Shown here: piece by piece, positions 1 to 64,000 of the stretch | Layout of the letters: the number at the start of each line of letters is the position of its first letter | How positions within the stretch are numbered: the first letter of the stretch is position 1 | Assembly (NCBI RefSeq): GCF_024437735.1 | Contig: NZ_JANFQO010000016.1 | Coordinates: 1-64,000, forward strand | From: Tahibacter harae | GTDB taxonomy: Bacteria > Pseudomonadota > Gammaproteobacteria > Xanthomonadales > Rhodanobacteraceae | Direction: 5' to 3' | Length of the DNA: 64,000 nucleotides | Made by a program: the position numbers and the translations under genes | Notes under the pieces: generated by a model | Database searches by the model: none | Seen by the model: the letters and a program-made list of their open reading frames with translations, nothing else | Told to the model about the DNA's origin: nothing

Positions 1-1
1 G

Positions 2-76
2 GCCTGCATGCGAAAGCTATTGATCATTCTCAATGCGCGTGTGCGCGACGAGCTATCTGCGCTGGCGGCCGTCTAA
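2..76 (+). mobile_element. IS110-family transposase, C-terminal end (cut by window edge)
   Basis: The first 25 codons read ACMRKLLIILNARV and on to a TAA stop. The ACMRKLLxILNA block is the well-known C-terminal signature of IS110-type (DEDD, Ser-containing) transposases. Only the tail is visible because the gene starts outside the window, so whether the element is intact cannot be judged. IS110 elements have no or very short terminal repeats, and none was seen. A hairpin follows about 30 bases downstream. Confidence 0.75.
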
Positions 77-109
77 ACGCTTGTTTCGGCGTGAGGGGCA
101 AGACAGTTG

Positions 110-153
110 CTCTCCCCCAAGCGAGCTTGGGGAGAGGGAGCTTTCCGTTTTTT
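110..153 (+). terminator. Hairpin downstream of the transposase end
   Basis: CTCTCCCCCAAG pairs with CTTGGGGAGAG (one bulged C) around a four-base CGAG loop. A run of six T lies about 12 bases after the stem. It may end transcription of the transposase gene, but the T run is too far away for a textbook intrinsic terminator, so it could instead be a REP-like element. Confidence 0.35.
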
Positions 154-215
154 CTTGAAGAAATCCGGCAAATTTCACTCGCCAGAAACTCCGGATTCCG
201 CCGCGCACTCCCTGC

Positions 216-243
216 GAATCCCGAATCCCGAATCCCGAATCCT
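216..243. repeat. Tandem GAATCCC heptamer, four units
   Basis: Three perfect copies of GAATCCC are followed by GAATCCT, immediately before the 3' end of the PHA depolymerase gene. The same word, or its complement GGGATTC, recurs in three other intergenic regions of this window (about 16438-16522, 20296-20375 and 29961-30018), each also between convergent gene ends. Confidence 0.7.
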
Positions 244-246
244 GCC

Positions 247-1488
247 TCACCCGTGCTTGCGAATGAACTCGCGCACATCCGGATAAACCACATCGCGCCA
301 GCGCCGGCCGCTGAAGATGCCGTAGTGGCCGGCGCCTTTCACGGTGAGATGGCGCTTGTTCTGCGCGGCGATGCCGCTGCACAGGGTGTGGGCGGCTTCG
401 GTCTGGCCCAGGCCGGAGATATCGTCGAGTTCGCCTTCGATGGTGAACAGGGCGGTGGTCTTGATGTCTTCGGGGCGCACGCGCTGGCCGTTCACGTCCC
501 ACAGGCCGCGCGGCAGCAGGTGCTGCTGGAATACGGTGGTGATGGTGTCCAGGTAATACTCGGCCGGCATGTCGAGCACGGCGTTGTATTCGTCGTAGAA
601 CTTGCGGTGGGACTGGGCATCTTCCAGGTCGCCCTTGAGCAGGTCCTCGTAGAAATCCCAGTGCGAACTCAGATGCCGGCCCGGGTTCATGGCGATGAAG
701 CCGGCGTGCTGCAGGAAGCCCGGATAGACGCGGCGGCCGTGGCCGGGATAGTTGGCTGGCACGTCGTGGATGACGGTGTTCTGGAACCAGGACAGCGGCT
801 TGGTCGTGGCCAGGTCGTTGACCTGGGTGGGACTGCGGCGGGTGTCGATGGGGCCGCCCATCATGGTCATTGTGCGCGGCGTGGTCTCGCCGTTGCTGGC
901 CATCAGCGAGATTGCCGCGAGCACCGGCACCGTGGGCTGGCAGACCGAGACCACGTGCAGGTTCTTCGCGCCGATATGGCGGATGAATTCCTGCACGTAG
1001 GCGACGTAGTCATGCAGATGGAAGGCGCCGGCCTCGCGCGGCACCATGCGCGCGTCTATCCAGTCGGTGATGTAGACCTTGTGATCCTGCAGCAGGGTGC
1101 GCACGGTGTCGCGCAGCAGGGTGGCGTGATGGCCGGACAGCGGCGCCACGACCAGCACGACGGGGTCGTCCTTGAGGTCGTCGACGGTGGCGGCGTCGTC
1201 GGTGAAGCGCTTGAAGCGGATCAGGTTGCAGAAGGATTTCTGCAGCGCCTTGTATTCGACGATGGGCACTTCATGGCCGTGGGCGATGACGCTGCGGATG
1301 TCGAACGGCGGCTTCTCGTAGTCCTTGCCCAGCCGGTACAGCAGCTCGAAGCCCGCGGCGATGCGCGGCGCGCCGGGAACCTGGGACAGCAGGGTGCTCT
1401 TGTCGCTCCAGGTCTTGGCGCCGGCCTCGGCGAAGTGGACCAGCGGGCTCATCAGGGAGCGTTGCAGCTCGTGCAGGTGGTACAGCAT
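247..1488 (-). CDS. phaZ: Intracellular poly(3-hydroxyalkanoate) depolymerase
   Basis: The 413-residue product starts MLYHLHELQRSLM, the typical opening of the PHB_depo_N family of intracellular PHA/PHB depolymerases, which hydrolyse stored polyester granules to hydroxyacid units. The ATG at 1488 was chosen because family members begin exactly here, although an in-frame ATG lies 93 bases upstream. The domain runs the full length and has no signal peptide, which fits a cytoplasmic granule enzyme. It is on the same strand as rnhB but 306 bases beyond it, so it may have its own promoter. In related genomes dnaE would be expected near this spot after rnhB. Confidence 0.85.
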   Translation of the reverse strand: MLYHLHELQRSLMSPLVHFAEAGAKTWSDKSTLLSQVPGAPRIAAGFELLYRLGKDYEKPPFDIRSVIAHGHEVPIVEYKALQKSFCNLIRFKRFTDDAATVDDLKDDPVVLVVAPLSGHHATLLRDTVRTLLQDHKVYITDWIDARMVPREAGAFHLHDYVAYVQEFIRHIGAKNLHVVSVCQPTVPVLAAISLMASNGETTPRTMTMMGGPIDTRRSPTQVNDLATTKPLSWFQNTVIHDVPANYPGHGRRVYPGFLQHAGFIAMNPGRHLSSHWDFYEDLLKGDLEDAQSHRKFYDEYNAVLDMPAEYYLDTITTVFQQHLLPRGLWDVNGQRVRPEDIKTTALFTIEGELDDISGLGQTEAAHTLCSGIAAQNKRHLTVKGAGHYGIFSGRRWRDVVYPDVREFIRKHG

Positions 1489-1794
1489 GGGCAGGGACCG
1501 GCAGGGGAGGAGTGGCGACCCGGGATTGTAGTCGGCCCGGATGCAAGCAAGGGACATGCCCCAGGTAACAATTGGTCGCAATCCGGCGAAGGCGGTGTGT
1601 CAGCGGCCGCCGGCCAGGGGCTACGGGATGCCGGAAAACGGCGGCGTTGCCGCGCGCCGGGCCGCGTGGCGGCGCAGTTTCGGCATTGCATGGCGGTCGG
1701 CGCGGGCGGGCGTTCAGCCCTGGCGCGGATCGGGCGGCGTGCAACACCGCGGTCGTGCTCTCCGGTCCCCGCCCCGATGCAGCGACAACGACTG
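1489..1794. other. Intergenic region between rnhB and phaZ
   Basis: About 300 bases lie between two co-oriented minus-strand genes. No small gene, strong hairpin or clear promoter was recognised. Open frames here are GC-rich by-products of neighbouring frames. Confidence 0.4.
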
Positions 1795-2409
1795 TCAGAA
1801 AAGCTCAGGTTCCAGCAGCGCCCGCACGGGGGCAAAACTGCGCCGATGGTGCTCGCAGGGACCCAGGCGGGCCAGTGAGGCCAGGTGCTCGGGCGTGGGA
1901 TAGCCCTTGTGCTGGGCGAAGCCGTAGCCGGGGTGGACGGCGTCCAGCGCGGTCATCAGGCGGTCGCGGGCGACCTTGGCCAGGATCGAGGCCGCGCTGA
2001 TGGCCGGTTCGCTCGCGTCGCCGCCGACCACGGCGCGGCCGGGGCAGGCCAGTTGTTTCGGCAGGCGGTTGCCGTCGATCAGGGCCAGCTGCGGCACTAC
2101 GGCCAGCGCGGCCAGGGCGCGGCTCATGCCCTGCATCGTGGCCTGGAAGATATTGAGGCGGTCGATCTCGGCAACGCCGATCTCGATCACGGCGAAGGCC
2201 AGGGCGCGTTCGCGGATGCGCGGCTCCAGCACGTTGCGGCGCTGTTCGCTGAGGTATTTGGAATCGTCCAGGCCGCGGATGGGCCGGGCCGGGTCGAGTA
2301 TCACCGCGGCGACGACGACCGGGCCGGCCAGCGGGCCGCGGCCGGCTTCGTCCACGCCGGCGACCAGGGTGCCGGGTTCCAGGTCGGTGACGGTGCGGCG
2401 CCGGCGCAT
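1795..2409 (-). CDS. rnhB: Ribonuclease HII
   Basis: The 204-residue product is of normal length for RNase HII, the enzyme that nicks RNA in RNA-DNA hybrids and starts removal of single ribonucleotides from DNA. The hallmark [16 protein letters not shown] lies near residues 16-32 and supplies the DE metal ligands; SKYLSEQRR follows. The start lies only 4 bases after the stop of the LTA-synthase-like gene, so the two are probably co-transcribed. rnhB at the end of the lpx operon is standard in gammaproteobacteria; the usual next gene, dnaE, is not found here. Confidence 0.95.
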
Positions 2410-2413
2410 GGTT

Positions 2414-4138
2414 TCAATCCTTCAGCGCGCCGAGCCGGCCGTAGACATAGTCGTGGTAGGACTCCAGCATTTTCGGATCGGCGCAGTCGAAATAGCGTCC
2501 CTGGCAGCGGTCGCGCAGCAAGGTGTTGGCTTCGTAGAAGTCGTCCTTGCGCAGGTCGGCCACGTCCAGCAGCAGCGAGCCCAGGTAGATGATGTCGAGC
2601 AGCTCGAAGTCGACTTTCTTGCGCAGGGGAAAGTTGGACTTGAGCATGTAGTAGGTGATCTTGGTCGGATCGGTGACGCCCTTGGGCACGCGCTTTTCCA
2701 TCGCGTTGATGGCGCCGTCGAAGGAGGGCTGGTGATCGCCGAAGTGCATCAGCACGGTACGGCGGGTGCCGGCGAACAGCTTCTGCTCCAGCTCGGACAT
2801 GGCCTGCTCGGACTGCTCCAGGCGCGACAGGTAATTGCTCATGTTGAGGTTGAGCCAGGCGTCGAGCTTGTTCGGGAACAGCGGCTTGTTGTACGGCGAG
2901 GGCAACTGGCCCAGCGGCGTCATGTGCGGGCCGTGCTGGTGCAGGGTCAGCATGAAGACGAACAGCGGCGTGTCGGGGAATTCCTTGCGTTCCTGGGCGA
3001 TGACCTTGTCGAACACCTTGAGCAGGTCGAAGTCGGTGGATTCCCAGCCCAGGCCGTTCTCGCTGCCGTCGTAGAACTCGTCGAAGCCGTAGTAGCTGTA
3101 GGCATTGCGCGCGTTGATGAAGCTGCCCGACATGGGATAGATCACCAGGGTGCGGTAGCCGTTTTCCTTCATCACCTTGGGCAGGCTGAAGGCCACGCGC
3201 GGGGCCAGGTTGAACGGCGCGTACAGGCCGGCATTGCCGAACAGCACGTGGGCCATGCTGGTGAGGAAGGCGAATTCGCTGGTCCAGGTGCCGCCGCCCC
3301 AGGTATGCACCTGCAGGTAGCCGTGGGCGCGGGTGCGCTTGTCGTCCTGGAACAGCTTGCGCTTGCACAGCGGCAGCTTGCATACCGCGAGCATGGTCGG
3401 GTCGAAGGTGCTTTCCTCCAGCACCACGAAGATATCCGGGCGCTGGCGCGGATCGCCGACCGTGGCCACCTGTTCGTTCCAGACCTGGCGCTCCGCGGCG
3501 CCTTCCACCAGCACCGGCGGCTGGATCTGGGTGGAATAGAACGAGATGAAGAAATCGGTGAGGTAGCTCTTGTCGTTCATCGCCGCCCACATGCCCTTGG
3601 CATAAACGGCGGCGAACGGCCCTTGCGGCGACATCGCCCGCACCAGCGCGAACAGGCTGGCGGCGGCGACCACGCCCAGCAGCAGGTGGCGCCAGCGCGG
3701 CCGCCAGGCGGCCAGCAGCTGCGGCTTGTCTATGCGCCAGATGCCGACGAGGCTGACCGGCAGCAGCACCAGGCCGATGAAGCTCGCGATCAGCAGCAGC
3801 GGATAGCGCAGCACCACTTCCACGGTGTCGGCGTTGGCAAAGTAGACCAGGTCCGGCGCGAGCAGCGGCGTGGTCATGTAGATCATCTTCAGCACGCTGG
3901 CAGCCAGCAGCAGCGAAAACAGCGCAGCGGTGGCGATCAGGCTGAAGGCGACGCGGCGGCTGAGGCAGATCAGCAGCAGGCAGAAGCCGCCGCTGAGCAC
4001 ACTGGTGTAGATGCGTTCCTCGTGCGTGCCTTCGCTGAGCGGCCCATAGAGCAGCATCGCCGCATAGGCCAGTACCGCCAGCAGGTGCAGCAGCAGGCCG
4101 CGGCGGTCGAGCGGAGGTAGGAGTCGCATCACCGGCAT
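2414..4138 (-). CDS. LTA-synthase-like membrane sulfatase (phospho-alcohol transferase family)
   Basis: This is a 574-residue inner-membrane protein. About five hydrophobic helices fall in residues 15-170, followed by a periplasmic sulfatase-fold domain from about residue 234. The EEST motif (Thr244 as likely nucleophile) and a later GDHQPS motif match the alkaline-phosphatase-like metal site of LtaS and related phosphoglycerol or phosphoethanolamine transferases. In Gram-negatives such proteins decorate envelope glycans or lipids; the substrate here is unknown. Its insertion between lpxB and rnhB, 4 bases before rnhB, suggests a role tied to lipid A or the outer membrane, but that is inference. 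An internal ATG at codon 4 is an alternative start. Confidence 0.8.
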
Positions 4139-4208
4139 ATACGGGCGGAAGTGGCGCGCATGGTGCGGTGGGGCAGGGGCGAGGTCAATGGTCGCGCCGG
4201 GCGCGGCG

Positions 4209-5411
4209 TCAGCCGGCGTTGCCGCCGATCAGCCCGGCCACGGCCGCGGCGGCGCCGTGGTCCGCATCGCCGATCAGCTGGCGGTGCAGGCGCTCGAATT
4301 CGGCGACCAGGGCGACGCGGCCGGCGCTGTCGGCGTAGAGCGCGAGCAGGGCATCGGCCAGCGCCTGCGGGGTGCAGGCATCCTGCAGGATTTCCGGCAC
4401 CAGGTCGCGCCCCGCCAGCACATTGGGCAGCGAGTAGCGCGTGGTGCGCATCAGCTTGAACCAGGTGACGATCCTGTAGGTCAGCGGGGCGACCTTGTAG
4501 GCCACCACCATCGGCCGCTTGGCCAGCATGGTTTCCAGTGCCGCGGTGCCGGAGGCGACCAGTACCAGGTCGGCGGCGAGCAAGGCTGCGTGGGCCTGGC
4601 CGTCGATCAGGTGCAGGCTGGTCTTGAGATCCAGCCCCAGGCCGTCGGCGATCTGCTCCAGCGCCGCGCGGCAGGCGGGCGTGGCCATGGGCGCGACCAC
4701 CTGCAGGCCGGGTATGGCCTGCTGGCAGCGGCGCGCGGCGAGCAGGAAATCCGCGCCCAGGCGGCGGATCTCGCCGAGACGGCTGCCGGGCAGCAGGGCC
4801 AGCACCGGCGCGTCGGCGGACAGGCCCAGGGTAGCGCGCGCCGGCCCGCGCTCGGCCAGCAGCGGGAAACGATCGGCCAGGGGATGGCCGACGAAGCGCG
4901 CGTTGACGCCGTAGCGGGCGTAGATGGGCGGTTCCATCGGGAACAGGCACAGCACCAGATCGGCGCTGCGGCCCATCTTCTGCGCGCGCTTTTCCTTCCA
5001 CGCCCAGACCGAGGGGCTGACGTAGTGCACGGTGCGGATGCCGGCGGCCTTGAGCTGGCGTTCCAGGCGCAGGTTGAAATCGGGGGCGTCTATGCCGATG
5101 AACACATCCGGGCGCAGGGCGAGCAGGCGCTGGCGCATGTCACCGCGGATGCGCAGCAATTCGGGCACGTGGCGCAGCACTTCGACCAGGCCCATGACGG
5201 AGAGCTTTTCCGCCGGATACCAGGCTTCCAGGCCGGCGGCGACCATCTGCGGTCCGCCTATGCCGACGAAGCGCGCCTGCGGAAAGCGCTGGCGCAGGGC
5301 GGCGATCAGGCCGGCGCCGAGCAGGTCGCCCGAGGCCTCGCCGGCGATCAGCGCAATCGTCGGCGCCGCGCCGGGGGCGGCGGCGAGGTCTTCGCTGCCG
5401 TGCCGGGTCAT
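4209..5411 (-). CDS. lpxB: Lipid-A-disaccharide synthase
   Basis: The 400-residue glycosyltransferase (GT19) joins UDP-diacylglucosamine to lipid X, forming the lipid A disaccharide at the inner membrane. The N-terminal IALIAGEASGDLLGAGL is the family signature, and HYVSPSVWAW and LLPGSRLGEIRRL are also typical. It begins 8 bases after lpxA, as expected for the lpxD-fabZ-lpxA-lpxB operon. Length is normal and no key motif is missing. Confidence 0.96.
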   Translation of the reverse strand: MTRHGSEDLAAAPGAAPTIALIAGEASGDLLGAGLIAALRQRFPQARFVGIGGPQMVAAGLEAWYPAEKLSVMGLVEVLRHVPELLRIRGDMRQRLLALRPDVFIGIDAPDFNLRLERQLKAAGIRTVHYVSPSVWAWKEKRAQKMGRSADLVLCLFPMEPPIYARYGVNARFVGHPLADRFPLLAERGPARATLGLSADAPVLALLPGSRLGEIRRLGADFLLAARRCQQAIPGLQVVAPMATPACRAALEQIADGLGLDLKTSLHLIDGQAHAALLAADLVLVASGTAALETMLAKRPMVVAYKVAPLTYRIVTWFKLMRTTRYSLPNVLAGRDLVPEILQDACTPQALADALLALYADSAGRVALVAEFERLHRQLIGDADHGAAAAVAGLIGGNAG

Positions 5412-5419
5412 GGCGCGGC

Positions 5420-6190
5420 TCAGCGCACCAGCGAACGCTGGCTGCGGTCGATGAAATCCAGCATCAGCTTGACGTCGGGCGCCTCGGAGGAGGCTCGGGC
5501 CAGTTCCTCGCGCGCCTCGGCCAGGGGCAGGCCGGACTTGTACAGGGTCTTGTAGGCGCGGCGTATGGACAGGATGCGTTCGCTGTCGAAGCCGCGCCGC
5601 TTGAGGCCTTCGCTGTTGATGCCCTTGGGCTCGGCGAAGCTGCCGGCGACGGTGACGTAGGGCGGCACGTCGCGGTTGATGATGGAGCCCATCGAGGTGA
5701 AGGCGTGCGCGCCGACCTGGCAGAACTGGTGTACCAGGGTGAAGCCGCCGAGGATGACCCAGTCGTCCACCGTGACATGGCCGGCCAGCGAGGCGGCGTT
5801 GGCGAAGATGACGTTGTTGCCGACGATGCAGTCGTGGGCCAGGTGTACGTAGGCCATCAGCCAGTTGTCGTTGCCGATGCGGGTGACCCCGCCGCCGTCC
5901 TCGGTGCCGCGGTTGAAGGTGACGAATTCGCGGATGACGTTGCGGTCGCCGATTTCCAGGCGCGAGCTTTCGCCGTGGAATTTCTTGTCCTGCGGCGCGG
6001 CGCCGATGGAGGCGAACTGCCAGATCTTGTTCTCGCGGCCGATGCGGGTCGGCCCTTCGATGACGACGTGGGGGCCTATCCAGGTGTCGTCGCCGATCTC
6101 CACGTCGGCGCCGATCACCGAATAGGCGCCGACGCTGACGTTGTTCCCCAGGCGGGCCGCCGGGTCGATAACTGCGCTGGGGTGGATCAT
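5420..6190 (-). CDS. lpxA: UDP-N-acetylglucosamine O-acyltransferase
   Basis: The 256-residue product catalyses the first step of lipid A synthesis, moving a hydroxyacyl chain from ACP to UDP-GlcNAc. It opens MIHPSAVIDPAARLG and carries the hexapeptide repeats of a left-handed beta helix, then the C-terminal helical domain with NSEGLKRRGF. The HLAHDCIVGNN segment includes the catalytic histidine region. Its ATG shares one base with the fabZ stop, showing translational coupling. Confidence 0.96.
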   Translation of the reverse strand: MIHPSAVIDPAARLGNNVSVGAYSVIGADVEIGDDTWIGPHVVIEGPTRIGRENKIWQFASIGAAPQDKKFHGESSRLEIGDRNVIREFVTFNRGTEDGGGVTRIGNDNWLMAYVHLAHDCIVGNNVIFANAASLAGHVTVDDWVILGGFTLVHQFCQVGAHAFTSMGSIINRDVPPYVTVAGSFAEPKGINSEGLKRRGFDSERILSIRRAYKTLYKSGLPLAEAREELARASSEAPDVKLMLDFIDRSQRSLVR

Positions 6191-6657
6191 CAGTCGTTAC
6201 GCTCCGCGCACAACAGTTCGGCCTCGGCCACCACCTTGCCGGCCACCAGGGCCTGGCACCAGAACTGGCCCATGCGGCGGATCATGCGCTTCTGCTCCAC
6301 TTCCAGCACCAGCTGGTCGCCCGGGCCTACGATGCTGGAGAAGCGCGCCTTGTCCACCTTGACCAGGTAGAACAGCGAGCTGTGGCTGGGCGATTCGGCG
6401 TTGGTCAGCTGTACCAGCAGGCCCGAAGCCTGCGCCAGCGCCTCGATGATGAGCACGCCCGGCATCACCGGATGGCCCGGGAAATGGCCCTGGAAGAACG
6501 GCTCGTTGATGGTGACGTTCTTCAGCGCGGTCAGGCGCTTGCCGGCTTCGAACTGGGTGACGCGGTCCACCAGCAGGAACGGGTAGCGGTGGGGCAGCAG
6601 GTCGAAGATGCGACCGACGTCCAGCGGCAGGACAGTGCTGGCGTTTGAACCATTCAT
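6190..6657 (-). CDS. fabZ: 3-hydroxyacyl-ACP dehydratase FabZ
   Basis: The 155-residue hot-dog-fold dehydratase removes water from hydroxyacyl-ACP in fatty-acid elongation and competes with LpxA for the same pool. The LLPHRYPFLLVDRV and GHFPGHPVMPGVLIIEALAQ motifs contain the catalytic His and Glu. The ATG at 6657 was chosen over longer in-frame extensions because it overlaps the lpxD stop by four bases (ATGA) and gives the normal length. Confidence 0.96.
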   Translation of the reverse strand: MNGSNASTVLPLDVGRIFDLLPHRYPFLLVDRVTQFEAGKRLTALKNVTINEPFFQGHFPGHPVMPGVLIIEALAQASGLLVQLTNAESPSHSSLFYLVKVDKARFSSIVGPGDQLVLEVEQKRMIRRMGQFWCQALVAGKVVAEAELLCAERND

Positions 6658-7682
6658 ACAGCGGAATCCTTTTCTAGGGCACTCAGTCGACGCGCCAGTT
6701 CGTCCAGCTGGCGGAATCGCGCGGCGTTGCGGCGCCACTGGGCCTTGTCCAGGGCGGGCATGCCCGAGGAGTACTCGCCAGCGGCAGGGATGGAACTGGT
6801 GACCAGGCTCATCGCGGTCACGACGACCCGGTCGGCGATGGTCAAGTGGCCTAGGATACCGGCCGCGCCGCCAATCTGACAGTAGCGGCCGATGCGGGCG
6901 CTGCCGGCGACCGCGGAACAGCCGGCCATGGCGGTATGGGCGCCGATGTGGACGTTGTGGGCAATCTGGATCTGGTTGTCCAGGCGCACGTCCTCCTCCA
7001 GCACCGTGTCCTCCAGCGCGCCGCGGTCTATGGTGCAGTTGGCGCCGATCTCGCAGTCGTCGCCGATGCGCACACCGCCGAGCTGCGGCACCTTGATCCA
7101 GTGGTCGCGCTCGAAGGCCAGGCCGAAGCCGTCGGCGCCGATCACGGTGCCCGGATGCACCAGCACGCGCGCGCCCAGGCGCACCCGCGTCACCAGGGTG
7201 ACCCGGGCCACCAGGCGCGCCTGCGGGCCTACGCGGCAGTCCGGGCCGACCAAGCAGGCCGGGCCCAGCACGGCGCCGTCCTCGATCACCGCGCCGGCCT
7301 CGATCACGCAGTGCGGACCTATGCTGGCGCTGGCGGCGACCTGGGCCTGCGGATCCACGACGGCGCTGGGATGGATGCCCGACGGCGCGGCGGTGCTGCG
7401 CTCGAACAGGGCGGCGATATGGGCATAGGCGACGTAGGGATCGCGCGCGATCAGCGCCGTGCCCTGGCGCAATGGCGCGTCGTCGGCGCGCAGCACGACC
7501 ACGCCGGCGGCGCTGGCCTGCATCTGTGCGCGGTAGCGCGGGTTGGACAAAAAGCTGAGCTGGCCGGGGCCGGCCAGGGCCAGCGTGGCCACGCCTTCGA
7601 CCTGGGTTGCGGCGTCGCCGCGCAATTCCAGGCCGAAGCGCTCGGCCAGCGCGCCGGCGCGCCATGCGATGGCGGCGCTCAT
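6654..7682 (-). CDS. lpxD: UDP-3-O-(3-hydroxyacyl)glucosamine N-acyltransferase
   Basis: The 342-residue enzyme performs the third step of lipid A synthesis. An N-terminal uridine-binding domain is followed by hexapeptide repeats from about residue 100. The motifs GADGFGLAF and NQIQIAHNVHIG are characteristic, and the latter carries the active-site histidine. Its start overlaps the skp stop by four bases and its stop overlaps the fabZ start by four, so the run skp-lpxD-fabZ-lpxA is tightly coupled. Confidence 0.96.
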   Translation of the reverse strand: MSAAIAWRAGALAERFGLELRGDAATQVEGVATLALAGPGQLSFLSNPRYRAQMQASAAGVVVLRADDAPLRQGTALIARDPYVAYAHIAALFERSTAAPSGIHPSAVVDPQAQVAASASIGPHCVIEAGAVIEDGAVLGPACLVGPDCRVGPQARLVARVTLVTRVRLGARVLVHPGTVIGADGFGLAFERDHWIKVPQLGGVRIGDDCEIGANCTIDRGALEDTVLEEDVRLDNQIQIAHNVHIGAHTAMAGCSAVAGSARIGRYCQIGGAAGILGHLTIADRVVVTAMSLVTSSIPAAGEYSSGMPALDKAQWRRNAARFRQLDELARRLSALEKDSAV

Positions 7683-8209
7683 GGCGTGGCCTGGCGTTTC
7701 TGGAATTCGCGGCGCAGGCGTTCCAGCACCCGGTCGGTGATGTCGATGCGCGGATCGGCGTAGACCACCGGACTGGGCACCACCAGGTCCAGCCCCTGTT
7801 CGCGTGCGTAGTCGACCACGGTGTTGTTGATCTCCTGCCAGCTCTTGTCGAGTTCCTGGTCGCTGCGGCTCTTGAGTTCGGCGCGCAGTTCTTCGCGGGT
7901 GCGCTTGACGTTGCGCTCCAGCGCGTCGATTTCGCGCTTGCGCGTGTCGGCAGTGGGCTTGTCCAGCTGGGCGCCCTCGCTGTCGAAGCTGCGCCGCAGT
8001 TCGGCCAGGCGGGCTTCGTCCTGCTTGAGGCTGGTGTCGCGGGCGGCGAATTCGCGCTGCAGGCGCTCGCGCCCGGCCTGGACCTGGGGCGCGTTGTCCA
8101 GCAGCCGCTTCATGTCCACGTAGCCCAGTTTGGACTGGGCCAGCGCGGTCAGCGGCAGCAGCACCAGCGCCGCCGCGAATGTCCATGTTGCGAATGCGTG
8201 CTGGCCCAC
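7679..8209 (-). CDS. skp: Periplasmic outer-membrane-protein chaperone Skp (OmpH)
   Basis: The 176-residue product has a signal peptide ending near ALAQ (about residue 25), followed by SKLGYVDMKRLLDNAPQ and a long charged coiled-coil segment, typical of the trimeric Skp chaperone that holds unfolded outer-membrane proteins for BamA. The start codon is GTG at 8209, preceded by an AGGAG about six bases away. It sits between bamA and lpxD as in most gammaproteobacteria. Confidence 0.92.
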   Translation of the reverse strand: MGQHAFATWTFAAALVLLPLTALAQSKLGYVDMKRLLDNAPQVQAGRERLQREFAARDTSLKQDEARLAELRRSFDSEGAQLDKPTADTRKREIDALERNVKRTREELRAELKSRSDQELDKSWQEINNTVVDYAREQGLDLVVPSPVVYADPRIDITDRVLERLRREFQKRQATP

Positions 8210-8287
8210 GCCTTTCTCCTGGTCAGGTCGGCGGGACGGACGCGCAGGCCGCGTCCGTCGTCGCCCCCGTGATGATGCCAGTTTCGA

Positions 8288-10636
8288 TCAGAACTGGGTG
8301 CCGAAGGAGAACTGGATGGATTCGGTCTTGTCGCCGTCCTTCTTGCGGATGGGACGGGCCAGGTTGATGGTGATGGGGCCCACCGGCGCCTGCCACTGCA
8401 GGGCCAGGCCGGTGGACGCGCGCAGCTCGCCGGCGTCGAAGTCGCCGAAGCTCTTGTACACGTTGCCCACGTCGAGGAAGGCGGAGATGCGCACCGAATC
8501 GCTGTCCTTGGCGAACGGCGTGGGCAGGATCAGCTCGGCCGAGCCCAGCACCTTGAACGCGCCGCCCAGCGGCTGGCAGTAGTCGCTGAAGACGCTGACC
8601 TTCTCGCACGGGCCCAGGGTGTTGTCCTCGAAGCCGCGCACGTCGCGCACGCCGCCGGCGTAGAAGTTCTCGAAGAAGGGCAGGCCGCCGATGCGCATGC
8701 GCACCTTCTCCGGACTGTTCGGATGGTAGCGGCCGATCGCGTCCTTGTAGCTGTCGCCGTAGCCGAGGTTGCCCGAGACCAGGAAGGTGAACTTGTCGCT
8801 GAGCGGGAAGTAATGCGCGCCCTGGTAGTAGAGCTTGTAGTACTCCAGCGTGGAGCCGGGCAGGGCGATCTCGGCCGAGATCGACTGCAGGCCGCCGCGG
8901 GTCGGGGTGAAGTACTTGTTGCGCGTGTCGTGCGACCAGGACGCCGTCAGGTTCCAGGTGTTGATGGTGCGGCGGTCGAGGTTGGTGATGTAGTCGATGA
9001 TGCTCGGCGGGGTATAGCCGTCGAACACGTTGATCTGGGTGCGGTTGACGCCGAGCTGGAACTGCACGCCGTCGGTCTCGCCGATGGGCACGCCCACGAA
9101 GGTGGAGAACGCGGCCGTGTCGGTCGAGTAATTGGCGATGTTGGCCTCGCTCTGGTCGAGGTTGCGCACGCTGGCGTTGTAGCCGACGCTGATGCCGGTG
9201 TCGTTGAGATACGGCTGGGCGTAGCTCAGGTCGTAGCGCTTGAGGTAGGAACTCTTCTGCACCGTCATGGCGACGCGGTCGCCGGTGCCGAGGAAGTTGT
9301 TCTGCGACACCGACACCGAGGCGATCAGCTTCTGCACCTGCGAATAGCCCAGGCCGAACAGCAGGCTGCCGGAGGGCTGTTCCTCCACCGTCACCAGCAT
9401 GTCGACCTGGTCTTCGCTGCCGGCGACCTTGGGCGTCTGTATGTCGACGGTCTTGAAATAGCCCAGGCGCTGCAGGCGCACCTTGGAGCGGTCGATCGCG
9501 GCCTGGGAATACCAGGACCCTTCCAGCTGGCGCAGCTCGCGGCGCAGCACCTCGTCCTCGGTGCGCACATTGCCCTTGAAGGTGATGCGGTTGACGTAGA
9601 CGCGCTTGCCCGGCTCGATGAAGAAGGTCACCTCGACGGTGCGGTTGTCCTTGTCGGTCTTGGGCACCGGGGTCACTTCGGCGAAGGCGTAGCCGATGTT
9701 GGACAGCACCGAACTCATGGCCTTGGCCGACTGCTCCAGCTTGCGCCGGGAGAACTGCTCGCCAGGCTTGGTCTTGAGCAGGGCGCGCAGGCTTTCCTCG
9801 GGCAGCACCAGGTCGCCGAGCAGCTTGATGTCCTTGATGGTGTACAAGTCACCTTCGTGCACATTGGCGCTGACGTAGATGTTGCGCTTGTCCGGGCTGA
9901 TGGAGACTTCGGTCGATTCGATGTCGAAGTCGGCGTAGCCGCGGTCGAGGTAGTAGGAGGCCAGCTTCTCCAGGTCGCCGGAGAGCTTCTCGCGCGAGTA
10001 CTGGTCGTTCTTGGAATACCAGGACGTCCAGTTGGTGGTGTGCGACTCGAACTCGTCGCGGATCTCCTTGTCGCTGAAGACCGTGTTGCCGACGACGTTG
10101 ATGTGCTTGATCTTGGACGCCTTGCCCTCGGCGATGTTGATGTTGATGTCGACGCGGTTGCGGTCCAGCGGCGTCACCTTGGGCGTGATCGTGACGTTGT
10201 ACTTGCCGCGGTTGTGGTACTGGCGCACCAGTTCCTGCTGCACCCGGTCCAGCTGCAGGCGGTCGAAGGTCTCGCCTTCTTCCAGGCCTATGCCCTTGAG
10301 GCCCTTGCGCAGCTCCTCTTCCTTGAGTTCCTTGTTGCCCTTGAGGGTGATCTTGGAGATGGCCGGGCGTTCCTGCACCGTGACGACGAGGATGTCGCCC
10401 TGGCGCGAGAGCTGCACGTCGTTGAAGAAGCCGGTCTTGAACAGGGCGCGGATGGCTTTTTCCGCCGCGTCGGCGGTCATGCGGTCGCCTTTTTCCACCG
10501 GCAGGTAGGTGAACACCGTGCCGGGCGCGATGCGCTGCAGGCCATCGATGCGGATTTCCGAGACGACGAAGGACTCGAACGCGTGGGCCTCGGCGGCGAG
10601 GCAGGCAAGCAGGAGCAGGGCGGCGATACGCTTCAT
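8288..10636 (-). CDS. bamA: Outer membrane protein assembly factor BamA
   Basis: The 782-residue Omp85 protein has a signal peptide ending AEAHA, five POTRA domains over roughly residues 22-345, and a C-terminal 16-strand barrel ending in Phe. The GGVRDVRGF segment carries the conserved VRGF motif of lid loop 6. It inserts beta-barrel proteins into the outer membrane. An in-frame TTG lies two codons upstream; the ATG at 10636 is preferred because it begins a clean signal peptide (MKRIAALLLLACLA). Confidence 0.96.
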   Translation of the reverse strand: MKRIAALLLLACLAAEAHAFESFVVSEIRIDGLQRIAPGTVFTYLPVEKGDRMTADAAEKAIRALFKTGFFNDVQLSRQGDILVVTVQERPAISKITLKGNKELKEEELRKGLKGIGLEEGETFDRLQLDRVQQELVRQYHNRGKYNVTITPKVTPLDRNRVDININIAEGKASKIKHINVVGNTVFSDKEIRDEFESHTTNWTSWYSKNDQYSREKLSGDLEKLASYYLDRGYADFDIESTEVSISPDKRNIYVSANVHEGDLYTIKDIKLLGDLVLPEESLRALLKTKPGEQFSRRKLEQSAKAMSSVLSNIGYAFAEVTPVPKTDKDNRTVEVTFFIEPGKRVYVNRITFKGNVRTEDEVLRRELRQLEGSWYSQAAIDRSKVRLQRLGYFKTVDIQTPKVAGSEDQVDMLVTVEEQPSGSLLFGLGYSQVQKLIASVSVSQNNFLGTGDRVAMTVQKSSYLKRYDLSYAQPYLNDTGISVGYNASVRNLDQSEANIANYSTDTAAFSTFVGVPIGETDGVQFQLGVNRTQINVFDGYTPPSIIDYITNLDRRTINTWNLTASWSHDTRNKYFTPTRGGLQSISAEIALPGSTLEYYKLYYQGAHYFPLSDKFTFLVSGNLGYGDSYKDAIGRYHPNSPEKVRMRIGGLPFFENFYAGGVRDVRGFEDNTLGPCEKVSVFSDYCQPLGGAFKVLGSAELILPTPFAKDSDSVRISAFLDVGNVYKSFGDFDAGELRASTGLALQWQAPVGPITINLARPIRKKDGDKTESIQFSFGTQF

Positions 10637-10714
10637 CGTCAATCCGTCAGGAGTTTTCTTATTGGCGGCAGGTGCCTGCCGCGGCTTGTCGAGGTGCGCC
10701 GGCGGCGCTGTCGG

Positions 10715-12079
10715 TCAGGACAGGATCCGGTGCACGATGTCGTTGTAGAAGGCCAGCCCCATCAGTGCGGCCAGCAGTACCAGTCCGGCGTACTGGCCGG
10801 CGATCAGCGCTTTCTCGCTGAGCGGGCTGCCCTTGATGGACTCGATAAGGTAATACACGAGGTGACCGCCGTCCAAGATCGGTATGGGCAGCAGGTTCAT
10901 GATGCACAGGCTCAGCGAGATCAGGGCGAGGAACTGGAAAAAGTGGGCGCTGCCTTCCTGCGCCGAGGCATTGGCGACCTGGGCGATGGTGACCGGGCCG
11001 GACAGGTTCTGCAGCGAGGCCGTGCCGACCAGCATGCGCTTGAGCATGGCCAGGGTCTTGCCGGTGAGGTTGGCGGTCTCGCGCAGGGCGGCCGGGACGG
11101 CCTCCAGCGGGCCGTAGCGCAGCAGGGCGTCGTAGGGCGCCCGCTCGCCGGTGCGCTGGCCTATGCCCACGCGCCAGACCTGCTTGCCCTGTTCGTTGGT
11201 TTCCTGCCGGGGCGTCACGGCCAGCTCCAGCGGCTTGTCCTCGCGCAGTACGCTCAGTTTCAGGGCAGTGCCGGGCTGGGCCTCGGCCTGGACGGTGCTG
11301 ACCAGGCTGTCCCAGTCCGCCACCGGCTTGCCGTTCAGGCTGATGACGCGGTCGCCCACCTTGATGCCGGCGGCTTCCGCCGGGCTGCCGGCGGCCACCT
11401 CGCCCACGCCGGGCGTGCCGTACAGCGCGAATTTCGGTACCAGGCCGATCGCGCGCAGGGCGGCCATGTCGTCCTTGCCGGCGTCGATGCGGCTGAGGTC
11501 GAGCTGGCGGCTGTGCCTGCTGCCGTCGGCGGCGGTCACGGCGACGGCGATGTCGCGCCGGTCCAGGGCGTGGCCCAGCAGCACCAGGCTGGCGTCGGTC
11601 CAGTTGCTGACCGGCTCGCCGGCGATGCTGTCGATGCGGTCGCCGGCGGCGAAGCCGGCCGTGGCGGCGATGCCGTCGGCGCGGCCGACCAGGGGCTGGT
11701 AGTCGGGCTTGCCGACCACGAACATGGCCCACAGGGCGAAGATGGTGAAGATGAGGTTGAATGCCGGCCCGGCGATGACGATGAGCATGCGCTGCCAGAT
11801 CGGCTTGGCGGTGAAGTCGCCGCTGCGTTCGGCCGGGCCGACGTCGTATTCGCGCGAATCCAGGAACTTGACGTAGCCGCCCAGCGGGATGGCGGCGATG
11901 CAGTATTCGGTGCCGTCCTTGCCGATGCGGGTCCACAGCGGCTTGCCGAAGCCGATGGAGAAGCGCAGCACCTTGACCCCGAAACGGCGCGCCACCCAGT
12001 AGTGGCCGAACTCGTGGAAAGTCACGAGCAGCCCCAGGGTCACGGCCAACCACCAGATTGACGAGAAGAAATTGCTCAT
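10715..12079 (-). CDS. rseP: Site-2 zinc metalloprotease RseP
   Basis: The 454-residue inner-membrane protease cleaves anti-sigma factors such as RseA and clears signal peptides. The zinc motif HEFGH is at residues 22-26, two PDZ domains lie between about 115 and 300, and the C-terminal LPIPILDGGH carries the third metal ligand. Transmembrane segments flank the active site and the PDZ region. It ends 78 bases before bamA and begins 7 bases after dxr. Confidence 0.95.
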   Translation of the reverse strand: MSNFFSSIWWLAVTLGLLVTFHEFGHYWVARRFGVKVLRFSIGFGKPLWTRIGKDGTEYCIAAIPLGGYVKFLDSREYDVGPAERSGDFTAKPIWQRMLIVIAGPAFNLIFTIFALWAMFVVGKPDYQPLVGRADGIAATAGFAAGDRIDSIAGEPVSNWTDASLVLLGHALDRRDIAVAVTAADGSRHSRQLDLSRIDAGKDDMAALRAIGLVPKFALYGTPGVGEVAAGSPAEAAGIKVGDRVISLNGKPVADWDSLVSTVQAEAQPGTALKLSVLREDKPLELAVTPRQETNEQGKQVWRVGIGQRTGERAPYDALLRYGPLEAVPAALRETANLTGKTLAMLKRMLVGTASLQNLSGPVTIAQVANASAQEGSAHFFQFLALISLSLCIMNLLPIPILDGGHLVYYLIESIKGSPLSEKALIAGQYAGLVLLAALMGLAFYNDIVHRILS

Positions 12080-12086
12080 TCGGGGC

Positions 12087-13277
12087 TCAACAGTGCAGGC
12101 GGCGCATCATACGTTGCGCGGTGGCGCGGGCGGTTAAGTCCGTCTGAATGAGCTGGGCCAGGTTGGCGACGGGTTCAGGCGGGATTTCGTCCAGGCAGGC
12201 CTCGATCACCTCGCTGATGGCGAGGAAAGGCAGCTGGCCATCGAGGAAGGCGGCCACGGCGACCTCGTTGGCCGCGTTCAGCACGGTCGGCGCGGTGCCG
12301 CCGGCGCGCAGCGCGGCGTAGGCCAGGCCCAGGCAGCGGAAGGTGTCCAGGTCCGGCGGCTGGAAGTCCAGGCGCCCCAGGGCGATGAGGTCCAGCGGCT
12401 TCACGCCGGCGTCCAGCCGCTGCGGCCAGGCCAGGCCGTAGGCCAGGGCGGTGCGCATGTCGGGGTTGCCGAGCTGGGCCAGCACCGAGCCGTCGGCGTA
12501 TTCGACCAGGGAATGCACGATGCTCTGCGGATGCACGACTACGTCGATGCGTTCCGCCGGCGCGCCGAACAGGAAGTGCGCCTCGATCACTTCCAGCCCC
12601 TTGTTCATCAGGCTGGCCGAATCCACCGAGATCTTGCGGCCCATGCTCCAGTTGGGATGGGCCACGGCCTGTTCCGGCGTGATGGCGCCGAGTTCGGCGC
12701 GGCTGCGGCCGCGGAACGGCCCGCCCGAGGCGGTCAGGATCAGCCGGTTCACGCCGGCCGCGTCCAGCCCGCCGCGGCGGCTGGCGGCGGCGGGCGGCAG
12801 GGCCTGGAACAGGGCATTGTGTTCGGAATCCACCGGCAGCAGCTCGCCGCCGCCGGTTTCCAGCGCCGCCAGCAGCAGCGGCCCGGCCATGACGATGGCT
12901 TCCTTGTTGGCCAGCAGCAGGCGCTTGCCGGCGCGGGCCGCGGCCAGGGTCGATTCCAGCCCCGCCGCGCCGACGATGGCGGCCACGACCGTATCGCAGA
13001 GTTCGCCCGCGGCGGCCTGGTTCAGCGCCTCGCTGCCGCTGGCGGCGAGGGTCTTGAGGCCGGCCTGGCGCAGGCGCCGGGCCAGTTCGGCTTCCAGTGC
13101 CGGATCGGCGATCACGGCCAGGTCCGGTTCAAAGCGCAGGCACAGCTCCGCCAGGGCATCGACGCTGCGATGCGCCGCGAGCACGCTGGCGCGGAAGCGC
13201 TGCGGATGACGCGCGATCACGTCCAGGGCGCTGGTGCCGATGGAGCCGGTGGCACCGAGGACGGCGACTTTTCTCAT
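12087..13277 (-). CDS. dxr: 1-deoxy-D-xylulose 5-phosphate reductoisomerase
   Basis: The 396-residue NADPH enzyme of the MEP isoprenoid pathway supplies precursors that UppS, two genes upstream, uses for undecaprenyl diphosphate. GATGSIG (residues 8-14) binds [17 protein letters not shown] and [12 protein letters not shown] form the metal and substrate site, and the C-terminal helical domain is complete. The ATG at 13277 overlaps the cdsA stop by four bases. Confidence 0.96.
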
Positions 13278-14089
13278 GCGCGCAGCAGGGCCAGCCCGGC
13301 TGCCCACACCGGCAGCGCGGCGAACACGCTGTCCAGGCGGTCGAACATGCCGCCGTGGCCGGGGAACAGGTCGCCGGAGTCCTTCATGTTGGCGTGGCGC
13401 TTGATCAGGCTTTCGTACAGATCGCCGACGATGGACGCCAGCACGGTGAGCATGGCCAGCAGGAAGATGCCGGCCAGGGCCATGCCGCGCATACCCAGCA
13501 GCCAGGCGCCGGCCACGCCGACCACGGCGGAACTGGCCACCGCGCCGTAGACGCCGGCCCAGGTCTTGCCCGGGCTGATGCGCGGCGCGAGCTTGGTGCG
13601 GCCCCAGCGGCTGCCGGCCAGGTAGGCGCCGCTGTCGGCGACCCAGACCAGCATCAGGCCGAACAGGGTCCACCAGGGGCCGTGATCGGCCGCGCCGTGC
13701 ACCTGCAGCAGGCCGCACCAGGCCGGCACGACGATGAGGAAGCCGGCCGCCAGCTTGAGCGCGGTGTTCTCCCGCGTCGGCGCGACGGCGAAGCTGAAAT
13801 GGCGCAGCCACAGCGCGGCCGCCAGCCACCAGGCCAGGCCGGCGCCGATCACCGCCCACCAGGCCGTGCCGCCGCGCTCCAGCCACAGGGCGGACATGGC
13901 CAGGCCGTGCAGGGCGACCACGCTGCTGCGCGCGGGCGTCTGGCGCAGGCCGAGCAGGCGGGTCCATTCCCACAGGGCGTAGAGGAAGACGCCGCCGGTT
14001 ATCGCGGCGAAGATCACCGTGGGCACGAAAAGGATCAGCGCTATCGCCAGGGGCGCCAGCACCAGCGCCGTCAACGTGCGCGTTTTCAT
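13274..14089 (-). CDS. cdsA: Phosphatidate cytidylyltransferase
   Basis: The 271-residue membrane enzyme makes CDP-diacylglycerol for phospholipid synthesis. It is almost wholly hydrophobic, with about seven to eight helices, and ends with the CDP-alcohol-type signature region [21 protein letters not shown]. The ATG at 14089 is preferred; a GTG four codons upstream is also possible. It lies between uppS and dxr, the usual place. Confidence 0.93.
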
Positions 14090-14134
14090 CGGAGATGCCA
14101 CGGGATCACGCTGCTCCAGGCTGAAAGGGGAAAG

Positions 14135-14905
14135 TCATGGCTGGGCCGCCGCGGCGACCTGGGCGCTGGTCTTGCCGAAACGGCGCTCGCGGCCGGCATA
14201 GTCGGCCAGTGCGGCCTCGAAGGCCGCAGTGTCGAAGTCCGGCCATAGCGTCGAGGTGAAGTAGATCTCGGCGTAGGCAATCTGCCACAGCAGGAAATTG
14301 CTCACCCGCTGTTCGCCGCCGGTGCGGATGAACAGGTCCACCGGCGGCTGGTCGGCCAGGCACAGGTAGGGCGCCAGGCTATGTTCGTCGATGCGTTCGG
14401 GGTCCAGCGTGCCGGCCTGGACCGCCCGCGCCGCGGCGCGCGCGGCCTGGGCCATATCCCAGCGCCCGCCGTAGTTCACCGCCACGTTCAGGGCGAGCTG
14501 GCGGTTGGCGGCGGTGCGTTCCATGGCGGCCTGCATGCGGCCGGCCAGGGCCGGGGCGAAGGCGCCGAGGTCGCCGACGAAGCGTATGCGCACGCCGTGG
14601 CCGTGCAGTTCCTCGACCTCGCGGTCCAGCGCCTTGAGGAACAGTTCCATCAGCGCGCTGACCTCGTCCTGCGGCCGCTGCCAGTTCTCGCTGGAAAAGG
14701 CGAACAGGGTCAGCGCGGCGATGCCGCGGCGCAGGCAGAACTCGACCGCGCCGCGCACGGCTTTCTGCCCGGCGTGGTGGCCGAAGGTGCGCGGGCGCAG
14801 GCGCTTGCGCGCCCAGCGGCCGTTGCCGTCCATGACGATGGCGACATGGCGCGGCAGGCGCGGGTCTGTGCTGCCCGGCGCGGGCGGGCTGGCGAGCGGA
14901 TCCAG
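14135..14905 (-). CDS. uppS: Undecaprenyl diphosphate synthase (probable CTG start)
   Basis: This cis-prenyltransferase builds the C55 lipid carrier for cell-wall synthesis. The block [14 protein letters not shown] holds the catalytic Asp; [35 protein letters not shown] is also family-typical and complete. The only ATG lies inside HVAIVMDGN, which would remove the first beta strand. Reading upstream, no ATG, GTG or TTG occurs before an in-frame stop, but a CTG at 14903-14905 stands seven bases after a GGAG. Using it gives 256 residues, the normal size. CTG initiation is inferred, not proven. Confidence 0.9.
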
Positions 14906-14912
14906 GTGCGTG

Positions 14913-14916
14913 CTCC
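14913..14916 (-). promoter_or_regulatory. Shine-Dalgarno GGAG supporting a CTG start of uppS
   Basis: On the minus strand GGAG lies just after the frr stop codon and seven bases before the CTG at 14905. This spacing is ideal for initiation and is the main reason for placing the uppS start at a non-standard codon. Confidence 0.5.
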
Positions 14917-14918
14917 GC

Positions 14919-15476
14919 TCAGAGCGCCATCAGTTCGTCTTCCTTGGCCTTGACCACCGCATCGACATCCTTGATCGCCTTGTCGGTGAGTTTCTGGATG
15001 TCTTCCTCGGCCTTGCGCTCTTCGTCCTCGGTGACCTTCTTTTCCTTGAGCAGCTCCTTGACGTGCTGCATGGCGTCGCGGCGCACGTTGCGCACGGCGA
15101 CCTTGGCGTCCTCGCCCTCGCTGTGCACCTGCTTGGACAGGGCCTTGCGGCGTTCCTCGGTGAGCGGGGGCAGGTTGATGCGGATGACCATGCCGGCGGT
15201 GGTCGGGTTCAGGCCCAGGTCGGAGCTGATGATGGCTTTCTCGATCGGCTGCACCATGGTCTTTTCCCACGGCGTAATGGTGATCGAGCGGGCGTCCTGC
15301 ACGGCCACGGTGGCGACCTGGGACAGCGGCGTGTCGGTGCCGTAGTAGTTCACTTTCAGGTGGTCGACCAGCGCCGTCGTGGCGCGGCCGGTGCGCAGGC
15401 GCTGCAGGTCGTGGCGCAGCGCTTCGACGCTCTTGGCCATGCGGGTCTGGGCGTCTTGCTTGATGTCGTTGATCAT
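14919..15476 (-). CDS. frr: Ribosome recycling factor
   Basis: The 185-residue protein splits post-termination ribosomes with EF-G. It starts [20 protein letters not shown] and contains [20 protein letters not shown] and [12 protein letters not shown], all standard for RRF, with the usual long helices at the end. A longer frame opening at a TTG 27 bases upstream is rejected because homologues start at MINDI. It precedes uppS by 13 bases; yebC on the other strand lies upstream instead of pyrH. Confidence 0.96.
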
Positions 15477-15692
15477 GGCGGCGAAATCCTTAGGCCGGAA
15501 CAAAGCGGCCGGAGTATAGCGTTCCCGGGCGCGGCGCGGGTTGGGGCGGGCGGGGCCGGAATGGGCGGTTCGGGAGCGGGGATCCGTGCAGGCCGGGGCA
15601 TTGCGCCGCCGGCAGCGGTGCCGGTCCTACCCAGTTGCCGCGGCCAGCAACTACAATCCGCCCCCAATTTTCCGGTACGGCAGGTATTCGCA

Positions 15693-16412
15693 ATGGGCAG
15701 ATTGATGGCCATTGAAGGGCGCAAGAACGCCCAGGACGCGCGGCGCGGCAAGATCTTCACCAAGGTGGTGCGCGAACTCACCGTCGCCGCCCGCGCCGGC
15801 GGCAGTGACCCCAAGGCCAATCCGCGCCTGCGCCTGGCCATGGACCGCGGCCTGGCCGTGAACATGCCGCGCGATGCGATGGAACGGGCGATCAAGAAGG
15901 CCACCGGCGAGCTGGAAGGCGTCAGCTACGAGGAAATCCGCTACGAGGGCTATGCCCCCGGCGGCGTCGCGGTGATCGTGGACTGCATGACCGACAACAA
16001 GGTCCGCACCGTGGCCGACGTGCGCCATGCCTTCTCCAAGTGCGGCGGCAACCTGGGCACCGACGGCTCGGTGTCCTTCATGTTCCGCAAGCTGGGCGTG
16101 CTGAGCTATCTGCCCGGCAGCGACCAGGATGCCATCGAATCCGCCGCGATCGAGGCCGGCGCCGACGACATCGTGGTCTATCCCGATGACAAGTCCATCG
16201 ACGTACTCACCAGCCCCGACAGCTTCGAGACGGTCAAGCAGGCCATGGAAGCCGCCGGCCTCAAGCCCGAACACGCCGAAGTCAGCCTGCGCGCCGACAA
16301 CGACATCGCCGTCTCCGGCGAAACCGCCCAGGCCGTGCTCAAGCTGATCAATATGCTTGAGGACATGGACGACGTGCAGAACGTGTATTCCAACGCGGAC
16401 GTGACGGAGTAG
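15693..16412 (+). CDS. YebC/PmpR-family regulatory and translation factor
   Basis: The 239-residue protein of the YebC family has been described both as a DNA-binding regulator and as a factor relieving ribosome stalling at proline stretches. The core [22 protein letters not shown] and [17 protein letters not shown] is clear. The N-terminus is the shortened MGR-type form known in Xanthomonadales instead of the common MAGHSKWANIKHRK. It is the only plus-strand gene in the envelope block, convergent with pyrH and divergent from frr, which splits two normally adjacent genes. Confidence 0.92.
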
Positions 16413-16437
16413 GGAGCAGAGCCGGGATTGGATAGTC

Positions 16438-16522
16438 GGGATTCGGGATCGGGGCAGGAGCCCGCTTTCCATCCCGAATCCCCGCTTTCAAGGGATTGGA
16501 GCCGTGATCCGCCTCCAATCCC
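16438..16522. repeat. Inverted GGGATTC-type repeats between yebC and pyrH
   Basis: GGGATTCGGGAT (16438-16449) pairs perfectly with ATCCCGAATCCC (16471-16482), and GGGATTGGA (16492-16500) pairs with TCCAATCCC (16514-16522). The two stems lie between the convergent ends of yebC and pyrH. They belong to the same word family as the 216-243 repeat and could end transcription in both directions. Confidence 0.65.
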
Positions 16523-16534
16523 CAATCCCCGCCC

Positions 16535-17251
<717 letters not shown>

Positions 17252-17577
17252 GGCAGTCCTTCAGGCTCTGGACGCGGCCACGGTCGTTCGGCGCAGTGGC
17301 GCGGCCGAATCCGTGGGCGTGTGGATGGGTGGGGGCGAACGGGGCCCCAAAATGCGCGCGATCATACCGCAGTCGCGCCCGCGCCGGCGCGGCAAAAATC
17401 CGCCGGCACGCCTGTTTGCACGGGTGCGCCGCGCGTGCGGCGCAGGCCTGGGCGCGGCGCACCCGTCATGCGGCTGCCGCCTGCGCGACGCCGCGGCGTA
17501 ACCGCCATTTCACAAACCCGCACTACTGTCCCCGCCGATTTGCACGGCCGCACCGCACGACCGCCGGGAGACCTCGC
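17252..17577. other. Divergent intergenic region upstream of pyrH
   Basis: About 325 GC-rich bases separate pyrH from the plus-strand gene at 17578. Promoters for both must lie here, but no convincing -10/-35 pair or operator was seen. Confidence 0.4.
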
Positions 17578-18126
17578 ATGTTCCGCCGCCTCATCGCCGC
17601 CCTGGTCCTGGGCGCCTGCGCCGCGCACGCCGTGGCGCACCAGTCCCACCAGGCCGTGCCCACGCGCCCGGCGCCGCAGCAACTGCTGGTGGAAAAGGCC
17701 CTGCCGCCGCCGCCGCGCGGCGTGGAAGAGCTGCGCTTCCGCGACGTGTTCAAGAACCCGGTCGGCGCCTACGGCCTGGAGCCGACCGGGCGCCTGCTCA
17801 GCCTGGACGGCAAGCGCGTGCGCGTAGTCGGCTACATGGTGCGCCAGGCCGAAGGCGGCGCCGGCGCGTTCGTGCTCAGCCCGCTGCCGCTGACCCTGGG
17901 CGATGCCGACGAAGGCCTCGCCGACGACCTGCCGCCCAGCGCCCTGCTGGTGCAGATGCCGGCCCAGGCGGCGCTGCGTCCGGATCACATGGCCGGCCTG
18001 ATCCAGCTCACCGGCCGCCTGCGCGTGGGCCGGACCGAATCTGCCGCGCTGCCCGGCCGCGTGTTCCCGGCCGCGCTGGAGCTGGACGAGAAGCTCCAGA
18101 AGCTGATCGCAAAAAACAACAAGTGA
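17578..18126 (+). CDS. Secreted hypothetical protein
   Basis: The 182-residue protein has a signal peptide (MFRRLIAALVLGACAAHAVA) and a single domain with RFRDVFKNPVGAYGLEPTG and GKRVRVVGYMV, which looks like a small beta-rich module. I recognise the wording from unnamed secreted or periplasmic proteins but cannot give a function. A GGGAG lies about 10 bases before the ATG. It ends 68 bases before the alkaline phosphatase gene, in the same direction, so they may be co-transcribed. Confidence 0.8.
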   Translation: MFRRLIAALVLGACAAHAVAHQSHQAVPTRPAPQQLLVEKALPPPPRGVEELRFRDVFKNPVGAYGLEPTGRLLSLDGKRVRVVGYMVRQAEGGAGAFVLSPLPLTLGDADEGLADDLPPSALLVQMPAQAALRPDHMAGLIQLTGRLRVGRTESAALPGRVFPAALELDEKLQKLIAKNNK

Positions 18127-18194
18127 ACAATTTTGCGCAGGTGCCGCGGCGCCGCGCTTTGCTCTCCACTCTCCATCCATTGCAAGGAACTGCC

Positions 18195-20243
18195 ATGCGC
18201 ATCCTGATGCTTTCCCGCCTCGCCCTGGGCACCGCCCTGGCGCTGGGCCTGTTCGCCGCGCCGGTCCAGGCCGCCACGGTCTCGCGCCTGACCCCGCCCA
18301 GCGAACTGTTCGCCTCCGGCACCTCGGATCCGGTGATCTCGCGCTTCCTGCCCGGCCAGCGCTTCGACCTGCAGGCCACGGTGCAGCCGGATGCCGGCGA
18401 GACCATCGAAAGCTTCCGCTTCCTGGTCGACGGCAAGGTCGTCAACGGCCCGACGCCGATCGGCGGCGGGGGCGCCAGCGATCCGCGCCTGCTGCGCAAT
18501 GGCCTGGTGCGGGAGACCGGCCCGGCCGCCTGCATCGCCAACGGCAAGACCACCGGCGCGGCCGGCTGTTCGCTGGTCGCCGGCCTCGCCGCCGGCTCGG
18601 CCGTAGTCAGCTTCCGCGGCTACAGCAATTACGAGCCGGGCGTGCACGAGTTCAAGGTCAACGCGCGCACCAGCACCGGCCGCACCCTCAGCGCAACCGG
18701 AAATTTTGAGGTGGTGGGCATCGCCGAAGGCGGCAAGCCGGCGAAGAACATCATCATCCTGCTCGGCGACGGCATGGGCGCCTCGCACCGCACGGCGGCG
18801 CGCATCATGGCCAAGGGCTATGCCCAGGGCAAGGCGCGCGGCAAGCTGGCCATGGACACCTTTCCCTACACCGGCCAGGTGATGACGGCCTCGCTCAACT
18901 CCATCGTCACCGACTCGGCGCCGGGCATGGCGAACTACGTCTCCGGCAACAAGGCCAACAACAACGAAGAAGGCGTGTGGCCGGACGACACCCTGGCCGC
19001 GTTCGACAATCCGCGCATCGAATACCTGTCGCAGTACCTGCACATGCTGCAGGGCAAGTCGCTGGGCATAGTCACCACCTCCGACGTGTTCGACGCCACC
19101 CCGGCGGCCAACGCCGTGCATACCGCGCTGCGCGGCAACGGCACCGGCATCGTCGACCAGTTCCTCGACGAGAGCGACAAGACCGGCCTGACCGTGCTGC
19201 TCGGCGGCGGCCGCAAGTGGTTCCTGCCCAATCCGTCCAACAGCACCAGCCCGCAGCCGGCCAACGGCTCGCAGCGCCGCGCCAGCACCGACTATGTGCT
19301 GCCCGCCGACATCATCGCCGGCTGGGGCGTGGCGCCGGGCAAGCTGGATCCGGAGCGCGACCTGATTGCCGATTTCGTCGGCGCCGGCTTCGCCTACGCG
19401 CCGGACAACACCGCGCTCAACACCGCGTTCAGCCGCGGCGTGCCGGACAAGCTGCTGGGCCTGTTCGCCTACTCCAACATGAATGTGTCCTACGACAAGA
19501 TCGCCGCGCGCCGCGGCAACCGCGAAGTGGTCGATGCCTTCGGCTTCCCCGACCAGCCCATGCTGGACGAGATGACCGACAAGGCGCTGCAGGTGCTGTC
19601 GCGCAATCGCAACGGCTTCGTCGCGATGATCGAAGGCGCGTCCATCGACAAGCAGGCCCACCTGATGGACACCGACCGCTGGATCCACGATGTGATGGAG
19701 TTCGACCGCGCCGTCGCCGTGGCGCGCCAGTTCGCCGAGCGCAATCCGGACACCCTGGTCATCGTCACCGCCGACCATGAATGTTCGGGCGCGGCCATCA
19801 TCGGCGCCGCCACCGTCACGGCGGCCCAGCTCGAAGCCGACCGCCTGCAGGGCAAGAACGTGGTCGGCATCTACGAGGCCGCCCGGTTCCCGCGCTACAC
19901 CCTGGCCGCCGACGGCTATCCGGTCACCACGCACATCGACCACAAAATGCTGATCGGCTACGGCGCCAATGCGGACCGCTATGAGAACTGGCTGCCCAGC
20001 GCGTTTCCGACGCGCGACTCGCAGCAGCCGTTCCCGCCGGCCCAGTCCCCGGCCAACCCGAGCGTGCGCAACAAGGACAACGGCGTGCTGATTACCGGCC
20101 AGATCGCCGGCGACCAGGCCGCGCACACCGGCACCGACATCCCGCTGTCGGCGTTCGGCCGCGGTTCCAGCCACTTCACCGGCACCTTCGACAACACGGA
20201 TGTGTTCTTCAAGCTCGGCCAGATTGCGGTCGGCGGCGAGTGA
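18195..20243 (+). CDS. Secreted alkaline phosphatase with extra N-terminal domain
   Basis: The 682-residue product has a signal peptide ending PVQA (residue 26), an Ig-like beta domain over about 45-172, then the alkaline phosphatase domain. GDGMG (191-195) binds metal, TDSAPGM supplies the phosphorylated Ser241, DHECSG and AHTGTD give later metal ligands. It would release phosphate from organic esters in the periplasm or outside. The ATG at 18195 follows AAGGA and starts the signal peptide; an upstream GTG is ignored. It is longer than most PhoA proteins because of the N-terminal domain. Confidence 0.9.
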   Translation: MRILMLSRLALGTALALGLFAAPVQAATVSRLTPPSELFASGTSDPVISRFLPGQRFDLQATVQPDAGETIESFRFLVDGKVVNGPTPIGGGGASDPRLLRNGLVRETGPAACIANGKTTGAAGCSLVAGLAAGSAVVSFRGYSNYEPGVHEFKVNARTSTGRTLSATGNFEVVGIAEGGKPAKNIIILLGDGMGASHRTAARIMAKGYAQGKARGKLAMDTFPYTGQVMTASLNSIVTDSAPGMANYVSGNKANNNEEGVWPDDTLAAFDNPRIEYLSQYLHMLQGKSLGIVTTSDVFDATPAANAVHTALRGNGTGIVDQFLDESDKTGLTVLLGGGRKWFLPNPSNSTSPQPANGSQRRASTDYVLPADIIAGWGVAPGKLDPERDLIADFVGAGFAYAPDNTALNTAFSRGVPDKLLGLFAYSNMNVSYDKIAARRGNREVVDAFGFPDQPMLDEMTDKALQVLSRNRNGFVAMIEGASIDKQAHLMDTDRWIHDVMEFDRAVAVARQFAERNPDTLVIVTADHECSGAAIIGAATVTAAQLEADRLQGKNVVGIYEAARFPRYTLAADGYPVTTHIDHKMLIGYGANADRYENWLPSAFPTRDSQQPFPPAQSPANPSVRNKDNGVLITGQIAGDQAAHTGTDIPLSAFGRGSSHFTGTFDNTDVFFKLGQIAVGGE

Positions 20244-20250
20244 TTTGCGT

Positions 20251-20285
20251 GCCGGAACGCAGCGGCTTTGGCCCTGCGTTCCGGC
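20251..20285 (+). terminator. Hairpin after alkaline phosphatase gene
   Basis: GCCGGAACGCAG and CTGCGTTCCGGC form a perfect 12-bp stem around an 11-base loop, starting 7 bases after the stop codon. No T run follows, so it may act with a factor or protect the mRNA end. Confidence 0.55.
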
Positions 20286-20295
20286 GGCGCGCGAC

Positions 20296-20375
20296 GGGAT
20301 TGGTGATTCGGGAATCGGGATTGAAAGTGGCCTCGCCCGCTTCTACGGATCCCTGATCACCGATCCCGAAGCCCG
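20296..20375. repeat. GGGATT/GATTCGGG repeat cluster
   Basis: GGGATTGG, GATTCGGG and ATCGGGATT follow each other, with an imperfect inverted partner GATCACCGATCCCGAAGCCC about 40 bases later. The cluster sits between the convergent ends of the phosphatase and LysR genes and belongs to the same family as the other GAATCCC-type elements. Confidence 0.55.
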
Positions 20376-20386
20376 GTGCCGCCCGC

Positions 20387-21301
20387 TCAAGCGGCCGGCG
20401 CCAGCAGATAGGGCTGCAGCACTTCGGCCAGCCACTGCATGAACACCTGTACCCGCTTGGGCAGGTGGCGCCGGTTGGCGTACAGGATGGAAACCGGCAT
20501 GGGCTCGGGCCGCCATTGCGGCAGTACCTCGACCAGGTTGCCGCGTTCCAGATCTTCGCGCAGGCCCACATCCGGCACCTGGATCAGGCCCAGGCCCGCC
20601 AGGCAGGCGCTGCGATAGGCCTCGGAATTGTTCACCACCAGCGACAGCGGCATGTCGATCAGCTGGGCCTGGCCGGCGGCATCGACGTATTCAAAACCTT
20701 CCGGCTTGCTGCCCAGCAGCGGGGCGTAGCCGATCAGGCGGTGCTGTTGCAGGTCTTCCAGCGAGCGCGGCAGGCCGTAGCGCTGCAGATAGGCCGGGCT
20801 GGCCACGCTGACCGTGCGGAAATGGCCCAGCGGCCGCGCCACCAGGCTGGACTCGGCCAACTGGCCGACCCGCACCACGCAGTCGAAGCCTTCACGCACC
20901 AGATCCACGCGGCGGTCGGTGCTGCCCACTTCCAGCTGTATGCCGGGATGCCCGGCCAGGAAGCGCGGCAGCTGCGGCACCACCAGATGGCGCGCCACGC
21001 CTACTGGCATGTCCACGCGCAGGCGGCCGGTATAGGCGGCCTCGCCGAGCTGGAACATGGCCTGCATTTCCTCAAGATCCGCCAGCACATCCTGGCAGCG
21101 CTCGTAGAACACCTGGCCGTCCTGGGTCAGCTGCACCCGCCGCGTGGTCCGGTGCAGCAAGCGCGTGCCCAGCTGGTTCTCCAGCTGCTGCACCGCGCTG
21201 GACACGCTGGCCTTGGGCAGGCCCAGGCGCTCGGCGGCCTGGGTGAAGCTGGCCAGTTCGGCCACGCGGCGGAAGATCTGCAGGCTTTCGACCAGGTCCA
21301 T
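20387..21301 (-). CDS. LysR-type transcriptional regulator (CrgA-like group)
   Basis: The 304-residue regulator has an N-terminal winged helix (residues 1-60; FRRVAELASFTQAAERLGLPKASVSSAVQQLE) and a periplasmic-binding-like effector domain from about 90. The wording fits the large CrgA/AaeR-like subgroup. It is divergent from the SDR gene across 120 bases, so it very probably controls that gene and itself. Confidence 0.9.
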   Translation of the reverse strand: MDLVESLQIFRRVAELASFTQAAERLGLPKASVSSAVQQLENQLGTRLLHRTTRRVQLTQDGQVFYERCQDVLADLEEMQAMFQLGEAAYTGRLRVDMPVGVARHLVVPQLPRFLAGHPGIQLEVGSTDRRVDLVREGFDCVVRVGQLAESSLVARPLGHFRTVSVASPAYLQRYGLPRSLEDLQQHRLIGYAPLLGSKPEGFEYVDAAGQAQLIDMPLSLVVNNSEAYRSACLAGLGLIQVPDVGLREDLERGNLVEVLPQWRPEPMPVSILYANRRHLPKRVQVFMQWLAEVLQPYLLAPAA

Positions 21302-21315
21302 GGGTGTTCCGGCTA

Positions 21316-21330
21316 TTCGTAGATTCCGAA
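21316..21330. promoter_or_regulatory. Possible LysR box
   Basis: TTCGTAGATTCCGAA shows the T-N11-A dyad (TTCG...CGAA) typical of LysR-family sites, 15 bases upstream of the LysR start in the divergent region. Only one dyad is seen and the assignment is weak. Confidence 0.3.
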
Positions 21331-21421
21331 CAGTCTAATCAAATCATCCTGGTTTATCCGTATCCGGCGATCAATAAACTGTGTGACACGGCAGTTCCGC
21401 CGCAGTCACCCGGAGTCATCC

Positions 21422-22180
21422 ATGAATCGCAAGATCGCTCTCATCACCGGCGGCAGCCGCGGCCTGGGCCGCAATGCCGCGCTCAAGCTGGCCGCCAGAG
21501 GCGTGGACGTGGTGCTGACCTACCGCGACCGCCGCGACGAGGCCGACAGCGCCGTCGCCGCGATCCAGGCGGCCGGCGGCCAGGCCGCGGCGCTGGCGCT
21601 GGATCTCGCCAACAGCGCCAGCTTTGCCGCCTTCGCCGCCGAGCTGCGCAGCCTGCTGGCGCGGCAGTGGCAGCGCGAGGATTTCGACTTCCTGGTCAAC
21701 AACGCCGGCATGGGCGCCCATGCCGCCTTCGCCGACACCAGCGAGGCCCAGTTCGACGCGCTGATGAATGTCCACCTCAAGGGTACCTTCTTCCTGACCC
21801 AGGCCCTGCTGCCGCTGCTGCGCGACGGCGGCCGCATCGTCAATATTTCCTCCGGCCTGACCCGCTTCGCCCTGCCGGGCTATGCGGCCTATGCCGCAAT
21901 GAAGGGCGCGCTGGAAGTGCTCACGCGCTACCTCGCGCGCGAGCTGGGCGCGCGCGGCATCGCCGTGAATACGCTGGCACCGGGCGCGATAGAAACCGAT
22001 TTCGGCGGCGGCGCCGTGCGCGACAACGCCGCGCTCAATGCGCAGATCGCCGGCCTCACCGCGCTGGGCCGGGTCGGCCTGCCCGATGACATCGGCGGCG
22101 CCGTCGCCTCGCTGCTGGCGCCCGAGAACGGCTGGATCAACGCCCAGCGCATCGAGGCCTCCGGCGGCATCTTCATCTGA
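21422..22180 (+). CDS. SDR-family oxidoreductase
   Basis: The 252-residue classical short-chain dehydrogenase has the cofactor motif TGGSRGLGRNAA near residues 9-20, NNAGMG, and an active-site region of Ser (NISS) with Y and K in YAAYAAMKGAL. A Thr/Tyr arrangement typical of NADPH-preferring members follows the first beta strand. The substrate is unknown. The divergent LysR gene suggests induction by a small molecule. Confidence 0.9.
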   Translation: MNRKIALITGGSRGLGRNAALKLAARGVDVVLTYRDRRDEADSAVAAIQAAGGQAAALALDLANSASFAAFAAELRSLLARQWQREDFDFLVNNAGMGAHAAFADTSEAQFDALMNVHLKGTFFLTQALLPLLRDGGRIVNISSGLTRFALPGYAAYAAMKGALEVLTRYLARELGARGIAVNTLAPGAIETDFGGGAVRDNAALNAQIAGLTALGRVGLPDDIGGAVASLLAPENGWINAQRIEASGGIFI

Positions 22181-22261
22181 GCGCAGCGGCGTGGACGGCG
22201 CCGGCGCGCATGGCATCATGGGGCCGTAAGCGGCAACCGTGCGGCCGCGGCGAAAGCGCCC

Positions 22262-22942
22262 ATGCAGGAACTCAAGGATTGCACCGCGCTGCGGCAGCAA
22301 TTGCAGGAAATCGGCTGCGTGCTCGACTTCAGCGTATTCGCCCTAGACGGCGAAGACGGTGCTGACGCCGCCACCCATCGCGCGGCGGCGCTGCACACGC
22401 TGCGCACGCTGCAGCGCGACAGCGACGCCTATTTCGAGCGCCTGCTGCGGCGGCCCGAATACGCCGCGCGCCGGCGCGAGGAATTCTTCCGCATGCATGT
22501 GGACGCCGCCGCGCTGGGCGTCGGGGAATTGCTGGACACGGCCGAATTCCTCGGCCCCTTGTGCGACCTCGCGCGCGGCGCGCTGCTGCTGCGCGGCGAG
22601 GAGAATCCCGGCCGCGACGACCTGTATTGGTACGGCGACGCGGAAATCGCCGCCAACCGCGTGCGCGCGCCGGAACTTCGCGGCGACGGCGGCCTGGCCT
22701 ATGCCTACCTGTACCCGCCCTACAACCTGCATGCCGACAACGCCGTGCGCAACGGCCTGTTCTTCGAGTTGCTGGACCATCTGATCGGCGGCCGGCGCGG
22801 CGACTACGTGATCCGGCGCTGGAGCGCGGCCAGCTCCAATTACTTCGATGCCGGCCGCGAGTGGTGGGGCACGTATTTCTGGACCGTGTACCCGCACGGC
22901 ACGCGCCGCATCGTCGGCATCGCCGGGTCCAGCACCGACTGA
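22262..22942 (+). CDS. Hypothetical protein, 226 residues
   Basis: I do not recognise this protein. It is soluble, acidic, without signal peptide or membrane helix, and rich in aromatic residues near the end (ASSNYFDAGREWWGTYFWTVYPHGTRR). The middle has DLYWYGDAEIAANRVRAPELRGDGGLAYAYLYPPYNLH. Codon use matches the neighbours, so it is likely real. It lies 81 bases after the SDR gene in the same direction; no clear ribosome site precedes the ATG. Confidence 0.7.
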   Translation: MQELKDCTALRQQLQEIGCVLDFSVFALDGEDGADAATHRAAALHTLRTLQRDSDAYFERLLRRPEYAARRREEFFRMHVDAAALGVGELLDTAEFLGPLCDLARGALLLRGEENPGRDDLYWYGDAEIAANRVRAPELRGDGGLAYAYLYPPYNLHADNAVRNGLFFELLDHLIGGRRGDYVIRRWSAASSNYFDAGREWWGTYFWTVYPHGTRRIVGIAGSSTD

Positions 22943-23283
22943 GCGGCGCAGACAGCCGCTGTCCCGCGCCGGCCGTCCGCCGGGCCGGCCGGCGTGTGCG
23001 TGGGCGGTTCGTGGCATCGGTCAGCGTGTGGTCCGAAGTGTGCGGCGGTGCACGCGCTTCGCAACCGGCCTGGTATCGTGCTGCAGCGGTTTCGCGATAC
23101 TTTGTACAAGTTTAATTGTATTTAATCTGCCGCGTTCCCCCGCCTGCGCGCGGCCTGATTGCCCGCTGGCCCGTTTTTCGCTTTGATACCCGGACAACCG
23201 CTGTCCACCGCGCCCGCGCGGCGGACAGCGGTGCGACCGTGACAATTCCAGCACCACCATGCCGTTCCTCAGGGGGGGAATCC
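22943..23283. other. Intergenic region with AT-rich patch upstream of DUF11 gene
   Basis: An unusually AT-rich stretch (about 23099-23126, TTTGTACAAGTTTAATTG and following) stands out in this GC-rich DNA, about 160 bases before the DUF11 gene. It is the most likely promoter or regulator site for that gene, but a -35/-10 pair with correct spacing could not be fixed. Confidence 0.4.
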
Positions 23284-25503
23284 ATGAAAGGTCTTTCGCC
23301 CGGCCGTATTGCGGCCGCGCTGTTGCTCGTGGGGGCGTGCGGCGCCCAGGCCGCCGAACGCGGACAGGCCCAGGCCGACCTGTCCATCACCAAGAGCAAC
23401 GGCGTGAACCAGGTGCTGCCCAACAGCACCTCGCGCTATACCATCGTCGCTTCCAATGCCGGCCCCGGCGCGGCCGCGGCGCGGGTGTTCGACCAGTTCC
23501 CGGCACAGTGCATATCGGCGAACTACACCTGCAGCGGCAGCGGCGGCGGTATCTGCGCGCCGCTGGGCAGCAGCCCGATCAACGAGATCGTCAGCCTGCC
23601 CGCCGGTGCCAGCGTGACCTACAACGCCGACTGCGGCGTAGGCGCAGTGACGCCGGGGCAGATCAGCAATACCGCCACCATCGCGCCCGAAGCCGGCACG
23701 GTCGACCCCAACCCGGGCAACAACAGCGCCACCGACACCGATCTGCTGGGCGAAATGGCCGATGTGATGGTGGTCAATTCGGACAACCGCAGCACTGCCG
23801 CGCCGGGCGCGCAGCTGGTCTACACCATCCGCGTGCTCAACCAGGGCCAGACCGGCGTCAACGGCGTCAGCGTGAGCGATACCTTCCCGCCGAACTGCCT
23901 GCCTGACAGCTGGACCTGCACCGGTGTCGGCGGCGCAGTCTGTCCGGCCTCGGGCACGGGCGATCTCACTGCGGCGGTAAACCTGCCCGTGGGCAGTTTC
24001 GCCACATTCCTCGCCCGCTGCACCATTCCGGCCAATGCCGCGCCGGGCACCCTCACGAACACGGCGACCGCGACCCTGCCGCCCGGCGTGCTGGACCTGG
24101 ATCCCGCCAACAACAGCGCGACGGACACCACCGATATCCTGGGCGTGGCCAACCTGAGCGCGACCAAGACCGTCAGCGGCAACTACACCATCGGCAGCAC
24201 CGTCACCTATACCGTCGTCATCAGCAATAACGGCACCGGCCCTCAGGGCAACAATCCCGGCGATGAATTCGTCGACTGGCTGGAGCCGAACCTGCAGCTG
24301 GTTTCAGCCAGCGCCAGCAGCGGCAGCGCCACAGTCAATCCCGCGCTGGGCCAGGTCAGCTGGAACGGCGCGATCGCGGCCGGCGCCAGCGTCACCCTCA
24401 CCATCAACGCGATCATCGGTCCCGGCGCGCTGGGCACCGTGGCCAATATCGGCCTGATCTATTACGACAGCGACGCCAACGGCACCAACAACCGCCAAGT
24501 GCTCACCGACGATCCTTCGCAGCCGGGCAGCCAGGATCCGACCACCTTCGTGGTCAATGTTCCGACCCGGCTCACGGCGAAAATGAACGCCTACAATTTC
24601 GGCACGGGCTATGTGCAGGGCGGCGACGTCTACTACCTCGTGCGGATCGACAACAGCGGCAACGCCCAGGCCGACAATCCCGGCGACGAGTTCGTCGACG
24701 TGCTGCCGGCCGGCCTGCGGGTGGACGCCGTGCAGGCGAATGTCGGCACGGCCGCCATCGACCGCGCCACCAACACCGTGCGCTGGAATGGCGCCATTCC
24801 GGCCCATGGCGTCGTCAGTTTCATCATCGCCGCGGATATCGACCTGACCACGCTGGGAGCGGTCAGCAACCAGGCCAGCGTGAATTACGACAGCAACGGC
24901 GACGGCACGAACGACACGGTCATCCTGACCGACGATCCTTCCCAGCCCGGCGCCAACGATCCCGCCGTCATCAATGTGGTCGCCGTGCCCACGCGCGTGA
25001 CCTCGACCAAGGCCGTCTACGGCGACCGTCATCCGCGCGGCAAGCGCCTGCCTTACCTGATCCGCCTGGACAACGCGGGTTCGATCGCGCAGCCGGACAA
25101 TCCCGGCGACGAGATGGTCGATATCCTGCCGCGCGGTCTGGATTTCGTCGCCGCGCGCGCGACCGCGGGCGTGGTCGCCTACGACGCGGCGACGCGCCGG
25201 CTGAGCTGGAATGGCGTGGTGCCGCCCTACAGCGCGGTGGCGGTAGAGCTGGATGTCGTGGTCAGCGCCGATGCCAGCGGCGTAATCAGCAACCAGGCCA
25301 CTGTGTATTACGACGCCGATGGCGATGGCAGCAACGAAAGCACCGCACTCAGCGACGATCCGCAGATCGCCGGCACCGACCAGCCGGCGCGCTTCAGCGT
25401 GATCGCGCCCGTGCCGGGGCCGGGACTGCCGGCGCTGCTGCTGCTGGCCCTGGGCCTGCTGCTGGGCGCCGGATGGCGGCTGCGCGGGCGTGCTGCGGGA
25501 TAA
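23284..25503 (+). CDS. Secreted DUF11-repeat surface protein
   Basis: The 739-residue protein has a signal peptide (MKGLSPGRIAAALLLVGACGAQA; the GAC could also be a weak lipobox), then about five DUF11-type beta domains (ADLSITKSN, YTIVASNAGP, NTATATLPPGV). The last three units carry NPGDEFVD-like text and loops such as YDSNGDGTND and YDADGDGSNE (about residues 393, 534 and 675) that look like calcium loops. It ends with a hydrophobic helix and RLRGRAAG, as in sorting tails. A GGGGGG run serves as ribosome site. Likely role: cell-surface adhesion or structure. Confidence 0.85.
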   Translation: MKGLSPGRIAAALLLVGACGAQAAERGQAQADLSITKSNGVNQVLPNSTSRYTIVASNAGPGAAAARVFDQFPAQCISANYTCSGSGGGICAPLGSSPINEIVSLPAGASVTYNADCGVGAVTPGQISNTATIAPEAGTVDPNPGNNSATDTDLLGEMADVMVVNSDNRSTAAPGAQLVYTIRVLNQGQTGVNGVSVSDTFPPNCLPDSWTCTGVGGAVCPASGTGDLTAAVNLPVGSFATFLARCTIPANAAPGTLTNTATATLPPGVLDLDPANNSATDTTDILGVANLSATKTVSGNYTIGSTVTYTVVISNNGTGPQGNNPGDEFVDWLEPNLQLVSASASSGSATVNPALGQVSWNGAIAAGASVTLTINAIIGPGALGTVANIGLIYYDSDANGTNNRQVLTDDPSQPGSQDPTTFVVNVPTRLTAKMNAYNFGTGYVQGGDVYYLVRIDNSGNAQADNPGDEFVDVLPAGLRVDAVQANVGTAAIDRATNTVRWNGAIPAHGVVSFIIAADIDLTTLGAVSNQASVNYDSNGDGTNDTVILTDDPSQPGANDPAVINVVAVPTRVTSTKAVYGDRHPRGKRLPYLIRLDNAGSIAQPDNPGDEMVDILPRGLDFVAARATAGVVAYDAATRRLSWNGVVPPYSAVAVELDVVVSADASGVISNQATVYYDADGDGSNESTALSDDPQIAGTDQPARFSVIAPVPGPGLPALLLLALGLLLGAGWRLRGRAAG

Positions 25504-25509
25504 GGTCAG

Positions 25510-25542
25510 GACCCGCGCGATCCCCGATGGATCGCGCGGGTC
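25510..25542 (+). terminator. Strong hairpin after DUF11 gene
   Basis: GACCCGCGCGATCC and GGATCGCGCGGGTC form a perfect 14-bp stem with a five-base CCGAT loop, seven bases after the stop. No T run follows. It lies between convergent genes. Confidence 0.6.
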
Positions 25543-25728
25543 GCCCCGGTGTTGGTGTGCGGCGTGGCGAAATGCGTGTTCCTGCAGGCGATTTTTCAAC
25601 GTGTGTAGCCAGCGTTGCGCCGCTGTCGCTTCGTATCGCGGATGTGAGCGCCGTGCCAGCATTGCCGGATACGGCGGCGTGATATTCCGCCTTTTCCGGC
25701 ACAGTGGCCGCTCGCGCCGCGCTGCGGC

Positions 25729-26889
25729 TCACTCCGGCCGGTGCGCCAGGTCGTACTGGGTTACGCCGTCCTCCAGGCCCGAAGAGCGCAGCCATTCCGG
25801 GTGCTGCAAGGTATCGCACATGTCGCGCCGCCCGGCTTCCCAGTGTTCGTGCACCGAGGCGCGCGAGAACTCGTAGTCCTTGGATTCCAGTTCGTACGGC
25901 TTGTGCCGGTAGATCAGCTGCACGATGTCGACGCGGCCCTGGTGCAGGGCGGCGCGCAGGGCCTCGACCTGCGGATCGCCGCGCAGCGATTCCGGCAGCC
26001 GCGCGAGCAGGTCGCGCGCAGCCTGGCGCGTGTTGGCAATCTGCGCCGCCATGTTGCTGTTGTAGCGCGTGCGGCTGGAATACAGGATGTCTTTCTGCCT
26101 CTGTGCCACTTCTGCCAGATTGCGCGGCAGCGCGCCGCGGGCCGGGAACAGATCCACCTGCAGCACCAGCTGGCTGCGCCCGGCGCGGGCATCGAGCAGG
26201 TATTGCAGCGGCGTGTTGGAGACGATGCCGCCGTCCCAGTAGAACTCGCCGTCGATCTCCACCGGTGCGAATGCCGGCGGCAGCGCGCCGGAAGCGAGGA
26301 TGTGCTGCGGTCCCAGCCGGCAGTGGTGGTTGTCGAAATACACCGAATTGCCGCTGCGCACATTGACCGCGCCCACCGACAGTCGCACGCGCCGGCTGTT
26401 GATCAGATCGAAGTCGACATGCTGCTCCAGCGTGCGGCGCAGCGGCGCGGCATCGTACAGCGACAGCGCGGCGGGATCGCCGTCGGGGCGCAGCCACGGC
26501 GGCGGCAGGCGCGGTTCGTAGAAACCGGGCACGCCCAGCATGGCCGACCACAGCGCGCTGAACTGGTTGAAGCCCGAGCGCGGCCCGGGCCACAGTTCAC
26601 CCAGCCATTGCTGCGGCCAGCTGCGTTGCGGGCCGTGCTGCAGATGGGAAGACACCTGATCCCAGAAATCGCCCAGCGCCCGCAGGCGGCGCCCGGGCGG
26701 ATTGCCGGCGATCAGTGCCGCGTTGATCGCGCCTATGGATACGCCGGCGATCCAGTCCGGCTGGTACTCGGTCTTGTGCAGTTCCGCATAGACGCCGGCC
26801 TGGTAGGCGCCGAGCGCGCCGCCGCCCTGCAGGACCAGGGCGATGCCGTCGTAGTTCTGGCGCAGGCCGGCGCTGGCGGTGGGAGGCAT
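25729..26889 (-). CDS. Patatin-like phospholipase
   Basis: The 386-residue protein has a patatin domain with the oxyanion loop GGGALG (22-27), the nucleophile elbow GVSIG (Ser51) and the catalytic DGG (Asp219), so the Ser-Asp dyad is complete. The C-terminal region (RHKPYELESKDYEFSRASVHEHWEAG) matches the DUF3734 extension often fused to such enzymes. It likely hydrolyses acyl esters in the cytoplasm or at the membrane; no signal peptide is seen. Confidence 0.9.
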   Translation of the reverse strand: MPPTASAGLRQNYDGIALVLQGGGALGAYQAGVYAELHKTEYQPDWIAGVSIGAINAALIAGNPPGRRLRALGDFWDQVSSHLQHGPQRSWPQQWLGELWPGPRSGFNQFSALWSAMLGVPGFYEPRLPPPWLRPDGDPAALSLYDAAPLRRTLEQHVDFDLINSRRVRLSVGAVNVRSGNSVYFDNHHCRLGPQHILASGALPPAFAPVEIDGEFYWDGGIVSNTPLQYLLDARAGRSQLVLQVDLFPARGALPRNLAEVAQRQKDILYSSRTRYNSNMAAQIANTRQAARDLLARLPESLRGDPQVEALRAALHQGRVDIVQLIYRHKPYELESKDYEFSRASVHEHWEAGRRDMCDTLQHPEWLRSSGLEDGVTQYDLAHRPE

Positions 26890-27344
26890 GGCGATGGCTG
26901 TGCGCAGTGGGGACGGCGCAGTGTAGGAGGCCGGCGCCGTTCAGGGCCAGCCGGGCCGCGGCGGCGTGCGCTCGGATCCGTGCGCCAGCCCTGCGCCCTG
27001 TGTCAGCACCGGCAAGGACAGCGGCGGCAATCCGCACCACCCCTGCATGATCGCTGTCGCGGACGGGCACCGGGCGGCGGTCGCGGAGCGCGGCGCCAGG
27101 GCGGAGAGGGAAGCGGTCTGCACACGCCGGCAGACGGGCCTGGCGGCGTTCTGCCGCGGCCTGGGCGCCGGCGGGCGCGGATCCGGTGTTTGAAAAAATA
27201 CTGGAAATTTCTGCTGTGCGGACGGTGGGACGGGCGGCGTCCGGGCCGGCGGATGCGCTGCTTCGCGCCGCAGGCCGGGGTGCCAGGCCGGGGGACGCCT
27301 GTGCGCCGGCCGGTGTCGGCCCAGCCCTTTTCGCGCAGCAATGC
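26890..27344. other. Intergenic region between sigma factor and patatin genes
   Basis: About 455 bases lie between two minus-strand genes. A short AT-rich stretch (around 27188-27215) is present, but no gene, hairpin or repeat could be supported. Confidence 0.4.
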
Positions 27345-28592
27345 TCAGCCTGCGTGCCGCGCCGCTTCCGCGGCCTTGCCCAGCAGGTAATCCCGCTCCG
27401 CCTGGTTGCCCGTACGTGCGGCGGCATCGCGGAACAGCGCGGCCGCGGCGCCGTGTTCGCCGGCCAGCGCGTGCAGATGGGCGCGGGCCGCGGCCAGGCG
27501 GTGATGGCTCGCCAGGCGCGGATCCAGCGCCAGCTGCCGCAGTTGCTCCAGCCCGTGCTGCGGGCCGTGCACCATGGCCGCGGCGATGGCCTGATTGAGC
27601 CGCACCATGGGATTGTCGTCCATGCGCGCGAGCAGGCCGTACAGGGCCAGGATCTGCGGCCAGTCGGTCTGCGCCGCGTCGGCGGCTTCGTCGTGCAGGG
27701 CGGCGATGGCCGCCTGCAACTGGTAAGGGCCGACCGCGCCGCGGGTCAGCGCGCGGCTGACCAGGGCCACGCCTTCGGCGATGGCGTTCCGGTCCCACAG
27801 GCGGCGGTCCTGCCCGGCCAGCGGGATCAGTTCGCCGCGGCTGCCGCTGCGGGCGCGGCGGCGTGCGTCGGTGAGCAGCATCAGGGCGAGCAGGCCGGCG
27901 CTTTCCGCATGGGCCGGCAGGCGCGCCAGCAGCAGCCGGGTCAGGCGTATCGCCTCGGCGGCCAGGTCCTCGCGCTGCAGCGCATCGCCGCCGCTGGCGG
28001 CATAGCCTTCGTTGAAGATCAGGTACAGCACATGCAGCACGGCTGCCAGGCGCGCTTCGCGTTCCTGTGCCGTCGGTGTCTCGAAGCCCAGGCCGGATTC
28101 GCGGATGCTGCGCTTGGCGCGGCTGATGCGCTGGGCCATGGTCGCCTCGGGCACGAGGAAGGCATGGGCGATCTCGGCCGTGCTCAGGCCGCCAACCGCG
28201 CGCAGGGTCAGCGCGATCGCGCTGGGCGTGGTCAGGGCCGGATGGCAGCACAGGTAGAGCAGGGCGAGGGTGTCGTCCTGTTCCGTTTCGTCGCTGTATT
28301 GGATGGCCGGCGCGACCGGTTCGCTGGCGTGCAACCCGTATTCGCGCTGGCGCCGCGCGGTTTCGCTGCGCAACTGGTCGGTGCAGCGGCGCAGCGCGAC
28401 CTGCACCAGCCAGGCGCGCGGATGCGCCGGCAGGCCCTGCTCCGGCCACTGCGCCGCGGCGGCGAGCAGGGCTTCCTGCACCGCATCCTCCGCTGCGGCG
28501 AAATCGCCGCAGCGGCGCGTGACGATGGCGACTACCTGCGGCGCGAGTTCGCGCAGCAGGCGTTCGATCTGCGGCGGCAGTGTTTCCTTCAT
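27345..28592 (-). CDS. ECF42-type RNA polymerase sigma factor
   Basis: The 415-residue protein has sigma region 2 (about 1-75; AAEDAVQEALLAAA) and region 4 (about 110-170; LSTAEIAHAFLVPEATMAQRISRAKR), then a 230-residue helical TPR-like C-terminal extension (DUF6596). This build and the adjacent DGPF protein are the defining features of the ECF42 group, whose C-terminal part controls activity instead of an anti-sigma factor. The ATG overlaps the DGPF stop by four bases (ATGA), so the two are coupled. Confidence 0.88.
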   Translation of the reverse strand: MKETLPPQIERLLRELAPQVVAIVTRRCGDFAAAEDAVQEALLAAAAQWPEQGLPAHPRAWLVQVALRRCTDQLRSETARRQREYGLHASEPVAPAIQYSDETEQDDTLALLYLCCHPALTTPSAIALTLRAVGGLSTAEIAHAFLVPEATMAQRISRAKRSIRESGLGFETPTAQEREARLAAVLHVLYLIFNEGYAASGGDALQREDLAAEAIRLTRLLLARLPAHAESAGLLALMLLTDARRRARSGSRGELIPLAGQDRRLWDRNAIAEGVALVSRALTRGAVGPYQLQAAIAALHDEAADAAQTDWPQILALYGLLARMDDNPMVRLNQAIAAAMVHGPQHGLEQLRQLALDPRLASHHRLAAARAHLHALAGEHGAAAALFRDAAARTGNQAERDYLLGKAAEAARHAG

Positions 28593-28993
28593 GCGTCGTC
28601 GCCGTGCCTGAAGCCCAGCATCTGCCGCACCTGCACCGGCCAGTTGCCGGGCTTGCCGCCGCGGCCGGGACCGTGCGACCAGCGCGCCGCGATCTCGTGC
28701 GCGCGCTGCACATTTTCCACATCGACGATCAGGTAGCCGGCGAGGAATTCCTTGGACTCGGCGAACGGCCCGTCGGTGACCGCGGGCGAACCGTCGGCGC
28801 CGGCGCGCACTTCGGTCGCGGCTTCCGGCCCGGTCAGGCCCTGGGTATCGACCAGTTCGCCGGCCTGCTCCAGATCGGCGCGCATGCGCGCCAGGTAGTC
28901 CATATGCCGCGCCGCGTCTTCCTGCGGCCACAGAGTGATGAGGTCGGTTCTCCAGCTGGACAGGGGAAATTGCATCAGCAGCATGTATTTCAT
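28589..28993 (-). CDS. YCII-related DGPF-domain protein
   Basis: The 134-residue protein contains DGPFAESKEFLAGYLIVDV, the DGPF motif that names this YCII-like family. It starts MKYMLLMQFP. Such proteins form ferredoxin-like dimers of unproven function and are the usual partner genes, and probable targets, of ECF42 sigma factors. It is translated just before the sigma gene with a four-base overlap. Confidence 0.88.
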   Translation of the reverse strand: MKYMLLMQFPLSSWRTDLITLWPQEDAARHMDYLARMRADLEQAGELVDTQGLTGPEAATEVRAGADGSPAVTDGPFAESKEFLAGYLIVDVENVQRAHEIAARWSHGPGRGGKPGNWPVQVRQMLGFRHGDDA

Positions 28994-29139
28994 GATCGCT
29001 CTCCGTGTCGAGGCGCCCGGGTCGGGGCCTGTTGCAGCTGAGTCGTAGCCGCGGGCGCGATTTCGACAGGTCCGGGATTATTTTTTCGTGCGTGTGCCCA
29101 GGCGGGCGCGGCGGCGGGTCGCGCAGGGCGGCTTTACAT

Positions 29140-29155
29140 GCAACCAATTGGTTGC
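29140..29155. promoter_or_regulatory. Perfect 16-bp palindrome, probable ArsR operator
   Basis: GCAACCAATTGGTTGC is a perfect inverted repeat ending 13 bases before the ArsR start. Its place and symmetry fit an autoregulatory operator for a dimeric winged-helix repressor. It may also affect the divergent DGPF/sigma operon, whose start is about 150 bases away. Confidence 0.65.
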
Positions 29156-29168
29156 CTAACATGGCGCC

Positions 29169-29495
29169 ATGGACGAGGTATTCAAAGCCCTGGCCGATGC
29201 CTCGCGCCGCGCCCTGCTGGACAGCCTGCACGCGCGCAACGGGCAGAGCCTGAGCGAACTCTGCGCCGGCCTGCAGCTGACCCGTCAGGCCGTGGCCAAG
29301 CACCTGGCCGTACTGGAGCAGGCCAATCTGGTCGCAGTGCTGTGGCGCGGCCGCGAGAAGCTGCATTTCCTCAATCCCGTACCCATCCACGAGATCGCCG
29401 AACGCTGGCTGGGCAAGTACGAACGCCATCGCCTGCGCCTGCTGGCGCAGCTGAAGCAACGACTGGAAGCCGCCGAGGGCGGCACGGAGGAGTGA
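29169..29495 (+). CDS. ArsR-family transcriptional regulator
   Basis: The 108-residue winged-helix protein contains FKALADASRRALLDSLHARNGQSLSELCAGLQLTRQAVAKHLAVLEQANLV, the standard ArsR/SmtB DNA-binding domain. No metal-binding Cys pair is seen. This type, coupled to an AHSA1/SRPBCC gene, is common and usually metal-independent. The stop is two bases before the SRPBCC start. Confidence 0.9.
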   Translation: MDEVFKALADASRRALLDSLHARNGQSLSELCAGLQLTRQAVAKHLAVLEQANLVAVLWRGREKLHFLNPVPIHEIAERWLGKYERHRLRLLAQLKQRLEAAEGGTEE

Positions 29496-29497
29496 CC

Positions 29498-29959
29498 ATG
29501 TCCGCGAACCGTTTTGTCTATGTCACCTATATCCGCACCACGCCGGAAAAACTCTGGCAGGCGCTGACTGCGCCGGAATTCACCCGCCAATACTGGGCCG
29601 GCTGCTGGTTCGACGCGGACTGGCGCGAAGGCGGCGGCTGGAAGCTGATGATTCCCGACGGCCGCATCGGCGATGCGGGCGAAGTGCTGGAGATAGATCC
29701 GCCGCGCCGCCTGGTGCTGCGCTGGAAGAACGTGTTCCTGCCCGGCCTGCGCGACGAGCCGGCGACGCGCTGCACGATCACGCTGGAGCCGGTCGGCGCC
29801 TCGGTCCGGCTGATGCTGGAACACGAGACCGAACTGGCCCGATCGCCGCTGCTGGATAGCCTGTCCCAGGGCTGGCCGCATCTGCTGGCCAGCGTGAAAA
29901 GCCTGCTGGAGACCGGCGAGCCGCTGGAAGTAACCCGGCATTGGCCCGAAGGGATTTGA
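29498..29959 (+). CDS. SRPBCC (AHSA1-like) domain protein
   Basis: The 153-residue START/Bet v1-like protein has PEKLWQALTAPEFTRQYWAGCWFDADWREGGGWKL, the opening of the AHSA1 family. It probably binds a hydrophobic ligand, perhaps as the effector sensor for the ArsR gene just upstream with which it forms an operon. GGAGGAG lies about six bases before the ATG. Confidence 0.9.
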   Translation: MSANRFVYVTYIRTTPEKLWQALTAPEFTRQYWAGCWFDADWREGGGWKLMIPDGRIGDAGEVLEIDPPRRLVLRWKNVFLPGLRDEPATRCTITLEPVGASVRLMLEHETELARSPLLDSLSQGWPHLLASVKSLLETGEPLEVTRHWPEGI

Positions 29960-29960
29960 T

Positions 29961-30018
29961 TCGGAATTCGGAATTCGGGATTCGTGAGAGCGGTCCCGCA
30001 TTGCTTTTACGAATCCCG
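29961..30018. repeat. GAATTCGG/GGGATTCG inverted repeat element
   Basis: Two GGAATTC units are followed by CGGGATTCGT (29976-29985), which pairs perfectly with ACGAATCCCG (30009-30018) around a 23-base loop. It lies between convergent SRPBCC and VOC genes and belongs to the GAATCCC-type family seen at three other places in the window. Confidence 0.6.
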
Positions 30019-30050
30019 GATCCCGTCACCCCCGATCTCGGCCGTTCGGC

Positions 30051-30437
30051 TCACTGCCCCTCGGGCGGCTGCCACAGCTCGATCTTGTTGCCCTCGGGGT
30101 CGGTGACCCAGCCGAACTTGCCGTATTCGTAGTCCTGCACCTTGTCGTCCACATTGCAGCCTTCGGCGCGCAGCGCGGCGAGCAGGGCGTCGAGATCGTC
30201 CACGCGGTAGTTCACCATGAACGGTGCGGTGCTCGGCGCGAAGTAATCCGAGTCCGCGGCGAAGATGCTCCATACCGTGGTGCCGGCGCCGGCGGGATTT
30301 TCGGGGCCGTTCCAGCGAAAGGCCGTGCCGCCCCAGTCCTCTACCGCGATGCCCAGGTGATCGCGGTACCACGCGCGCAGCGTTTCGGGATCCCTGGCCT
30401 TGATGAAGATGCCGCCTATGCCGGTTACACGTTTCAT
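30051..30437 (-). CDS. VOC-family protein (glyoxalase/bleomycin resistance fold)
   Basis: The 128-residue VOC protein starts MKRVTGIGGIFIKARDPETLRAWYRDHLGI and ends DPEGNKIELWQPPEG, the paired beta-alpha-beta-beta-beta modules of the family. The ATG at 30437 has a GGAGGA ribosome site; longer frames are rejected. The substrate is unknown; members bind metals or small molecules. Confidence 0.88.
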   Translation of the reverse strand: MKRVTGIGGIFIKARDPETLRAWYRDHLGIAVEDWGGTAFRWNGPENPAGAGTTVWSIFAADSDYFAPSTAPFMVNYRVDDLDALLAALRAEGCNVDDKVQDYEYGKFGWVTDPEGNKIELWQPPEGQ

Positions 30438-30576
30438 GCGGGTTGTCCTCCGGGAAAGTTCTCTGCCAAGGGATACTGGCATGGCGATGCTATCTGGCGG
30501 TGTGTGCCTTGCGGAATCGGTGCGCGTTCCGGGATTTGCAGCGCGGCAGGCTGCCCGCTGCCGCGTTGCCAGGAGT

Positions 30577-30900
30577 CTAGGTGACAACGGCGATGCCCAG
30601 CCCGAGGAACGACAGATTCAGGCCCAGACCCACCCAGGCGCGCCAATGCGGCGGCGGCCTGCACAGGGCAATCATGCCCAGCACCAGGCCTATGAACGAA
30701 AGCAGCATGACCAGCCAGACCAGTGCCATGGCCACGATTATGCCGGGCGGGTGGCCGGGCATATCGGAAAACCACCCAGCCACGGCGACGCCAGGCAGCT
30801 GTACCAGCGCCAGCCAGTAGGAAAAACGGCTCCAGTAGCTCGGGTGCGGATGGCGGTAGACCGGACGCCTGGACGGAGGAAAAGTCGTGTTTGTTTCCAT
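30577..30900 (-). CDS. Small membrane protein with two helices
   Basis: The 107-residue protein has a short basic, His- and Pro-rich N-terminus, then hydrophobic segments at about 25-45 and 55-80 and a third near the C-terminus (LGLNLSFLGLGIAVV). No family was recognised. The start METNTTF at 30900 gives a compact protein; longer frames upstream have poor codon use. Confidence 0.6.
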   Translation of the reverse strand: METNTTFPPSRRPVYRHPHPSYWSRFSYWLALVQLPGVAVAGWFSDMPGHPPGIIVAMALVWLVMLLSFIGLVLGMIALCRPPPHWRAWVGLGLNLSFLGLGIAVVT

Positions 30901-31000
30901 TATGGAATCCTTCGCACGATTTTTCCTGCTTGCATAAAGTGTTCGGCAGCAGCCAGGCAGAGTTTCTGTGCGAGCGTGGGCAGGGGGAAATGCTCCCGTC

Positions 31001-31444
31001 TCAGGGTTCGCTTGTACTGGGCGCGGCCGCAAGCAGAATGGCGCGGACCTGCTCATATTCCTTCAGCCGTGCGAAATCCTTCTCCGTCGGTGCGGGAATG
31101 CGGCGCAGGTCCATGTTGTCGCCGACGTCGGCCAGCTTGACCGCGCGTGCGATGGGATTGGCCGCGGCGCGGTGGGCGGCGGCGATGCGGCCTTCGCCGG
31201 GCAGCTTGGTCAGGGCGCGCACGGCGTCGACGACGGCGGGCGGGAAGCCTTCGCGCTGCAGATCCTCGAAGGTGAGCGGCGTGTCCTCGACCACGTCGTG
31301 CAGCACCGCGGCCATGCGTTCGTGTGCGCCTTGCAGGGTCAGCATCAGCCGCAGCGGGTGCAGGATGTAGGGCGCGCCGGCCTTGTCGACCTGGCCGGCA
31401 TGAGCGCGCGCGGCGATTTCTATGGCGCGTTCCAGCGTGCTCAT
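31001..31444 (-). CDS. HD-domain phosphohydrolase (RelA/SpoT hydrolase-like)
   Basis: The 147-residue protein shows RAHAGQVDKAGAPYILHP, VLHDVVEDTPLT and KLADVGDNMDL, the metal-binding His, His-Asp and Asp of the SpoT-type HD hydrolase (Mesh1-like small alarmone hydrolase relatives). It may hydrolyse (p)ppGpp or another nucleotide. The ATG overlaps the upstream VOC stop by four bases, so the pair is coupled. Confidence 0.85.
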   Translation of the reverse strand: MSTLERAIEIAARAHAGQVDKAGAPYILHPLRLMLTLQGAHERMAAVLHDVVEDTPLTFEDLQREGFPPAVVDAVRALTKLPGEGRIAAAHRAAANPIARAVKLADVGDNMDLRRIPAPTEKDFARLKEYEQVRAILLAAAPSTSEP

Positions 31445-31833
31445 GCCGGCACCGTGCCGTCGCCGTCGATGTTCTGGCCTATGCGCCAGAGCACGCCGCT
31501 GGGATCGTTCAGGCAGAAGTCGCGGATCATCCACGGCTGGTCCTCCGGCGGCAGCGCGCGCACGCCGTAGCGGCCGGCCAGGTCCTGTTCCTGCACGCGC
31601 CGCCACCAGGCTTCCACGTCGCGCACCAGCATATGCATCATGAAGTTTTCGCTGTGTTCCTTCACGTGGAAGCGCTGCAGCAGGAAGCTGCATTGGCCGG
31701 CGTGCAGGTAGGCCAGATCGTCCGATTGCCACGGCACGCTGAAGCCGAGGTCACGATAGAACTGCAGCGAGCGCTCGAAGTCGCTCGCCGGCACGAAGGC
31801 TTTTATTTCGACGGTTTCCAGGGGATCGGTCAT
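31441..31833 (-). CDS. VOC-family protein
   Basis: The 130-residue protein reads VEIKAFVPASDFERSLQFYRDLGF at the start and NDPSGVLWRIGQ near the end, a single VOC chain. It overlaps the HD gene by four bases and follows a small lipoprotein gene by about 40 bases, giving a three-gene minus-strand group. The ligand is unknown. Confidence 0.85.
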   Translation of the reverse strand: MTDPLETVEIKAFVPASDFERSLQFYRDLGFSVPWQSDDLAYLHAGQCSFLLQRFHVKEHSENFMMHMLVRDVEAWWRRVQEQDLAGRYGVRALPPEDQPWMIRDFCLNDPSGVLWRIGQNIDGDGTVPA

Positions 31834-31873
31834 GGCCGGATGGCGCGCGGTGGCGGGAATGGTTGCGCAGGGT

Positions 31874-32212
31874 TCAGCGGCTGCGGGTTAGCTCGACGCC
31901 GTCCACCGTCATCTTCCATTCGCCATCCTCTGCATGCGGCGGACGGCTGACGATGAAGGTGGTCTTGAACGGTCCCACGCCGACGATGAAATTATCGCCC
32001 TCGAAGCGCTGCAGCGGCGCCTTGATGGATTTGTGCATGCCGTTGTCGCGCCGGGTCACGTATTCGACCCGGCCGGCCTCGGTGATGAGGATGGTGGTGT
32101 TCTCCGCGCGCCACAGGCCGGCGTAGGCGGATTTGTCCGGCGGCAGCGGCTCGCTGCAGCCGGCGAGCAGTACCAGCAGCAGTGTCAGCAGCAGGACGAA
32201 CGGCTTGCGCAT
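31874..32212 (-). CDS. Small lipoprotein
   Basis: The 112-residue product has a classic lipobox (VLLAGC) ending a hydrophobic signal at about residue 19, then a small beta-rich domain (GLWRAENTTILITEAGRVEYV...DGEWKMTVDGVELTR). It should be anchored in the periplasm. No function can be named. Confidence 0.8.
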   Translation of the reverse strand: MRKPFVLLLTLLLVLLAGCSEPLPPDKSAYAGLWRAENTTILITEAGRVEYVTRRDNGMHKSIKAPLQRFEGDNFIVGVGPFKTTFIVSRPPHAEDGEWKMTVDGVELTRSR

Positions 32213-32481
32213 GGTGAAGGCTCCGTGCGAAGGCGGTGCATGAGTGGCGGTTGGCAACGGGTGGCGTGCGGTGCGGCGCCGGCCGCCGGGTACGGGACGC
32301 GGCGGTAGCGGGCACGCCGCAGATCCGGCGCCGCCGCTGCGGCGCATGCCGTGTCCGGCGGTGTTGCGAGCGGCGTGCACAGAAGGCAATCCCACGTCCG
32401 GGCCGGCAGGTTGGCCGGCCTAGCGTAGCGCAAACCGCCCGCAGCGACAGGCGTCCGCAAGCGGCGGGCCGCGGCGCTGCC

Positions 32482-33129
32482 TCAGGATGCGGCGGGATCC
32501 GCGTCCGCTTCGGCTTCCGCCAGCGAGGGCTGGCTGATGGTCCAGGAAAAATCCGCATTCAGCTGGGCGACCATGGTGGTCACGCCGGGCGGGAACTCGA
32601 CCCGTGCGCTGGGCAGGGTGGGTACGTCGAACAGGAATTCGCCCTCGGCAATATCGCCGAAAGTGACCCAGTAGCTGGTGCGCGCGCCGAACAGGGTGCG
32701 GCGGTTGGGCCGCGCCAGGGCGGCGAAGGTGGCCTTGCCGTTCATGCCCAGCCCCACCGACACGCTGTTCAGCGGCACGCTGGGCGTTTCTATCAGCACG
32801 AAATACTCGGGTATGGCGCCGTTCTTCTGGTTGGCGAATTCGTACATGCCGCCCGGGCCGGCGAGAAATTCGATCTGGTTGCCTTCGGTCGGCGTGGCCG
32901 GCGTGACCTGGGCGGCGAGGAACACGGTGCCGGGCTGGATATGGGAAACGCCGGCCCAGACGAAGGCCCAGTCCCTGTCGTCCCAGTCCATCTGCACCAT
33001 GGCGCCCGGCCATGTCGGCTGCGACAGCCAGGCCAGCGGCATCAGCGTGTCCTTGTCGCTGCGCTGGTAGACAACCATGTTGCCCGGCGTGCCGGACTTG
33101 TTCAGCAGGATCAGGCGCAGCTTGGCCAT
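32482..33129 (-). CDS. RhiA-like protein of unknown function
   Basis: The 215-residue soluble protein begins MAKLRLILLNKSGTPGNMVVYQRSD, goes on with LAWLSQPTWPGAMVQMDWD and ends near LNADFSWTISQPS. This layout (NMVVYQ, LAW, a late WTIS) recalls proteins annotated RhiA after the rhizosphere-expressed Rhizobium gene; the match is from memory. No signal peptide. It is alone, with divergent and co-directional genes more than 200 bases away. Confidence 0.65.
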   Translation of the reverse strand: MAKLRLILLNKSGTPGNMVVYQRSDKDTLMPLAWLSQPTWPGAMVQMDWDDRDWAFVWAGVSHIQPGTVFLAAQVTPATPTEGNQIEFLAGPGGMYEFANQKNGAIPEYFVLIETPSVPLNSVSVGLGMNGKATFAALARPNRRTLFGARTSYWVTFGDIAEGEFLFDVPTLPSARVEFPPGVTTMVAQLNADFSWTISQPSLAEAEADADPAAS

Positions 33130-33346
33130 GGCGTGCTCGCAGGCAGGAGTAGGGCAACTTTGGCGAGTTGTACTGTGCAGCACAAGCGACAAATGAGGCG
33201 GCCGGCGATCACTGCACGCCGGCCTTGGCCCGTTCGCGGCAGCGGGCGCGGTCGCGCGGAACGGTACTTTGTGCCGGACCGGATCTTTACCGCATCGCGC
33301 CTTCCGGCCACCATCGCCCGGCCATCTTTTTTGCGGGGAGAGGAGC

Positions 33347-33853
33347 ATGCTTGCGCTGGGTCTTGCCGGGCTGTTGGGCGCCGCCGTGTCCACGCCGCCG
33401 GATGCGCCGTTGGCCGCGCTGGAGTTTCTCGCCGGCCACTGCTGGCGCGCCGCGCCGGCGGACGGCAATTCCACCGATACGCATTGCTTCGCGCGGCTGT
33501 ATCCGCCGCATTTCCTGCGCGACAGCCATGTGGTCTGCGCCGGCGGCAAGCGTGTCTATGCGGGAGAGACCACGTATTGGCCTACGCCGGACGGCAAGAC
33601 CGTCGCCTGGCGCTATCTCTCGTCGGCGGGACTGGTCATGGACGGCCGGCTGGAGCCGGCATCCGACGCACTGCGCTTCTCCGGCACCTATGTGGACGCC
33701 GACGGAACACACGAGGTGCGCGCGACCTGGACGCCCGGCAAGAACAGCTACCGCGCCCTCACGGAGGCGCGGCAGCCGGATGGCAGCTGGAGGCCGCAGT
33801 CGGATGCGGAATTCGTGCGGGTCGACGGTGCCGGGGCCTGCGCCGCGGGATAG
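33347..33853 (+). CDS. Secreted hypothetical protein, lipocalin-like
   Basis: The 168-residue product has a short signal-like N-terminus (MLALGLAGLLGAAVS) and a beta-rich domain with LEFLAGHCWRAAP, HFLRDSHVVCAGGK and LSSAGLVMDGRLEPASDALRFSGTY. LEFLAGxW openings are common in calycin-like DUF1579-type domains, but the family is not certain. GGGGAGAGGAG gives a strong ribosome site before the ATG. Confidence 0.7.
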   Translation: MLALGLAGLLGAAVSTPPDAPLAALEFLAGHCWRAAPADGNSTDTHCFARLYPPHFLRDSHVVCAGGKRVYAGETTYWPTPDGKTVAWRYLSSAGLVMDGRLEPASDALRFSGTYVDADGTHEVRATWTPGKNSYRALTEARQPDGSWRPQSDAEFVRVDGAGACAAG

Positions 33854-33906
33854 CCGCGCGGGCGTTGCATGCGCCGCGCCCAGGCGCAGCGAGTCTGGAT
33901 CCGTGT

Positions 33907-33939
33907 GCGCGGAGGGCCTGTGCCACAGGCCCTCCGCGC
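33907..33939. terminator. Bidirectional hairpin between convergent genes
   Basis: GCGCGGAGGGCCTGT and ACAGGCCCTCCGCGC form a perfect 15-bp stem with a three-base GCC loop. It lies between the stop at 33853 (plus) and the nuclease stop at 33949 (minus), so it can terminate both transcripts. Confidence 0.65.
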
Positions 33940-33948
33940 CGCGCTTGC

Positions 33949-36900
33949 TCAATCCACTTCAAACGACTGCAGCGACACCGGCGTGGACGTGCTGGCCATA
34001 GCCGTCTCGTTGCCCGGCGACGGATCCGCGGTGCTGGACGTGACGCTGGCCGTGTCGACGATCACGGTCACCGGCGCGCCCGCATCCACCGTCACTATCA
34101 GGATGAAGTTCACCGTTCCCGGCGACAGGCTGGCGGTACTGCAGCTGACGGTGCCGGTGGCGCCCACCGCCGGCGTGCTGCAGCTCCAGCCCGGCGGCGC
34201 GTTCAGCGCGGTGAAGGTGGTATTGGCCGGTATGGGATTGCTCAGCACCACGTTCGCCGCCGCGCTGGGACCAAAGTTGCGCAGCGCCAGCGTATAGGTG
34301 ATGGGCTGGCCATTGATCACGCTGGACGAAGACGGCGTGTTGCTCAGAGCCAGGTCGGCCGCGGCGGTCACCAGCGTGGTTGCAGTGGCGGATTCGTTGC
34401 CCGTGACCGGATCGCTGGTGCTGGACGCCACGTTCGCCGTGCTGCTGATGCTGCCGCTGGCATCGGGCGCAACCGTGACGACCAGGGTGAACACCGCCGA
34501 ACCCGGCACGAGCTGCGCATTGCTGCAGGACACGGTGCCGCTGGCGCCTGCCGCCGGGGTGGTGCAGCTCCAGCCACCCGGTGAACTCAGCGAAGTGAAT
34601 GTCGTCGAGGCCGGGATTGCCGTGTTCAGGCTGACCGCGGCGGCGGCGCTGGGACCGGCATTGGTCACACTGATCGTGTAGCTCAGATTCTGGCCGGCGA
34701 CCACACTGGCCGGCGCGGCGTTGCTGACCCCCAGATCGGCACTGGCCGACAGCGGCGTGGTCGCCGTCGCCGATTCGTTGCCCGGATTCGGGTCGGTCGT
34801 GGAGGAGGCTACCGTGGCCGTGCTGCTGATCGTCGCCGCCGTCGCGCCCGCGTCGACGTTCACGGCCAGGGTGAACACCGCCGTACCCGCAGCCAGGCTG
34901 GACCGGGTGCAGTTCACGTTGCCGCTGGCGCCCACCGCAGGCGTAGTGCAGGACCAGCCTGCCGGCGAAACCAGCGAAGCGAAGGTGGTGTCGGCCGGGA
35001 TGGCGCTGCTCAGCGATGCGTTGGCCGCGTTGCTGGGACCGGCATTGCTGACGCTGATGGTATAGGTGATCGCCGCACCCGCGACGGCGCTGGCCGGCGC
35101 GGCACTGGTGTTCACGCCGAGGTCGGCCGACGCGGCGACCGTGGTCGTCGCCGTTGCGCTGTTGTTGCCGGGCGTGGGATCGCCGCTGGTACTGCTTGCA
35201 GTCACCGTGCTGCTCAGCACCGTGCCGTCGGCGACCGACGGATCGATCGCCACTACGAGGGTGAACACCGCACTGCCCACGGCCAGGCCCGGATTGCTGC
35301 AGCTGATCGTGCCGCCGGCGCCCACGGCCGGCGTGGTGCAGGACCAGCCGGCGACGGCCGGCAGCGCGACGAAGGTGGTGCCGCCGGGCAGCGTCAGCGT
35401 CCAGCTCGCGTTCGCCGCGGCGTCGGGGCCATTGTTGTTCACGTTGATCGTGTAGGTGAGGTTGCTGCCCGCGGCGACCGGGTCCGGCGAATCCGTGATG
35501 GTCGCGCCGAGATCGGAAGCCGCGAACAGGCCGACCAGCACCGGATCATGGTCGGCGGCGCGGTAGGGCGAGGCCGGCTGGAACACCACGCGCGGCGGCA
35601 CCAGGGCGGAACCGTCGGGTTTTTCCTCGAACGCGGCCTCGCCGGTGTCGGCGATTTCGTCGTTGTAATCCAGCAGCGGCACTTCGTCGGCATTGATATG
35701 CCAGGCGCCGGCGTCGATCACCTGGCCCAGCAGCGAAGCCGAGGCCAGCGCATAGTCGAGGTGGCCGATGGTGCCGCCGAACACGTAGGAATAGGCATTC
35801 GCGCCGTTGAACGTGGTTTCCAGGTCGGTATAGCCGGCGGCGGCGAGCGTGGTGATCGGGTCTTCCTGCGCGTAGGCATTGAAATCGCCGAGCAGCAGCA
35901 CATCCGGGTCGCCCGCGGCCGGCAGCACCGTGGTATTGATCCAGCTCAGCAGACGGTTGGCCTGGGCCACGCGCGTGGCGTTGTAGCAGCTCTGGCCGTC
36001 GCCCGCGTCCGCGTCGGCGCCGCTGGCGCCGCCGCAGCCCTTGGCGCGCAGGTGATTGGCGATGACGGTGAAGCGCTGGCCGAAGGCCGGGTTGGTGGCG
36101 TCGACCACGTCGAAGGTCTGCGCCGTCGGCGGGCGGTTGTGTACCGGATCCAGGTCCGACAGCGGCGCGCCCACCGGCGACACCACGCCGCTGCGATAGA
36201 TCAGCTGCACGCGGATCGCATCCGTGCCCAGCGTGCCCCCGGTGTTGGCGAAGGCATACGGATGGGCGCCGCCGCAGCGTGCGTTGATCGCGCCGAGCAG
36301 GTCGGTGATGGTGGTGCTGGGCGTGGTGTTCTCCAGCTCCATGAAGGCGAAGATGTCGGCGTTCAGCGTGCAGGTCACCACCGAGATGCGTTCGCGCTGG
36401 CGGTTGAGTTCGGCCACGCTGTCGGCGCCGCGGCAGTCCAGCGTACCGCCCGGGCCGCAGGTACCGCTGTTGTTGCTCGCCGTGGTGTCGATGGTGGTGA
36501 AGTAGTTCAGCAGATTGCCGCCGGCGACCTTGATGGCGCCGCCGACGGCAGGCGGTGTGGCCGGGCGCGGATTGGCCACGGTGAAGTTTGCCGGCGCTGA
36601 CGCCGTCGGCCGCAGGCGCCAGCTCGCCGCCGCGGCGCCGCCGGGGCTGGAGAAATCGAGCACGCCGCCGAGGCCGTTGACCACGTCGCCGCCGCGGAAG
36701 AAGTCGACGCCCTGGGTGCCGACGGAGAAGCCGCCGTTGGCGCGCGGGTGAAACACGAACTGCGAGCCGTTGGCCACGCCCAGGAAGGACTGTTCCGCGT
36801 TGTTGTCGTCATCCAGCAGTACGCGGCGGCGCGCCAGGTTGTCCTGGTAGGCGCTGTAGCCGGCGACGCTGGGCGTCGAGAATTCGGTGAACGCACGCGG

Positions 36901-38784
36901 CCGGCCGCCTTCCATCAGCACGATCTGGCCGTAGCGGCCCAGCTCGAAATAATCGCTGACGGTCAGCGTATCGACGAAGGTGACGCGCATGCTTTCGCGC
37001 GCCTCGTAGAACATGTCGATATCGCCGACCACCGGCAGGTCGACCGGCACCGGCGTGACCTCGGCCAGGCTGTTGCCGGCATCGGTCACCGTCACGGTGG
37101 TGGCGGTGATCTGGGTCTGTCCGTTGAATTCCGACACCGTGCCGCCGGCGCGCACGCGCTGGCCTTCGGCCACGGGCGTGGGGCAGCTGGCGCAGAACAC
37201 GAAAATGCCCTCGGAAGTGTTCGGATCGGCATCCGCATCGGCGTCTTCCTCCTGCAGGAAAAAGCCCTGCAGGCGGCTGGCGCCCTGGAAGTTCGCCGTG
37301 ACCACGCCTTCGACCAGCACCGTCGCGCCCGGAATCGGCGTGGCCGCGCCGTTGCCCTGCACGTCGTGGATGCGGCTCAGATCGTCGTTGACGATGTTGC
37401 CCAGGCCCTGGCTGTCCGTGGCAATCGCATTGACGACGTTGGTGACGTCGACGAAAAAGGTCTCGTCGCTTTCGGGCGTGATGTCGCCGTTGACCTGCAC
37501 CGTGAAGGCGTAGGTGCTGCTGCCGGCGGGAATTGTCTGGGCGCTCAGCGATTGCGCCGCGTAGTCGCCCGGCGCTGCGGCCGTGCCGTTGGCGGTGGCG
37601 ATATCGAAGGTCACGCCGCCGGCGGCGGCCGGTGCCGACAGGCTGACGGTGAAGGTGAACGCGGTGGTGCCGGCACTGCCCTCGTTGAGGGAGACGTCGT
37701 TGATCGTGAGGTTGGGCGCGGCATCGTCGTTGACGATGGTGCCCTGGCCCTGGCCGTCCGTCACCGTGGCGCCGGTGACATTGGTGATGTTGACGAAGAA
37801 GGTCTCGTTGGTCTCCGGCGCGGTGTCGCCGTTGACCAGCACGCTGAAGGCGTAGGTGCTGCTGCCGGCCGGGATGGTCTGGCTGGTCAGCGATTTGGCG
37901 GTGTAGTCGCCCGGCGCGGCGGCCGTGCCGTCGGCGGTGGCGATATCGAAGGTTACGCCGCCGGGGCCGGCGGGCGCCGACAGGCTGACCGTGAAGGTGA
38001 ACGTCGTGGTGCCGGCGGCGCCCTCGTTGAGCGTGACGTCGTTGATGCTGAGGTTGAGCGGCACTACGAACTGCGGCGTCAGCGAGAAATCATCGGTCGC
38101 CAGGCCGTCGTCGGTGCTGCTGGCGTCGACATCGCTCCAGCGGATCCAGAAGGTCGCGCCGTTGGCGATGCTCAGGCCGGTGATCGCCGACGACAGGGCG
38201 GTGCGGTTGCCGGCGGCATTGCCGTTGAGGGCGCCGGCGGTCGTGGTATTCGGCGAGACGAAGTTCAGCGCCGTGACGTTGGTCCAGGTGCCGTTGGTCA
38301 GGTCGGTCGCGTTGGTGCTGTATTCAAAATTGGTCTGGTCCGTACGTCCGGCCGTGCCCAGGCGCCATTGCTCGCCGGTGTAGGCCACGTCCAGGCGGTT
38401 GATCGTCATGCCGGTGTTGTTGGTGAAGCAGGCGCCGATGGTGGAGATCAGCGTGCCGCTGCGCAGCTGGCCCAGCGCGCGTTCCGTCGCCCCGGCCGCG
38501 CCGTAGCTGAAGGTGTCGCCGGTGTTGGATGCGCCGGTATCCACGGCGTACTGCTCGTTGTCGCGCGCGCCGCCGCCGGCCTCGGTCATGAACCAGCCGG
38601 GGATGGTCAGGTTGTTGGTGGTCGAGCCGGCGGTGTTGGACAGCGTATCGAAATTCTGCGTTGAGGCCGACCCCAGCGTGGTCAGGCTGACGCATTGGGC
38701 CAGGCCCGGCGCCGACGACAGGCAATACAGCAGGCTGGCCAGCAGCCAGGCGCCGAGCAGGCGCGGCAGAGCGGATACAGACAT
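33949..38784 (-). CDS. ExeM/NucH-type extracellular nuclease with Calx-beta and DUF11 repeats
   Basis: The 1611-residue secreted protein has, in order: a signal peptide, an N-terminal beta domain (about 30-230), two Calx-beta domains (about 238-466), an OB-like DNA-binding region (468-595), an endonuclease/exonuclease/phosphatase domain (about 805-1085; FMELEN, ANHLRAKG, LLLGDFNAY, AADHDPV), and four DUF11 repeats (about 1088-1600). It probably degrades extracellular DNA in biofilms or for nutrients. The ATG at 38784 has GGGGA eight bases upstream; an ATG seven codons earlier is less likely. No membrane tail. Confidence 0.88.
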   Translation of the reverse strand: MSVSALPRLLGAWLLASLLYCLSSAPGLAQCVSLTTLGSASTQNFDTLSNTAGSTTNNLTIPGWFMTEAGGGARDNEQYAVDTGASNTGDTFSYGAAGATERALGQLRSGTLISTIGACFTNNTGMTINRLDVAYTGEQWRLGTAGRTDQTNFEYSTNATDLTNGTWTNVTALNFVSPNTTTAGALNGNAAGNRTALSSAITGLSIANGATFWIRWSDVDASSTDDGLATDDFSLTPQFVVPLNLSINDVTLNEGAAGTTTFTFTVSLSAPAGPGGVTFDIATADGTAAAPGDYTAKSLTSQTIPAGSSTYAFSVLVNGDTAPETNETFFVNITNVTGATVTDGQGQGTIVNDDAAPNLTINDVSLNEGSAGTTAFTFTVSLSAPAAAGGVTFDIATANGTAAAPGDYAAQSLSAQTIPAGSSTYAFTVQVNGDITPESDETFFVDVTNVVNAIATDSQGLGNIVNDDLSRIHDVQGNGAATPIPGATVLVEGVVTANFQGASRLQGFFLQEEDADADADPNTSEGIFVFCASCPTPVAEGQRVRAGGTVSEFNGQTQITATTVTVTDAGNSLAEVTPVPVDLPVVGDIDMFYEARESMRVTFVDTLTVSDYFELGRYGQIVLMEGGRPRAFTEFSTPSVAGYSAYQDNLARRRVLLDDDNNAEQSFLGVANGSQFVFHPRANGGFSVGTQGVDFFRGGDVVNGLGGVLDFSSPGGAAAASWRLRPTASAPANFTVANPRPATPPAVGGAIKVAGGNLLNYFTTIDTTASNNSGTCGPGGTLDCRGADSVAELNRQRERISVVTCTLNADIFAFMELENTTPSTTITDLLGAINARCGGAHPYAFANTGGTLGTDAIRVQLIYRSGVVSPVGAPLSDLDPVHNRPPTAQTFDVVDATNPAFGQRFTVIANHLRAKGCGGASGADADAGDGQSCYNATRVAQANRLLSWINTTVLPAAGDPDVLLLGDFNAYAQEDPITTLAAAGYTDLETTFNGANAYSYVFGGTIGHLDYALASASLLGQVIDAGAWHINADEVPLLDYNDEIADTGEAAFEEKPDGSALVPPRVVFQPASPYRAADHDPVLVGLFAASDLGATITDSPDPVAAGSNLTYTINVNNNGPDAAANASWTLTLPGGTTFVALPAVAGWSCTTPAVGAGGTISCSNPGLAVGSAVFTLVVAIDPSVADGTVLSSTVTASSTSGDPTPGNNSATATTTVAASADLGVNTSAAPASAVAGAAITYTISVSNAGPSNAANASLSSAIPADTTFASLVSPAGWSCTTPAVGASGNVNCTRSSLAAGTAVFTLAVNVDAGATAATISSTATVASSTTDPNPGNESATATTPLSASADLGVSNAAPASVVAGQNLSYTISVTNAGPSAAAAVSLNTAIPASTTFTSLSSPGGWSCTTPAAGASGTVSCSNAQLVPGSAVFTLVVTVAPDASGSISSTANVASSTSDPVTGNESATATTLVTAAADLALSNTPSSSSVINGQPITYTLALRNFGPSAAANVVLSNPIPANTTFTALNAPPGWSCSTPAVGATGTVSCSTASLSPGTVNFILIVTVDAGAPVTVIVDTASVTSSTADPSPGNETAMASTSTPVSLQSFEVD

Positions 38785-39022
38785 CGACGATTCCCCAGAT
38801 GGCATGACGGCAGGCGGGCGGCGGCCCGCGCTTCCGGCGTGGCGGCAAAACTACAGTGTCCCCCGGGCACTATAGCGCCGTACCGCTACGCATGTAATTC
38901 AGCGTCGGCGCCCGGGACACGCAGGTGTGTAGCGTGAAAGCGCGGGCGGGCATGTCATGACGGCGGCGCGGGCTTTCACGTCGGGTGGGTAGGTGTTGCC
39001 GCGGGGGCGCGGTTGCCGCGGA

Positions 39023-39454
39023 CTACATCCGGCGCCAGCGCTGCCGTAGCCCGAGCAGGTGGACCAGGCCGAACAGCAGGCAGATGCCCGAGCTGGCCAG
39101 CCAGAACGCCAGCGAATTGCCGGCGAAATACGGCATCAGCACGGCGAAGCCCAGCCCGCGCAGCAGGTAGATCGCCGTGATCGCGCATAGCACCGGCTTG
39201 AGCAGCGGCAGGCGGCGGATCGCGCCCGCGCCCGACAGCGCGTAGCAGGCCCATACCAGCAGCACACTGGCGACAGCCAGCGCGAACAAGGCAGGGCGCG
39301 GATGGCCGGCCGCAGCCAGCCGCACCATGGCATCGCCGGCACCCAGCGCGCGGTACCAGGGCGCACCGAAGACGATGCAGCCCAGATGGAGCAGGGCGGC
39401 CGCGGCATTGAGCGCGGCGGCGCCAAGAAGAAAGCGGCTGGGCGTGGCGGGCAT
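39023..39454 (-). CDS. Four-helix membrane protein
   Basis: The 143-residue hydrophobic protein has helices at about 8-28, 50-72, 80-100 and 112-132. It resembles small uncharacterised inner-membrane proteins, with no catalytic motif. The chosen ATG gives MPATPSRFLLGAAAL; upstream frame is poor. Confidence 0.7.
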   Translation of the reverse strand: MPATPSRFLLGAAALNAAAALLHLGCIVFGAPWYRALGAGDAMVRLAAAGHPRPALFALAVASVLLVWACYALSGAGAIRRLPLLKPVLCAITAIYLLRGLGFAVLMPYFAGNSLAFWLASSGICLLFGLVHLLGLRQRWRRM

Positions 39455-39694
39455 GACGGAATGGTAGCGGGAGGCAAGACGCCAGGTGCGTCGAGAAAGG
39501 GCGGCGGACGCGGCGAGGCACCGCAACCGCGCTGCCCGCTGCCGGCCGGCGGTGATGGTTCCATCACTATGCCCGACCGCGCCGTGCTGAAGGACCTGGG
39601 CTATCCCATCGACACGATCTTCAGGGCCGGCTTCGCCTGCGACCGAGCCGTTGCGGCTATCGCCCCGCGTGCGCGGGGCAAATCCCGCAGGCGG

Positions 39695-41392
39695 CTAGTC
39701 TTCGCAATCGGCCCACCAGCACGGATTGTCGTCGATGAACTGCATCAGCGCGCTGTGCTTGGGCGTGCCGGTCTGGTCCAAGTATTCCACCGCGCCCCAG
39801 CTGCCGAACTTGCCGTAGCCGCTGGATGCGGTGAAATGCATGAACAGTCCGCCGCCGGCGGATTTCCAGAAGTTCAGGTGCTGGGTATAGGCCGTGCCCA
39901 TGCGCGCATCGCGGTTGGCGCCGGTGAACAGGCTGGTGATGGCATCGTTGTTCTCATTGCCCAGCACACCGGCCAGGTGCTGGCCGCCTTCGTAGGTGAC
40001 CAGCTGCAGGCTGCGCTGCTGTGCCGCGGCGCGATGCGCCGTGATCCAGCCTTGTACTTCGGTCAGGCTGCCGCCGGCGGGGCCGCCGGCCAAGCCGCCG
40101 CCGTTGATTTCGGCGAAGAGCTGGGTCGGCGTCCAGGTCTGCACGGTCGCTGCATGATTGGGATGGCCGAGATAGCCGCCGAAATACGGTGCGATCGCCG
40201 CGGCGCTGAAGCCGTGGGCGGAACAGGGCCGGCCCGCGGTCCATAGCGGACAGTCGGCGGCCTGGGTCAGCGTATAGGCATTGGCCGCCTGGGCGCCCAG
40301 CACGCAGACCACGCGCCCGGCCTGGGCGCCGAATGCGCTTTTCCATAAATCACATAATTGCGCCGAGCGCTGGCCGTACCAGTTCAGGCGCCGGTCGAAG
40401 CCCGAGCCCTGGTTGCCGTAGGCCGCGTCGCCCTGCGCTTCCACATAGGCGCCCTGGGAGAACTGGCCGTTCCACACTTCGTTGGAATATTCGACATAGA
40501 CGCGCAGGTCCGGCCGCAGCAGCCGCTTCACGTCCTGGGCGAAGCGCGTCATGTAGTCGTCGCTGGCGCGGTGCGGCAGGGTGAACCAGGGATGCGCGTC
40601 GCTGCGGCTGGCCAGTTCCACCATCACTTCCAGCGGCATGTTGCCTTCGCTCCAGCGCACGTCGGCGAGCTGCGGCCGGCCGGCGTATTCCTGCTGGCTG
40701 GAATTGTTCGTGCCCATCCAGTCCATGAAGCGCAGCACCTTGTTGCGCCGGATCAGGGCGAGGAAATCGGGATGGAACAGTTGCGATGGGCCGCTGTGTT
40801 CGTCGAAGCCCGGCATCCACACGTGGATATTGCGCGGGTGATTGCCGGCGGCGATGGCGTTTATGCGCAGCATCCAGCCGCCGGCATTGGCGTTGACGTC
40901 GAGCACGTCGCGGCCCGGCGCGGACAGCGCCGCATTCCTGACCGCGGCGAAGTGATAGCTGATATCGCCCTGGCCTTCGTAGGTGACGATATAGCGCCCG
41001 CTGGGGTAGTGGCCGGGAAAATCGCCGAAGAAGAACAGCGTGGAAACCGCGTTGTAGCTGGGCGTTGAACAGCCCGGATTGCCGGTCTGCGGTGTCAGCG
41101 AGCGCACGTAGCCGTTCTCGTCCAGATCCAGGCAGGCGCGGTCATCGGTATCGAACACGCCGGCGCCGCTGGTATCGGCGGTGATCCAGCTGCGCGACTG
41201 TTTCATCGCGTCGGTGAAGTTGTAGCTGGTGGAATAGTCCACCACGCCGTCGAGATTGGTCCCCAGCGGCGAATTGCGGTTGGCCGGGTAGTCGAAGCCG
41301 TTGCGCCAGATCGTGTCGAAGGCGGCCGCAGGCAAGGCGATGCACAGCGCGGCCAGCAGGGACAGGCGCACCAGCAGGGCGGGCAGGGACAT
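39695..41392 (-). CDS. Secreted glycoside-hydrolase-like protein (clan GH-A features)
   Basis: The 565-residue product has a signal peptide ending PAAA (residue 24) and a large domain that resembles proteins often annotated as cellulose-binding. VYVEYSNEVWNG gives an Asn304-Glu305 pair as in the acid/base strand of clan GH-A enzymes, and LQLVTYEGGQH gives Glu468 as a possible nucleophile. This suggests a retaining TIM-barrel glycosidase of unknown substrate. The N-terminus right after cleavage reads FDTIWRNGFD, similar to the C-terminal RNGFE of the kelch protein nearby. Confidence 0.7.
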   Translation of the reverse strand: MSLPALLVRLSLLAALCIALPAAAFDTIWRNGFDYPANRNSPLGTNLDGVVDYSTSYNFTDAMKQSRSWITADTSGAGVFDTDDRACLDLDENGYVRSLTPQTGNPGCSTPSYNAVSTLFFFGDFPGHYPSGRYIVTYEGQGDISYHFAAVRNAALSAPGRDVLDVNANAGGWMLRINAIAAGNHPRNIHVWMPGFDEHSGPSQLFHPDFLALIRRNKVLRFMDWMGTNNSSQQEYAGRPQLADVRWSEGNMPLEVMVELASRSDAHPWFTLPHRASDDYMTRFAQDVKRLLRPDLRVYVEYSNEVWNGQFSQGAYVEAQGDAAYGNQGSGFDRRLNWYGQRSAQLCDLWKSAFGAQAGRVVCVLGAQAANAYTLTQAADCPLWTAGRPCSAHGFSAAAIAPYFGGYLGHPNHAATVQTWTPTQLFAEINGGGLAGGPAGGSLTEVQGWITAHRAAAQQRSLQLVTYEGGQHLAGVLGNENNDAITSLFTGANRDARMGTAYTQHLNFWKSAGGGLFMHFTASSGYGKFGSWGAVEYLDQTGTPKHSALMQFIDDNPCWWADCED

Positions 41393-41541
41393 GCGGACTT
41401 CCTCCAGGGCGAAGGCGCGGCATGCTAGGGATGCGCTCCGCCTGCTGCTGCGACGCAGCCGGCAGATCCGCCACGCGGCAGGACCAGCGGCACCTTCCGG
41501 CCGCTGCGACGGTCGGAATGCCGGGACGACGAGGATGCCGC

Positions 41542-41814
41542 ATGAGCCGGAATTTCCTGCAAGTAATGTCGCTGCTGCTGGCGCAGGCCACGGGCGTCGT
41601 ACTGGCCTGGGGCTATATGCGCATAGCCTATCTGCAGGCGCTGGCGCAGGCGCGCAGCTTCCGTCCGGGCGCCATGCTCTGCGGCTACGATTACTTCAAC
41701 CGCACCCTGCTCGCCATGATCCTGGCCGGGGCGCTGGCGGCGGTGCTTGCGGCAGCTTTCTGGCATTGCTACGACCGTTTGCCCGAGCGGCCGAAGCCGG
41801 AACCGCGGTCGTAG
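41542..41814 (+). CDS. Small membrane protein, two helices
   Basis: The 90-residue protein has hydrophobic stretches at about 8-30 and 57-75 and a Pro-rich, charged tail. No family recognised. GAGGA lies about eight bases before the ATG. It stands alone between two minus-strand genes. Confidence 0.6.
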   Translation: MSRNFLQVMSLLLAQATGVVLAWGYMRIAYLQALAQARSFRPGAMLCGYDYFNRTLLAMILAGALAAVLAAAFWHCYDRLPERPKPEPRS

Positions 41815-41920
41815 CGCCGCAGTGCAGCGCGGCGTTTCGCGGCGGCCTGCCCGGCCGCCGCACGAGGATCACCGGGCCGGTGTGCTGGTTTTTTGCCGGT
41901 TTCAGGGGGGCTGTGCGCTG

Positions 41921-44900
41921 CTAGTGCGCCGGACACCCCGGCACCGCCGCTTCGAATCCATTGCGCAGGATCACATCGGCGGCATCGAATACGGTGACTT
42001 GCAGCTCCGGCGAACTGCCTCCGGCATTGACGGCGTCGCCGCTGTAGCGCGCGCTGATCGCGACCACGCCCTCGCCCTGTCCGGCCGGCGGCGCCAGTCC
42101 CGTACTCGTGCAGCTCGCCGTGGCGGAGTTCAGCGGCACGGCCTGGCACAGCGTGATGCCGCTCTCGGTGACGAAATCCACGCCGCCGCCGGGGATTCCG
42201 CCCAGGGCTTGCGCGCTGATCGCGGCGCTCAGCGTGAAAGGCTGGTTGGCGGTGAAGCGGCGCTGGCAGGACGTGGTCACGCTGGTCGTTGTCGGCAGCG
42301 CCAGCACCTGCTGCGCCAGGGCGAACGATACCGAAGCGCCAGTATCGCCATCGCCGCCGTAGCGTGCGGTGACGGCATGCGTGCCTACGCTGAAATTGTC
42401 CACTTCGCATACGGCCGTGCCGCCGCTGAGGGGCACGTCCAGGCACAGCGGCGCCGTGCCGTCGTGGAAATCCACTTCGCCGGCAAGCCGCGTGGTGGTG
42501 ATCGTTGCCGTCAGCACCACGCGCTCGCCATAGGTGGCGGGATTGGCCGAACTGGCAAGCGCCGCCTGCGACGCTGCGCTGTCCACCTGCTGATACAGCG
42601 TGGCCGATTGCGCCGCGGTGTTTCCCGCATCGCCGGAATAGTTCACGTCGATCGCGTGCAGGCCGCCACCCAGCGCCGCCGTCGTGCATTCGGCGATGCC
42701 CGTGGTCAGGGCGACAGCGCTGCACAAGGCGCTGCCGTCCGCCCGGAAGGTCGCCGTGCCGCCCGGCGCCAGTCCGCTGACCGCGGCGGTGAAGGTGACT
42801 GCGGCGGCGAAGCGGCTGGGATTGGCGCTGCTGCCCAGAGCGACACTGCTGCGTGCCTGCACCGTGACGCTGTTGCTGGGCGGCGAGGGCGCCGCCGCCC
42901 CGGCCGCGTTCACGGCGCTGACGCGGAAGCTGTAGCTGCCCGGCGGCAGGGCCTCGAATTCCACCTGGCTGCAAGGCGCCAGGCAGCTGCGCACCGCGCC
43001 GCCGGGTGCCGCCGTCACGCGGTAGCCGCTGATGGGCGCGCCGCCGTCGTCGGTGGCCGGCGCGAACGTGGCCGCGGCGCGCAGCACGCCGCCTTGCGCC
43101 ACGGGCGCCGCGGCCATCGCCGGGACGCTGGCGAGCGTGGCCAGCAGCGGCGTGCCGGGAATGCCGTTGACCCAGATGCGCAGCTGCACCGGCCCGGCCG
43201 GAAAATCCGCCAGGTCCGCCGCCCTGCCGCTGAAAAGATTGTCGGTGAAGATACTCGCCGGGTCGGCCGCGACGAAGCGGGTCTGGCCGTTGTCCACGCG
43301 CTGCACCTGCAGCACCGGCAGATTGCTGGACGCACCGGCGCCGCCGCCGCCGTCGGCGCTGGCGGCCGGGCGGAAGCCGCTGCCGCGGACGTGCAGACTG
43401 CCCTGGCCGCCGGCGGGCAGACTGGCCGAGTACAGCCGCGGCTGGCGGGCTGGATCCGGCGCAATACCCGTTTCGTAGCGCTCCACGAGCGGCGCCCAGT
43501 TGTCGGCATAGCCCTGGGCGAACACCAGCTGGCCCGACGGCAGCGGTATGGCCACATGACCGGCGCGCGGCGACATCAGCGGCGCCGCGCTGCTCCAGTT
43601 GTTGAATTCCGGTGTGTAGATTTCAACCGCGTCCGATCCGCCGCTGGCACCGGTACGGCCGCCGGCGACCAGCACCTGGCCGCCGGGCAGCACGGTCATC
43701 GTATGTTGCACCCGGCCCCGCAGCGGTGTTGCGGCCTGGCGCCAGCTGCCGGTGCGCGGGTCGTACAGATCGGCGCGCGCCAGCGGCTGGTCCGCGCTGT
43801 CCACGCCGCCCAGTACGAACACTTCGCCCGAGCGCAGCAGCGTGGCCGTGGCGCTTTCGCGCGCGATGCCGGGCGCGGCGGCGGCTGTCCAGCTGTCCGC
43901 TGCAGGGTCGTAGATTTCCGCGCTGTCCAGCAGTTGCCCGCCCGCGCCGCGGCCGCCGCTAACCAGTACGCGGCCGTCACCGAGCAGGGTCGCCGTGTGA
44001 CCGGCCCGCGCTGTGTTCAGCGCCGCGCGCGGCAGCCAGGCGCCCGCACCGCTGCGGTAGTACTCCACCGCCGCCGTCGGCGCCGCGCCGCTGGCATAGC
44101 CACCGGCCGCGAGCACGCCGCCGTCGGCCAGCAAGGTGGCGCTATGCGCGTAGCGCGGCGTGAGCAGGAAAGCCGTGGCCGCGCTGGTTGCGGTCAGGCC
44201 GTCGGCCAGTTCGCAGTGCGCCGTGGGCGCGCCGGAATACAGACCGCCGGCGAGCAGCACCTTGCCGTTGCCGAGCAGGGTCTGCGTATGCCGCGTGCGT
44301 CCCGCGACCAGCCCCAGCCAGGACCAGGTGCCCGCGCCGGTATCGAACACTTCCGCCGCGCTGCTGTCGTCGCCGGGCAGGCCGCTGCCGCCGCCGAGCA
44401 GCACCTTGTCCGGCGGCAGCAAGGTCGTGATCGCACCGCGGCGCAGCGTTTGCGGCACAGTGGCGAACTGTGTGGACGTGAGTGCGGGATCGAACCATTC
44501 CGAACTCAGCGCCGCCGCGGCGCCGCTGCCGCCGGCCAGCAGCACCGATCCGCTGGGCAGCAGCACGGCCGTATGTCCGGCGCGCGCCACGGCCAACTCG
44601 CTGGCGGCGGACCACTGGTTCGTGACCGGGTCGTAGATTTCCGCCGTCGCCTGGGCCGTGCCCGCGGCCACATTTCCGCCGCTGACCAGCAAGCGGCCAT
44701 TGGGCAGCAGGCTCGCTGCGTGGCCGCTGCGCGGATGGAGCATGCCGGCAGCCCATTGCCACGTGCCGCTGGCCGGATCGTAGATTTCACAGCTGCTCTG
44801 GCTGACGCCATTGCTGCTGCCGCCGGCCGCCAGCACGCGCCCGTCCGGCAGCAGGGTGAGGCTGAAGTCGCTGCGCGCAGCCAGCATGCTGGCCGTGGTC

Positions 44901-45553
44901 TCGACCAGATAGTGCTGCAGTTCGAATGTTTCGGCGCTGGACAGCTCGGCCCCGCCGGCGCGCCCGCCCGCAACCAGCACTTTGCCGGAAACCAGCCGCA
45001 CGGCCGCATGCGCCTGGCGCGGCTGGTTCAGGCGGCCCCAGTAATTCCAGCTGTTGCCGATGGCATCGTAGCCTTCCAGCGTGTCGATCTCGCCGCCGAA
45101 GCGCGCTTCGCCGCCGGCCAGCAGCACCTGTCCGTCCGCCATCAGGACGGCGCTGTGCCGGCGGCGCTGCAGGAGTCCCTGGGTCGAGGCCGACCAGGTG
45201 TTCGTCGCAGGATCGAACAGCTGGCGCCCTTGTCCCGCCAGCAGCACCTTGCCCGTAGGCAATACCGTCAGCGAGGCCCCGGCTTCCGCCTGGGCCAGCC
45301 CCGGCCCCGGCTGCCAGCGGTGCTGCACCGGGTCATACAGCTCGCTCGACCAGGCCGCGGCCTGCGCGGTACTGCCCGCGACCAGCACGCGCCCGTCCTG
45401 CAGCAGCGCCGCGGCATGGCCGGAACGCGGCGCCGACAGATCGGGACCGCGACGGAACTCCGCCGCAGTTGCCGCGGCCAGGCCCAGCGAGTGCACCAGG
45501 CAAAGCAGAACGCCGCCGACGCGGCAGGCGACGGAGGTGAAGAGGGGGCGCAT
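41921..45553 (-). CDS. Secreted kelch-repeat protein with Fn3 and Ig-like domains
   Basis: The 1210-residue protein has a signal peptide ending TAAA (about residue 30), about eleven kelch-type blades over 35-660 (text like SAEIYDPAADSW, GRVLVSGGRGAGG, HTATLLGDGR), a galactose-oxidase-like early-set domain, an Fn3 domain (about 820-900) and three Ig-like Big_3_5 units, then a tail ADVILRNGFEAAVPGCPAH. Likely a surface or secreted adhesin or sugar-binding protein. Copper ligands of true galactose oxidase were not identified. Confidence 0.85.
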   Translation of the reverse strand: MRPLFTSVACRVGGVLLCLVHSLGLAAATAAEFRRGPDLSAPRSGHAAALLQDGRVLVAGSTAQAAAWSSELYDPVQHRWQPGPGLAQAEAGASLTVLPTGKVLLAGQGRQLFDPATNTWSASTQGLLQRRRHSAVLMADGQVLLAGGEARFGGEIDTLEGYDAIGNSWNYWGRLNQPRQAHAAVRLVSGKVLVAGGRAGGAELSSAETFELQHYLVETTASMLAARSDFSLTLLPDGRVLAAGGSSNGVSQSSCEIYDPASGTWQWAAGMLHPRSGHAASLLPNGRLLVSGGNVAAGTAQATAEIYDPVTNQWSAASELAVARAGHTAVLLPSGSVLLAGGSGAAAALSSEWFDPALTSTQFATVPQTLRRGAITTLLPPDKVLLGGGSGLPGDDSSAAEVFDTGAGTWSWLGLVAGRTRHTQTLLGNGKVLLAGGLYSGAPTAHCELADGLTATSAATAFLLTPRYAHSATLLADGGVLAAGGYASGAAPTAAVEYYRSGAGAWLPRAALNTARAGHTATLLGDGRVLVSGGRGAGGQLLDSAEIYDPAADSWTAAAAPGIARESATATLLRSGEVFVLGGVDSADQPLARADLYDPRTGSWRQAATPLRGRVQHTMTVLPGGQVLVAGGRTGASGGSDAVEIYTPEFNNWSSAAPLMSPRAGHVAIPLPSGQLVFAQGYADNWAPLVERYETGIAPDPARQPRLYSASLPAGGQGSLHVRGSGFRPAASADGGGGAGASSNLPVLQVQRVDNGQTRFVAADPASIFTDNLFSGRAADLADFPAGPVQLRIWVNGIPGTPLLATLASVPAMAAAPVAQGGVLRAAATFAPATDDGGAPISGYRVTAAPGGAVRSCLAPCSQVEFEALPPGSYSFRVSAVNAAGAAAPSPPSNSVTVQARSSVALGSSANPSRFAAAVTFTAAVSGLAPGGTATFRADGSALCSAVALTTGIAECTTAALGGGLHAIDVNYSGDAGNTAAQSATLYQQVDSAASQAALASSANPATYGERVVLTATITTTRLAGEVDFHDGTAPLCLDVPLSGGTAVCEVDNFSVGTHAVTARYGGDGDTGASVSFALAQQVLALPTTTSVTTSCQRRFTANQPFTLSAAISAQALGGIPGGGVDFVTESGITLCQAVPLNSATASCTSTGLAPPAGQGEGVVAISARYSGDAVNAGGSSPELQVTVFDAADVILRNGFEAAVPGCPAH

Positions 45554-45797
45554 GCTGTTCTCCGCAGCGGGCAGGTGGCGGAGTTAGCGGATTTGGCGGT
45601 GCGCAACTGTCATGGCGGCACATGTGGCCGCCTGTCCGCTCGTACGTCGCGGCGATTGCCGCGTCCGGATGGCGAGGACGCAGGGGCATGACCGTGCAAC
45701 TGCGGGCATGACTGGCGCGCAAGTGCAGTTTGGATTGCACCGCGGCAGCGGCGAAGCCCGCATGGCTTCAGGCCGGTCCGCCGCGCTGCGGCGGCGC

Positions 45798-46295
45798 TCA
45801 GCGCAGATCGACCTGCGCCACCTTGTCCTTGTAGTCCTTCTTCGGATCCACGCCCAGCAGCAGCTTGACCCCCGAGAGCAGGCTGGAGGCATTGAGCCAG
45901 ATTTCCGCATGCTCGGCGTCGAAACGCAGCAGTGCCAGCTTGGGATCGTCCTTGCCGCCCTCGAACCATGCGGCAATGAACGGGTTCCACAGGCGGTCGA
46001 CGACGGCGCGGTTGTTATCCACGCGCAGGCTGCCCTGGATGCTGGCGAACAGATCATGGCCCTTGGCGGCGAAGGCGGCAGTGGCGCGGCGGCTGTCCGC
46101 GCCAGCGAGCTGCTGCGCGATCACGCTGTCGGTCGAGGTGAAGAACCAGATGGGGCCGCGCTCATCGCCGTCGAGCTGGGCGGTCATCGGACGGGTATGG
46201 CCGTCTTCGGCTCCGTCCAGGCCCAGCATCAGGGTCATGTCGGATTTGAGCGATTTCCAGAATTTCCTTTCGAGTTCCTGCGGCGTAGTGGACAT
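45798..46295 (-). CDS. Pyridoxamine-5'-phosphate-oxidase-fold protein (general stress protein 26 type)
   Basis: The 165-residue flavin-binding split barrel has FWKSLKSDMTLMLGL, RPMTAQLDGDERGPIWFFTSTDS and a late WFEGGKDDPKLALLRFDAEHAEIW, the usual text of the GSP26-like PPOX family. It may bind FMN or F420 and act in stress protection. It is on the same strand as the LysR gene, about 110 bases downstream. Confidence 0.88.
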   Translation of the reverse strand: MSTTPQELERKFWKSLKSDMTLMLGLDGAEDGHTRPMTAQLDGDERGPIWFFTSTDSVIAQQLAGADSRRATAAFAAKGHDLFASIQGSLRVDNNRAVVDRLWNPFIAAWFEGGKDDPKLALLRFDAEHAEIWLNASSLLSGVKLLLGVDPKKDYKDKVAQVDLR

Positions 46296-46404
46296 AGTGC
46301 TTCCTGTAGGGACCGGCGATGCCGTTACCCTAGAAAGCGGCGGGTAGGGTGGACGTGAATGCGGGCTCTGCAATGCGCGCGGACACGTACAGCGGCAATG
46401 CCGC

Positions 46405-47361
46405 TCAGCCGCGGCCCCGCGGCTTTTTCTTCGCCGGCAGCGCGGCCTTCGCAACGCCGGCTGGCTTGCGCTCGGCGCCGGGCAGCAGGTCCTCGGCCAG
46501 CGCCAGGATCTTGCGCACCTGCGGATCGGTCGCGCGGCGTTCGGTCGAGATGGCGTAGTAGCGTTCGCTCAGGCCGTCCAGCGGGCCTACGAAGTCGACG
46601 CCGTACAGGCGCTCGATCTCGCCGCGCAGGGCCAGCGGCGCAGGGAACGCGCCGGCGCCGGCGGTGCCGAAGGTCTTCATCAGTCCGCCGTCGTCGAATT
46701 CGCCGACCACGCGCACGCCCAGCCGGCGTGTTTCCAGCCAGACGCGCAGGTCTTCGTGCAGCGCGTTGTCGCGGCCCGGCATCAGCAGCGGCGCGCCTTC
46801 CAGTGCAGCCGGGAAGCGCGGTTTCAGGCGCCGCGCCAGCGCGGGTTCGGCGAACAGGCCGATCGCGCTGCCGCCCAGGGCGTGGTTGAACGCCTTGACC
46901 GCGCTGCCGGGCGGAACGGGACGGTCGGCGATGACCAGGTCCAGCCGGTGCAGGGCCAGATCGGCCAGCAGTACGTCCAGCCGCTCGTGGCTGGCCGTCA
47001 GGCGCAGCGAGCGGTCGGCCACCAGCGGCGAGAGCAGGCGGTAGGCCACCGAGCGCGGTATTGCATCGGTCATGCCGACGCGCCACAGGCGCGTGCGGCT
47101 TTTCGAAAGCGAACGCACCTGCACGGAGAGTTCGTCGGCCAGCCCGAAGATCTCGTCGGCGTACGAATACGCCATGCGCCCGGCGTCGGTCAGTTCCAGG
47201 CGCCGGCCCACCTGCTTGAGCAGTTCGGTGCCCAGGGCCAGCTGCAGATCGGCAATCTGGCCGCTCAGGGTCTGCGGCGACAGATCCAGTTTTTCCGCCG
47301 CCCGGGCCAGGCCGCCGAAGCGCGCCACGGCCCAGAAGTAGCGCAGGTGCTTGAGATTCAT
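46405..47361 (-). CDS. NhaR-like LysR transcriptional regulator
   Basis: The 318-residue protein starts MNLKHLRYFWAVARFGGLARAAEKLDLSPQTLSGQI, which matches the NhaR subgroup that answers Na+/pH stress. It has a complete effector domain and a Lys-rich tail (PAKKKPRGRG). The ATG at 47361 was chosen over a 60-residue longer frame because homologues start there. It is divergent from the TerC gene across 200 bases and may control it. Confidence 0.85.
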   Translation of the reverse strand: MNLKHLRYFWAVARFGGLARAAEKLDLSPQTLSGQIADLQLALGTELLKQVGRRLELTDAGRMAYSYADEIFGLADELSVQVRSLSKSRTRLWRVGMTDAIPRSVAYRLLSPLVADRSLRLTASHERLDVLLADLALHRLDLVIADRPVPPGSAVKAFNHALGGSAIGLFAEPALARRLKPRFPAALEGAPLLMPGRDNALHEDLRVWLETRRLGVRVVGEFDDGGLMKTFGTAGAGAFPAPLALRGEIERLYGVDFVGPLDGLSERYYAISTERRATDPQVRKILALAEDLLPGAERKPAGVAKAALPAKKKPRGRG

Positions 47362-47561
47362 GGTTCGGTTTTTCCGAAGTAATGCTTCCAATCTAGCAGA
47401 TTGATCGATGACTCCGACGGCCGCACCCTGGTCGCCGTTCCTGTTCCGCCGCGGCCCGGCGCGTGCGGCAGCGTATGCGCACAGGCCGACCAGCCGCTTG
47501 CCATCCACCGCGGCCCAGCCTTGCCCGCGATTCCAGAACACTTCTGCCCAGGCACGAATCC

Positions 47562-48551
47562 ATGGATTTTTCGACGCTGTTCAACGCTCCTTTCCTCGGC
47601 CAGCCGGCCTGGCTGTGGCTGAGCTTCCTCGCCCTGGTCGCGGCCCTGCTCGCGTTCGACCTGGGCGTGCTGCACCGCAAGCAGCGCGAGATCCCGGTTT
47701 CCGAAAGCCTGCTGCTGTCGGCGGGCTACATCGCGATGGGGCTGGCCTATGGCGTGTGGATATGGCGCCACCTCGGCGCCGATCCGGCCGCGGACTATTT
47801 CACCGGCTATCTGGTGGAGAAATCGCTGTCGATGGACAACGTCTTCGTCATCGCGATGATCTTTTCCTACCTGGCCATTCCGCGTGCCTACCAGCACCGC
47901 GTGCTGTTCTGGGGCATCCTCGGTGTGATTGTGATGCGCGCCATCATGATCGGTGTGGGCGCCGCCCTGGTCAGCCAGTTCAGCTGGGTGCTGTATCTGT
48001 TCGGCGCCTTCCTGCTGCTCACCGGCGTGAAGATGCTGTTCACTTCGTCCGAGCCGGCCGACCTGTCCTCCAACCGCCTGTTGCAGTGGCTGCGCCGCCG
48101 CCTGCGCGTAACCGACGGACTGCACGGCGACCGCTTCTTCGCAAAGCAGGCGGATTCCGCCGGCCAGCTGCGCCGCTATGCGACGCCGCTGTTCCTGGCC
48201 CTGGTGATGATAGAGACGGCGGACCTGATCTTCGCGGTCGATTCGGTGCCGGCGATCTTCGTCATCACGCAGGATCCCTTCATCGTCTACACCTCCAATA
48301 TCTTCGCCGTGCTCGGCCTGCGCGCGCTGTATTTCGCCCTGTCGGCGATGATCGACCGCTTCCACTACCTCAAGTACGCGCTGGCGCTGGTGCTGGTCTT
48401 CATCGGCTCCAAGATTTTCCTGGTCAATATCGTTGGCAAGTTCCCGGCCTGGGTGTCGCTGAGCGTGACCATCGGCCTTATCGCTGGCGGCGTGGTGGTC
48501 TCCTGGATCAAGACGCGCAAGACCGCGGTGCCGCCGGCCGAGGCGGCCTGA
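47562..48551 (+). CDS. TerC-family membrane transporter (Alx-like)
   Basis: The 329-residue inner-membrane protein has about nine helices and the TerC signature KSLSMDNVFVIAMIF and ETADLIFAVDSVPAIF with conserved acidic residues in helices. Members export metal ions such as Mn2+ and help tolerance to tellurite or pH. The upstream region lacks any sequence I recognise as the manganese riboswitch found before some alx genes. Confidence 0.9.
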   Translation: MDFSTLFNAPFLGQPAWLWLSFLALVAALLAFDLGVLHRKQREIPVSESLLLSAGYIAMGLAYGVWIWRHLGADPAADYFTGYLVEKSLSMDNVFVIAMIFSYLAIPRAYQHRVLFWGILGVIVMRAIMIGVGAALVSQFSWVLYLFGAFLLLTGVKMLFTSSEPADLSSNRLLQWLRRRLRVTDGLHGDRFFAKQADSAGQLRRYATPLFLALVMIETADLIFAVDSVPAIFVITQDPFIVYTSNIFAVLGLRALYFALSAMIDRFHYLKYALALVLVFIGSKIFLVNIVGKFPAWVSLSVTIGLIAGGVVVSWIKTRKTAVPPAEAA

Positions 48552-48855
48552 GGCGCGATCGGCGGCGGCCTCCCTGTATCTCACGGCGATGCGCGCAGCC
48601 GCTCCAGTGCGGCACTGGATCGCCTGCACCAAGGCGAATTCCGCATTAGTGCACCATCGGTGCCTGGCGCAGTGCGTGCCGCGGCACGCACTATCGTGCG
48701 GTGCCTGGGGCCGGCGTCCGGTCAGGCCCGATGCGGCCAGTTGAAGCCGCGGAGCCGGGCCTGGCACGGCCGCAAATCTGATGCCGTTTGGTGCCGTACT
48801 GGAAAGACGAGATGACAGCTACTGCCGATGCGACGAATCGCGGCGCTGCTGCGCC
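48552..48855. other. Intergenic region between terC and esterase genes
   Basis: About 300 bases with one notable feature, a perfect 22-bp palindrome at 48671-48692. No gene recognised. Confidence 0.4.
48671..48692. repeat. Perfect 22-bp palindrome
   Basis: The half site AGTGCGTGCCG is followed directly by its complement CGGCACGCACT with no spacer. It lies 120 bases after the terC stop and 164 bases before the esterase start. It could be an operator for a dimeric regulator or a transcription end; no T run follows. Confidence 0.55.
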
Positions 48856-49611
48856 ATGAGCCCGCTGCGCTCCTTGCTGGCGGCATTCGTGATCGTCGCG
48901 GCCACGTACGCCGATGCGCCGGCGGCAAAGCAGACCGGCGGCCTGCTGTCGGCGCGGCCCGCGGTTGCGGCGGACGTCCAGCCGGTTGCGGGCCGGCATA
49001 GACTCAGGGCGGGAATACTCTATGTGCCGGAAACGATCCCGCCCGGGACAGCCGCACCGTTCCTGTTGCTGCTCCACGGCGCCGGCGGCCGCGGCGACGA
49101 CATGATCCGCCGCTTCAAGGCCCAGGCCGATGCGCGCGGCATCATCCTGCTTGCGCCCGATTCGGCCGAGCGCACCTGGGACGTGGTGCTGGCGATAATG
49201 GCGAACCGCCATGCATCGCCCAGCTTCGGCAGGGATGTGCGGCGCATCGATGCGGTACTCACCGAAGCCTTCGCGCGTGTGCGGGCCGATCCGCAGCGCG
49301 CCGCGGTGGCGGGATTCTCCGACGGCGCCACCATGGCGCTGTCGCTGGGTTCGCGCAACACGGCCCTGTTTCCGGCAACGCTGGCCTTTTCCGCCGGCGG
49401 CATGGTGCCGGACTGGAGCGGTCCGCCCGGCCGCGTGTTCTTTGCGCACGGGAAAAAGGACAGCGTGCTGCCGATCGCCACCGCGCGCGACTGGCTTGCG
49501 CCGTCGCTGAGTGCGACGGGATTCGACGTCACCTTCGACACCTTCGATGGCGGGCACGAACTGCCCGAGGCCGTGCTGGAGCAGGCGATGGTGTGGTGGC
49601 TGGGGCGGTGA
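48856..49611 (+). CDS. Secreted alpha/beta-hydrolase (esterase)
   Basis: The 251-residue protein has an N-terminal signal region (to about residue 24), HGAGG as oxyanion loop, and the triad GFSDGA (Ser155), Asp202 (KKDSVLP) and His234 (DGGHE). It resembles dienelactone-hydrolase or feruloyl-esterase/PHB-depolymerase-like enzymes. The substrate is unknown. Confidence 0.82.
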   Translation: MSPLRSLLAAFVIVAATYADAPAAKQTGGLLSARPAVAADVQPVAGRHRLRAGILYVPETIPPGTAAPFLLLLHGAGGRGDDMIRRFKAQADARGIILLAPDSAERTWDVVLAIMANRHASPSFGRDVRRIDAVLTEAFARVRADPQRAAVAGFSDGATMALSLGSRNTALFPATLAFSAGGMVPDWSGPPGRVFFAHGKKDSVLPIATARDWLAPSLSATGFDVTFDTFDGGHELPEAVLEQAMVWWLGR

Positions 49612-50392
49612 GCCGGCCGGGGACTTCCTCGCGGCCTGGTCCGCGGCATTGTGCGCGGACAACGGCGGGGCTTTGAGCTGCGGGCCTGCAGTCATTGCCA
49701 TTATTCACGAAATAGCTATTTTCCACTTTGTAAGTATTTATTGGCAGGCGCTTGTCAGCGGCATTCCTGTCCGCCGCGCGGAACGGCTGCGGCCGCTTTC
49801 GCCGGCGCAGTTAAAAAGCAGTAAAAAGCGCCTCGCGCGCGCACGATGCCTTTCGCGTTGCGTCTTTGCGGTCGTCCCGACGCCACTACGCTGATCTGAG
49901 CTGTTCATAGCTCCAAACGAGTCATTCGTCCCAGGGGCGGCTGCGCTGCGCCGCGGGCGTCCTAGACTGAAACCGCGGGTCTGGTTTCGTCGAGGACAGG
50001 AGCGATATCGCATGGAATGCAATCCGGTACACGGAAGTCCGGCGCCGCACGGCGCAAGTCCGCCGGCTGTTTCGTCGCAAGATCCACAGGTGGAAGTTGC
50101 GCCATGCCTTCGGCATGCAGCCTGCGGCGGCGTGTCCACCCGCTGCGTCCACGGCCACTGGCAATGTCCCCGTTGCCGCCGCTTCCGCCGGTCTTTCCAG
50201 CGCCGCAGGCGATCCGGGTGGACGGCATGAACACCGCCGCTTCCCGCACTGGGCTCCGCGACCACGTCCGCCAGTCCGCTGCGGCCACGCCCACGCGGCA
50301 TCCCGCCGTTGACCGTACCTCGACGCGCGATTGACGGCAGGCGGCGGGTTGCCGCTGCCTGCCTTTCCCTGAACGTTATTGCCGGCCAAGCC
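49612..50392. other. Long leader region before the peptide cluster
   Basis: This is the second-longest apparently gene-free stretch of the window (781 bases). It holds an AT-rich promoter-like part (49690-49745), a small inverted repeat GAGCTgttcatAGCTC (49898-49913), and an imperfect hairpin at 50336-50363 just before the ATP-grasp gene. Two weak small open frames exist (50012-50230 and 50227-50334); neither is firmly supported. Confidence 0.45.
49695..49722 (+). promoter_or_regulatory. Candidate promoter upstream of peptide cluster
   Basis: TTGCCA and TATTTT are 16 bases apart in the most AT-rich stretch near the cluster. They lie about 670 bases before the ATP-grasp gene, which would give a long leader RNA. 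The assignment is tentative. Confidence 0.3.
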
Positions 50393-51523
50393 ATGGACCA
50401 TATCCGACCCATACTCATTCTTTCGGAGCAGCTGGACTACCACGGTGTTGCGGTGCGCTGGGCCCTGCGCCAGCAGGGCATCCCGCTGGAGTGGTGGGAC
50501 CGCACCGAATTTCCCCGCGACCAGCAGATTGCCGCCTGGGTTTCCAACGAGCGTGTCCGCCTGCAGGTGTCCTCCGCATCGGTCAGCGCCTCGCCCGGCC
50601 GCTATCGCACGATCTGGAACCGGCGCGGCCAGGTACCGCAAGTGAGCGCCGCGCTGGAAAGGACCGACCGCGTGGTCGCGCGCAACGAATCGACGTATTG
50701 CCTGGCGGGACTGGCCAGCGTGCTCGCCGACGCCAATCCGCACGCGCTGATCGTCAATGCCTTCGACGCCGCCAAGGCTGCCAATACCAAGCTGCACCAG
50801 CTGAACGTCGCGCGCGCCGCGGGATTCAGGGTTCCCGACACCTTGCTGTCCAACGATCCCCAGGCCATACGCCAGTTCTTCGCGCAGCGCGGCGGGCGCG
50901 TGGTCGCCAAGCACCACATACCCTTCGCCTGGCGTACCCAGGCGGGCAAGCTGCTGGTCACGGGCACGTCGGCGCTGGCCGAGGAACATCTTTCCAGCGA
51001 TGAGGCGCTGAGCGCCTGCCCCATGCTGTACCAGGAAATGCTTGACGTAGAAAGCGAGCTGCGCGTCATCGCCTTCGGCCATAGCGATTTCGCGCTGGAG
51101 CAGATTCGTACCGCAGCGCCGGCCGCCAGCGGCTTTGTCGATATCCGCTACGAACCGGCGCGCAAGCAGGCCGCCGTACTGGAGGCTCCGGTCCGGGCGC
51201 TGTGCCGCGAATACATGGCCCGCATGCGACTGAGCTATGCGGCTTTCGATATCGTCAAGACCGTCCAGGGCGATTACGTATTCCTCGAAGCCAATGAGGC
51301 CGGCCAGTTCCTCTTCCTGGAAAACGAGGCGCCGGAGCTGCCGATGCTCGATGCCTTCTGCCAGTTCCTCTCCAGCGGCGATGCCGCCTTCCGCTACGAA
51401 TTCCCGACCGGCCTGAAGCTGGCGGATTTCGAGAACTCCGCCGACGCAGCCGATTTCCACCGGCGCTACGACGCGCATATGGCCGGCGCCGACCTGACAA
51501 GTCCCTTCGAACTCACCGAATGA
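50393..51523 (+). CDS. MvdD-like ATP-grasp peptide ligase (RiPP maturase)
   Basis: The 376-residue enzyme resembles the ATP-grasp ligases that form omega-ester or amide links in microviridin-like graspetides. An N-terminal preATP-grasp region with TIWNRRGQVPQ (73-83; MvdD has RRP) is followed by KLHQLNVARAAGFRVPDTLLSNDP (133-156) and the nucleotide site FLEANEAGQFLFLENE (297-312) with Glu299 and Asn301 as magnesium ligands and Asp285 nearby. The active site is complete. It is the first gene of the cluster, 79 bases before the precursor. The ATG lacks a clear ribosome site. Confidence 0.85.
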   Translation: MDHIRPILILSEQLDYHGVAVRWALRQQGIPLEWWDRTEFPRDQQIAAWVSNERVRLQVSSASVSASPGRYRTIWNRRGQVPQVSAALERTDRVVARNESTYCLAGLASVLADANPHALIVNAFDAAKAANTKLHQLNVARAAGFRVPDTLLSNDPQAIRQFFAQRGGRVVAKHHIPFAWRTQAGKLLVTGTSALAEEHLSSDEALSACPMLYQEMLDVESELRVIAFGHSDFALEQIRTAAPAASGFVDIRYEPARKQAAVLEAPVRALCREYMARMRLSYAAFDIVKTVQGDYVFLEANEAGQFLFLENEAPELPMLDAFCQFLSSGDAAFRYEFPTGLKLADFENSADAADFHRRYDAHMAGADLTSPFELTE

Positions 51524-51533
51524 AATTGTGAAT

Positions 51534-51555
51534 TGCCGGCCCCGCAGGGCCGGCA
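51534..51555 (+). promoter_or_regulatory. Hairpin between ligase and precursor genes
   Basis: TGCCGGCCC and GGGCCGGCA pair perfectly with a CGCA loop, 10 bases after the ligase stop. A second small stem GGAGGC/GCCTCC follows (51564-51582). These may be processing or stability elements that let the precursor mRNA outlast the ligase mRNA. Confidence 0.45.
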
Positions 51556-51602
51556 TCGGGGAAGGAGGCACCTCACGCCTCCATTACGCAAAGGAGAGTT
51601 TC

Positions 51603-51794
51603 ATGGAAACGAACAACGGCAACACCCGCATCCTCGCCCGCTCGCTGGCGCGCGAACTCACCGCCGATGAACTCGCGCTGGTTTCGGGCGGCGGATCCTG
51701 CACCAAGTCGACCTGCTCGGCGTCGGACAACAGCTCCTGCGACCTCGATCAGTGCGGCGACTATCAGGACTCCACGGGTCCTTCCGCGCCCTGA
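51603..51794 (+). CDS. RiPP precursor peptide with double-glycine leader
   Basis: The 63-residue peptide has a leader ending ELTADELALVSGG (residues 18-30), the usual recognition and cut site of C39 peptidases, then a core of about 33 residues with four Cys (33, 38, 46, 51), eight Ser, three Thr, one Lys and five Asp (42, 47, 49, 53, 56). The core has two 13-residue units, 32-44 and 45-57, both of form SC-x4-C-x5-S. The first is rich in Ser/Thr/Lys, the second in Asp. AAGGAG six bases before the ATG is a near-ideal ribosome site. It is a likely substrate for the ATP-grasp ligase; the links themselves are unknown. Confidence 0.85.
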   Translation: METNNGNTRILARSLARELTADELALVSGGGSCTKSTCSASDNSSCDLDQCGDYQDSTGPSAP

Positions 51795-51807
51795 TGCGTT
51801 CCGCTGC

Positions 51808-51848
51808 AGCTGCCCGGTCAATACCGGGCAGCTGTCTTGTTCTGTTTC
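51808..51848 (+). terminator. Terminator or attenuator after the precursor gene
   Basis: CAGCTGCCCGGT and ACCGGGCAGCTG (51808-51835) make a perfect 12-bp stem with a CAAT loop, followed by the T-rich TCTTGTTCTGTTT. It starts 13 bases after the precursor stop and sits before the rest of the operon, so partial read-through could keep the precursor more abundant than the enzymes. Confidence 0.7.
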
Positions 51849-51866
51849 GCCCGGGCGGGAAATCCC

Positions 51867-52127
51867 ATGCGTCTCGAAAAGCACGAATTGCTGGACCGGC
51901 TGGAGGCGCTTGGCGCACGGCTGGACTGTCCCTGCTGCGGCACCACCTCCTGGAACCTGTTCATCGAGGAACCCGAAAACCTCGAAAACCAGCGCGTCAT
52001 GGAGTTTGCGCTGCGGCGTCTCGCGGGCGGAATCTCGGTGGCGCTGGCGGCCCTGGTGTGCGGCCGCTGCGGCTTCGTACGGCTGCACAGTGTCGACCAC
52101 CTGATCGGCGTCGGCCGTTCCGCATGA
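51867..52127 (+). CDS. Small zinc-ribbon protein
   Basis: The 86-residue protein has two Cys pairs, CPCC (Cys21 and Cys24) and CGRC (Cys65 and Cys68), placed to form one zinc ribbon, with a helical insert between. It has no signal peptide. Its role in the cluster is unknown; it might help leader recognition or bind the ligase. The stop overlaps the next start by four bases (ATGA). Confidence 0.75.
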   Translation: MRLEKHELLDRLEALGARLDCPCCGTTSWNLFIEEPENLENQRVMEFALRRLAGGISVALAALVCGRCGFVRLHSVDHLIGVGRSA

Positions 52128-53008
52128 GCGTGCGTGCGCGGACGCGCCCGGCCGCGGCTGTGCGCCTGCGCGCGCGGGTTCGCGGCATTTCCGCAGCGCT
52201 GTTCGCCGCTGTGCTGGCCGCCTGTGCGCACGGCGCGCCGCGGCCGGCACACGCCGCCTGCGGGCAGGTGCTGTTCGCCGGCAACAGCGTGATCTATACC
52301 AACAACCTTCCCGCGATCTTCGTGGAACTCGCCGCAGCGCAGGATGGCGGCGGCGCCTGCCGGGCCGACCTGATTGCGCGCGGCGGCGCGACCTTGTCCG
52401 AACTCGAAGAAGACATTGCGCGACAGCTGGCAAGCGGCACCTATTCCGCGCTGGTTCTCCAGGAGAAAGGCGGCAGCGACCTGTGCGTGCTGGATACGCA
52501 GGAGCGCGCGTCCGCGGCCTGCCAGCGGCTGATCGCAAGTCATGTCCGTCTGGCCGAGGCAGCGCGCGCGCACAATGTCCGTGTGCTGTATCTGGGCACC
52601 TATCAGTTCGTGCCGGAAGCGTCGCAGGCGCTGGTGAATGCCGAGCGTGAGCTGGCGTACCGCATGGGCGCGCGCCACATCCCGCTCAGCGAGCGCCTGC
52701 GCGCGGCGCGCGGACAGCAGCCCGCATTGCCCTGGCTGCACGCCGATGGCAGCCATCCCGGCCTTGCGGCCAGCGTGCTGATGGCCGCGCTCGTCCACAA
52801 GGAACTGGCCGGAAGCCTGCCGCCCAGCGCAGCCCTGTGCTCGCGCATTGCGCTGTATGCACCGGAATGGACGCCGTTCCCTGTGACGCCTCATCAGGTA
52901 CTGACCGCACCGGCCGCCGGCCGCCGCTGCCTGCTGTCGGACGAGCAGATGCGGGCGGTCTTCGACGCCGCCGCAACCGCAGGGACAGCACCGGAGCCGC
53001 TGCAATGA
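52124..53008 (+). CDS. SGNH-type hydrolase, probable lipoprotein
   Basis: The 294-residue protein has a basic N-terminus, a hydrophobic stretch with a lipobox-like VLAAC (Cys34), then an SGNH fold: FAGNS (Ser55), a Gly block (ARGGATL) and WLHADGSHPG (Asp208, His211). Only the block I variant GNS differs from the classic GDS. It is likely an esterase or acyl hydrolase outside the inner membrane. Stop and start overlap with both neighbours by four bases, so it is a true part of the operon. It could edit, free or detoxify an ester-linked peptide; this is inference. Confidence 0.78.
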   Translation: MSVRARTRPAAAVRLRARVRGISAALFAAVLAACAHGAPRPAHAACGQVLFAGNSVIYTNNLPAIFVELAAAQDGGGACRADLIARGGATLSELEEDIARQLASGTYSALVLQEKGGSDLCVLDTQERASAACQRLIASHVRLAEAARAHNVRVLYLGTYQFVPEASQALVNAERELAYRMGARHIPLSERLRAARGQQPALPWLHADGSHPGLAASVLMAALVHKELAGSLPPSAALCSRIALYAPEWTPFPVTPHQVLTAPAAGRRCLLSDEQMRAVFDAAATAGTAPEPLQ

Positions 53009-55095
53009 GCCGCATCCAGGCGGAAGCCGCCGAGTGCGGGCTGGCCTGCATCGCCATCGTGGCGGCGGCGCACGGCCAGCATATCGGCCTTGCCGAGCTG
53101 CGCCAGCGTTTCCCGCTTTCGCTGCGCGGCGCGCGCCTGAACCAGGTCATCCATATCGCCCACCAGATCGGCCTGGAATCGCGTCCGGTCCGCGTGGAGC
53201 TGGATGGCCTGCGCCAGCTGCGGCTGCCCTGCATCCTGCATTGGGACCTGAATCACTTCGTGGTGCTGGAGCGCGCCGGTGCGAAGTGCTGCGTGATCCA
53301 GGATCCGGCCGTGGGCGAGCGCAGGCTGGGCTGGAGCGAGCTGTCGCGCCATTTCACCGGCATCGCCGTGGAATTGTCGCCCGGCGCGGAATTCGCGCCG
53401 CGCCGCGCTGCGCCGGGCATCAGCCTGCGGCAGTTGATCGGGCCGGTGCGGCGCTGGGGGCAGGCTGTCGCGCAGATCCTGCTCGCCTCGCTCGCCCTGC
53501 AGTGTTTCGTCACGCTGGCGCCGTTCTACCTGCAACTGGTGGTCGACCAGGTGCTGGTATCGGCCGAGCGGGATCTGCTCGTCGTACTGGGCATGGGCTT
53601 CGGCCTGCTGCTGCTGCTCCAGACCGGCGTGTCCGTGCTGCGTGGATGGTCGGTGATCCATCTGTCCGCCCAGCTTGGCGTGCAATGGATCTCGAACGTG
53701 TTTGCCCATTTGCTGCGCCTGCCGCTGGATTTCTTCGAGAAGCGGCACCTGGGCGATATCAATTCCCGCCTCGGTTCGGTGCAGGTCATACAGAAGACGC
53801 TGACGACCAGCTTTGTCGAGGCAGTCATCGATGGGTTGATGGCGCTGCTGACCCTGGCGCTGATGCTGGTCTACAGCCGGACGCTGGCGCTGGTCACCAT
53901 CATTGCCGCGGCCTGCTATCTGGCGATACGCCTGGTGGGCTCGCAGCAAATGCGGCAGCGGGTCGAACGCCAGCTCGCGGCGGGCGCCCGGCAGCAGACG
54001 CATCTGCTGGAATCGCTGCGCGGCGTGCAGAGCCTCAAGATCGCGGGACTGGAGCCGCTGCGCGCTGCGGCATTCCGCAATCTCAGCGTCGAAGTGGCCA
54101 ACCAGGATGCGCGCCTGGCCAGGCTGTCCCTGCTGTTCGGCAATGCGGGCCAGCTCGTGTTCGGCGCCGAGCGCATCGCCGTCATCTGGCTCGGCGCGGC
54201 GCTCGCGCTCGACAACGTCTTTTCCGTGGGAATGCTGATTGCGTACCTGTCGTACAAGGAGCAGTTCACCGCACGGGTCGGTTCGCTGATCGACAAGGCG
54301 GTGGAGTTCCGCATGCTGCGCGTACATGCGGAACGCCTGGCAGACATCGTCCTGGCCGAACCCGAACACACCGGGGCCGCCGCCGATGTCGGGCCGGGAG
54401 ACACGCGCATCGTGCTGAACAATGTCTCGTTCCGCTACTCCGATGGCGAGCCGTGGATACTGCGCCACTGCAATCTGGTGATCGAGCCCGGCGAGTCGGT
54501 CGCGCTCACCGGCGCATCCGGCTGCGGCAAGACCACGCTGGTCAAGCTCATGCTGGGCCTGCTGCGCCCCCAGGAAGGTTCGATAACCCTGGGCGGACTG
54601 GATGTGCATGGCCCCGCTGCGCGCAGCGTGAGAACGCGGATCGGTGCCGTGATGCAGGAGGATCAGCTGTTCGCGGGCAATATCGCCGACAACATCAGCC
54701 TGTTCGATCCCGACGTGGACATGGCCCGGGTCGAGGCCGCCGCTCGCAAGGCGGCCATTCACGCGGAGATCGCCGCGATGCCCATGAGCTACCAGAGCCT
54801 CATCGGCGACATGGGCAGCGCGCTCTCGGGCGGGCAGAAGCAGCGCGTCATCCTGGCCCGGGCGCTGTATCGCGAACCTTCGCTGCTGTTCCTCGACGAG
54901 GCTACCAGCCATCTCGATCTCGCCGGCGAACGCTGCGTCAACGAGGCGGTGCGCGGCCTCAGCCTGACCAAGGTCATCGTCGCCCATCGCCCGGAAACCA
55001 TTGCGAGCGCCGGGCGGGTCGTCGTGCTGGAACAGGGTTCCATCGTGCCGGAAAAGCCGGCCGCCGCACGTCTGGCTGCCGGGCGCGGCGCCTGA
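53005..55095 (+). CDS. C39-peptidase ABC exporter (PCAT)
   Basis: The 696-residue protein joins a C39 leader peptidase (1-130; QAEAAECGLAC with Cys11, His84 in DLNHF, Asp100 in IQDP, triad complete), six membrane helices (about 150-430) and an ABC domain (from about 465; GASGCGKTT 503-511, LSGGQKQR 607-614, LLFLDEATSHLD 627-638). It should cut the precursor after Gly-Gly and export the core in one step. The start overlaps the upstream stop (ATGA). Confidence 0.93.
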   Translation: MSRIQAEAAECGLACIAIVAAAHGQHIGLAELRQRFPLSLRGARLNQVIHIAHQIGLESRPVRVELDGLRQLRLPCILHWDLNHFVVLERAGAKCCVIQDPAVGERRLGWSELSRHFTGIAVELSPGAEFAPRRAAPGISLRQLIGPVRRWGQAVAQILLASLALQCFVTLAPFYLQLVVDQVLVSAERDLLVVLGMGFGLLLLLQTGVSVLRGWSVIHLSAQLGVQWISNVFAHLLRLPLDFFEKRHLGDINSRLGSVQVIQKTLTTSFVEAVIDGLMALLTLALMLVYSRTLALVTIIAAACYLAIRLVGSQQMRQRVERQLAAGARQQTHLLESLRGVQSLKIAGLEPLRAAAFRNLSVEVANQDARLARLSLLFGNAGQLVFGAERIAVIWLGAALALDNVFSVGMLIAYLSYKEQFTARVGSLIDKAVEFRMLRVHAERLADIVLAEPEHTGAAADVGPGDTRIVLNNVSFRYSDGEPWILRHCNLVIEPGESVALTGASGCGKTTLVKLMLGLLRPQEGSITLGGLDVHGPAARSVRTRIGAVMQEDQLFAGNIADNISLFDPDVDMARVEAAARKAAIHAEIAAMPMSYQSLIGDMGSALSGGQKQRVILARALYREPSLLFLDEATSHLDLAGERCVNEAVRGLSLTKVIVAHRPETIASAGRVVVLEQGSIVPEKPAAARLAAGRGA

Positions 55096-55140
55096 ACCGT
55101 CAGGACGCAGTAGACACAGGACAACGGCAGGAGCGCGACG

Positions 55141-55902
55141 GTGCACATACTGAAAGACTTCGTTCCGCCGGCAACGATGCGATCGCTCATCGCCGATGTC
55201 CTGGCCGCCTACGATCCGCCGCGCAACGCGCTCGACCTGGGGCAGAGTCCCGTCGTGGCGCAACTCGGCGCACAGCTGGAAACGATCGTCGGCCGGCCGC
55301 TGGGCTTCTTCGCGGCGTTCCTGTTCCTGGTGGCGGACACCACGCTGGAGACGGTCAGCAGCAATCCGGGCCGGGGCTGGCATGTGGACAGCGCCTGCAG
55401 CCAGGTCGACGGTGACTGCTACAACCTGTGGCTGCCCTTGTACAGCAGCGCGGCCGGGACCGGCGTGGAAGTCGTGGCTGCAGCGGACAATGCCGAGCTG
55501 TACCAGTGCCTGGGCGATCCGCGGCTGCCGCTGGATATCCTTGTGCGTGCCGGCGCGCCGGATCTTTTCGCCCAACTCGGCGCGGACGCCCGGACCGATC
55601 TGATCCTGATTCGCCGCGGCTCGCCGCAGGCGCTGTTCCTGTCCTGGGACGACCTGGTGCTGCGGCGCATGGAAAACCCGACGGTCGGCGACGCGGCGGT
55701 GTTCAGGCAGGCGGATATCCACCGCGGTTTTCACGATGCCGGCATCCGCATCCAGCTCAGCCTGAAGTACGTCGACCGCGCGGCCCGGCAGCTAGAACCC
55801 GGCGTGCCCACTGCGGCGGCGCGCGGATTGAGCAAGCACGGGCGCCTGGAAGCGCAGCTTGTGCGCGAACTGTTGGGCGTGCAGGCAGCGCGGCTGATCT
55901 AG
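55141..55902 (+). CDS. Putative Fe(II)/2-oxoglutarate-type oxygenase
   Basis: The 253-residue soluble protein has WHVDS (His81, Asp83) and, 110 residues later, IHRGFHDAGIRIQLSLKYV (His194 or His198, Arg203). HxD...H...R is the metal and 2-oxoglutarate site of the double-stranded beta-helix oxygenases, close in style to phytanoyl-CoA dioxygenases. A role as tailoring enzyme, such as hydroxylating a residue of the peptide, is inferred. The start is GTG with AGGAG about six bases before. It lies 45 bases after the exporter gene. Confidence 0.7.
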   Translation: MHILKDFVPPATMRSLIADVLAAYDPPRNALDLGQSPVVAQLGAQLETIVGRPLGFFAAFLFLVADTTLETVSSNPGRGWHVDSACSQVDGDCYNLWLPLYSSAAGTGVEVVAAADNAELYQCLGDPRLPLDILVRAGAPDLFAQLGADARTDLILIRRGSPQALFLSWDDLVLRRMENPTVGDAAVFRQADIHRGFHDAGIRIQLSLKYVDRAARQLEPGVPTAAARGLSKHGRLEAQLVRELLGVQAARLI

Positions 55903-55991
55903 CGCGGCTGTCGCGGGATGCGGGGCAGGCGGGACGCCGCAGGCATCGCATGCCGGCGCGGCCAAGGTGTCGGACGAGGGGAGGACAGACA

Positions 55992-57272
55992 GTGTCAGAC
56001 AGGACGACGGCGCAGGAATTGTTCCGCAGGGAAGCGCTGGATGCGCAGCGTGGGAGCAGTCTCGGCGAAATTGCGCTCACCCAGCCGCTGCGGCCGGCGC
56101 TGCTGTCCATCGCAGCCATCCTGGCCGCGGCGGCGATCGTGCTGCTGCTGGTCTTCGGTACGTACACGCGGCGCTGGCGCGTGGAAGGACAACTGGTGCC
56201 GGTGAACGGACTGGTCGCGGTGTCCGCGCCCATCGCGGGCGTGCTGACCCGCGTCGATGTGCAGGAAGGCGCCGGCGTAGGCTCGGGCACGGTGCTGGCT
56301 GTCGTCGCCGCTCCGGGCGCGACGCTGCTGAGCGAGGACACCGGCAGCGCACTGGAAGGCCGGCTCGCCGAGCGCGCGGCCGGGCTGCGTTCCGCGCGGC
56401 AGGCGGAGCGCGCAACGCTGCAGGCCAAGGCCGAGGGGACGGCGCGGCAGCTGGCGATTGCGAAGAAAGAGCTGTCGGAAATCGAGCGCTTGAGCGCGAC
56501 CCGCGCCGAACAGGTGCGACTGGCGCGTGAAACGCTGGCGCGCTGGCGCCAGCTCCAGCGCGAGAAGCACGTCAGCGATCTGCAGGTCAGGCAGCAGGAG
56601 GACCTTGCCCTGGAGAAAGTGGCCGAAGTACAGGTGCTGGAGCGGGATGCGACGGCGACGCGCCGCACGATCGCGCAGCTGGAGCAATCCCTGGAAGAGG
56701 CGCGCGGGCAGGGCCTGATGGCCGACGCGACGCTGGAGGGCAATCTCGCGGCACTGGAACAGGAACGCCTGCAGGCCCGGATTCAGCGCGAGCTGGTCAT
56801 CACCACGCCGGTCGCCGGCGTTGTCGCCACGCAACTGGCCAAGCTGGGCCAGGCGGTCCAGCCTGGGCAGGTGCTGTTTACCGTCGTGCCGGGCGATGGC
56901 GCGCTGGAAGCGCAGCTGCTGGTTCCCAGCCGCGCAATCGGACCGATCAAGCCCGGAGCGGAGGTGCTGCTGCGCTACGACGCATATCCGTACCAGCAAT
57001 TCGGTTATGCAACGGGCAAGGTCCGTGCGGTGAGCCGCAGTGCCCTGGGCGCGAACGAGCAGGCGGCGCTGAGCGGAATCCCGGCAGCGGGAGAGCAGCG
57101 CTACCGCGTCAGCGTGGCGCTGGCGCGGCAATCCATCGACGTGCACGGCCAGGCGGAGCCGCTCACGCCGGGAATGCTGCTGCAGGCCGATATCATCGGC
57201 GAGCGCCGGCGGCTTATCAGCTGGCTCGCCGATCCGCTGGCATCGCTGCGCGCGAAAGTCGGCCCTGAATAG
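55992..57272 (+). CDS. HlyD-family periplasmic adaptor (CvaA-like)
   Basis: The 426-residue membrane fusion protein opens LFRREALDAQRGSSLGEIALTQPLRP, similar to CvaA, which carries colicin V with CvaB. One membrane helix (about 37-57), a lipoyl-like domain split around residue 95 and 270, a long coiled coil (about 115-255) and a C-terminal beta barrel follow. It would bridge the C39 exporter and an outer-membrane channel such as TolC. The GTG start at 55992 follows a GAGGGGAGGA ribosome site. Confidence 0.9.
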   Translation: MSDRTTAQELFRREALDAQRGSSLGEIALTQPLRPALLSIAAILAAAAIVLLLVFGTYTRRWRVEGQLVPVNGLVAVSAPIAGVLTRVDVQEGAGVGSGTVLAVVAAPGATLLSEDTGSALEGRLAERAAGLRSARQAERATLQAKAEGTARQLAIAKKELSEIERLSATRAEQVRLARETLARWRQLQREKHVSDLQVRQQEDLALEKVAEVQVLERDATATRRTIAQLEQSLEEARGQGLMADATLEGNLAALEQERLQARIQRELVITTPVAGVVATQLAKLGQAVQPGQVLFTVVPGDGALEAQLLVPSRAIGPIKPGAEVLLRYDAYPYQQFGYATGKVRAVSRSALGANEQAALSGIPAAGEQRYRVSVALARQSIDVHGQAEPLTPGMLLQADIIGERRRLISWLADPLASLRAKVGPE

Positions 57273-57454
57273 CGGTTCCTGCCAGCGCGCCGCGGGACGG
57301 CAGCGGAGCAGCGCACTGTGATGCGCGACTTGCGCCAGCCCGAATTCGGCCGCCGGCTGGCGTTGCGGCCGGGCTTGCTGAACCGGCCGTGTCTCTGGCC
57401 GGCACTGCCGTATAAGATGGCGCGACAGACGTGTGGAAGCGGAGAAAGACGCCG

Positions 57455-57676
57455 ATGGTCCGTGATCCGGATGTTGCCAGCAGGCTCAGCAGCGTAGCCC
57501 TTGCCGCGGGCAAGGAGCTGGACGAAGTTCTGATGTTTTCTGCCGAACGAGTCAGCCCGGAAGAATTCCAGCAGCTGCGCCATGCCGTGGGAAATGTTCT
57601 CGGCGAGTTGCTTTTGTCCATACTCAATCCGCTCTATCGGCAGCATCCGGAATTGAAGCCGGCCGAATTGAACTGA
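57455..57676 (+). CDS. Small helical hypothetical protein
   Basis: The 73-residue protein is predicted mainly helical (DVASRLSSVALAAGKELDEVLMFSAERVSPEEFQQLRHAVG and following), soluble and acidic. GGAG lies 10 bases before the ATG. It is 182 bases after the HlyD gene in the same direction, so it may belong to the cluster, perhaps as an immunity or regulatory protein, or be unrelated. No family recognised. Confidence 0.6.
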   Translation: MVRDPDVASRLSSVALAAGKELDEVLMFSAERVSPEEFQQLRHAVGNVLGELLLSILNPLYRQHPELKPAELN

Positions 57677-58443
57677 GCCTGCTGGAACGCAAGCCGCTAG
57701 GGGCTGCCGGAGTTTCCGGCGCGCATGACAGCGCATCGTCCGGCAACGCTGCCGGGAAAAGCATGCGTTTCGCAGCGTCTGCGTGGCCGCCGGGAGGCGA
57801 CTGCGTCATGGCGGGCTTCCTGCCGGGCCAGGGCGGCGTGATTGGCGCCGGGATCGGTGGCCCGGCAGATTGCTGGCGACAGGATTTGTGCCGCTGTTCT
57901 GCAATCAGCATAGATTTAAATTTTTCTCAAACGGCATATTGTTCGGTCCGGCCCGTGCGCGGATGCACGCACCGGCGCGCTATCCGGCCTGGTATCCGCA
58001 ACGGCTTCCCGGCCCGGCGGCGATACGCCCGGCAAAGCGATGCACGGCCTTGCCAGCCCCGTTGTTCTGCGGCTCCGCGGCCGCCGTGCCAACGACCGTC
58101 TTTCACCGCGGGCAGGTATTCCCGGGTGAGCCTGAACCCTGCATTCCCTGTACTTGCTGGCGACGGCGCAATGCGCGGCAATCCCGCGATCTGCTGAAGC
58201 GCGGCCGGATTTCCGCCTCGCAGGTTTGCGCTGCACGTAAGTGCCGGCTTCCGCAAAACCGGGTATTGCCAAATCCGAACATCGCTTCGGCGCAGCCGGC
58301 GGTGCTTTCGTCTCGGCGAAAAACCCATGCCGGCGGGCGATTTTCAGCTCGCCGCACGCGCCCGGGGTTTCGTCTCCACCCTACTTTTTTTCCGCGCGAC
58401 GGTTGCGCAGAGTGCCGCCCCACTGAAGCCACCGGACATCGCC
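57677..58443. other. Long intergenic region after the peptide cluster
   Basis: About 770 bases without a convincing gene. A small stem CCGGCA-ACGC-TGCCGG (57740-57755) and an AT-rich patch (around 57908-57940) are the only notable points. The AT patch may hold a promoter for the dehydrogenase gene. Confidence 0.4.
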
Positions 58444-59862
58444 ATGAACACGAAACCGCAGCGACTGCTGCTCTTTTTCTGCCTGCTCGCAGGCTCGTAC
58501 ACCGCCCAGGCCAAGGCGGATGCCGCCTGCACGGCCGCACTGCCCGAAACGATGCGCGCTGCGCGCATCCAGGCCGCCGGCGGACCGGAAGCTCTGCGTG
58601 TGGAGCGCGTCCCGCTGCCGGCGGTCGGTGCCGGCGATGTGCTGGTGCGCGTGCGCTACGCCAGCGTCAATCCGGTGGACTGGAAGCTGCAGGAATCCGG
58701 GCGTCTGAATTTTCCGGCCACGCCGGGCGGCGATTTTGCCGGCGAGGTTGTCGGCCTGGGCGCCGGAGTCAGCGGCGTGGCCTGCGGCGATCTGGTCGCC
58801 GGTGTCGTCGACCAGCGCGCGCGTTCGGGCAGCTATGCGGAGTATGTCGCCGTGCCGGCGACCGAGATCGTGCCCAAGCCCGCGGCTTTCACGCTGCAGG
58901 AAGCGGCTGCCTATCCAACCGTCTCCATCGCGGCCTGGCGCTACATGGTGCTAGCGGCCGGCCTCAAGGCCGGCGAGCGCGTGCTGATCCACGGCGGTGC
59001 CGGCGGCGTGGGCACGGTGGCGGTGCAGATCGCCAAGGCCCGCGGCGCTTACGTAATCACGACAGCGTCGGCGCGCAATCACGATTACGTGCGCAGCCTC
59101 GGTGCCGATGAAGCCATCGACTACCGCAGCACGCGCTTCGAGGACGTGGTCAAGAACGTCGATGTGGTGATCGACACCATCGGCGGCGATACCCTGGCCC
59201 GTTCCGGCCAGGTGCTGCGCGACGGCGGCCGCCTGGTCAGCATGACGGCGCGGATTCCTGAAGCGATGTGCGCCGATGGCCGCATCGTCTGTCCGGCCAC
59301 GCCGCCGTGGGATGTGCGCCAGGGCCTGGAAGGCGTTGCACCGCTGATTGCCGCGGGCAAGCTGCAGATCAATATTGACGGCATCTATACGCTGGACAAC
59401 ATCGCCGCCGCACAGCAGCACAACCGCAGCGGTTCCACCCGCGGCAAGGTGGTCGTCGACATGAGCAGCGGCGCGGACGCGGCCGCCGGCGAGGGGGTCG
59501 CCGCCGCGCGCGTGCCGCTGCAGGCTTATCTGGACGGCCACGCCACCGGGCAGGCGCGCCACTTCCGCCGCGCCTTCGCCGCGGATGCGCTGCTCGTCGG
59601 TCACAAGGACGGCAAGTACCGCCAGTGGCCGGCCAGCGAATACATCGCGCAATCGGCCAGCGGACAGCCGCCGCGCGACGAGGCACGACGCCAGCGCCGC
59701 ATCCGCTCGATCACCGTCACCGGCGATGTCGCCACCGCCGTGCTCGAACTCGACTATCCCGACATGAAGGCGATCGATCACATGAGCGTGCTGAAGTACG
59801 GCGACGAGTGGCGCATCGCGGTCAAGGCCTACGACGCACACACACCCGAAGCGCCCCAGTAA
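58444..59862 (+). CDS. Exported MDR-family oxidoreductase fused to an NTF2-like domain
   Basis: The 472-residue product has a signal peptide (1-26, ending AKADA), a medium-chain dehydrogenase/quinone reductase of the zinc-free type (about 36-342; NPVDWK, GGAGGVGTVAVQIAK at 184-198), and a C-terminal NTF2-like domain (about 355-472; AYLDGHATGQARHF...VLKYGDEWRIAVKAY) similar to lumazine-binding-like folds. The same NTF2-like domain often acts alone. An NAD(P)H enzyme with a secretion signal is unusual, since the cofactor is scarce in the periplasm. Confidence 0.83.
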   Translation: MNTKPQRLLLFFCLLAGSYTAQAKADAACTAALPETMRAARIQAAGGPEALRVERVPLPAVGAGDVLVRVRYASVNPVDWKLQESGRLNFPATPGGDFAGEVVGLGAGVSGVACGDLVAGVVDQRARSGSYAEYVAVPATEIVPKPAAFTLQEAAAYPTVSIAAWRYMVLAAGLKAGERVLIHGGAGGVGTVAVQIAKARGAYVITTASARNHDYVRSLGADEAIDYRSTRFEDVVKNVDVVIDTIGGDTLARSGQVLRDGGRLVSMTARIPEAMCADGRIVCPATPPWDVRQGLEGVAPLIAAGKLQINIDGIYTLDNIAAAQQHNRSGSTRGKVVVDMSSGADAAAGEGVAAARVPLQAYLDGHATGQARHFRRAFAADALLVGHKDGKYRQWPASEYIAQSASGQPPRDEARRQRRIRSITVTGDVATAVLELDYPDMKAIDHMSVLKYGDEWRIAVKAYDAHTPEAPQ

Positions 59863-60054
59863 CGCGGCGGTCGCGCCGCGCCGCTGATCGCGCGCGGCGC
59901 CGCAATTCCCACCGACGGGCACGACGCAGACACACGGCCCCGCGCCGGCGTGGCGGACGGGCTCGTGCCGGATTCGCCGGCTCCGCCGCTTCGCGGCAGG
60001 CCGGCACCTCGACGCATTCTCTGTTCAGCAGCCTTTGTGCTGCAGGAGTCCCCC

Positions 60055-61431
60055 ATGTCTTCATCCGCATCTGCCGGTCACTCTTCTGCGCTGCAGGGCA
60101 GGCTCGCCCGCCTGTTCAACGTGGCGCCGGAAGAAACGCCGGCCGTATTCGCCGGCGTCGCCGTTTTCTTCCTGCTGTTCGCCGGATACTTCATGCTGCG
60201 CCCCGTGCGCGAGGCCATGGGCATCGCCGGCGGCGTGCAGAACCTGTCCTGGCTGTTCACCGGCACCTTTGTCGCGACCGTCGCCGTGGTACCGCTGTTC
60301 GGCTGGGTTGCCGCCAAGGTGCCGCGGCGGCGCATTCTTCCGTGCACCTACGCTTTCCTCGCGGCGACGCTGGTCGCCTTCGGCCTGGGCTTCCTGTTCG
60401 TGCGCGACGACGCTCACATCGCCCGCGCGTTCTACATCTGGCTATCGGTGTTCAACCTGCTCGCCGTGTCGGTGGCCTGGGCCGTGCTGGCCGATCTGTT
60501 CGCCATGGGCCAGGCCAAGCGGCTGTTCCCGCTGATGGCCGCGGGTTCCAGCTTCGGCGGCCTGGTGGGACCCCTGCTGGGCGTGCTGCTGGTCGGCCGC
60601 ATAGGCCAGGCCGGCCTGCTGCTGTTGTCGGCGACGCTGATCGTCGGCTCGGCCGCGGCGGCGTGGCGTCTGCAATGCTGGCGTGACCGGCATCCGCTGC
60701 ACGCGGGCGAAGCCGTCGCGCGCGCGCGGCCGCTGGGCGGCAATCCGCTGGAAGGTTTCAGCACGGTGTTCCGCTCGCGCTTCCTGATCGGCACCGCGGT
60801 CTTCGTATTGCTGATGGCCAGCATCAATACCTTCCTGTATTTCGAACAGGCGCGCCTGGTCGCCGCCGCCTATCCGCTGCGCGAAGACCAGATCCGCGTC
60901 TTCGGCCTGATCGACAGCACCGTGCAGACTCTCGCCATCCTGAGCCAGCTGTTCATCACCGGCCGGCTGGCCGAGCGGCTTGGCGTCGGCGTGCTGCTGG
61001 TCGGCGTCGCGCTGATTATGGCCGGCGCCTTCGTCTGGCTGGCCGTTGCGCCGGTGTTCGGCGTGCTCGCCGTCATCATGGTCATACGCCGCGCCGGCGA
61101 ATACGCCTTCGTGCGCCCCGGCCGCGAAATGCTGTTCACGACGGTGCCGGTGGATCAGAAGTACAAAGCCAAGAGCTTCATCGACACGGTTGCCTATCGC
61201 GGCGCGGACGCGGTCAGCGCCTGGGTCAAGACCGGTGTCGATCTGCTGGCGCAGCAGCCGGCGGTGGTGGCGCTGCTCGGGGCGGGGCTGGCGCTGGCGT
61301 GGGCGGCGACGGGCGGATGGCTGGCGCGGATGCAGCCGCAGGCCGCGGCGGAGGCAAGCGGCGACGGCGCGCAATCCGGAACTGCAGCCGCACGCTTCCG
61401 GACGGTGCAGCGGCCGGCTCCTGTGGGCTGA
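60055..61431 (+). CDS. ADP/ATP-carrier-like MFS transporter
   Basis: The 458-residue membrane protein has about 12 helices and the segment FLLFAGYFMLRPVREAMG, typical of the TlcC/AAA-type nucleotide carrier-like branch found in many free-living bacteria. The substrate is unknown and need not be ATP. A GCAGGAG lies about eight bases before the ATG. Confidence 0.82.
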   Translation: MSSSASAGHSSALQGRLARLFNVAPEETPAVFAGVAVFFLLFAGYFMLRPVREAMGIAGGVQNLSWLFTGTFVATVAVVPLFGWVAAKVPRRRILPCTYAFLAATLVAFGLGFLFVRDDAHIARAFYIWLSVFNLLAVSVAWAVLADLFAMGQAKRLFPLMAAGSSFGGLVGPLLGVLLVGRIGQAGLLLLSATLIVGSAAAAWRLQCWRDRHPLHAGEAVARARPLGGNPLEGFSTVFRSRFLIGTAVFVLLMASINTFLYFEQARLVAAAYPLREDQIRVFGLIDSTVQTLAILSQLFITGRLAERLGVGVLLVGVALIMAGAFVWLAVAPVFGVLAVIMVIRRAGEYAFVRPGREMLFTTVPVDQKYKAKSFIDTVAYRGADAVSAWVKTGVDLLAQQPAVVALLGAGLALAWAATGGWLARMQPQAAAEASGDGAQSGTAAARFRTVQRPAPVG

Positions 61432-61689
61432 AAGGCCGGGCAGGGCGGGCGAGTCGCATACGGCGGATCCGCTGGACACCGTTGCGTTCGTTTTATCGGG
61501 GCCCGGCTTCTGCCGGGTTTCCTGTTTTCGGCGGACGAAGAAGGAAGGGGCTGGCGGCATTCTACGGCGTGCCGCGGACGAGAACCGGAATATCCGCAAT
61601 CCGCCGGCGCAGCAACGGGCTACGCCGCTGATGGCGACGCATACCAAGCAGCTCGTACAGATCCGGCGCGAGCCGGGTTCGGCGAGATC

Positions 61690-62145
61690 TCAGACAGTGC
61701 CCGGATGACTCAGCACGGTCACAGAGACGGTAAAGCGCTCGTTGCCCGGCATGCGCCCATTTGCGTGGCCGGCGACCGCAAAGCCGCTTCTCCTGTAGAG
61801 CGCGACAGCAGCATCATTGCCCGCGAGAACCTCGGCATCCAGCGGTGCCCGGGTTTCACCCAGTGCGGCGCGGATCAGTGCCGTGCCGATTCCGCGGCGA
61901 TACCAGGCTGGATCGACATACAGCCAGGCGAGTTCTTCGCTGGTGAACGCCACGAAGCCTGCAATCGTGCCCCCGATTTCCGCAACGCGGATGGTGTAGT
62001 CGTGAAAACCCTCGTTCGCGGCGGTTTCCGCGAGCGTCAGATAGGCGGCTTCAAGCCCGGCTGCCGCCAGTTCGTCGCGACGGGCCGCATCGTGTATTTC
62101 GCATACGCGATTCCAGTCGCTGGCGCTGTAGGGGCGAATATTCAT
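61690..62145 (-). CDS. GNAT-family N-acetyltransferase
   Basis: The 151-residue acetyltransferase has the acetyl-CoA loop WYRRGIGTALIRAAL and a C-terminal ALYRRSGFAVAG. It probably acetylates a small amine or a protein N-terminus. It is convergent with the transporter gene. Confidence 0.9.
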   Translation of the reverse strand: MNIRPYSASDWNRVCEIHDAARRDELAAAGLEAAYLTLAETAANEGFHDYTIRVAEIGGTIAGFVAFTSEELAWLYVDPAWYRRGIGTALIRAALGETRAPLDAEVLAGNDAAVALYRRSGFAVAGHANGRMPGNERFTVSVTVLSHPGTV

Positions 62146-62308
62146 TGTGTCATCGGAATCGACGGTGCCTTCGAGGCGGGTGCGGCCTGGATTCGGTCAG
62201 GCTCCGTGCTGCGCAGGCCGAACATAAAAACGCTCTCGATCTGCGCAGCGGTTTGACGCGCGCATGGCGGGGTGTATGGCGAACGACAGGCGGCTCGCCG
62301 CTGGCTTG

Positions 62309-62767
62309 CTACTGGGCAACGGTATCGAGCAGCTGAATCAGCAAAGGGGCTGCGGTTGCGCTGGCCTTCTCGACCGCCGGATCAGGATAGAGCAGCTGCA
62401 TGTAGCGCGGATGCAGGAGCGAAATCTCGGTCCGTCCGTCTTTCCGATACACGCCGAAGTTTCCGCACGGCAACATGGCGCTGAGATGCAGTCCGGCCGG
62501 CCAGAGCTGCTGGCCGACTTCCGGGATGCAGATTTTGACCAGGGTCACCTGGTCCTGCTTGACTTTGTCCGCGCCCAGGTACGGCCATTTCTTCGCTGCT
62601 GCATAAGCCGCGATGGCTTCCACCACGGCGTCGGGCGATTTGTCGGTAGACCGGATCACGAAGATGTCGCGGGACTGGGTTGCAGCAGCCGCCGGACGGA
62701 CGGGGGCAGGTGTCGATGCGCAACCTGTGACGAGCGCGGCGAGCAATGCCCCGCAATACGCTTTCAT
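62309..62767 (-). CDS. DUF302-domain lipoprotein
   Basis: The 152-residue product has a lipobox (LVTGC, about residue 16), then a domain starting FVIRSTDKSPDAVVEAIAAYAAAKKWPYLG, typical of DUF302. The function of DUF302 is not settled. It is likely periplasmic and membrane-anchored. Confidence 0.85.
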   Translation of the reverse strand: MKAYCGALLAALVTGCASTPAPVRPAAAATQSRDIFVIRSTDKSPDAVVEAIAAYAAAKKWPYLGADKVKQDQVTLVKICIPEVGQQLWPAGLHLSAMLPCGNFGVYRKDGRTEISLLHPRYMQLLYPDPAVEKASATAAPLLIQLLDTVAQ

Positions 62768-62943
62768 GGTGTTCTCTCCCCTTGGATTCCGAAGATCCGC
62801 GCCCCGCCACCCCGTTTCGCGCGGAGTATGCCGGCGCCGGTTCCGGTCGCGCAATCGCAGGCTTCCTGGCTGGCTGCGAGATGCCGGACGACAAACGAAG
62901 CCGACGCCAGGGCATCGAAACGATGGCGAAGAATTCAAATCGC

Positions 62944-63975
62944 TCACATTTGCGGAGCGCGGCGCTGCATGCTCTTGAGGAAACTCAGCAGCGCGCGTTC
63001 GCTGCGACTCAAGCCGGCACGCGCGCGGCGGATTCGGCCGTAGGCCTTGCGGCCCCGCGCAAGCGTGGCCGGATCCGCCGCCGCGAGCACGGCCGGATGC
63101 ACGTACATGCGCCGGCATACGGCCGGCGTATTGCCGAGATCGGCCGCGGCGGCGGCGATGGCCTGTTGCAGGCGCGCGGTATCGACCGGCCCGTCATCGG
63201 CAAACAGCAGCTCGGCTACGCGCACGCTGGCCGACCAGGTGCGAAAGTCCTTGGCCGTGTAGTCATCGCCCATGACGGCGCGGATATAGGCATTGACGTC
63301 ATCCGAGCGCACACGCCGGCGTTTGCCCTCGTCCAGATACTGGAACAAGTGCTGGCCCGGCAGATCCTGGCAGCGGCGGATCAGCCGGGCCAGCGCAGCA
63401 TCTTCCAGATCCAGCACCTGGTTCTGCTTCGACTTCCCGCGGAAGGCCAGGCGGATACGCGCACCGCGCACCTGCACATGGCGCGTGCGCAAGGTGCTCG
63501 CGCCGAACGAGCCATTGGCCCTGGCATAGCTCTCGTTGCCGACGCGCAGGCAGGCGCGGTCGAGCAGACGCACGACCGCCGCAAGGACGCGGTCACGCTG
63601 GGCGCCGCGGGCGCGCAGATCCCGTGCCACGCGCCGGCGCAGCTGCGGCAGCCGCGCGGCAAACTGCAGGCTGCGCTGGAATTTCACCTCATCGCGCAGG
63701 CTGCGCCAGTCAACGTGATAGCGGTACTGCTTGCGGCCGCGGGCATCGCGTGCCGTCGCCTGGATATGGCCGCGGCGATGCGGACAGATCCAGACGCTTT
63801 CATAGGCCGGCGGAATGGCCAGCGCACGGATGCGCGCAAGTTCGCGTACGTCGGTAATGCGCCGGCCGCGCCGGTCGACATAGTCGAAACGGCTGCCGCG
63901 GCGCAGGCGGCGATAGCCGGGCTCGCTGTCGCTGACATAGATCAGGCCGGCTTTTCTTACAGTCTTGTCTGCCAT
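62944..63975 (-). CDS. Type IB DNA topoisomerase
   Basis: The 343-residue bacterial topoisomerase IB relaxes supercoils through a 3'-phosphotyrosyl link. CLRVGNESYA (Arg144), FRGKSKQN (Lys182), AKDFRTWSAS (Arg245) and CRRMYVHP (Tyr291 nucleophile, His293) form the complete active site of the poxvirus-like family. It is near the right edge and complete. Confidence 0.93.
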   Translation of the reverse strand: MADKTVRKAGLIYVSDSEPGYRRLRRGSRFDYVDRRGRRITDVRELARIRALAIPPAYESVWICPHRRGHIQATARDARGRKQYRYHVDWRSLRDEVKFQRSLQFAARLPQLRRRVARDLRARGAQRDRVLAAVVRLLDRACLRVGNESYARANGSFGASTLRTRHVQVRGARIRLAFRGKSKQNQVLDLEDAALARLIRRCQDLPGQHLFQYLDEGKRRRVRSDDVNAYIRAVMGDDYTAKDFRTWSASVRVAELLFADDGPVDTARLQQAIAAAAADLGNTPAVCRRMYVHPAVLAAADPATLARGRKAYGRIRRARAGLSRSERALLSFLKSMQRRAPQM

Positions 63976-64000
63976 GGCTGCTATTCGTGCAGAGATGGCG

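Follow-up and report, generated by a model that had tools for sequence, protein, structure and literature searches.

The window, by which we mean the whole stretch of 64,000 nucleotides from Tahibacter harae that was analysed, contains between positions 50393 and 57272 a run of seven genes on one strand, with a hairpin behind the second (Table 1). All seven lie where the initial annotation had placed them. Its description of several ATGA overlaps holds for two of the six junctions (zinc ribbon/SGNH and SGNH/C39), but not for the other four, which are gaps of 79, 72, 45 and 89 bp. A 73-aa ORF further downstream (57455-57676) was dropped as a member, no homologue of it having been found in the 20 clusters compared.

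Table 1. Genes and features of the cluster, in window positions
Feature	Position	Strand	Remarks
ATP-grasp ligase, 376 aa, MvdC/MvdD/SAV_5884-like, proposed graspetide synthetase	50393..51523	+	
Precursor peptide, 63 aa, double-glycine leader	51603..51794	+	AAGGAG upstream
Strong hairpin immediately 3' of the precursor gene, possible partial terminator	51806..51835	+	
Small zinc-ribbon protein, 86 aa, CPxC...CxxC	51867..52127	+	
SGNH-type hydrolase, lipobox-like signal, GNS block and D-x-x-H-P-G block	52124..53008	+	
C39 peptidase-containing ABC exporter, 696 aa	53005..55095	+	
Putative 2OG/Fe(II) oxygenase, PhyH-like, no known family, GTG start	55141..55902	+	
HlyD-type periplasmic adaptor of the exporter, GTG start	55992..57272	+	PF13437 E 3.7e-18, TIGR01843 E 2.1e-36

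The ligase bears out the earlier proposal of an MvdD-like enzyme: it is of the MvdC/D type and carries the conserved residues, though it stays below the curated NCBIfam cut-offs for TIGR04187 (E 1.7e-48, 165 bits against 350), TIGR04185 (162 against 425) and TIGR04184 (128 against 475), as do the ligases of three relatives for the graspetide models. In the PDB it matches 5ig8 (E 2.3e-32) and 7m4s (E 1.5e-28), and six of the seven solved chains matched (5ig8, 7m4s, 5ig9, 7mgv, 9bou and 7drm) are ATP-grasp ligases of the same type and count as graspetide enzymes. K133, K173, R224, D286, E299 and N301, presumably with ATP- and metal-binding or active-site roles, are identical across all 29 aligned ligases. 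Trees were built from 29 and then 30 rows (the window, L032, L034 and later also L137, plus 26 of 27 other ligase loci; L015, a near copy of L014, was excluded, and places without a locus did not enter), and the four ligases of precursor-bearing clusters form one clade with support 100/100.

The neighbouring precursor divides into a leader, METNNGNTRILARSLARELTADELALVSGG, and a core, GSCTKSTCSASDNSSCDLDQCGDYQDSTGPSAP, with the cut after G30 or after G31. It had been called rich in Ser/Thr/Lys and Asp, which is true of S (8), T (3) and D (5) but not of lysine, of which it has only one, and the four cysteines in its 33-residue core had been overlooked. The peptide family also occurs in three other genomes, one of them (G300) from another family of the order, and the five precursors in total align to the core pattern C-x(2,5)-S-x-C-x2-S-D-x3-C-D-L-D: C33, S36, C38, S41, D42, C46, D47, L48 and D49 are invariant, each precursor has four cysteines, and lysine is not conserved. 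In G300 the fourth cysteine is shifted by several residues, with the total still four. The four cysteines and three conserved aspartates of the window precursor all fall within residues 33-51. Between the window and its nearest relative, L032, there are 10 silent and no replacing differences over 18 core codons, and 9 silent and 3 replacing differences over 22 leader codons; as far as these codons tell, the core is under purifying selection. Similarity of the leader appears to reach other precursors beyond the five, with four of nine weak leader matches in the family lying 95-1129 bp from a ligase match and both of those in the order adjoining a ligase. No convincing precursor came out of 18 other ligase loci when they were searched for GG motifs by regular expression, but a listing of the short ORFs in six of these loci did bring such precursors to light.

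The hairpin behind the precursor gene has 13 pairs, a T-rich tail and an energy of -34.4 kcal/mol, a value as low as which was reached by none of 200 mononucleotide shuffles (1/200 in a repeat run), and hairpins follow the precursor genes in five of five cases. It is possible that this one acts as a partial terminator favouring the precursor over the downstream genes. Terminator-like sites in the region show no excess over chance (5 found, 6.2 expected), the ligase-precursor spacer holds an equally strong hairpin (1/200 shuffles), and the hairpin in L032 has no T-rich tail.

Export is of the double-glycine kind: the precursors have GG (or GA) leaders, and the exporter, which matches PF03412 (E 2.4e-30), PF00664 and PF00005, carries C39 and ABC motifs, catalytic ones included. 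It is the sole PF03412 match at E<=0.001 in the window's genome. The initial annotation had let its reading depend on a conserved neighbourhood in relatives, and one is indeed kept: ligase, precursor and C39 exporter recur in all four clusters, with the precursor beside the ligase each time. The full seven-gene order is not; two of the four clusters lack the SGNH gene and one lacks the zinc ribbon and oxygenase, and HlyD is either in an altered position or not recognised in the relatives. The sister cluster L034 in turn has an HlyC gene (PF02794, E 4.6e-25) and an MchC/SelO-like gene, a pair that tblastn did not detect in the window, in L032 or in L137. Because the arrangement recurs in other genomes and the core is under purifying selection, the cluster is more than a chance assembly.

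For the oxygenase, the earlier claim of an HxD...H enzyme stands as to its motif (H81-x-D83, H194 and R203, the predicted 2OG-binding Arg, are invariant in all three rows), and the motif together with a weak profile score may suggest the double-stranded beta-helix fold. The window protein matches no Pfam family at E<=10, and the best Pfam matches of its relatives are chance matches to unrelated families (E 0.028 and 0.16). Its HxD and GD...F...H block align with PhyH, and the three-row profile scores 27.7 against 19 PhyH proteins (from 19 of 20 loci), compared with 18.6 for the best of 100 shuffles, at an HHalign probability of 15%. Taken by itself, the window sequence scores 17.3 and does not rise above the shuffles (the unrelated 73-aa ORF scores 18.4), which slightly lowers the odds; we still consider it quite likely that this unmatched protein, judged by its motif and profile, is a 2OG oxygenase. 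An AlphaFold model from two rows (window and L032) has a pLDDT of 47 and gave no Foldseek match at E<=0.001. Comparison with the PF13640 profile gave no similarity, and a control of PhyH against PF13640 was equally blank, which makes this a weak test. A class-wide search of 369 genomes returned the window itself as the sole convincing match, and a plasmid search returned none; two further matches, in another genome (E 0.0075) and at a second place in the window's genome (E 0.0082), were dropped as short.

The zinc ribbon has C21, C24, C65 and C68 invariant in three rows, and its two-row AlphaFold model (pLDDT 65, helices plus three strands) is consistent with a ribbon and no more. At E<=0.01 it is found in nine of 233 family genomes and exceeds 100 bits in only three, the same three that have the precursor. 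Ribbon and oxygenase occur jointly in three of the four clusters, and neither was found in the G300 genome, a single genome whose contig stops 330 bp past the ligase. As neither occurs without the other, we propose that the ribbon may be a partner of the oxygenase; partnership with the ligase would be the other possibility.

The SGNH protein has no Pfam match above the cut-off. Its block I serine (S55) and block V histidine (H211, D-x-x-H) are identical in all eight aligned rows, window included, and the block V aspartate is absent from one, not the window's (eight of 12 loci were aligned, the four with internal stop codons being excluded). We propose that this lipoprotein may be a periplasmic esterase serving self-protection. 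That its gene is instead an incidental passenger of the operon is somewhat unlikely. In favour of this, homologues are present in 39 of 233 family genomes, the gene is absent from L032 and L034 and, among 24 further ligase neighbourhoods, occurs in L137 only, and in the seven genomes besides the window's that have a ligase match as well, the homologue listed is on a different contig or at a distance of about 20 kb or more. Against it, the gene has ATGA overlaps at both ends, and in the G300 cluster, which comes from another family, an SGNH lipoprotein gene occupies the same position, next after the precursor; this weakens the rival without removing it. A role in maturation, in which the protein would process the modified peptide as a peptidase or esterase, is distinctly unlikely. 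Such a role has a precedent in crocagin biosynthesis, whose leader is taken off by the SGNH/GDSL hydrolase CgnD (PMC10885120), but here leader removal is already covered by the C39 exporter in all four clusters, and the lipoprotein-like signal implies that the enzyme would meet the peptide only after export.

Taken together, these features make it likely that the cluster produces a small graspetide-type peptide with four cysteines that is cross-linked and exported, and the sequence of the cluster supports the RiPP pathway with Gly-Gly cleavage and export that had been proposed for it. An MvdC/D-type ligase adjoins a precursor with conserved S36, S41, D42, D47 and D49. The precursor may be made in excess over the downstream proteins by way of the hairpin behind its gene; the ligase would read the leader (RILARSLARELT) and join the hydroxyls of S36, S41 and perhaps T37/S39 to the carboxylates of D42, D47 and D49, each link costing 18 Da. 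Oxygen (16 Da) would be added at one residue by the PhyH-like oxygenase, partnered by the zinc ribbon, either before the links form or afterwards. The C39 domain would then cleave after Gly-Gly, the peptide would leave through the ABC transporter and HlyD, and the four cysteines would pair into two disulfides outside the cytoplasm. Where present, the SGNH lipoprotein would have the ester-linked product as its periplasmic substrate, self-protection being the likeliest purpose. The product itself would most likely be an antibacterial peptide or a protease inhibitor. Two invariant serines face three aspartates, so donors and acceptors are unbalanced on conserved residues alone, which counts against this scheme. 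The strong conservation of the cysteines, which ester or amide linkage leaves unexplained, also counts against a graspetide.

Other products and other ligase chemistries can be set against this scheme. RimK-type and PEARL-type enzymes add amino acids or another group, and a ligase acting in this way, with a linear disulfide peptide as the product, would agree with the failure to reach the graspetide cut-offs and with a weak RimK-type similarity (22.6 bits). TIGR04185 and TIGR04187 lie about 140 bits ahead of rimK, however, and with six of seven solved chains being of the present ATP-grasp type and Ser and Asp conserved in the core, we regard such a ligase as highly improbable. It is quite improbable that the ligase uses the cysteine thiols, giving Cys-to-Asp thioesters or later rearranged links, with four donors rather than disulfide partners: the cysteines are among the best conserved core residues, C46 adjoins D47 and non-native thioester links are within reach of some graspetide synthetases, but the available text of the same source names no native thioester graspetide (PMC13097080), and the shifted fourth cysteine of G300, with the count unchanged, fits disulfide pairing better than a fixed donor site. 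A metal-binding product, in which cysteines and hydroxylated aspartates would serve as ligands, seems improbable; the peptide would then be a RiPP metallophore or a metal-dependent microcin in place of an ordinary bacteriocin or protease inhibitor. The clustering of four Cys and three conserved Asp at residues 33-51 would suit it, as would the Asp hydroxylation by oxygenases of a group 18 graspetide cluster (PMC13097080) and the HlyC/MchC-like pair in L034, which siderophore-microcin clusters also have. Against it, the seven operon genes include no receptor, regulator or uptake gene, and tblastn shows no such pair in the window, L032 and L137.

The cross-linked, four-cysteine peptide that we favour has several published neighbours. 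ATP-grasp ligase, C39 exporter and HlyD make up a common graspetide layout, with the C39-ABC exporter first and HlyD fourth by weighted frequency among neighbour families, and the Xanthomonas and Lysobacter clusters of branch 3 share with the window an ATP-grasp ligase, Gly-Gly leader, C39-ABC exporter and HlyD (Makarova et al., 2022, PMC8939145). Conserved cysteines are noted there in many precursors, as in the Cys-rich window core, but the available text of that paper does not describe the C..S.C..SD...CDLD core with its four cysteines, the zinc ribbon, the PhyH-like oxygenase or the SGNH lipoprotein. Corallotide (group 15) likewise has its TIGR04187-type ligase clustered with a precursor gene and an oxygenase of a divergent 2OG/Fe(II) type, and we count as a further likeness that its oxygenase also activates the ligase and that it has an additional partner protein (Carter et al., 2026, PMC13097080). 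It differs in its KxxxD repeats, large precursor, PF13640 oxygenase (the family given for CorC), predicted beta-lactamase partner and restriction to Corallococcus, as described in the available text; the window has a small Cys4 core without conserved lysine and an oxygenase without a PF13640 match, and thus neither of the features that mark group 15, the KxxxD repeats and the PF13640 oxygenase. SmaO/SmaX of group 18, in which NHLM-type transporters are frequent, are by description oxygenases acting on Asp of a graspetide precursor (Kim et al., 2025, via PMC13097080). The siderophore microcins H47/E492 export their peptides with MchC/MceJ and the HlyC-type MchD/MceI, to which L034 has a counterpart pair; the window cluster has no HlyC-type plus MchC-type pair with its precursor, and the available text of PMC3281104 makes no mention of an ATP-grasp ligase. 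Crocagin resembles the window, by description, in having an SGNH-type hydrolase in a RiPP cluster, but CgnD works inside the cell, whereas the window protein is lipoprotein-like and lies beside a C39 exporter (PMC10885120).

The initial annotation knew no published cluster that adds an SGNH lipoprotein, a zinc ribbon and an oxygenase to the ligase and exporter. Of this set, the ATP-grasp/C39/HlyD layout (PMC8939145) and a 2OG oxygenase in a graspetide cluster (PMC13097080) are published. Our literature search found no published Cys4/CDLD core, ribbon/oxygenase pair, SGNH lipoprotein in a graspetide cluster, or sister cluster with an HlyC/MchC pair. With a core sequence that just a handful of relatives share, the cluster can credibly be placed as a new branch within an established class of natural products, not as a new class. 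It is unlikely that every part of the fullest version holds at once: a separate graspetide branch with side-chain lactone/lactam links and two disulfides in a core of about 30 residues, an undescribed, lineage-restricted 2OG oxygenase with a zinc-ribbon partner, a periplasmic SGNH esterase opening lactones as a guard, and one relative as a graspetide-microcin hybrid (HlyC/MchC).

Graspetide-tailoring enzymes are described as understudied (PMC13097080). In the present family a compact gene set brings together a short conserved core, an oxygenase outside any known family and a co-occurring zinc ribbon, and the G300 genome, where neither of the latter two was found, makes the oxygenase step testable by comparison. 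The link between a graspetide ligase and the microcin HlyC/MchC pair, if true, would unite two kinds of peptide maturation not met together in the literature consulted.

The cluster at 50393-57272 lies in the part of contig C8 that forms the window (genome 5.99 Mb) and comprises seven genes, all on the + strand, with intergenic gaps, in gene order, of 79, 72, -4, -4, 45 and 89 bp. Its ligase matches proteins in 43 of 233 family genomes, the window's own counted, and among these 233 only two others carry a ligase with more than 40% identity to it: G231, from the same genus (58%), and G111, from another genus (46%).

Features of the window cluster and of the compared loci
Feature	Position	Strand	Remarks
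ATP-grasp ligase	window, gene 1	+	MvdC/MvdD/SAV_5884-like; nearest solved chains 5ig8, 7m4s
Precursor, 63 aa	window, gene 2	+	no family above cut-off
Zinc ribbon, 86 aa	window, gene 3	+	
SGNH-type lipoprotein	window, gene 4	+	
C39-ABC exporter	window, gene 5	+	
Putative oxygenase, 253 aa	window, gene 6	+	without any Pfam match
HlyD	window, gene 7	+	
73-aa ORF 3′ of operon	window, 57455-57676	+	no family match; no homologue in compared clusters
HlyC-type acyltransferase and 675-aa MchC/SelO-like protein	L034:5852-8345	-	PF02794, E 4.6e-25 (acyltransferase); between two CDLD precursors
588-aa protein beside G111 oxygenase gene	L034:12955-14721	-	glycosyltransferase-like motifs by inspection; no family match
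TylF-type methyltransferase	L034:15535-16209	-	E 2.2e-13; on flank of G111 oxygenase gene
Likely precursor ORF with D-C-x-x-D-D-C	L035:9561-9710		
Likely precursor ORF, other C39-linked ligase	L036:7681-7863		
Likely precursor ORF ending YD-x-EW	L037:8360-8569		
Likely precursor ORF ending YD-x-EW	L038:9570-9767		
Likely precursor ORF ending YD-x-EW	L039:8836-8997		
Likely precursor ORF ending YD-x-EW	L040:9914-10123		
Row of genes, Photobacterium damselae plasmid	L133:5397-12813		as annotated: HlyC-like, SelO-like, glycosyltransferase, hypothetical, radical SAM, HlyD, C39-type ABC

The G231 locus (L032), from a Rhodanobacteraceae MAG, is the nearest matching named contig and corresponds to contig C38 of that genome read in reverse complement; its genes run HlyD, ligase, precursor, zinc ribbon, C39-ABC, oxygenase, and the neighbourhood comparison found no SGNH gene in the cluster. 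The G111 locus (L034) reads C39-ABC, ligase, precursor 1, zinc ribbon, HlyC-type acyltransferase, MchC/SelO-like protein, precursor 2, with a second, weak zinc-ribbon match and with the oxygenase gene on the opposite strand, 2.3 kb from the exporter gene. A fourth cluster, L137, lies on a 7.5-kb contig of G300, a genome of another family, in the order ligase, precursor, SGNH lipoprotein, HlyD, C39-ABC; searches of that genome found neither oxygenase nor zinc ribbon. Ligase, precursor and C39 exporter are thus present in all four clusters, zinc ribbon and oxygenase together in three, with neither found in the fourth, and HlyD in three (L034 offers only an ORF of 187 aa, upstream of the exporter, and this matched no HlyD model). 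The four ligases form one clade with 100/100 support, and therefore ligase and core type travel together. K133, K173, R224, D286, E299 and N301 are identical in all 29 aligned ligases; none of the four clade members reaches a curated NCBIfam cut-off, so that, judged against these models, they are a divergent branch.

The G111 cluster places a graspetide ligase beside a microcin maturation pair. The available part of PMC3281104 links the SelO-like MchC with partners of HlyC type in the maturation of microcins and records MchC in Xanthomonas; no graspetide ligase together with MchC was found among the open-licence papers listed. Judged by its annotated genes, the plasmid locus L133 appears to be an uncharacterised cluster of microcin type that includes a radical SAM enzyme.

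At family level, a profile built from four precursors reaches E<=0.01 in 12 of 233 genomes, exceeding 100 bits only in the window genome, G231 and G111; for four of the nine weak matches, a ligase match lies 95 to 1129 bp away. At order level it matches 4 of 250 genomes at E<=0.001 (the window's, G300 with 58 bits, and two weakly), and all three new matches adjoin a ligase. Five aligned precursors share the leader consensus R-[IV]-L-[AS]-R-x-L-A-R-x-L and the invariant core residues C33, S36, C38, S41, D42, C46, D47, L48 and D49; each has four cysteines, the last displaced in G300, and the leader may be cut after G30 or after G31. The calculated mass of the window's 33-residue core (GSC...SAP), unmodified and reduced, is 3286.23 Da, or 3229.21 Da with cleavage one Gly further on. 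The 18 core codons (STCSASDNSSCDLDQCGD) show 10 silent and no replacing changes between the window and L032, and by this measure the core is under strong purifying selection; the 22 leader codons show nine silent and three replacing differences. For other C39-linked ligases of the family, the short ORFs that probably encode the precursor look quite unlike these, and core diversity among them (L035-L040) is high.

A strong hairpin lies downstream of each of the five precursors; none of 200 shuffles was as stable in four of them (one of these gave 1/200 on repeat) and 3/200 were in the fifth. As evidence these hairpins weigh little, because the window's ligase-precursor spacer also holds a strong hairpin (1/200 shuffles), terminator-like sites in the region show no excess over chance, and in L032 the hairpin is not followed by a T-rich tail.

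For the putative oxygenase, Pfam gave nothing at E<=10 with the window sequence and only chance matches with its relatives (E 0.028, 0.16). H81-x-D83, H194 and R203 are invariant, and the oxygenase profile scored 27.7 against 19 PhyH proteins of related genomes, with the HxD and GD-F-H block in register, versus 13.7 for the reversed alignment and at most 18.6 for 100 column shuffles; the single window sequence scored 17.3 against PhyH, the unrelated 73-aa ORF 18.4, and the HHalign probability for profile against PhyH was only 15%. We predict that the protein is quite probably a PhyH-like 2OG oxygenase. Matches occur in 2 of 398 order genomes (the window's and G111), the only convincing match among 369 class genomes is in the window genome, and all three known copies lie within clusters of the CDLD-precursor type.

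The SGNH gene occupies an identical position in two of the four clusters (window and L137), and among 24 other ligase neighbourhoods only L137 has it. SGNH homologues are spread over 39 of 233 family genomes. Seven genomes other than the window's have both an SGNH and a ligase match, and there the nearest pair among the matches listed is about 20 kb apart. By analogy, this protein may instead have a maturation role, since an SGNH/GDSL hydrolase is the leader peptidase of crocagin biosynthesis (PMC10885120, available part).

We propose a pathway in which the ligase, guided by the leader, would join Ser to Asp side chains of the precursor, the oxygenase/zinc-ribbon pair would oxygenate the peptide, C39-ABC/HlyD would cleave it at Gly-Gly and export it, disulfides would form outside, and the SGNH esterase, where its gene is present, would give self-protection. 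The pathway of the initial annotation survives in outline. Of the steps proposed here, ligation and Gly-Gly cleavage with export are backed by homology and probably correct; we infer which residues serve as donors and acceptors and where oxygen is added, as well as the part of the partner, the disulfides and the self-protection. Corallotide offers a precedent for a 2OG enzyme working with a graspetide ligase: as described in the available part of PMC13097080, the enzyme activates the ligase and hydroxylates a cross-linked residue, and a further partner is involved.

The further suggestion that this gene combination was new to published clusters was half right. The accessible text of PMC8939145 mentions conserved Cys and, ranking graspetide neighbours by weighted frequency, puts C39-ABC transporters first and HlyD fourth; that of PMC13097080, covering 24 earlier and 19 new graspetide groups, reports oxygenases for group 18, a 2OG cluster for group 15 and, in eight groups, exporters of NHLM type. 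The open-licence papers listed showed no zinc ribbon or SGNH protein within a graspetide cluster, and none dealt with ATP-grasp plus zinc ribbon. The four-Cys core may already be listed in the supplementary lists of the two surveys, since the literature covered was open-licence papers without those lists. We conclude that the graspetide-type cluster in the window is real, conserved and rare, and that its four-cysteine core is distinct.
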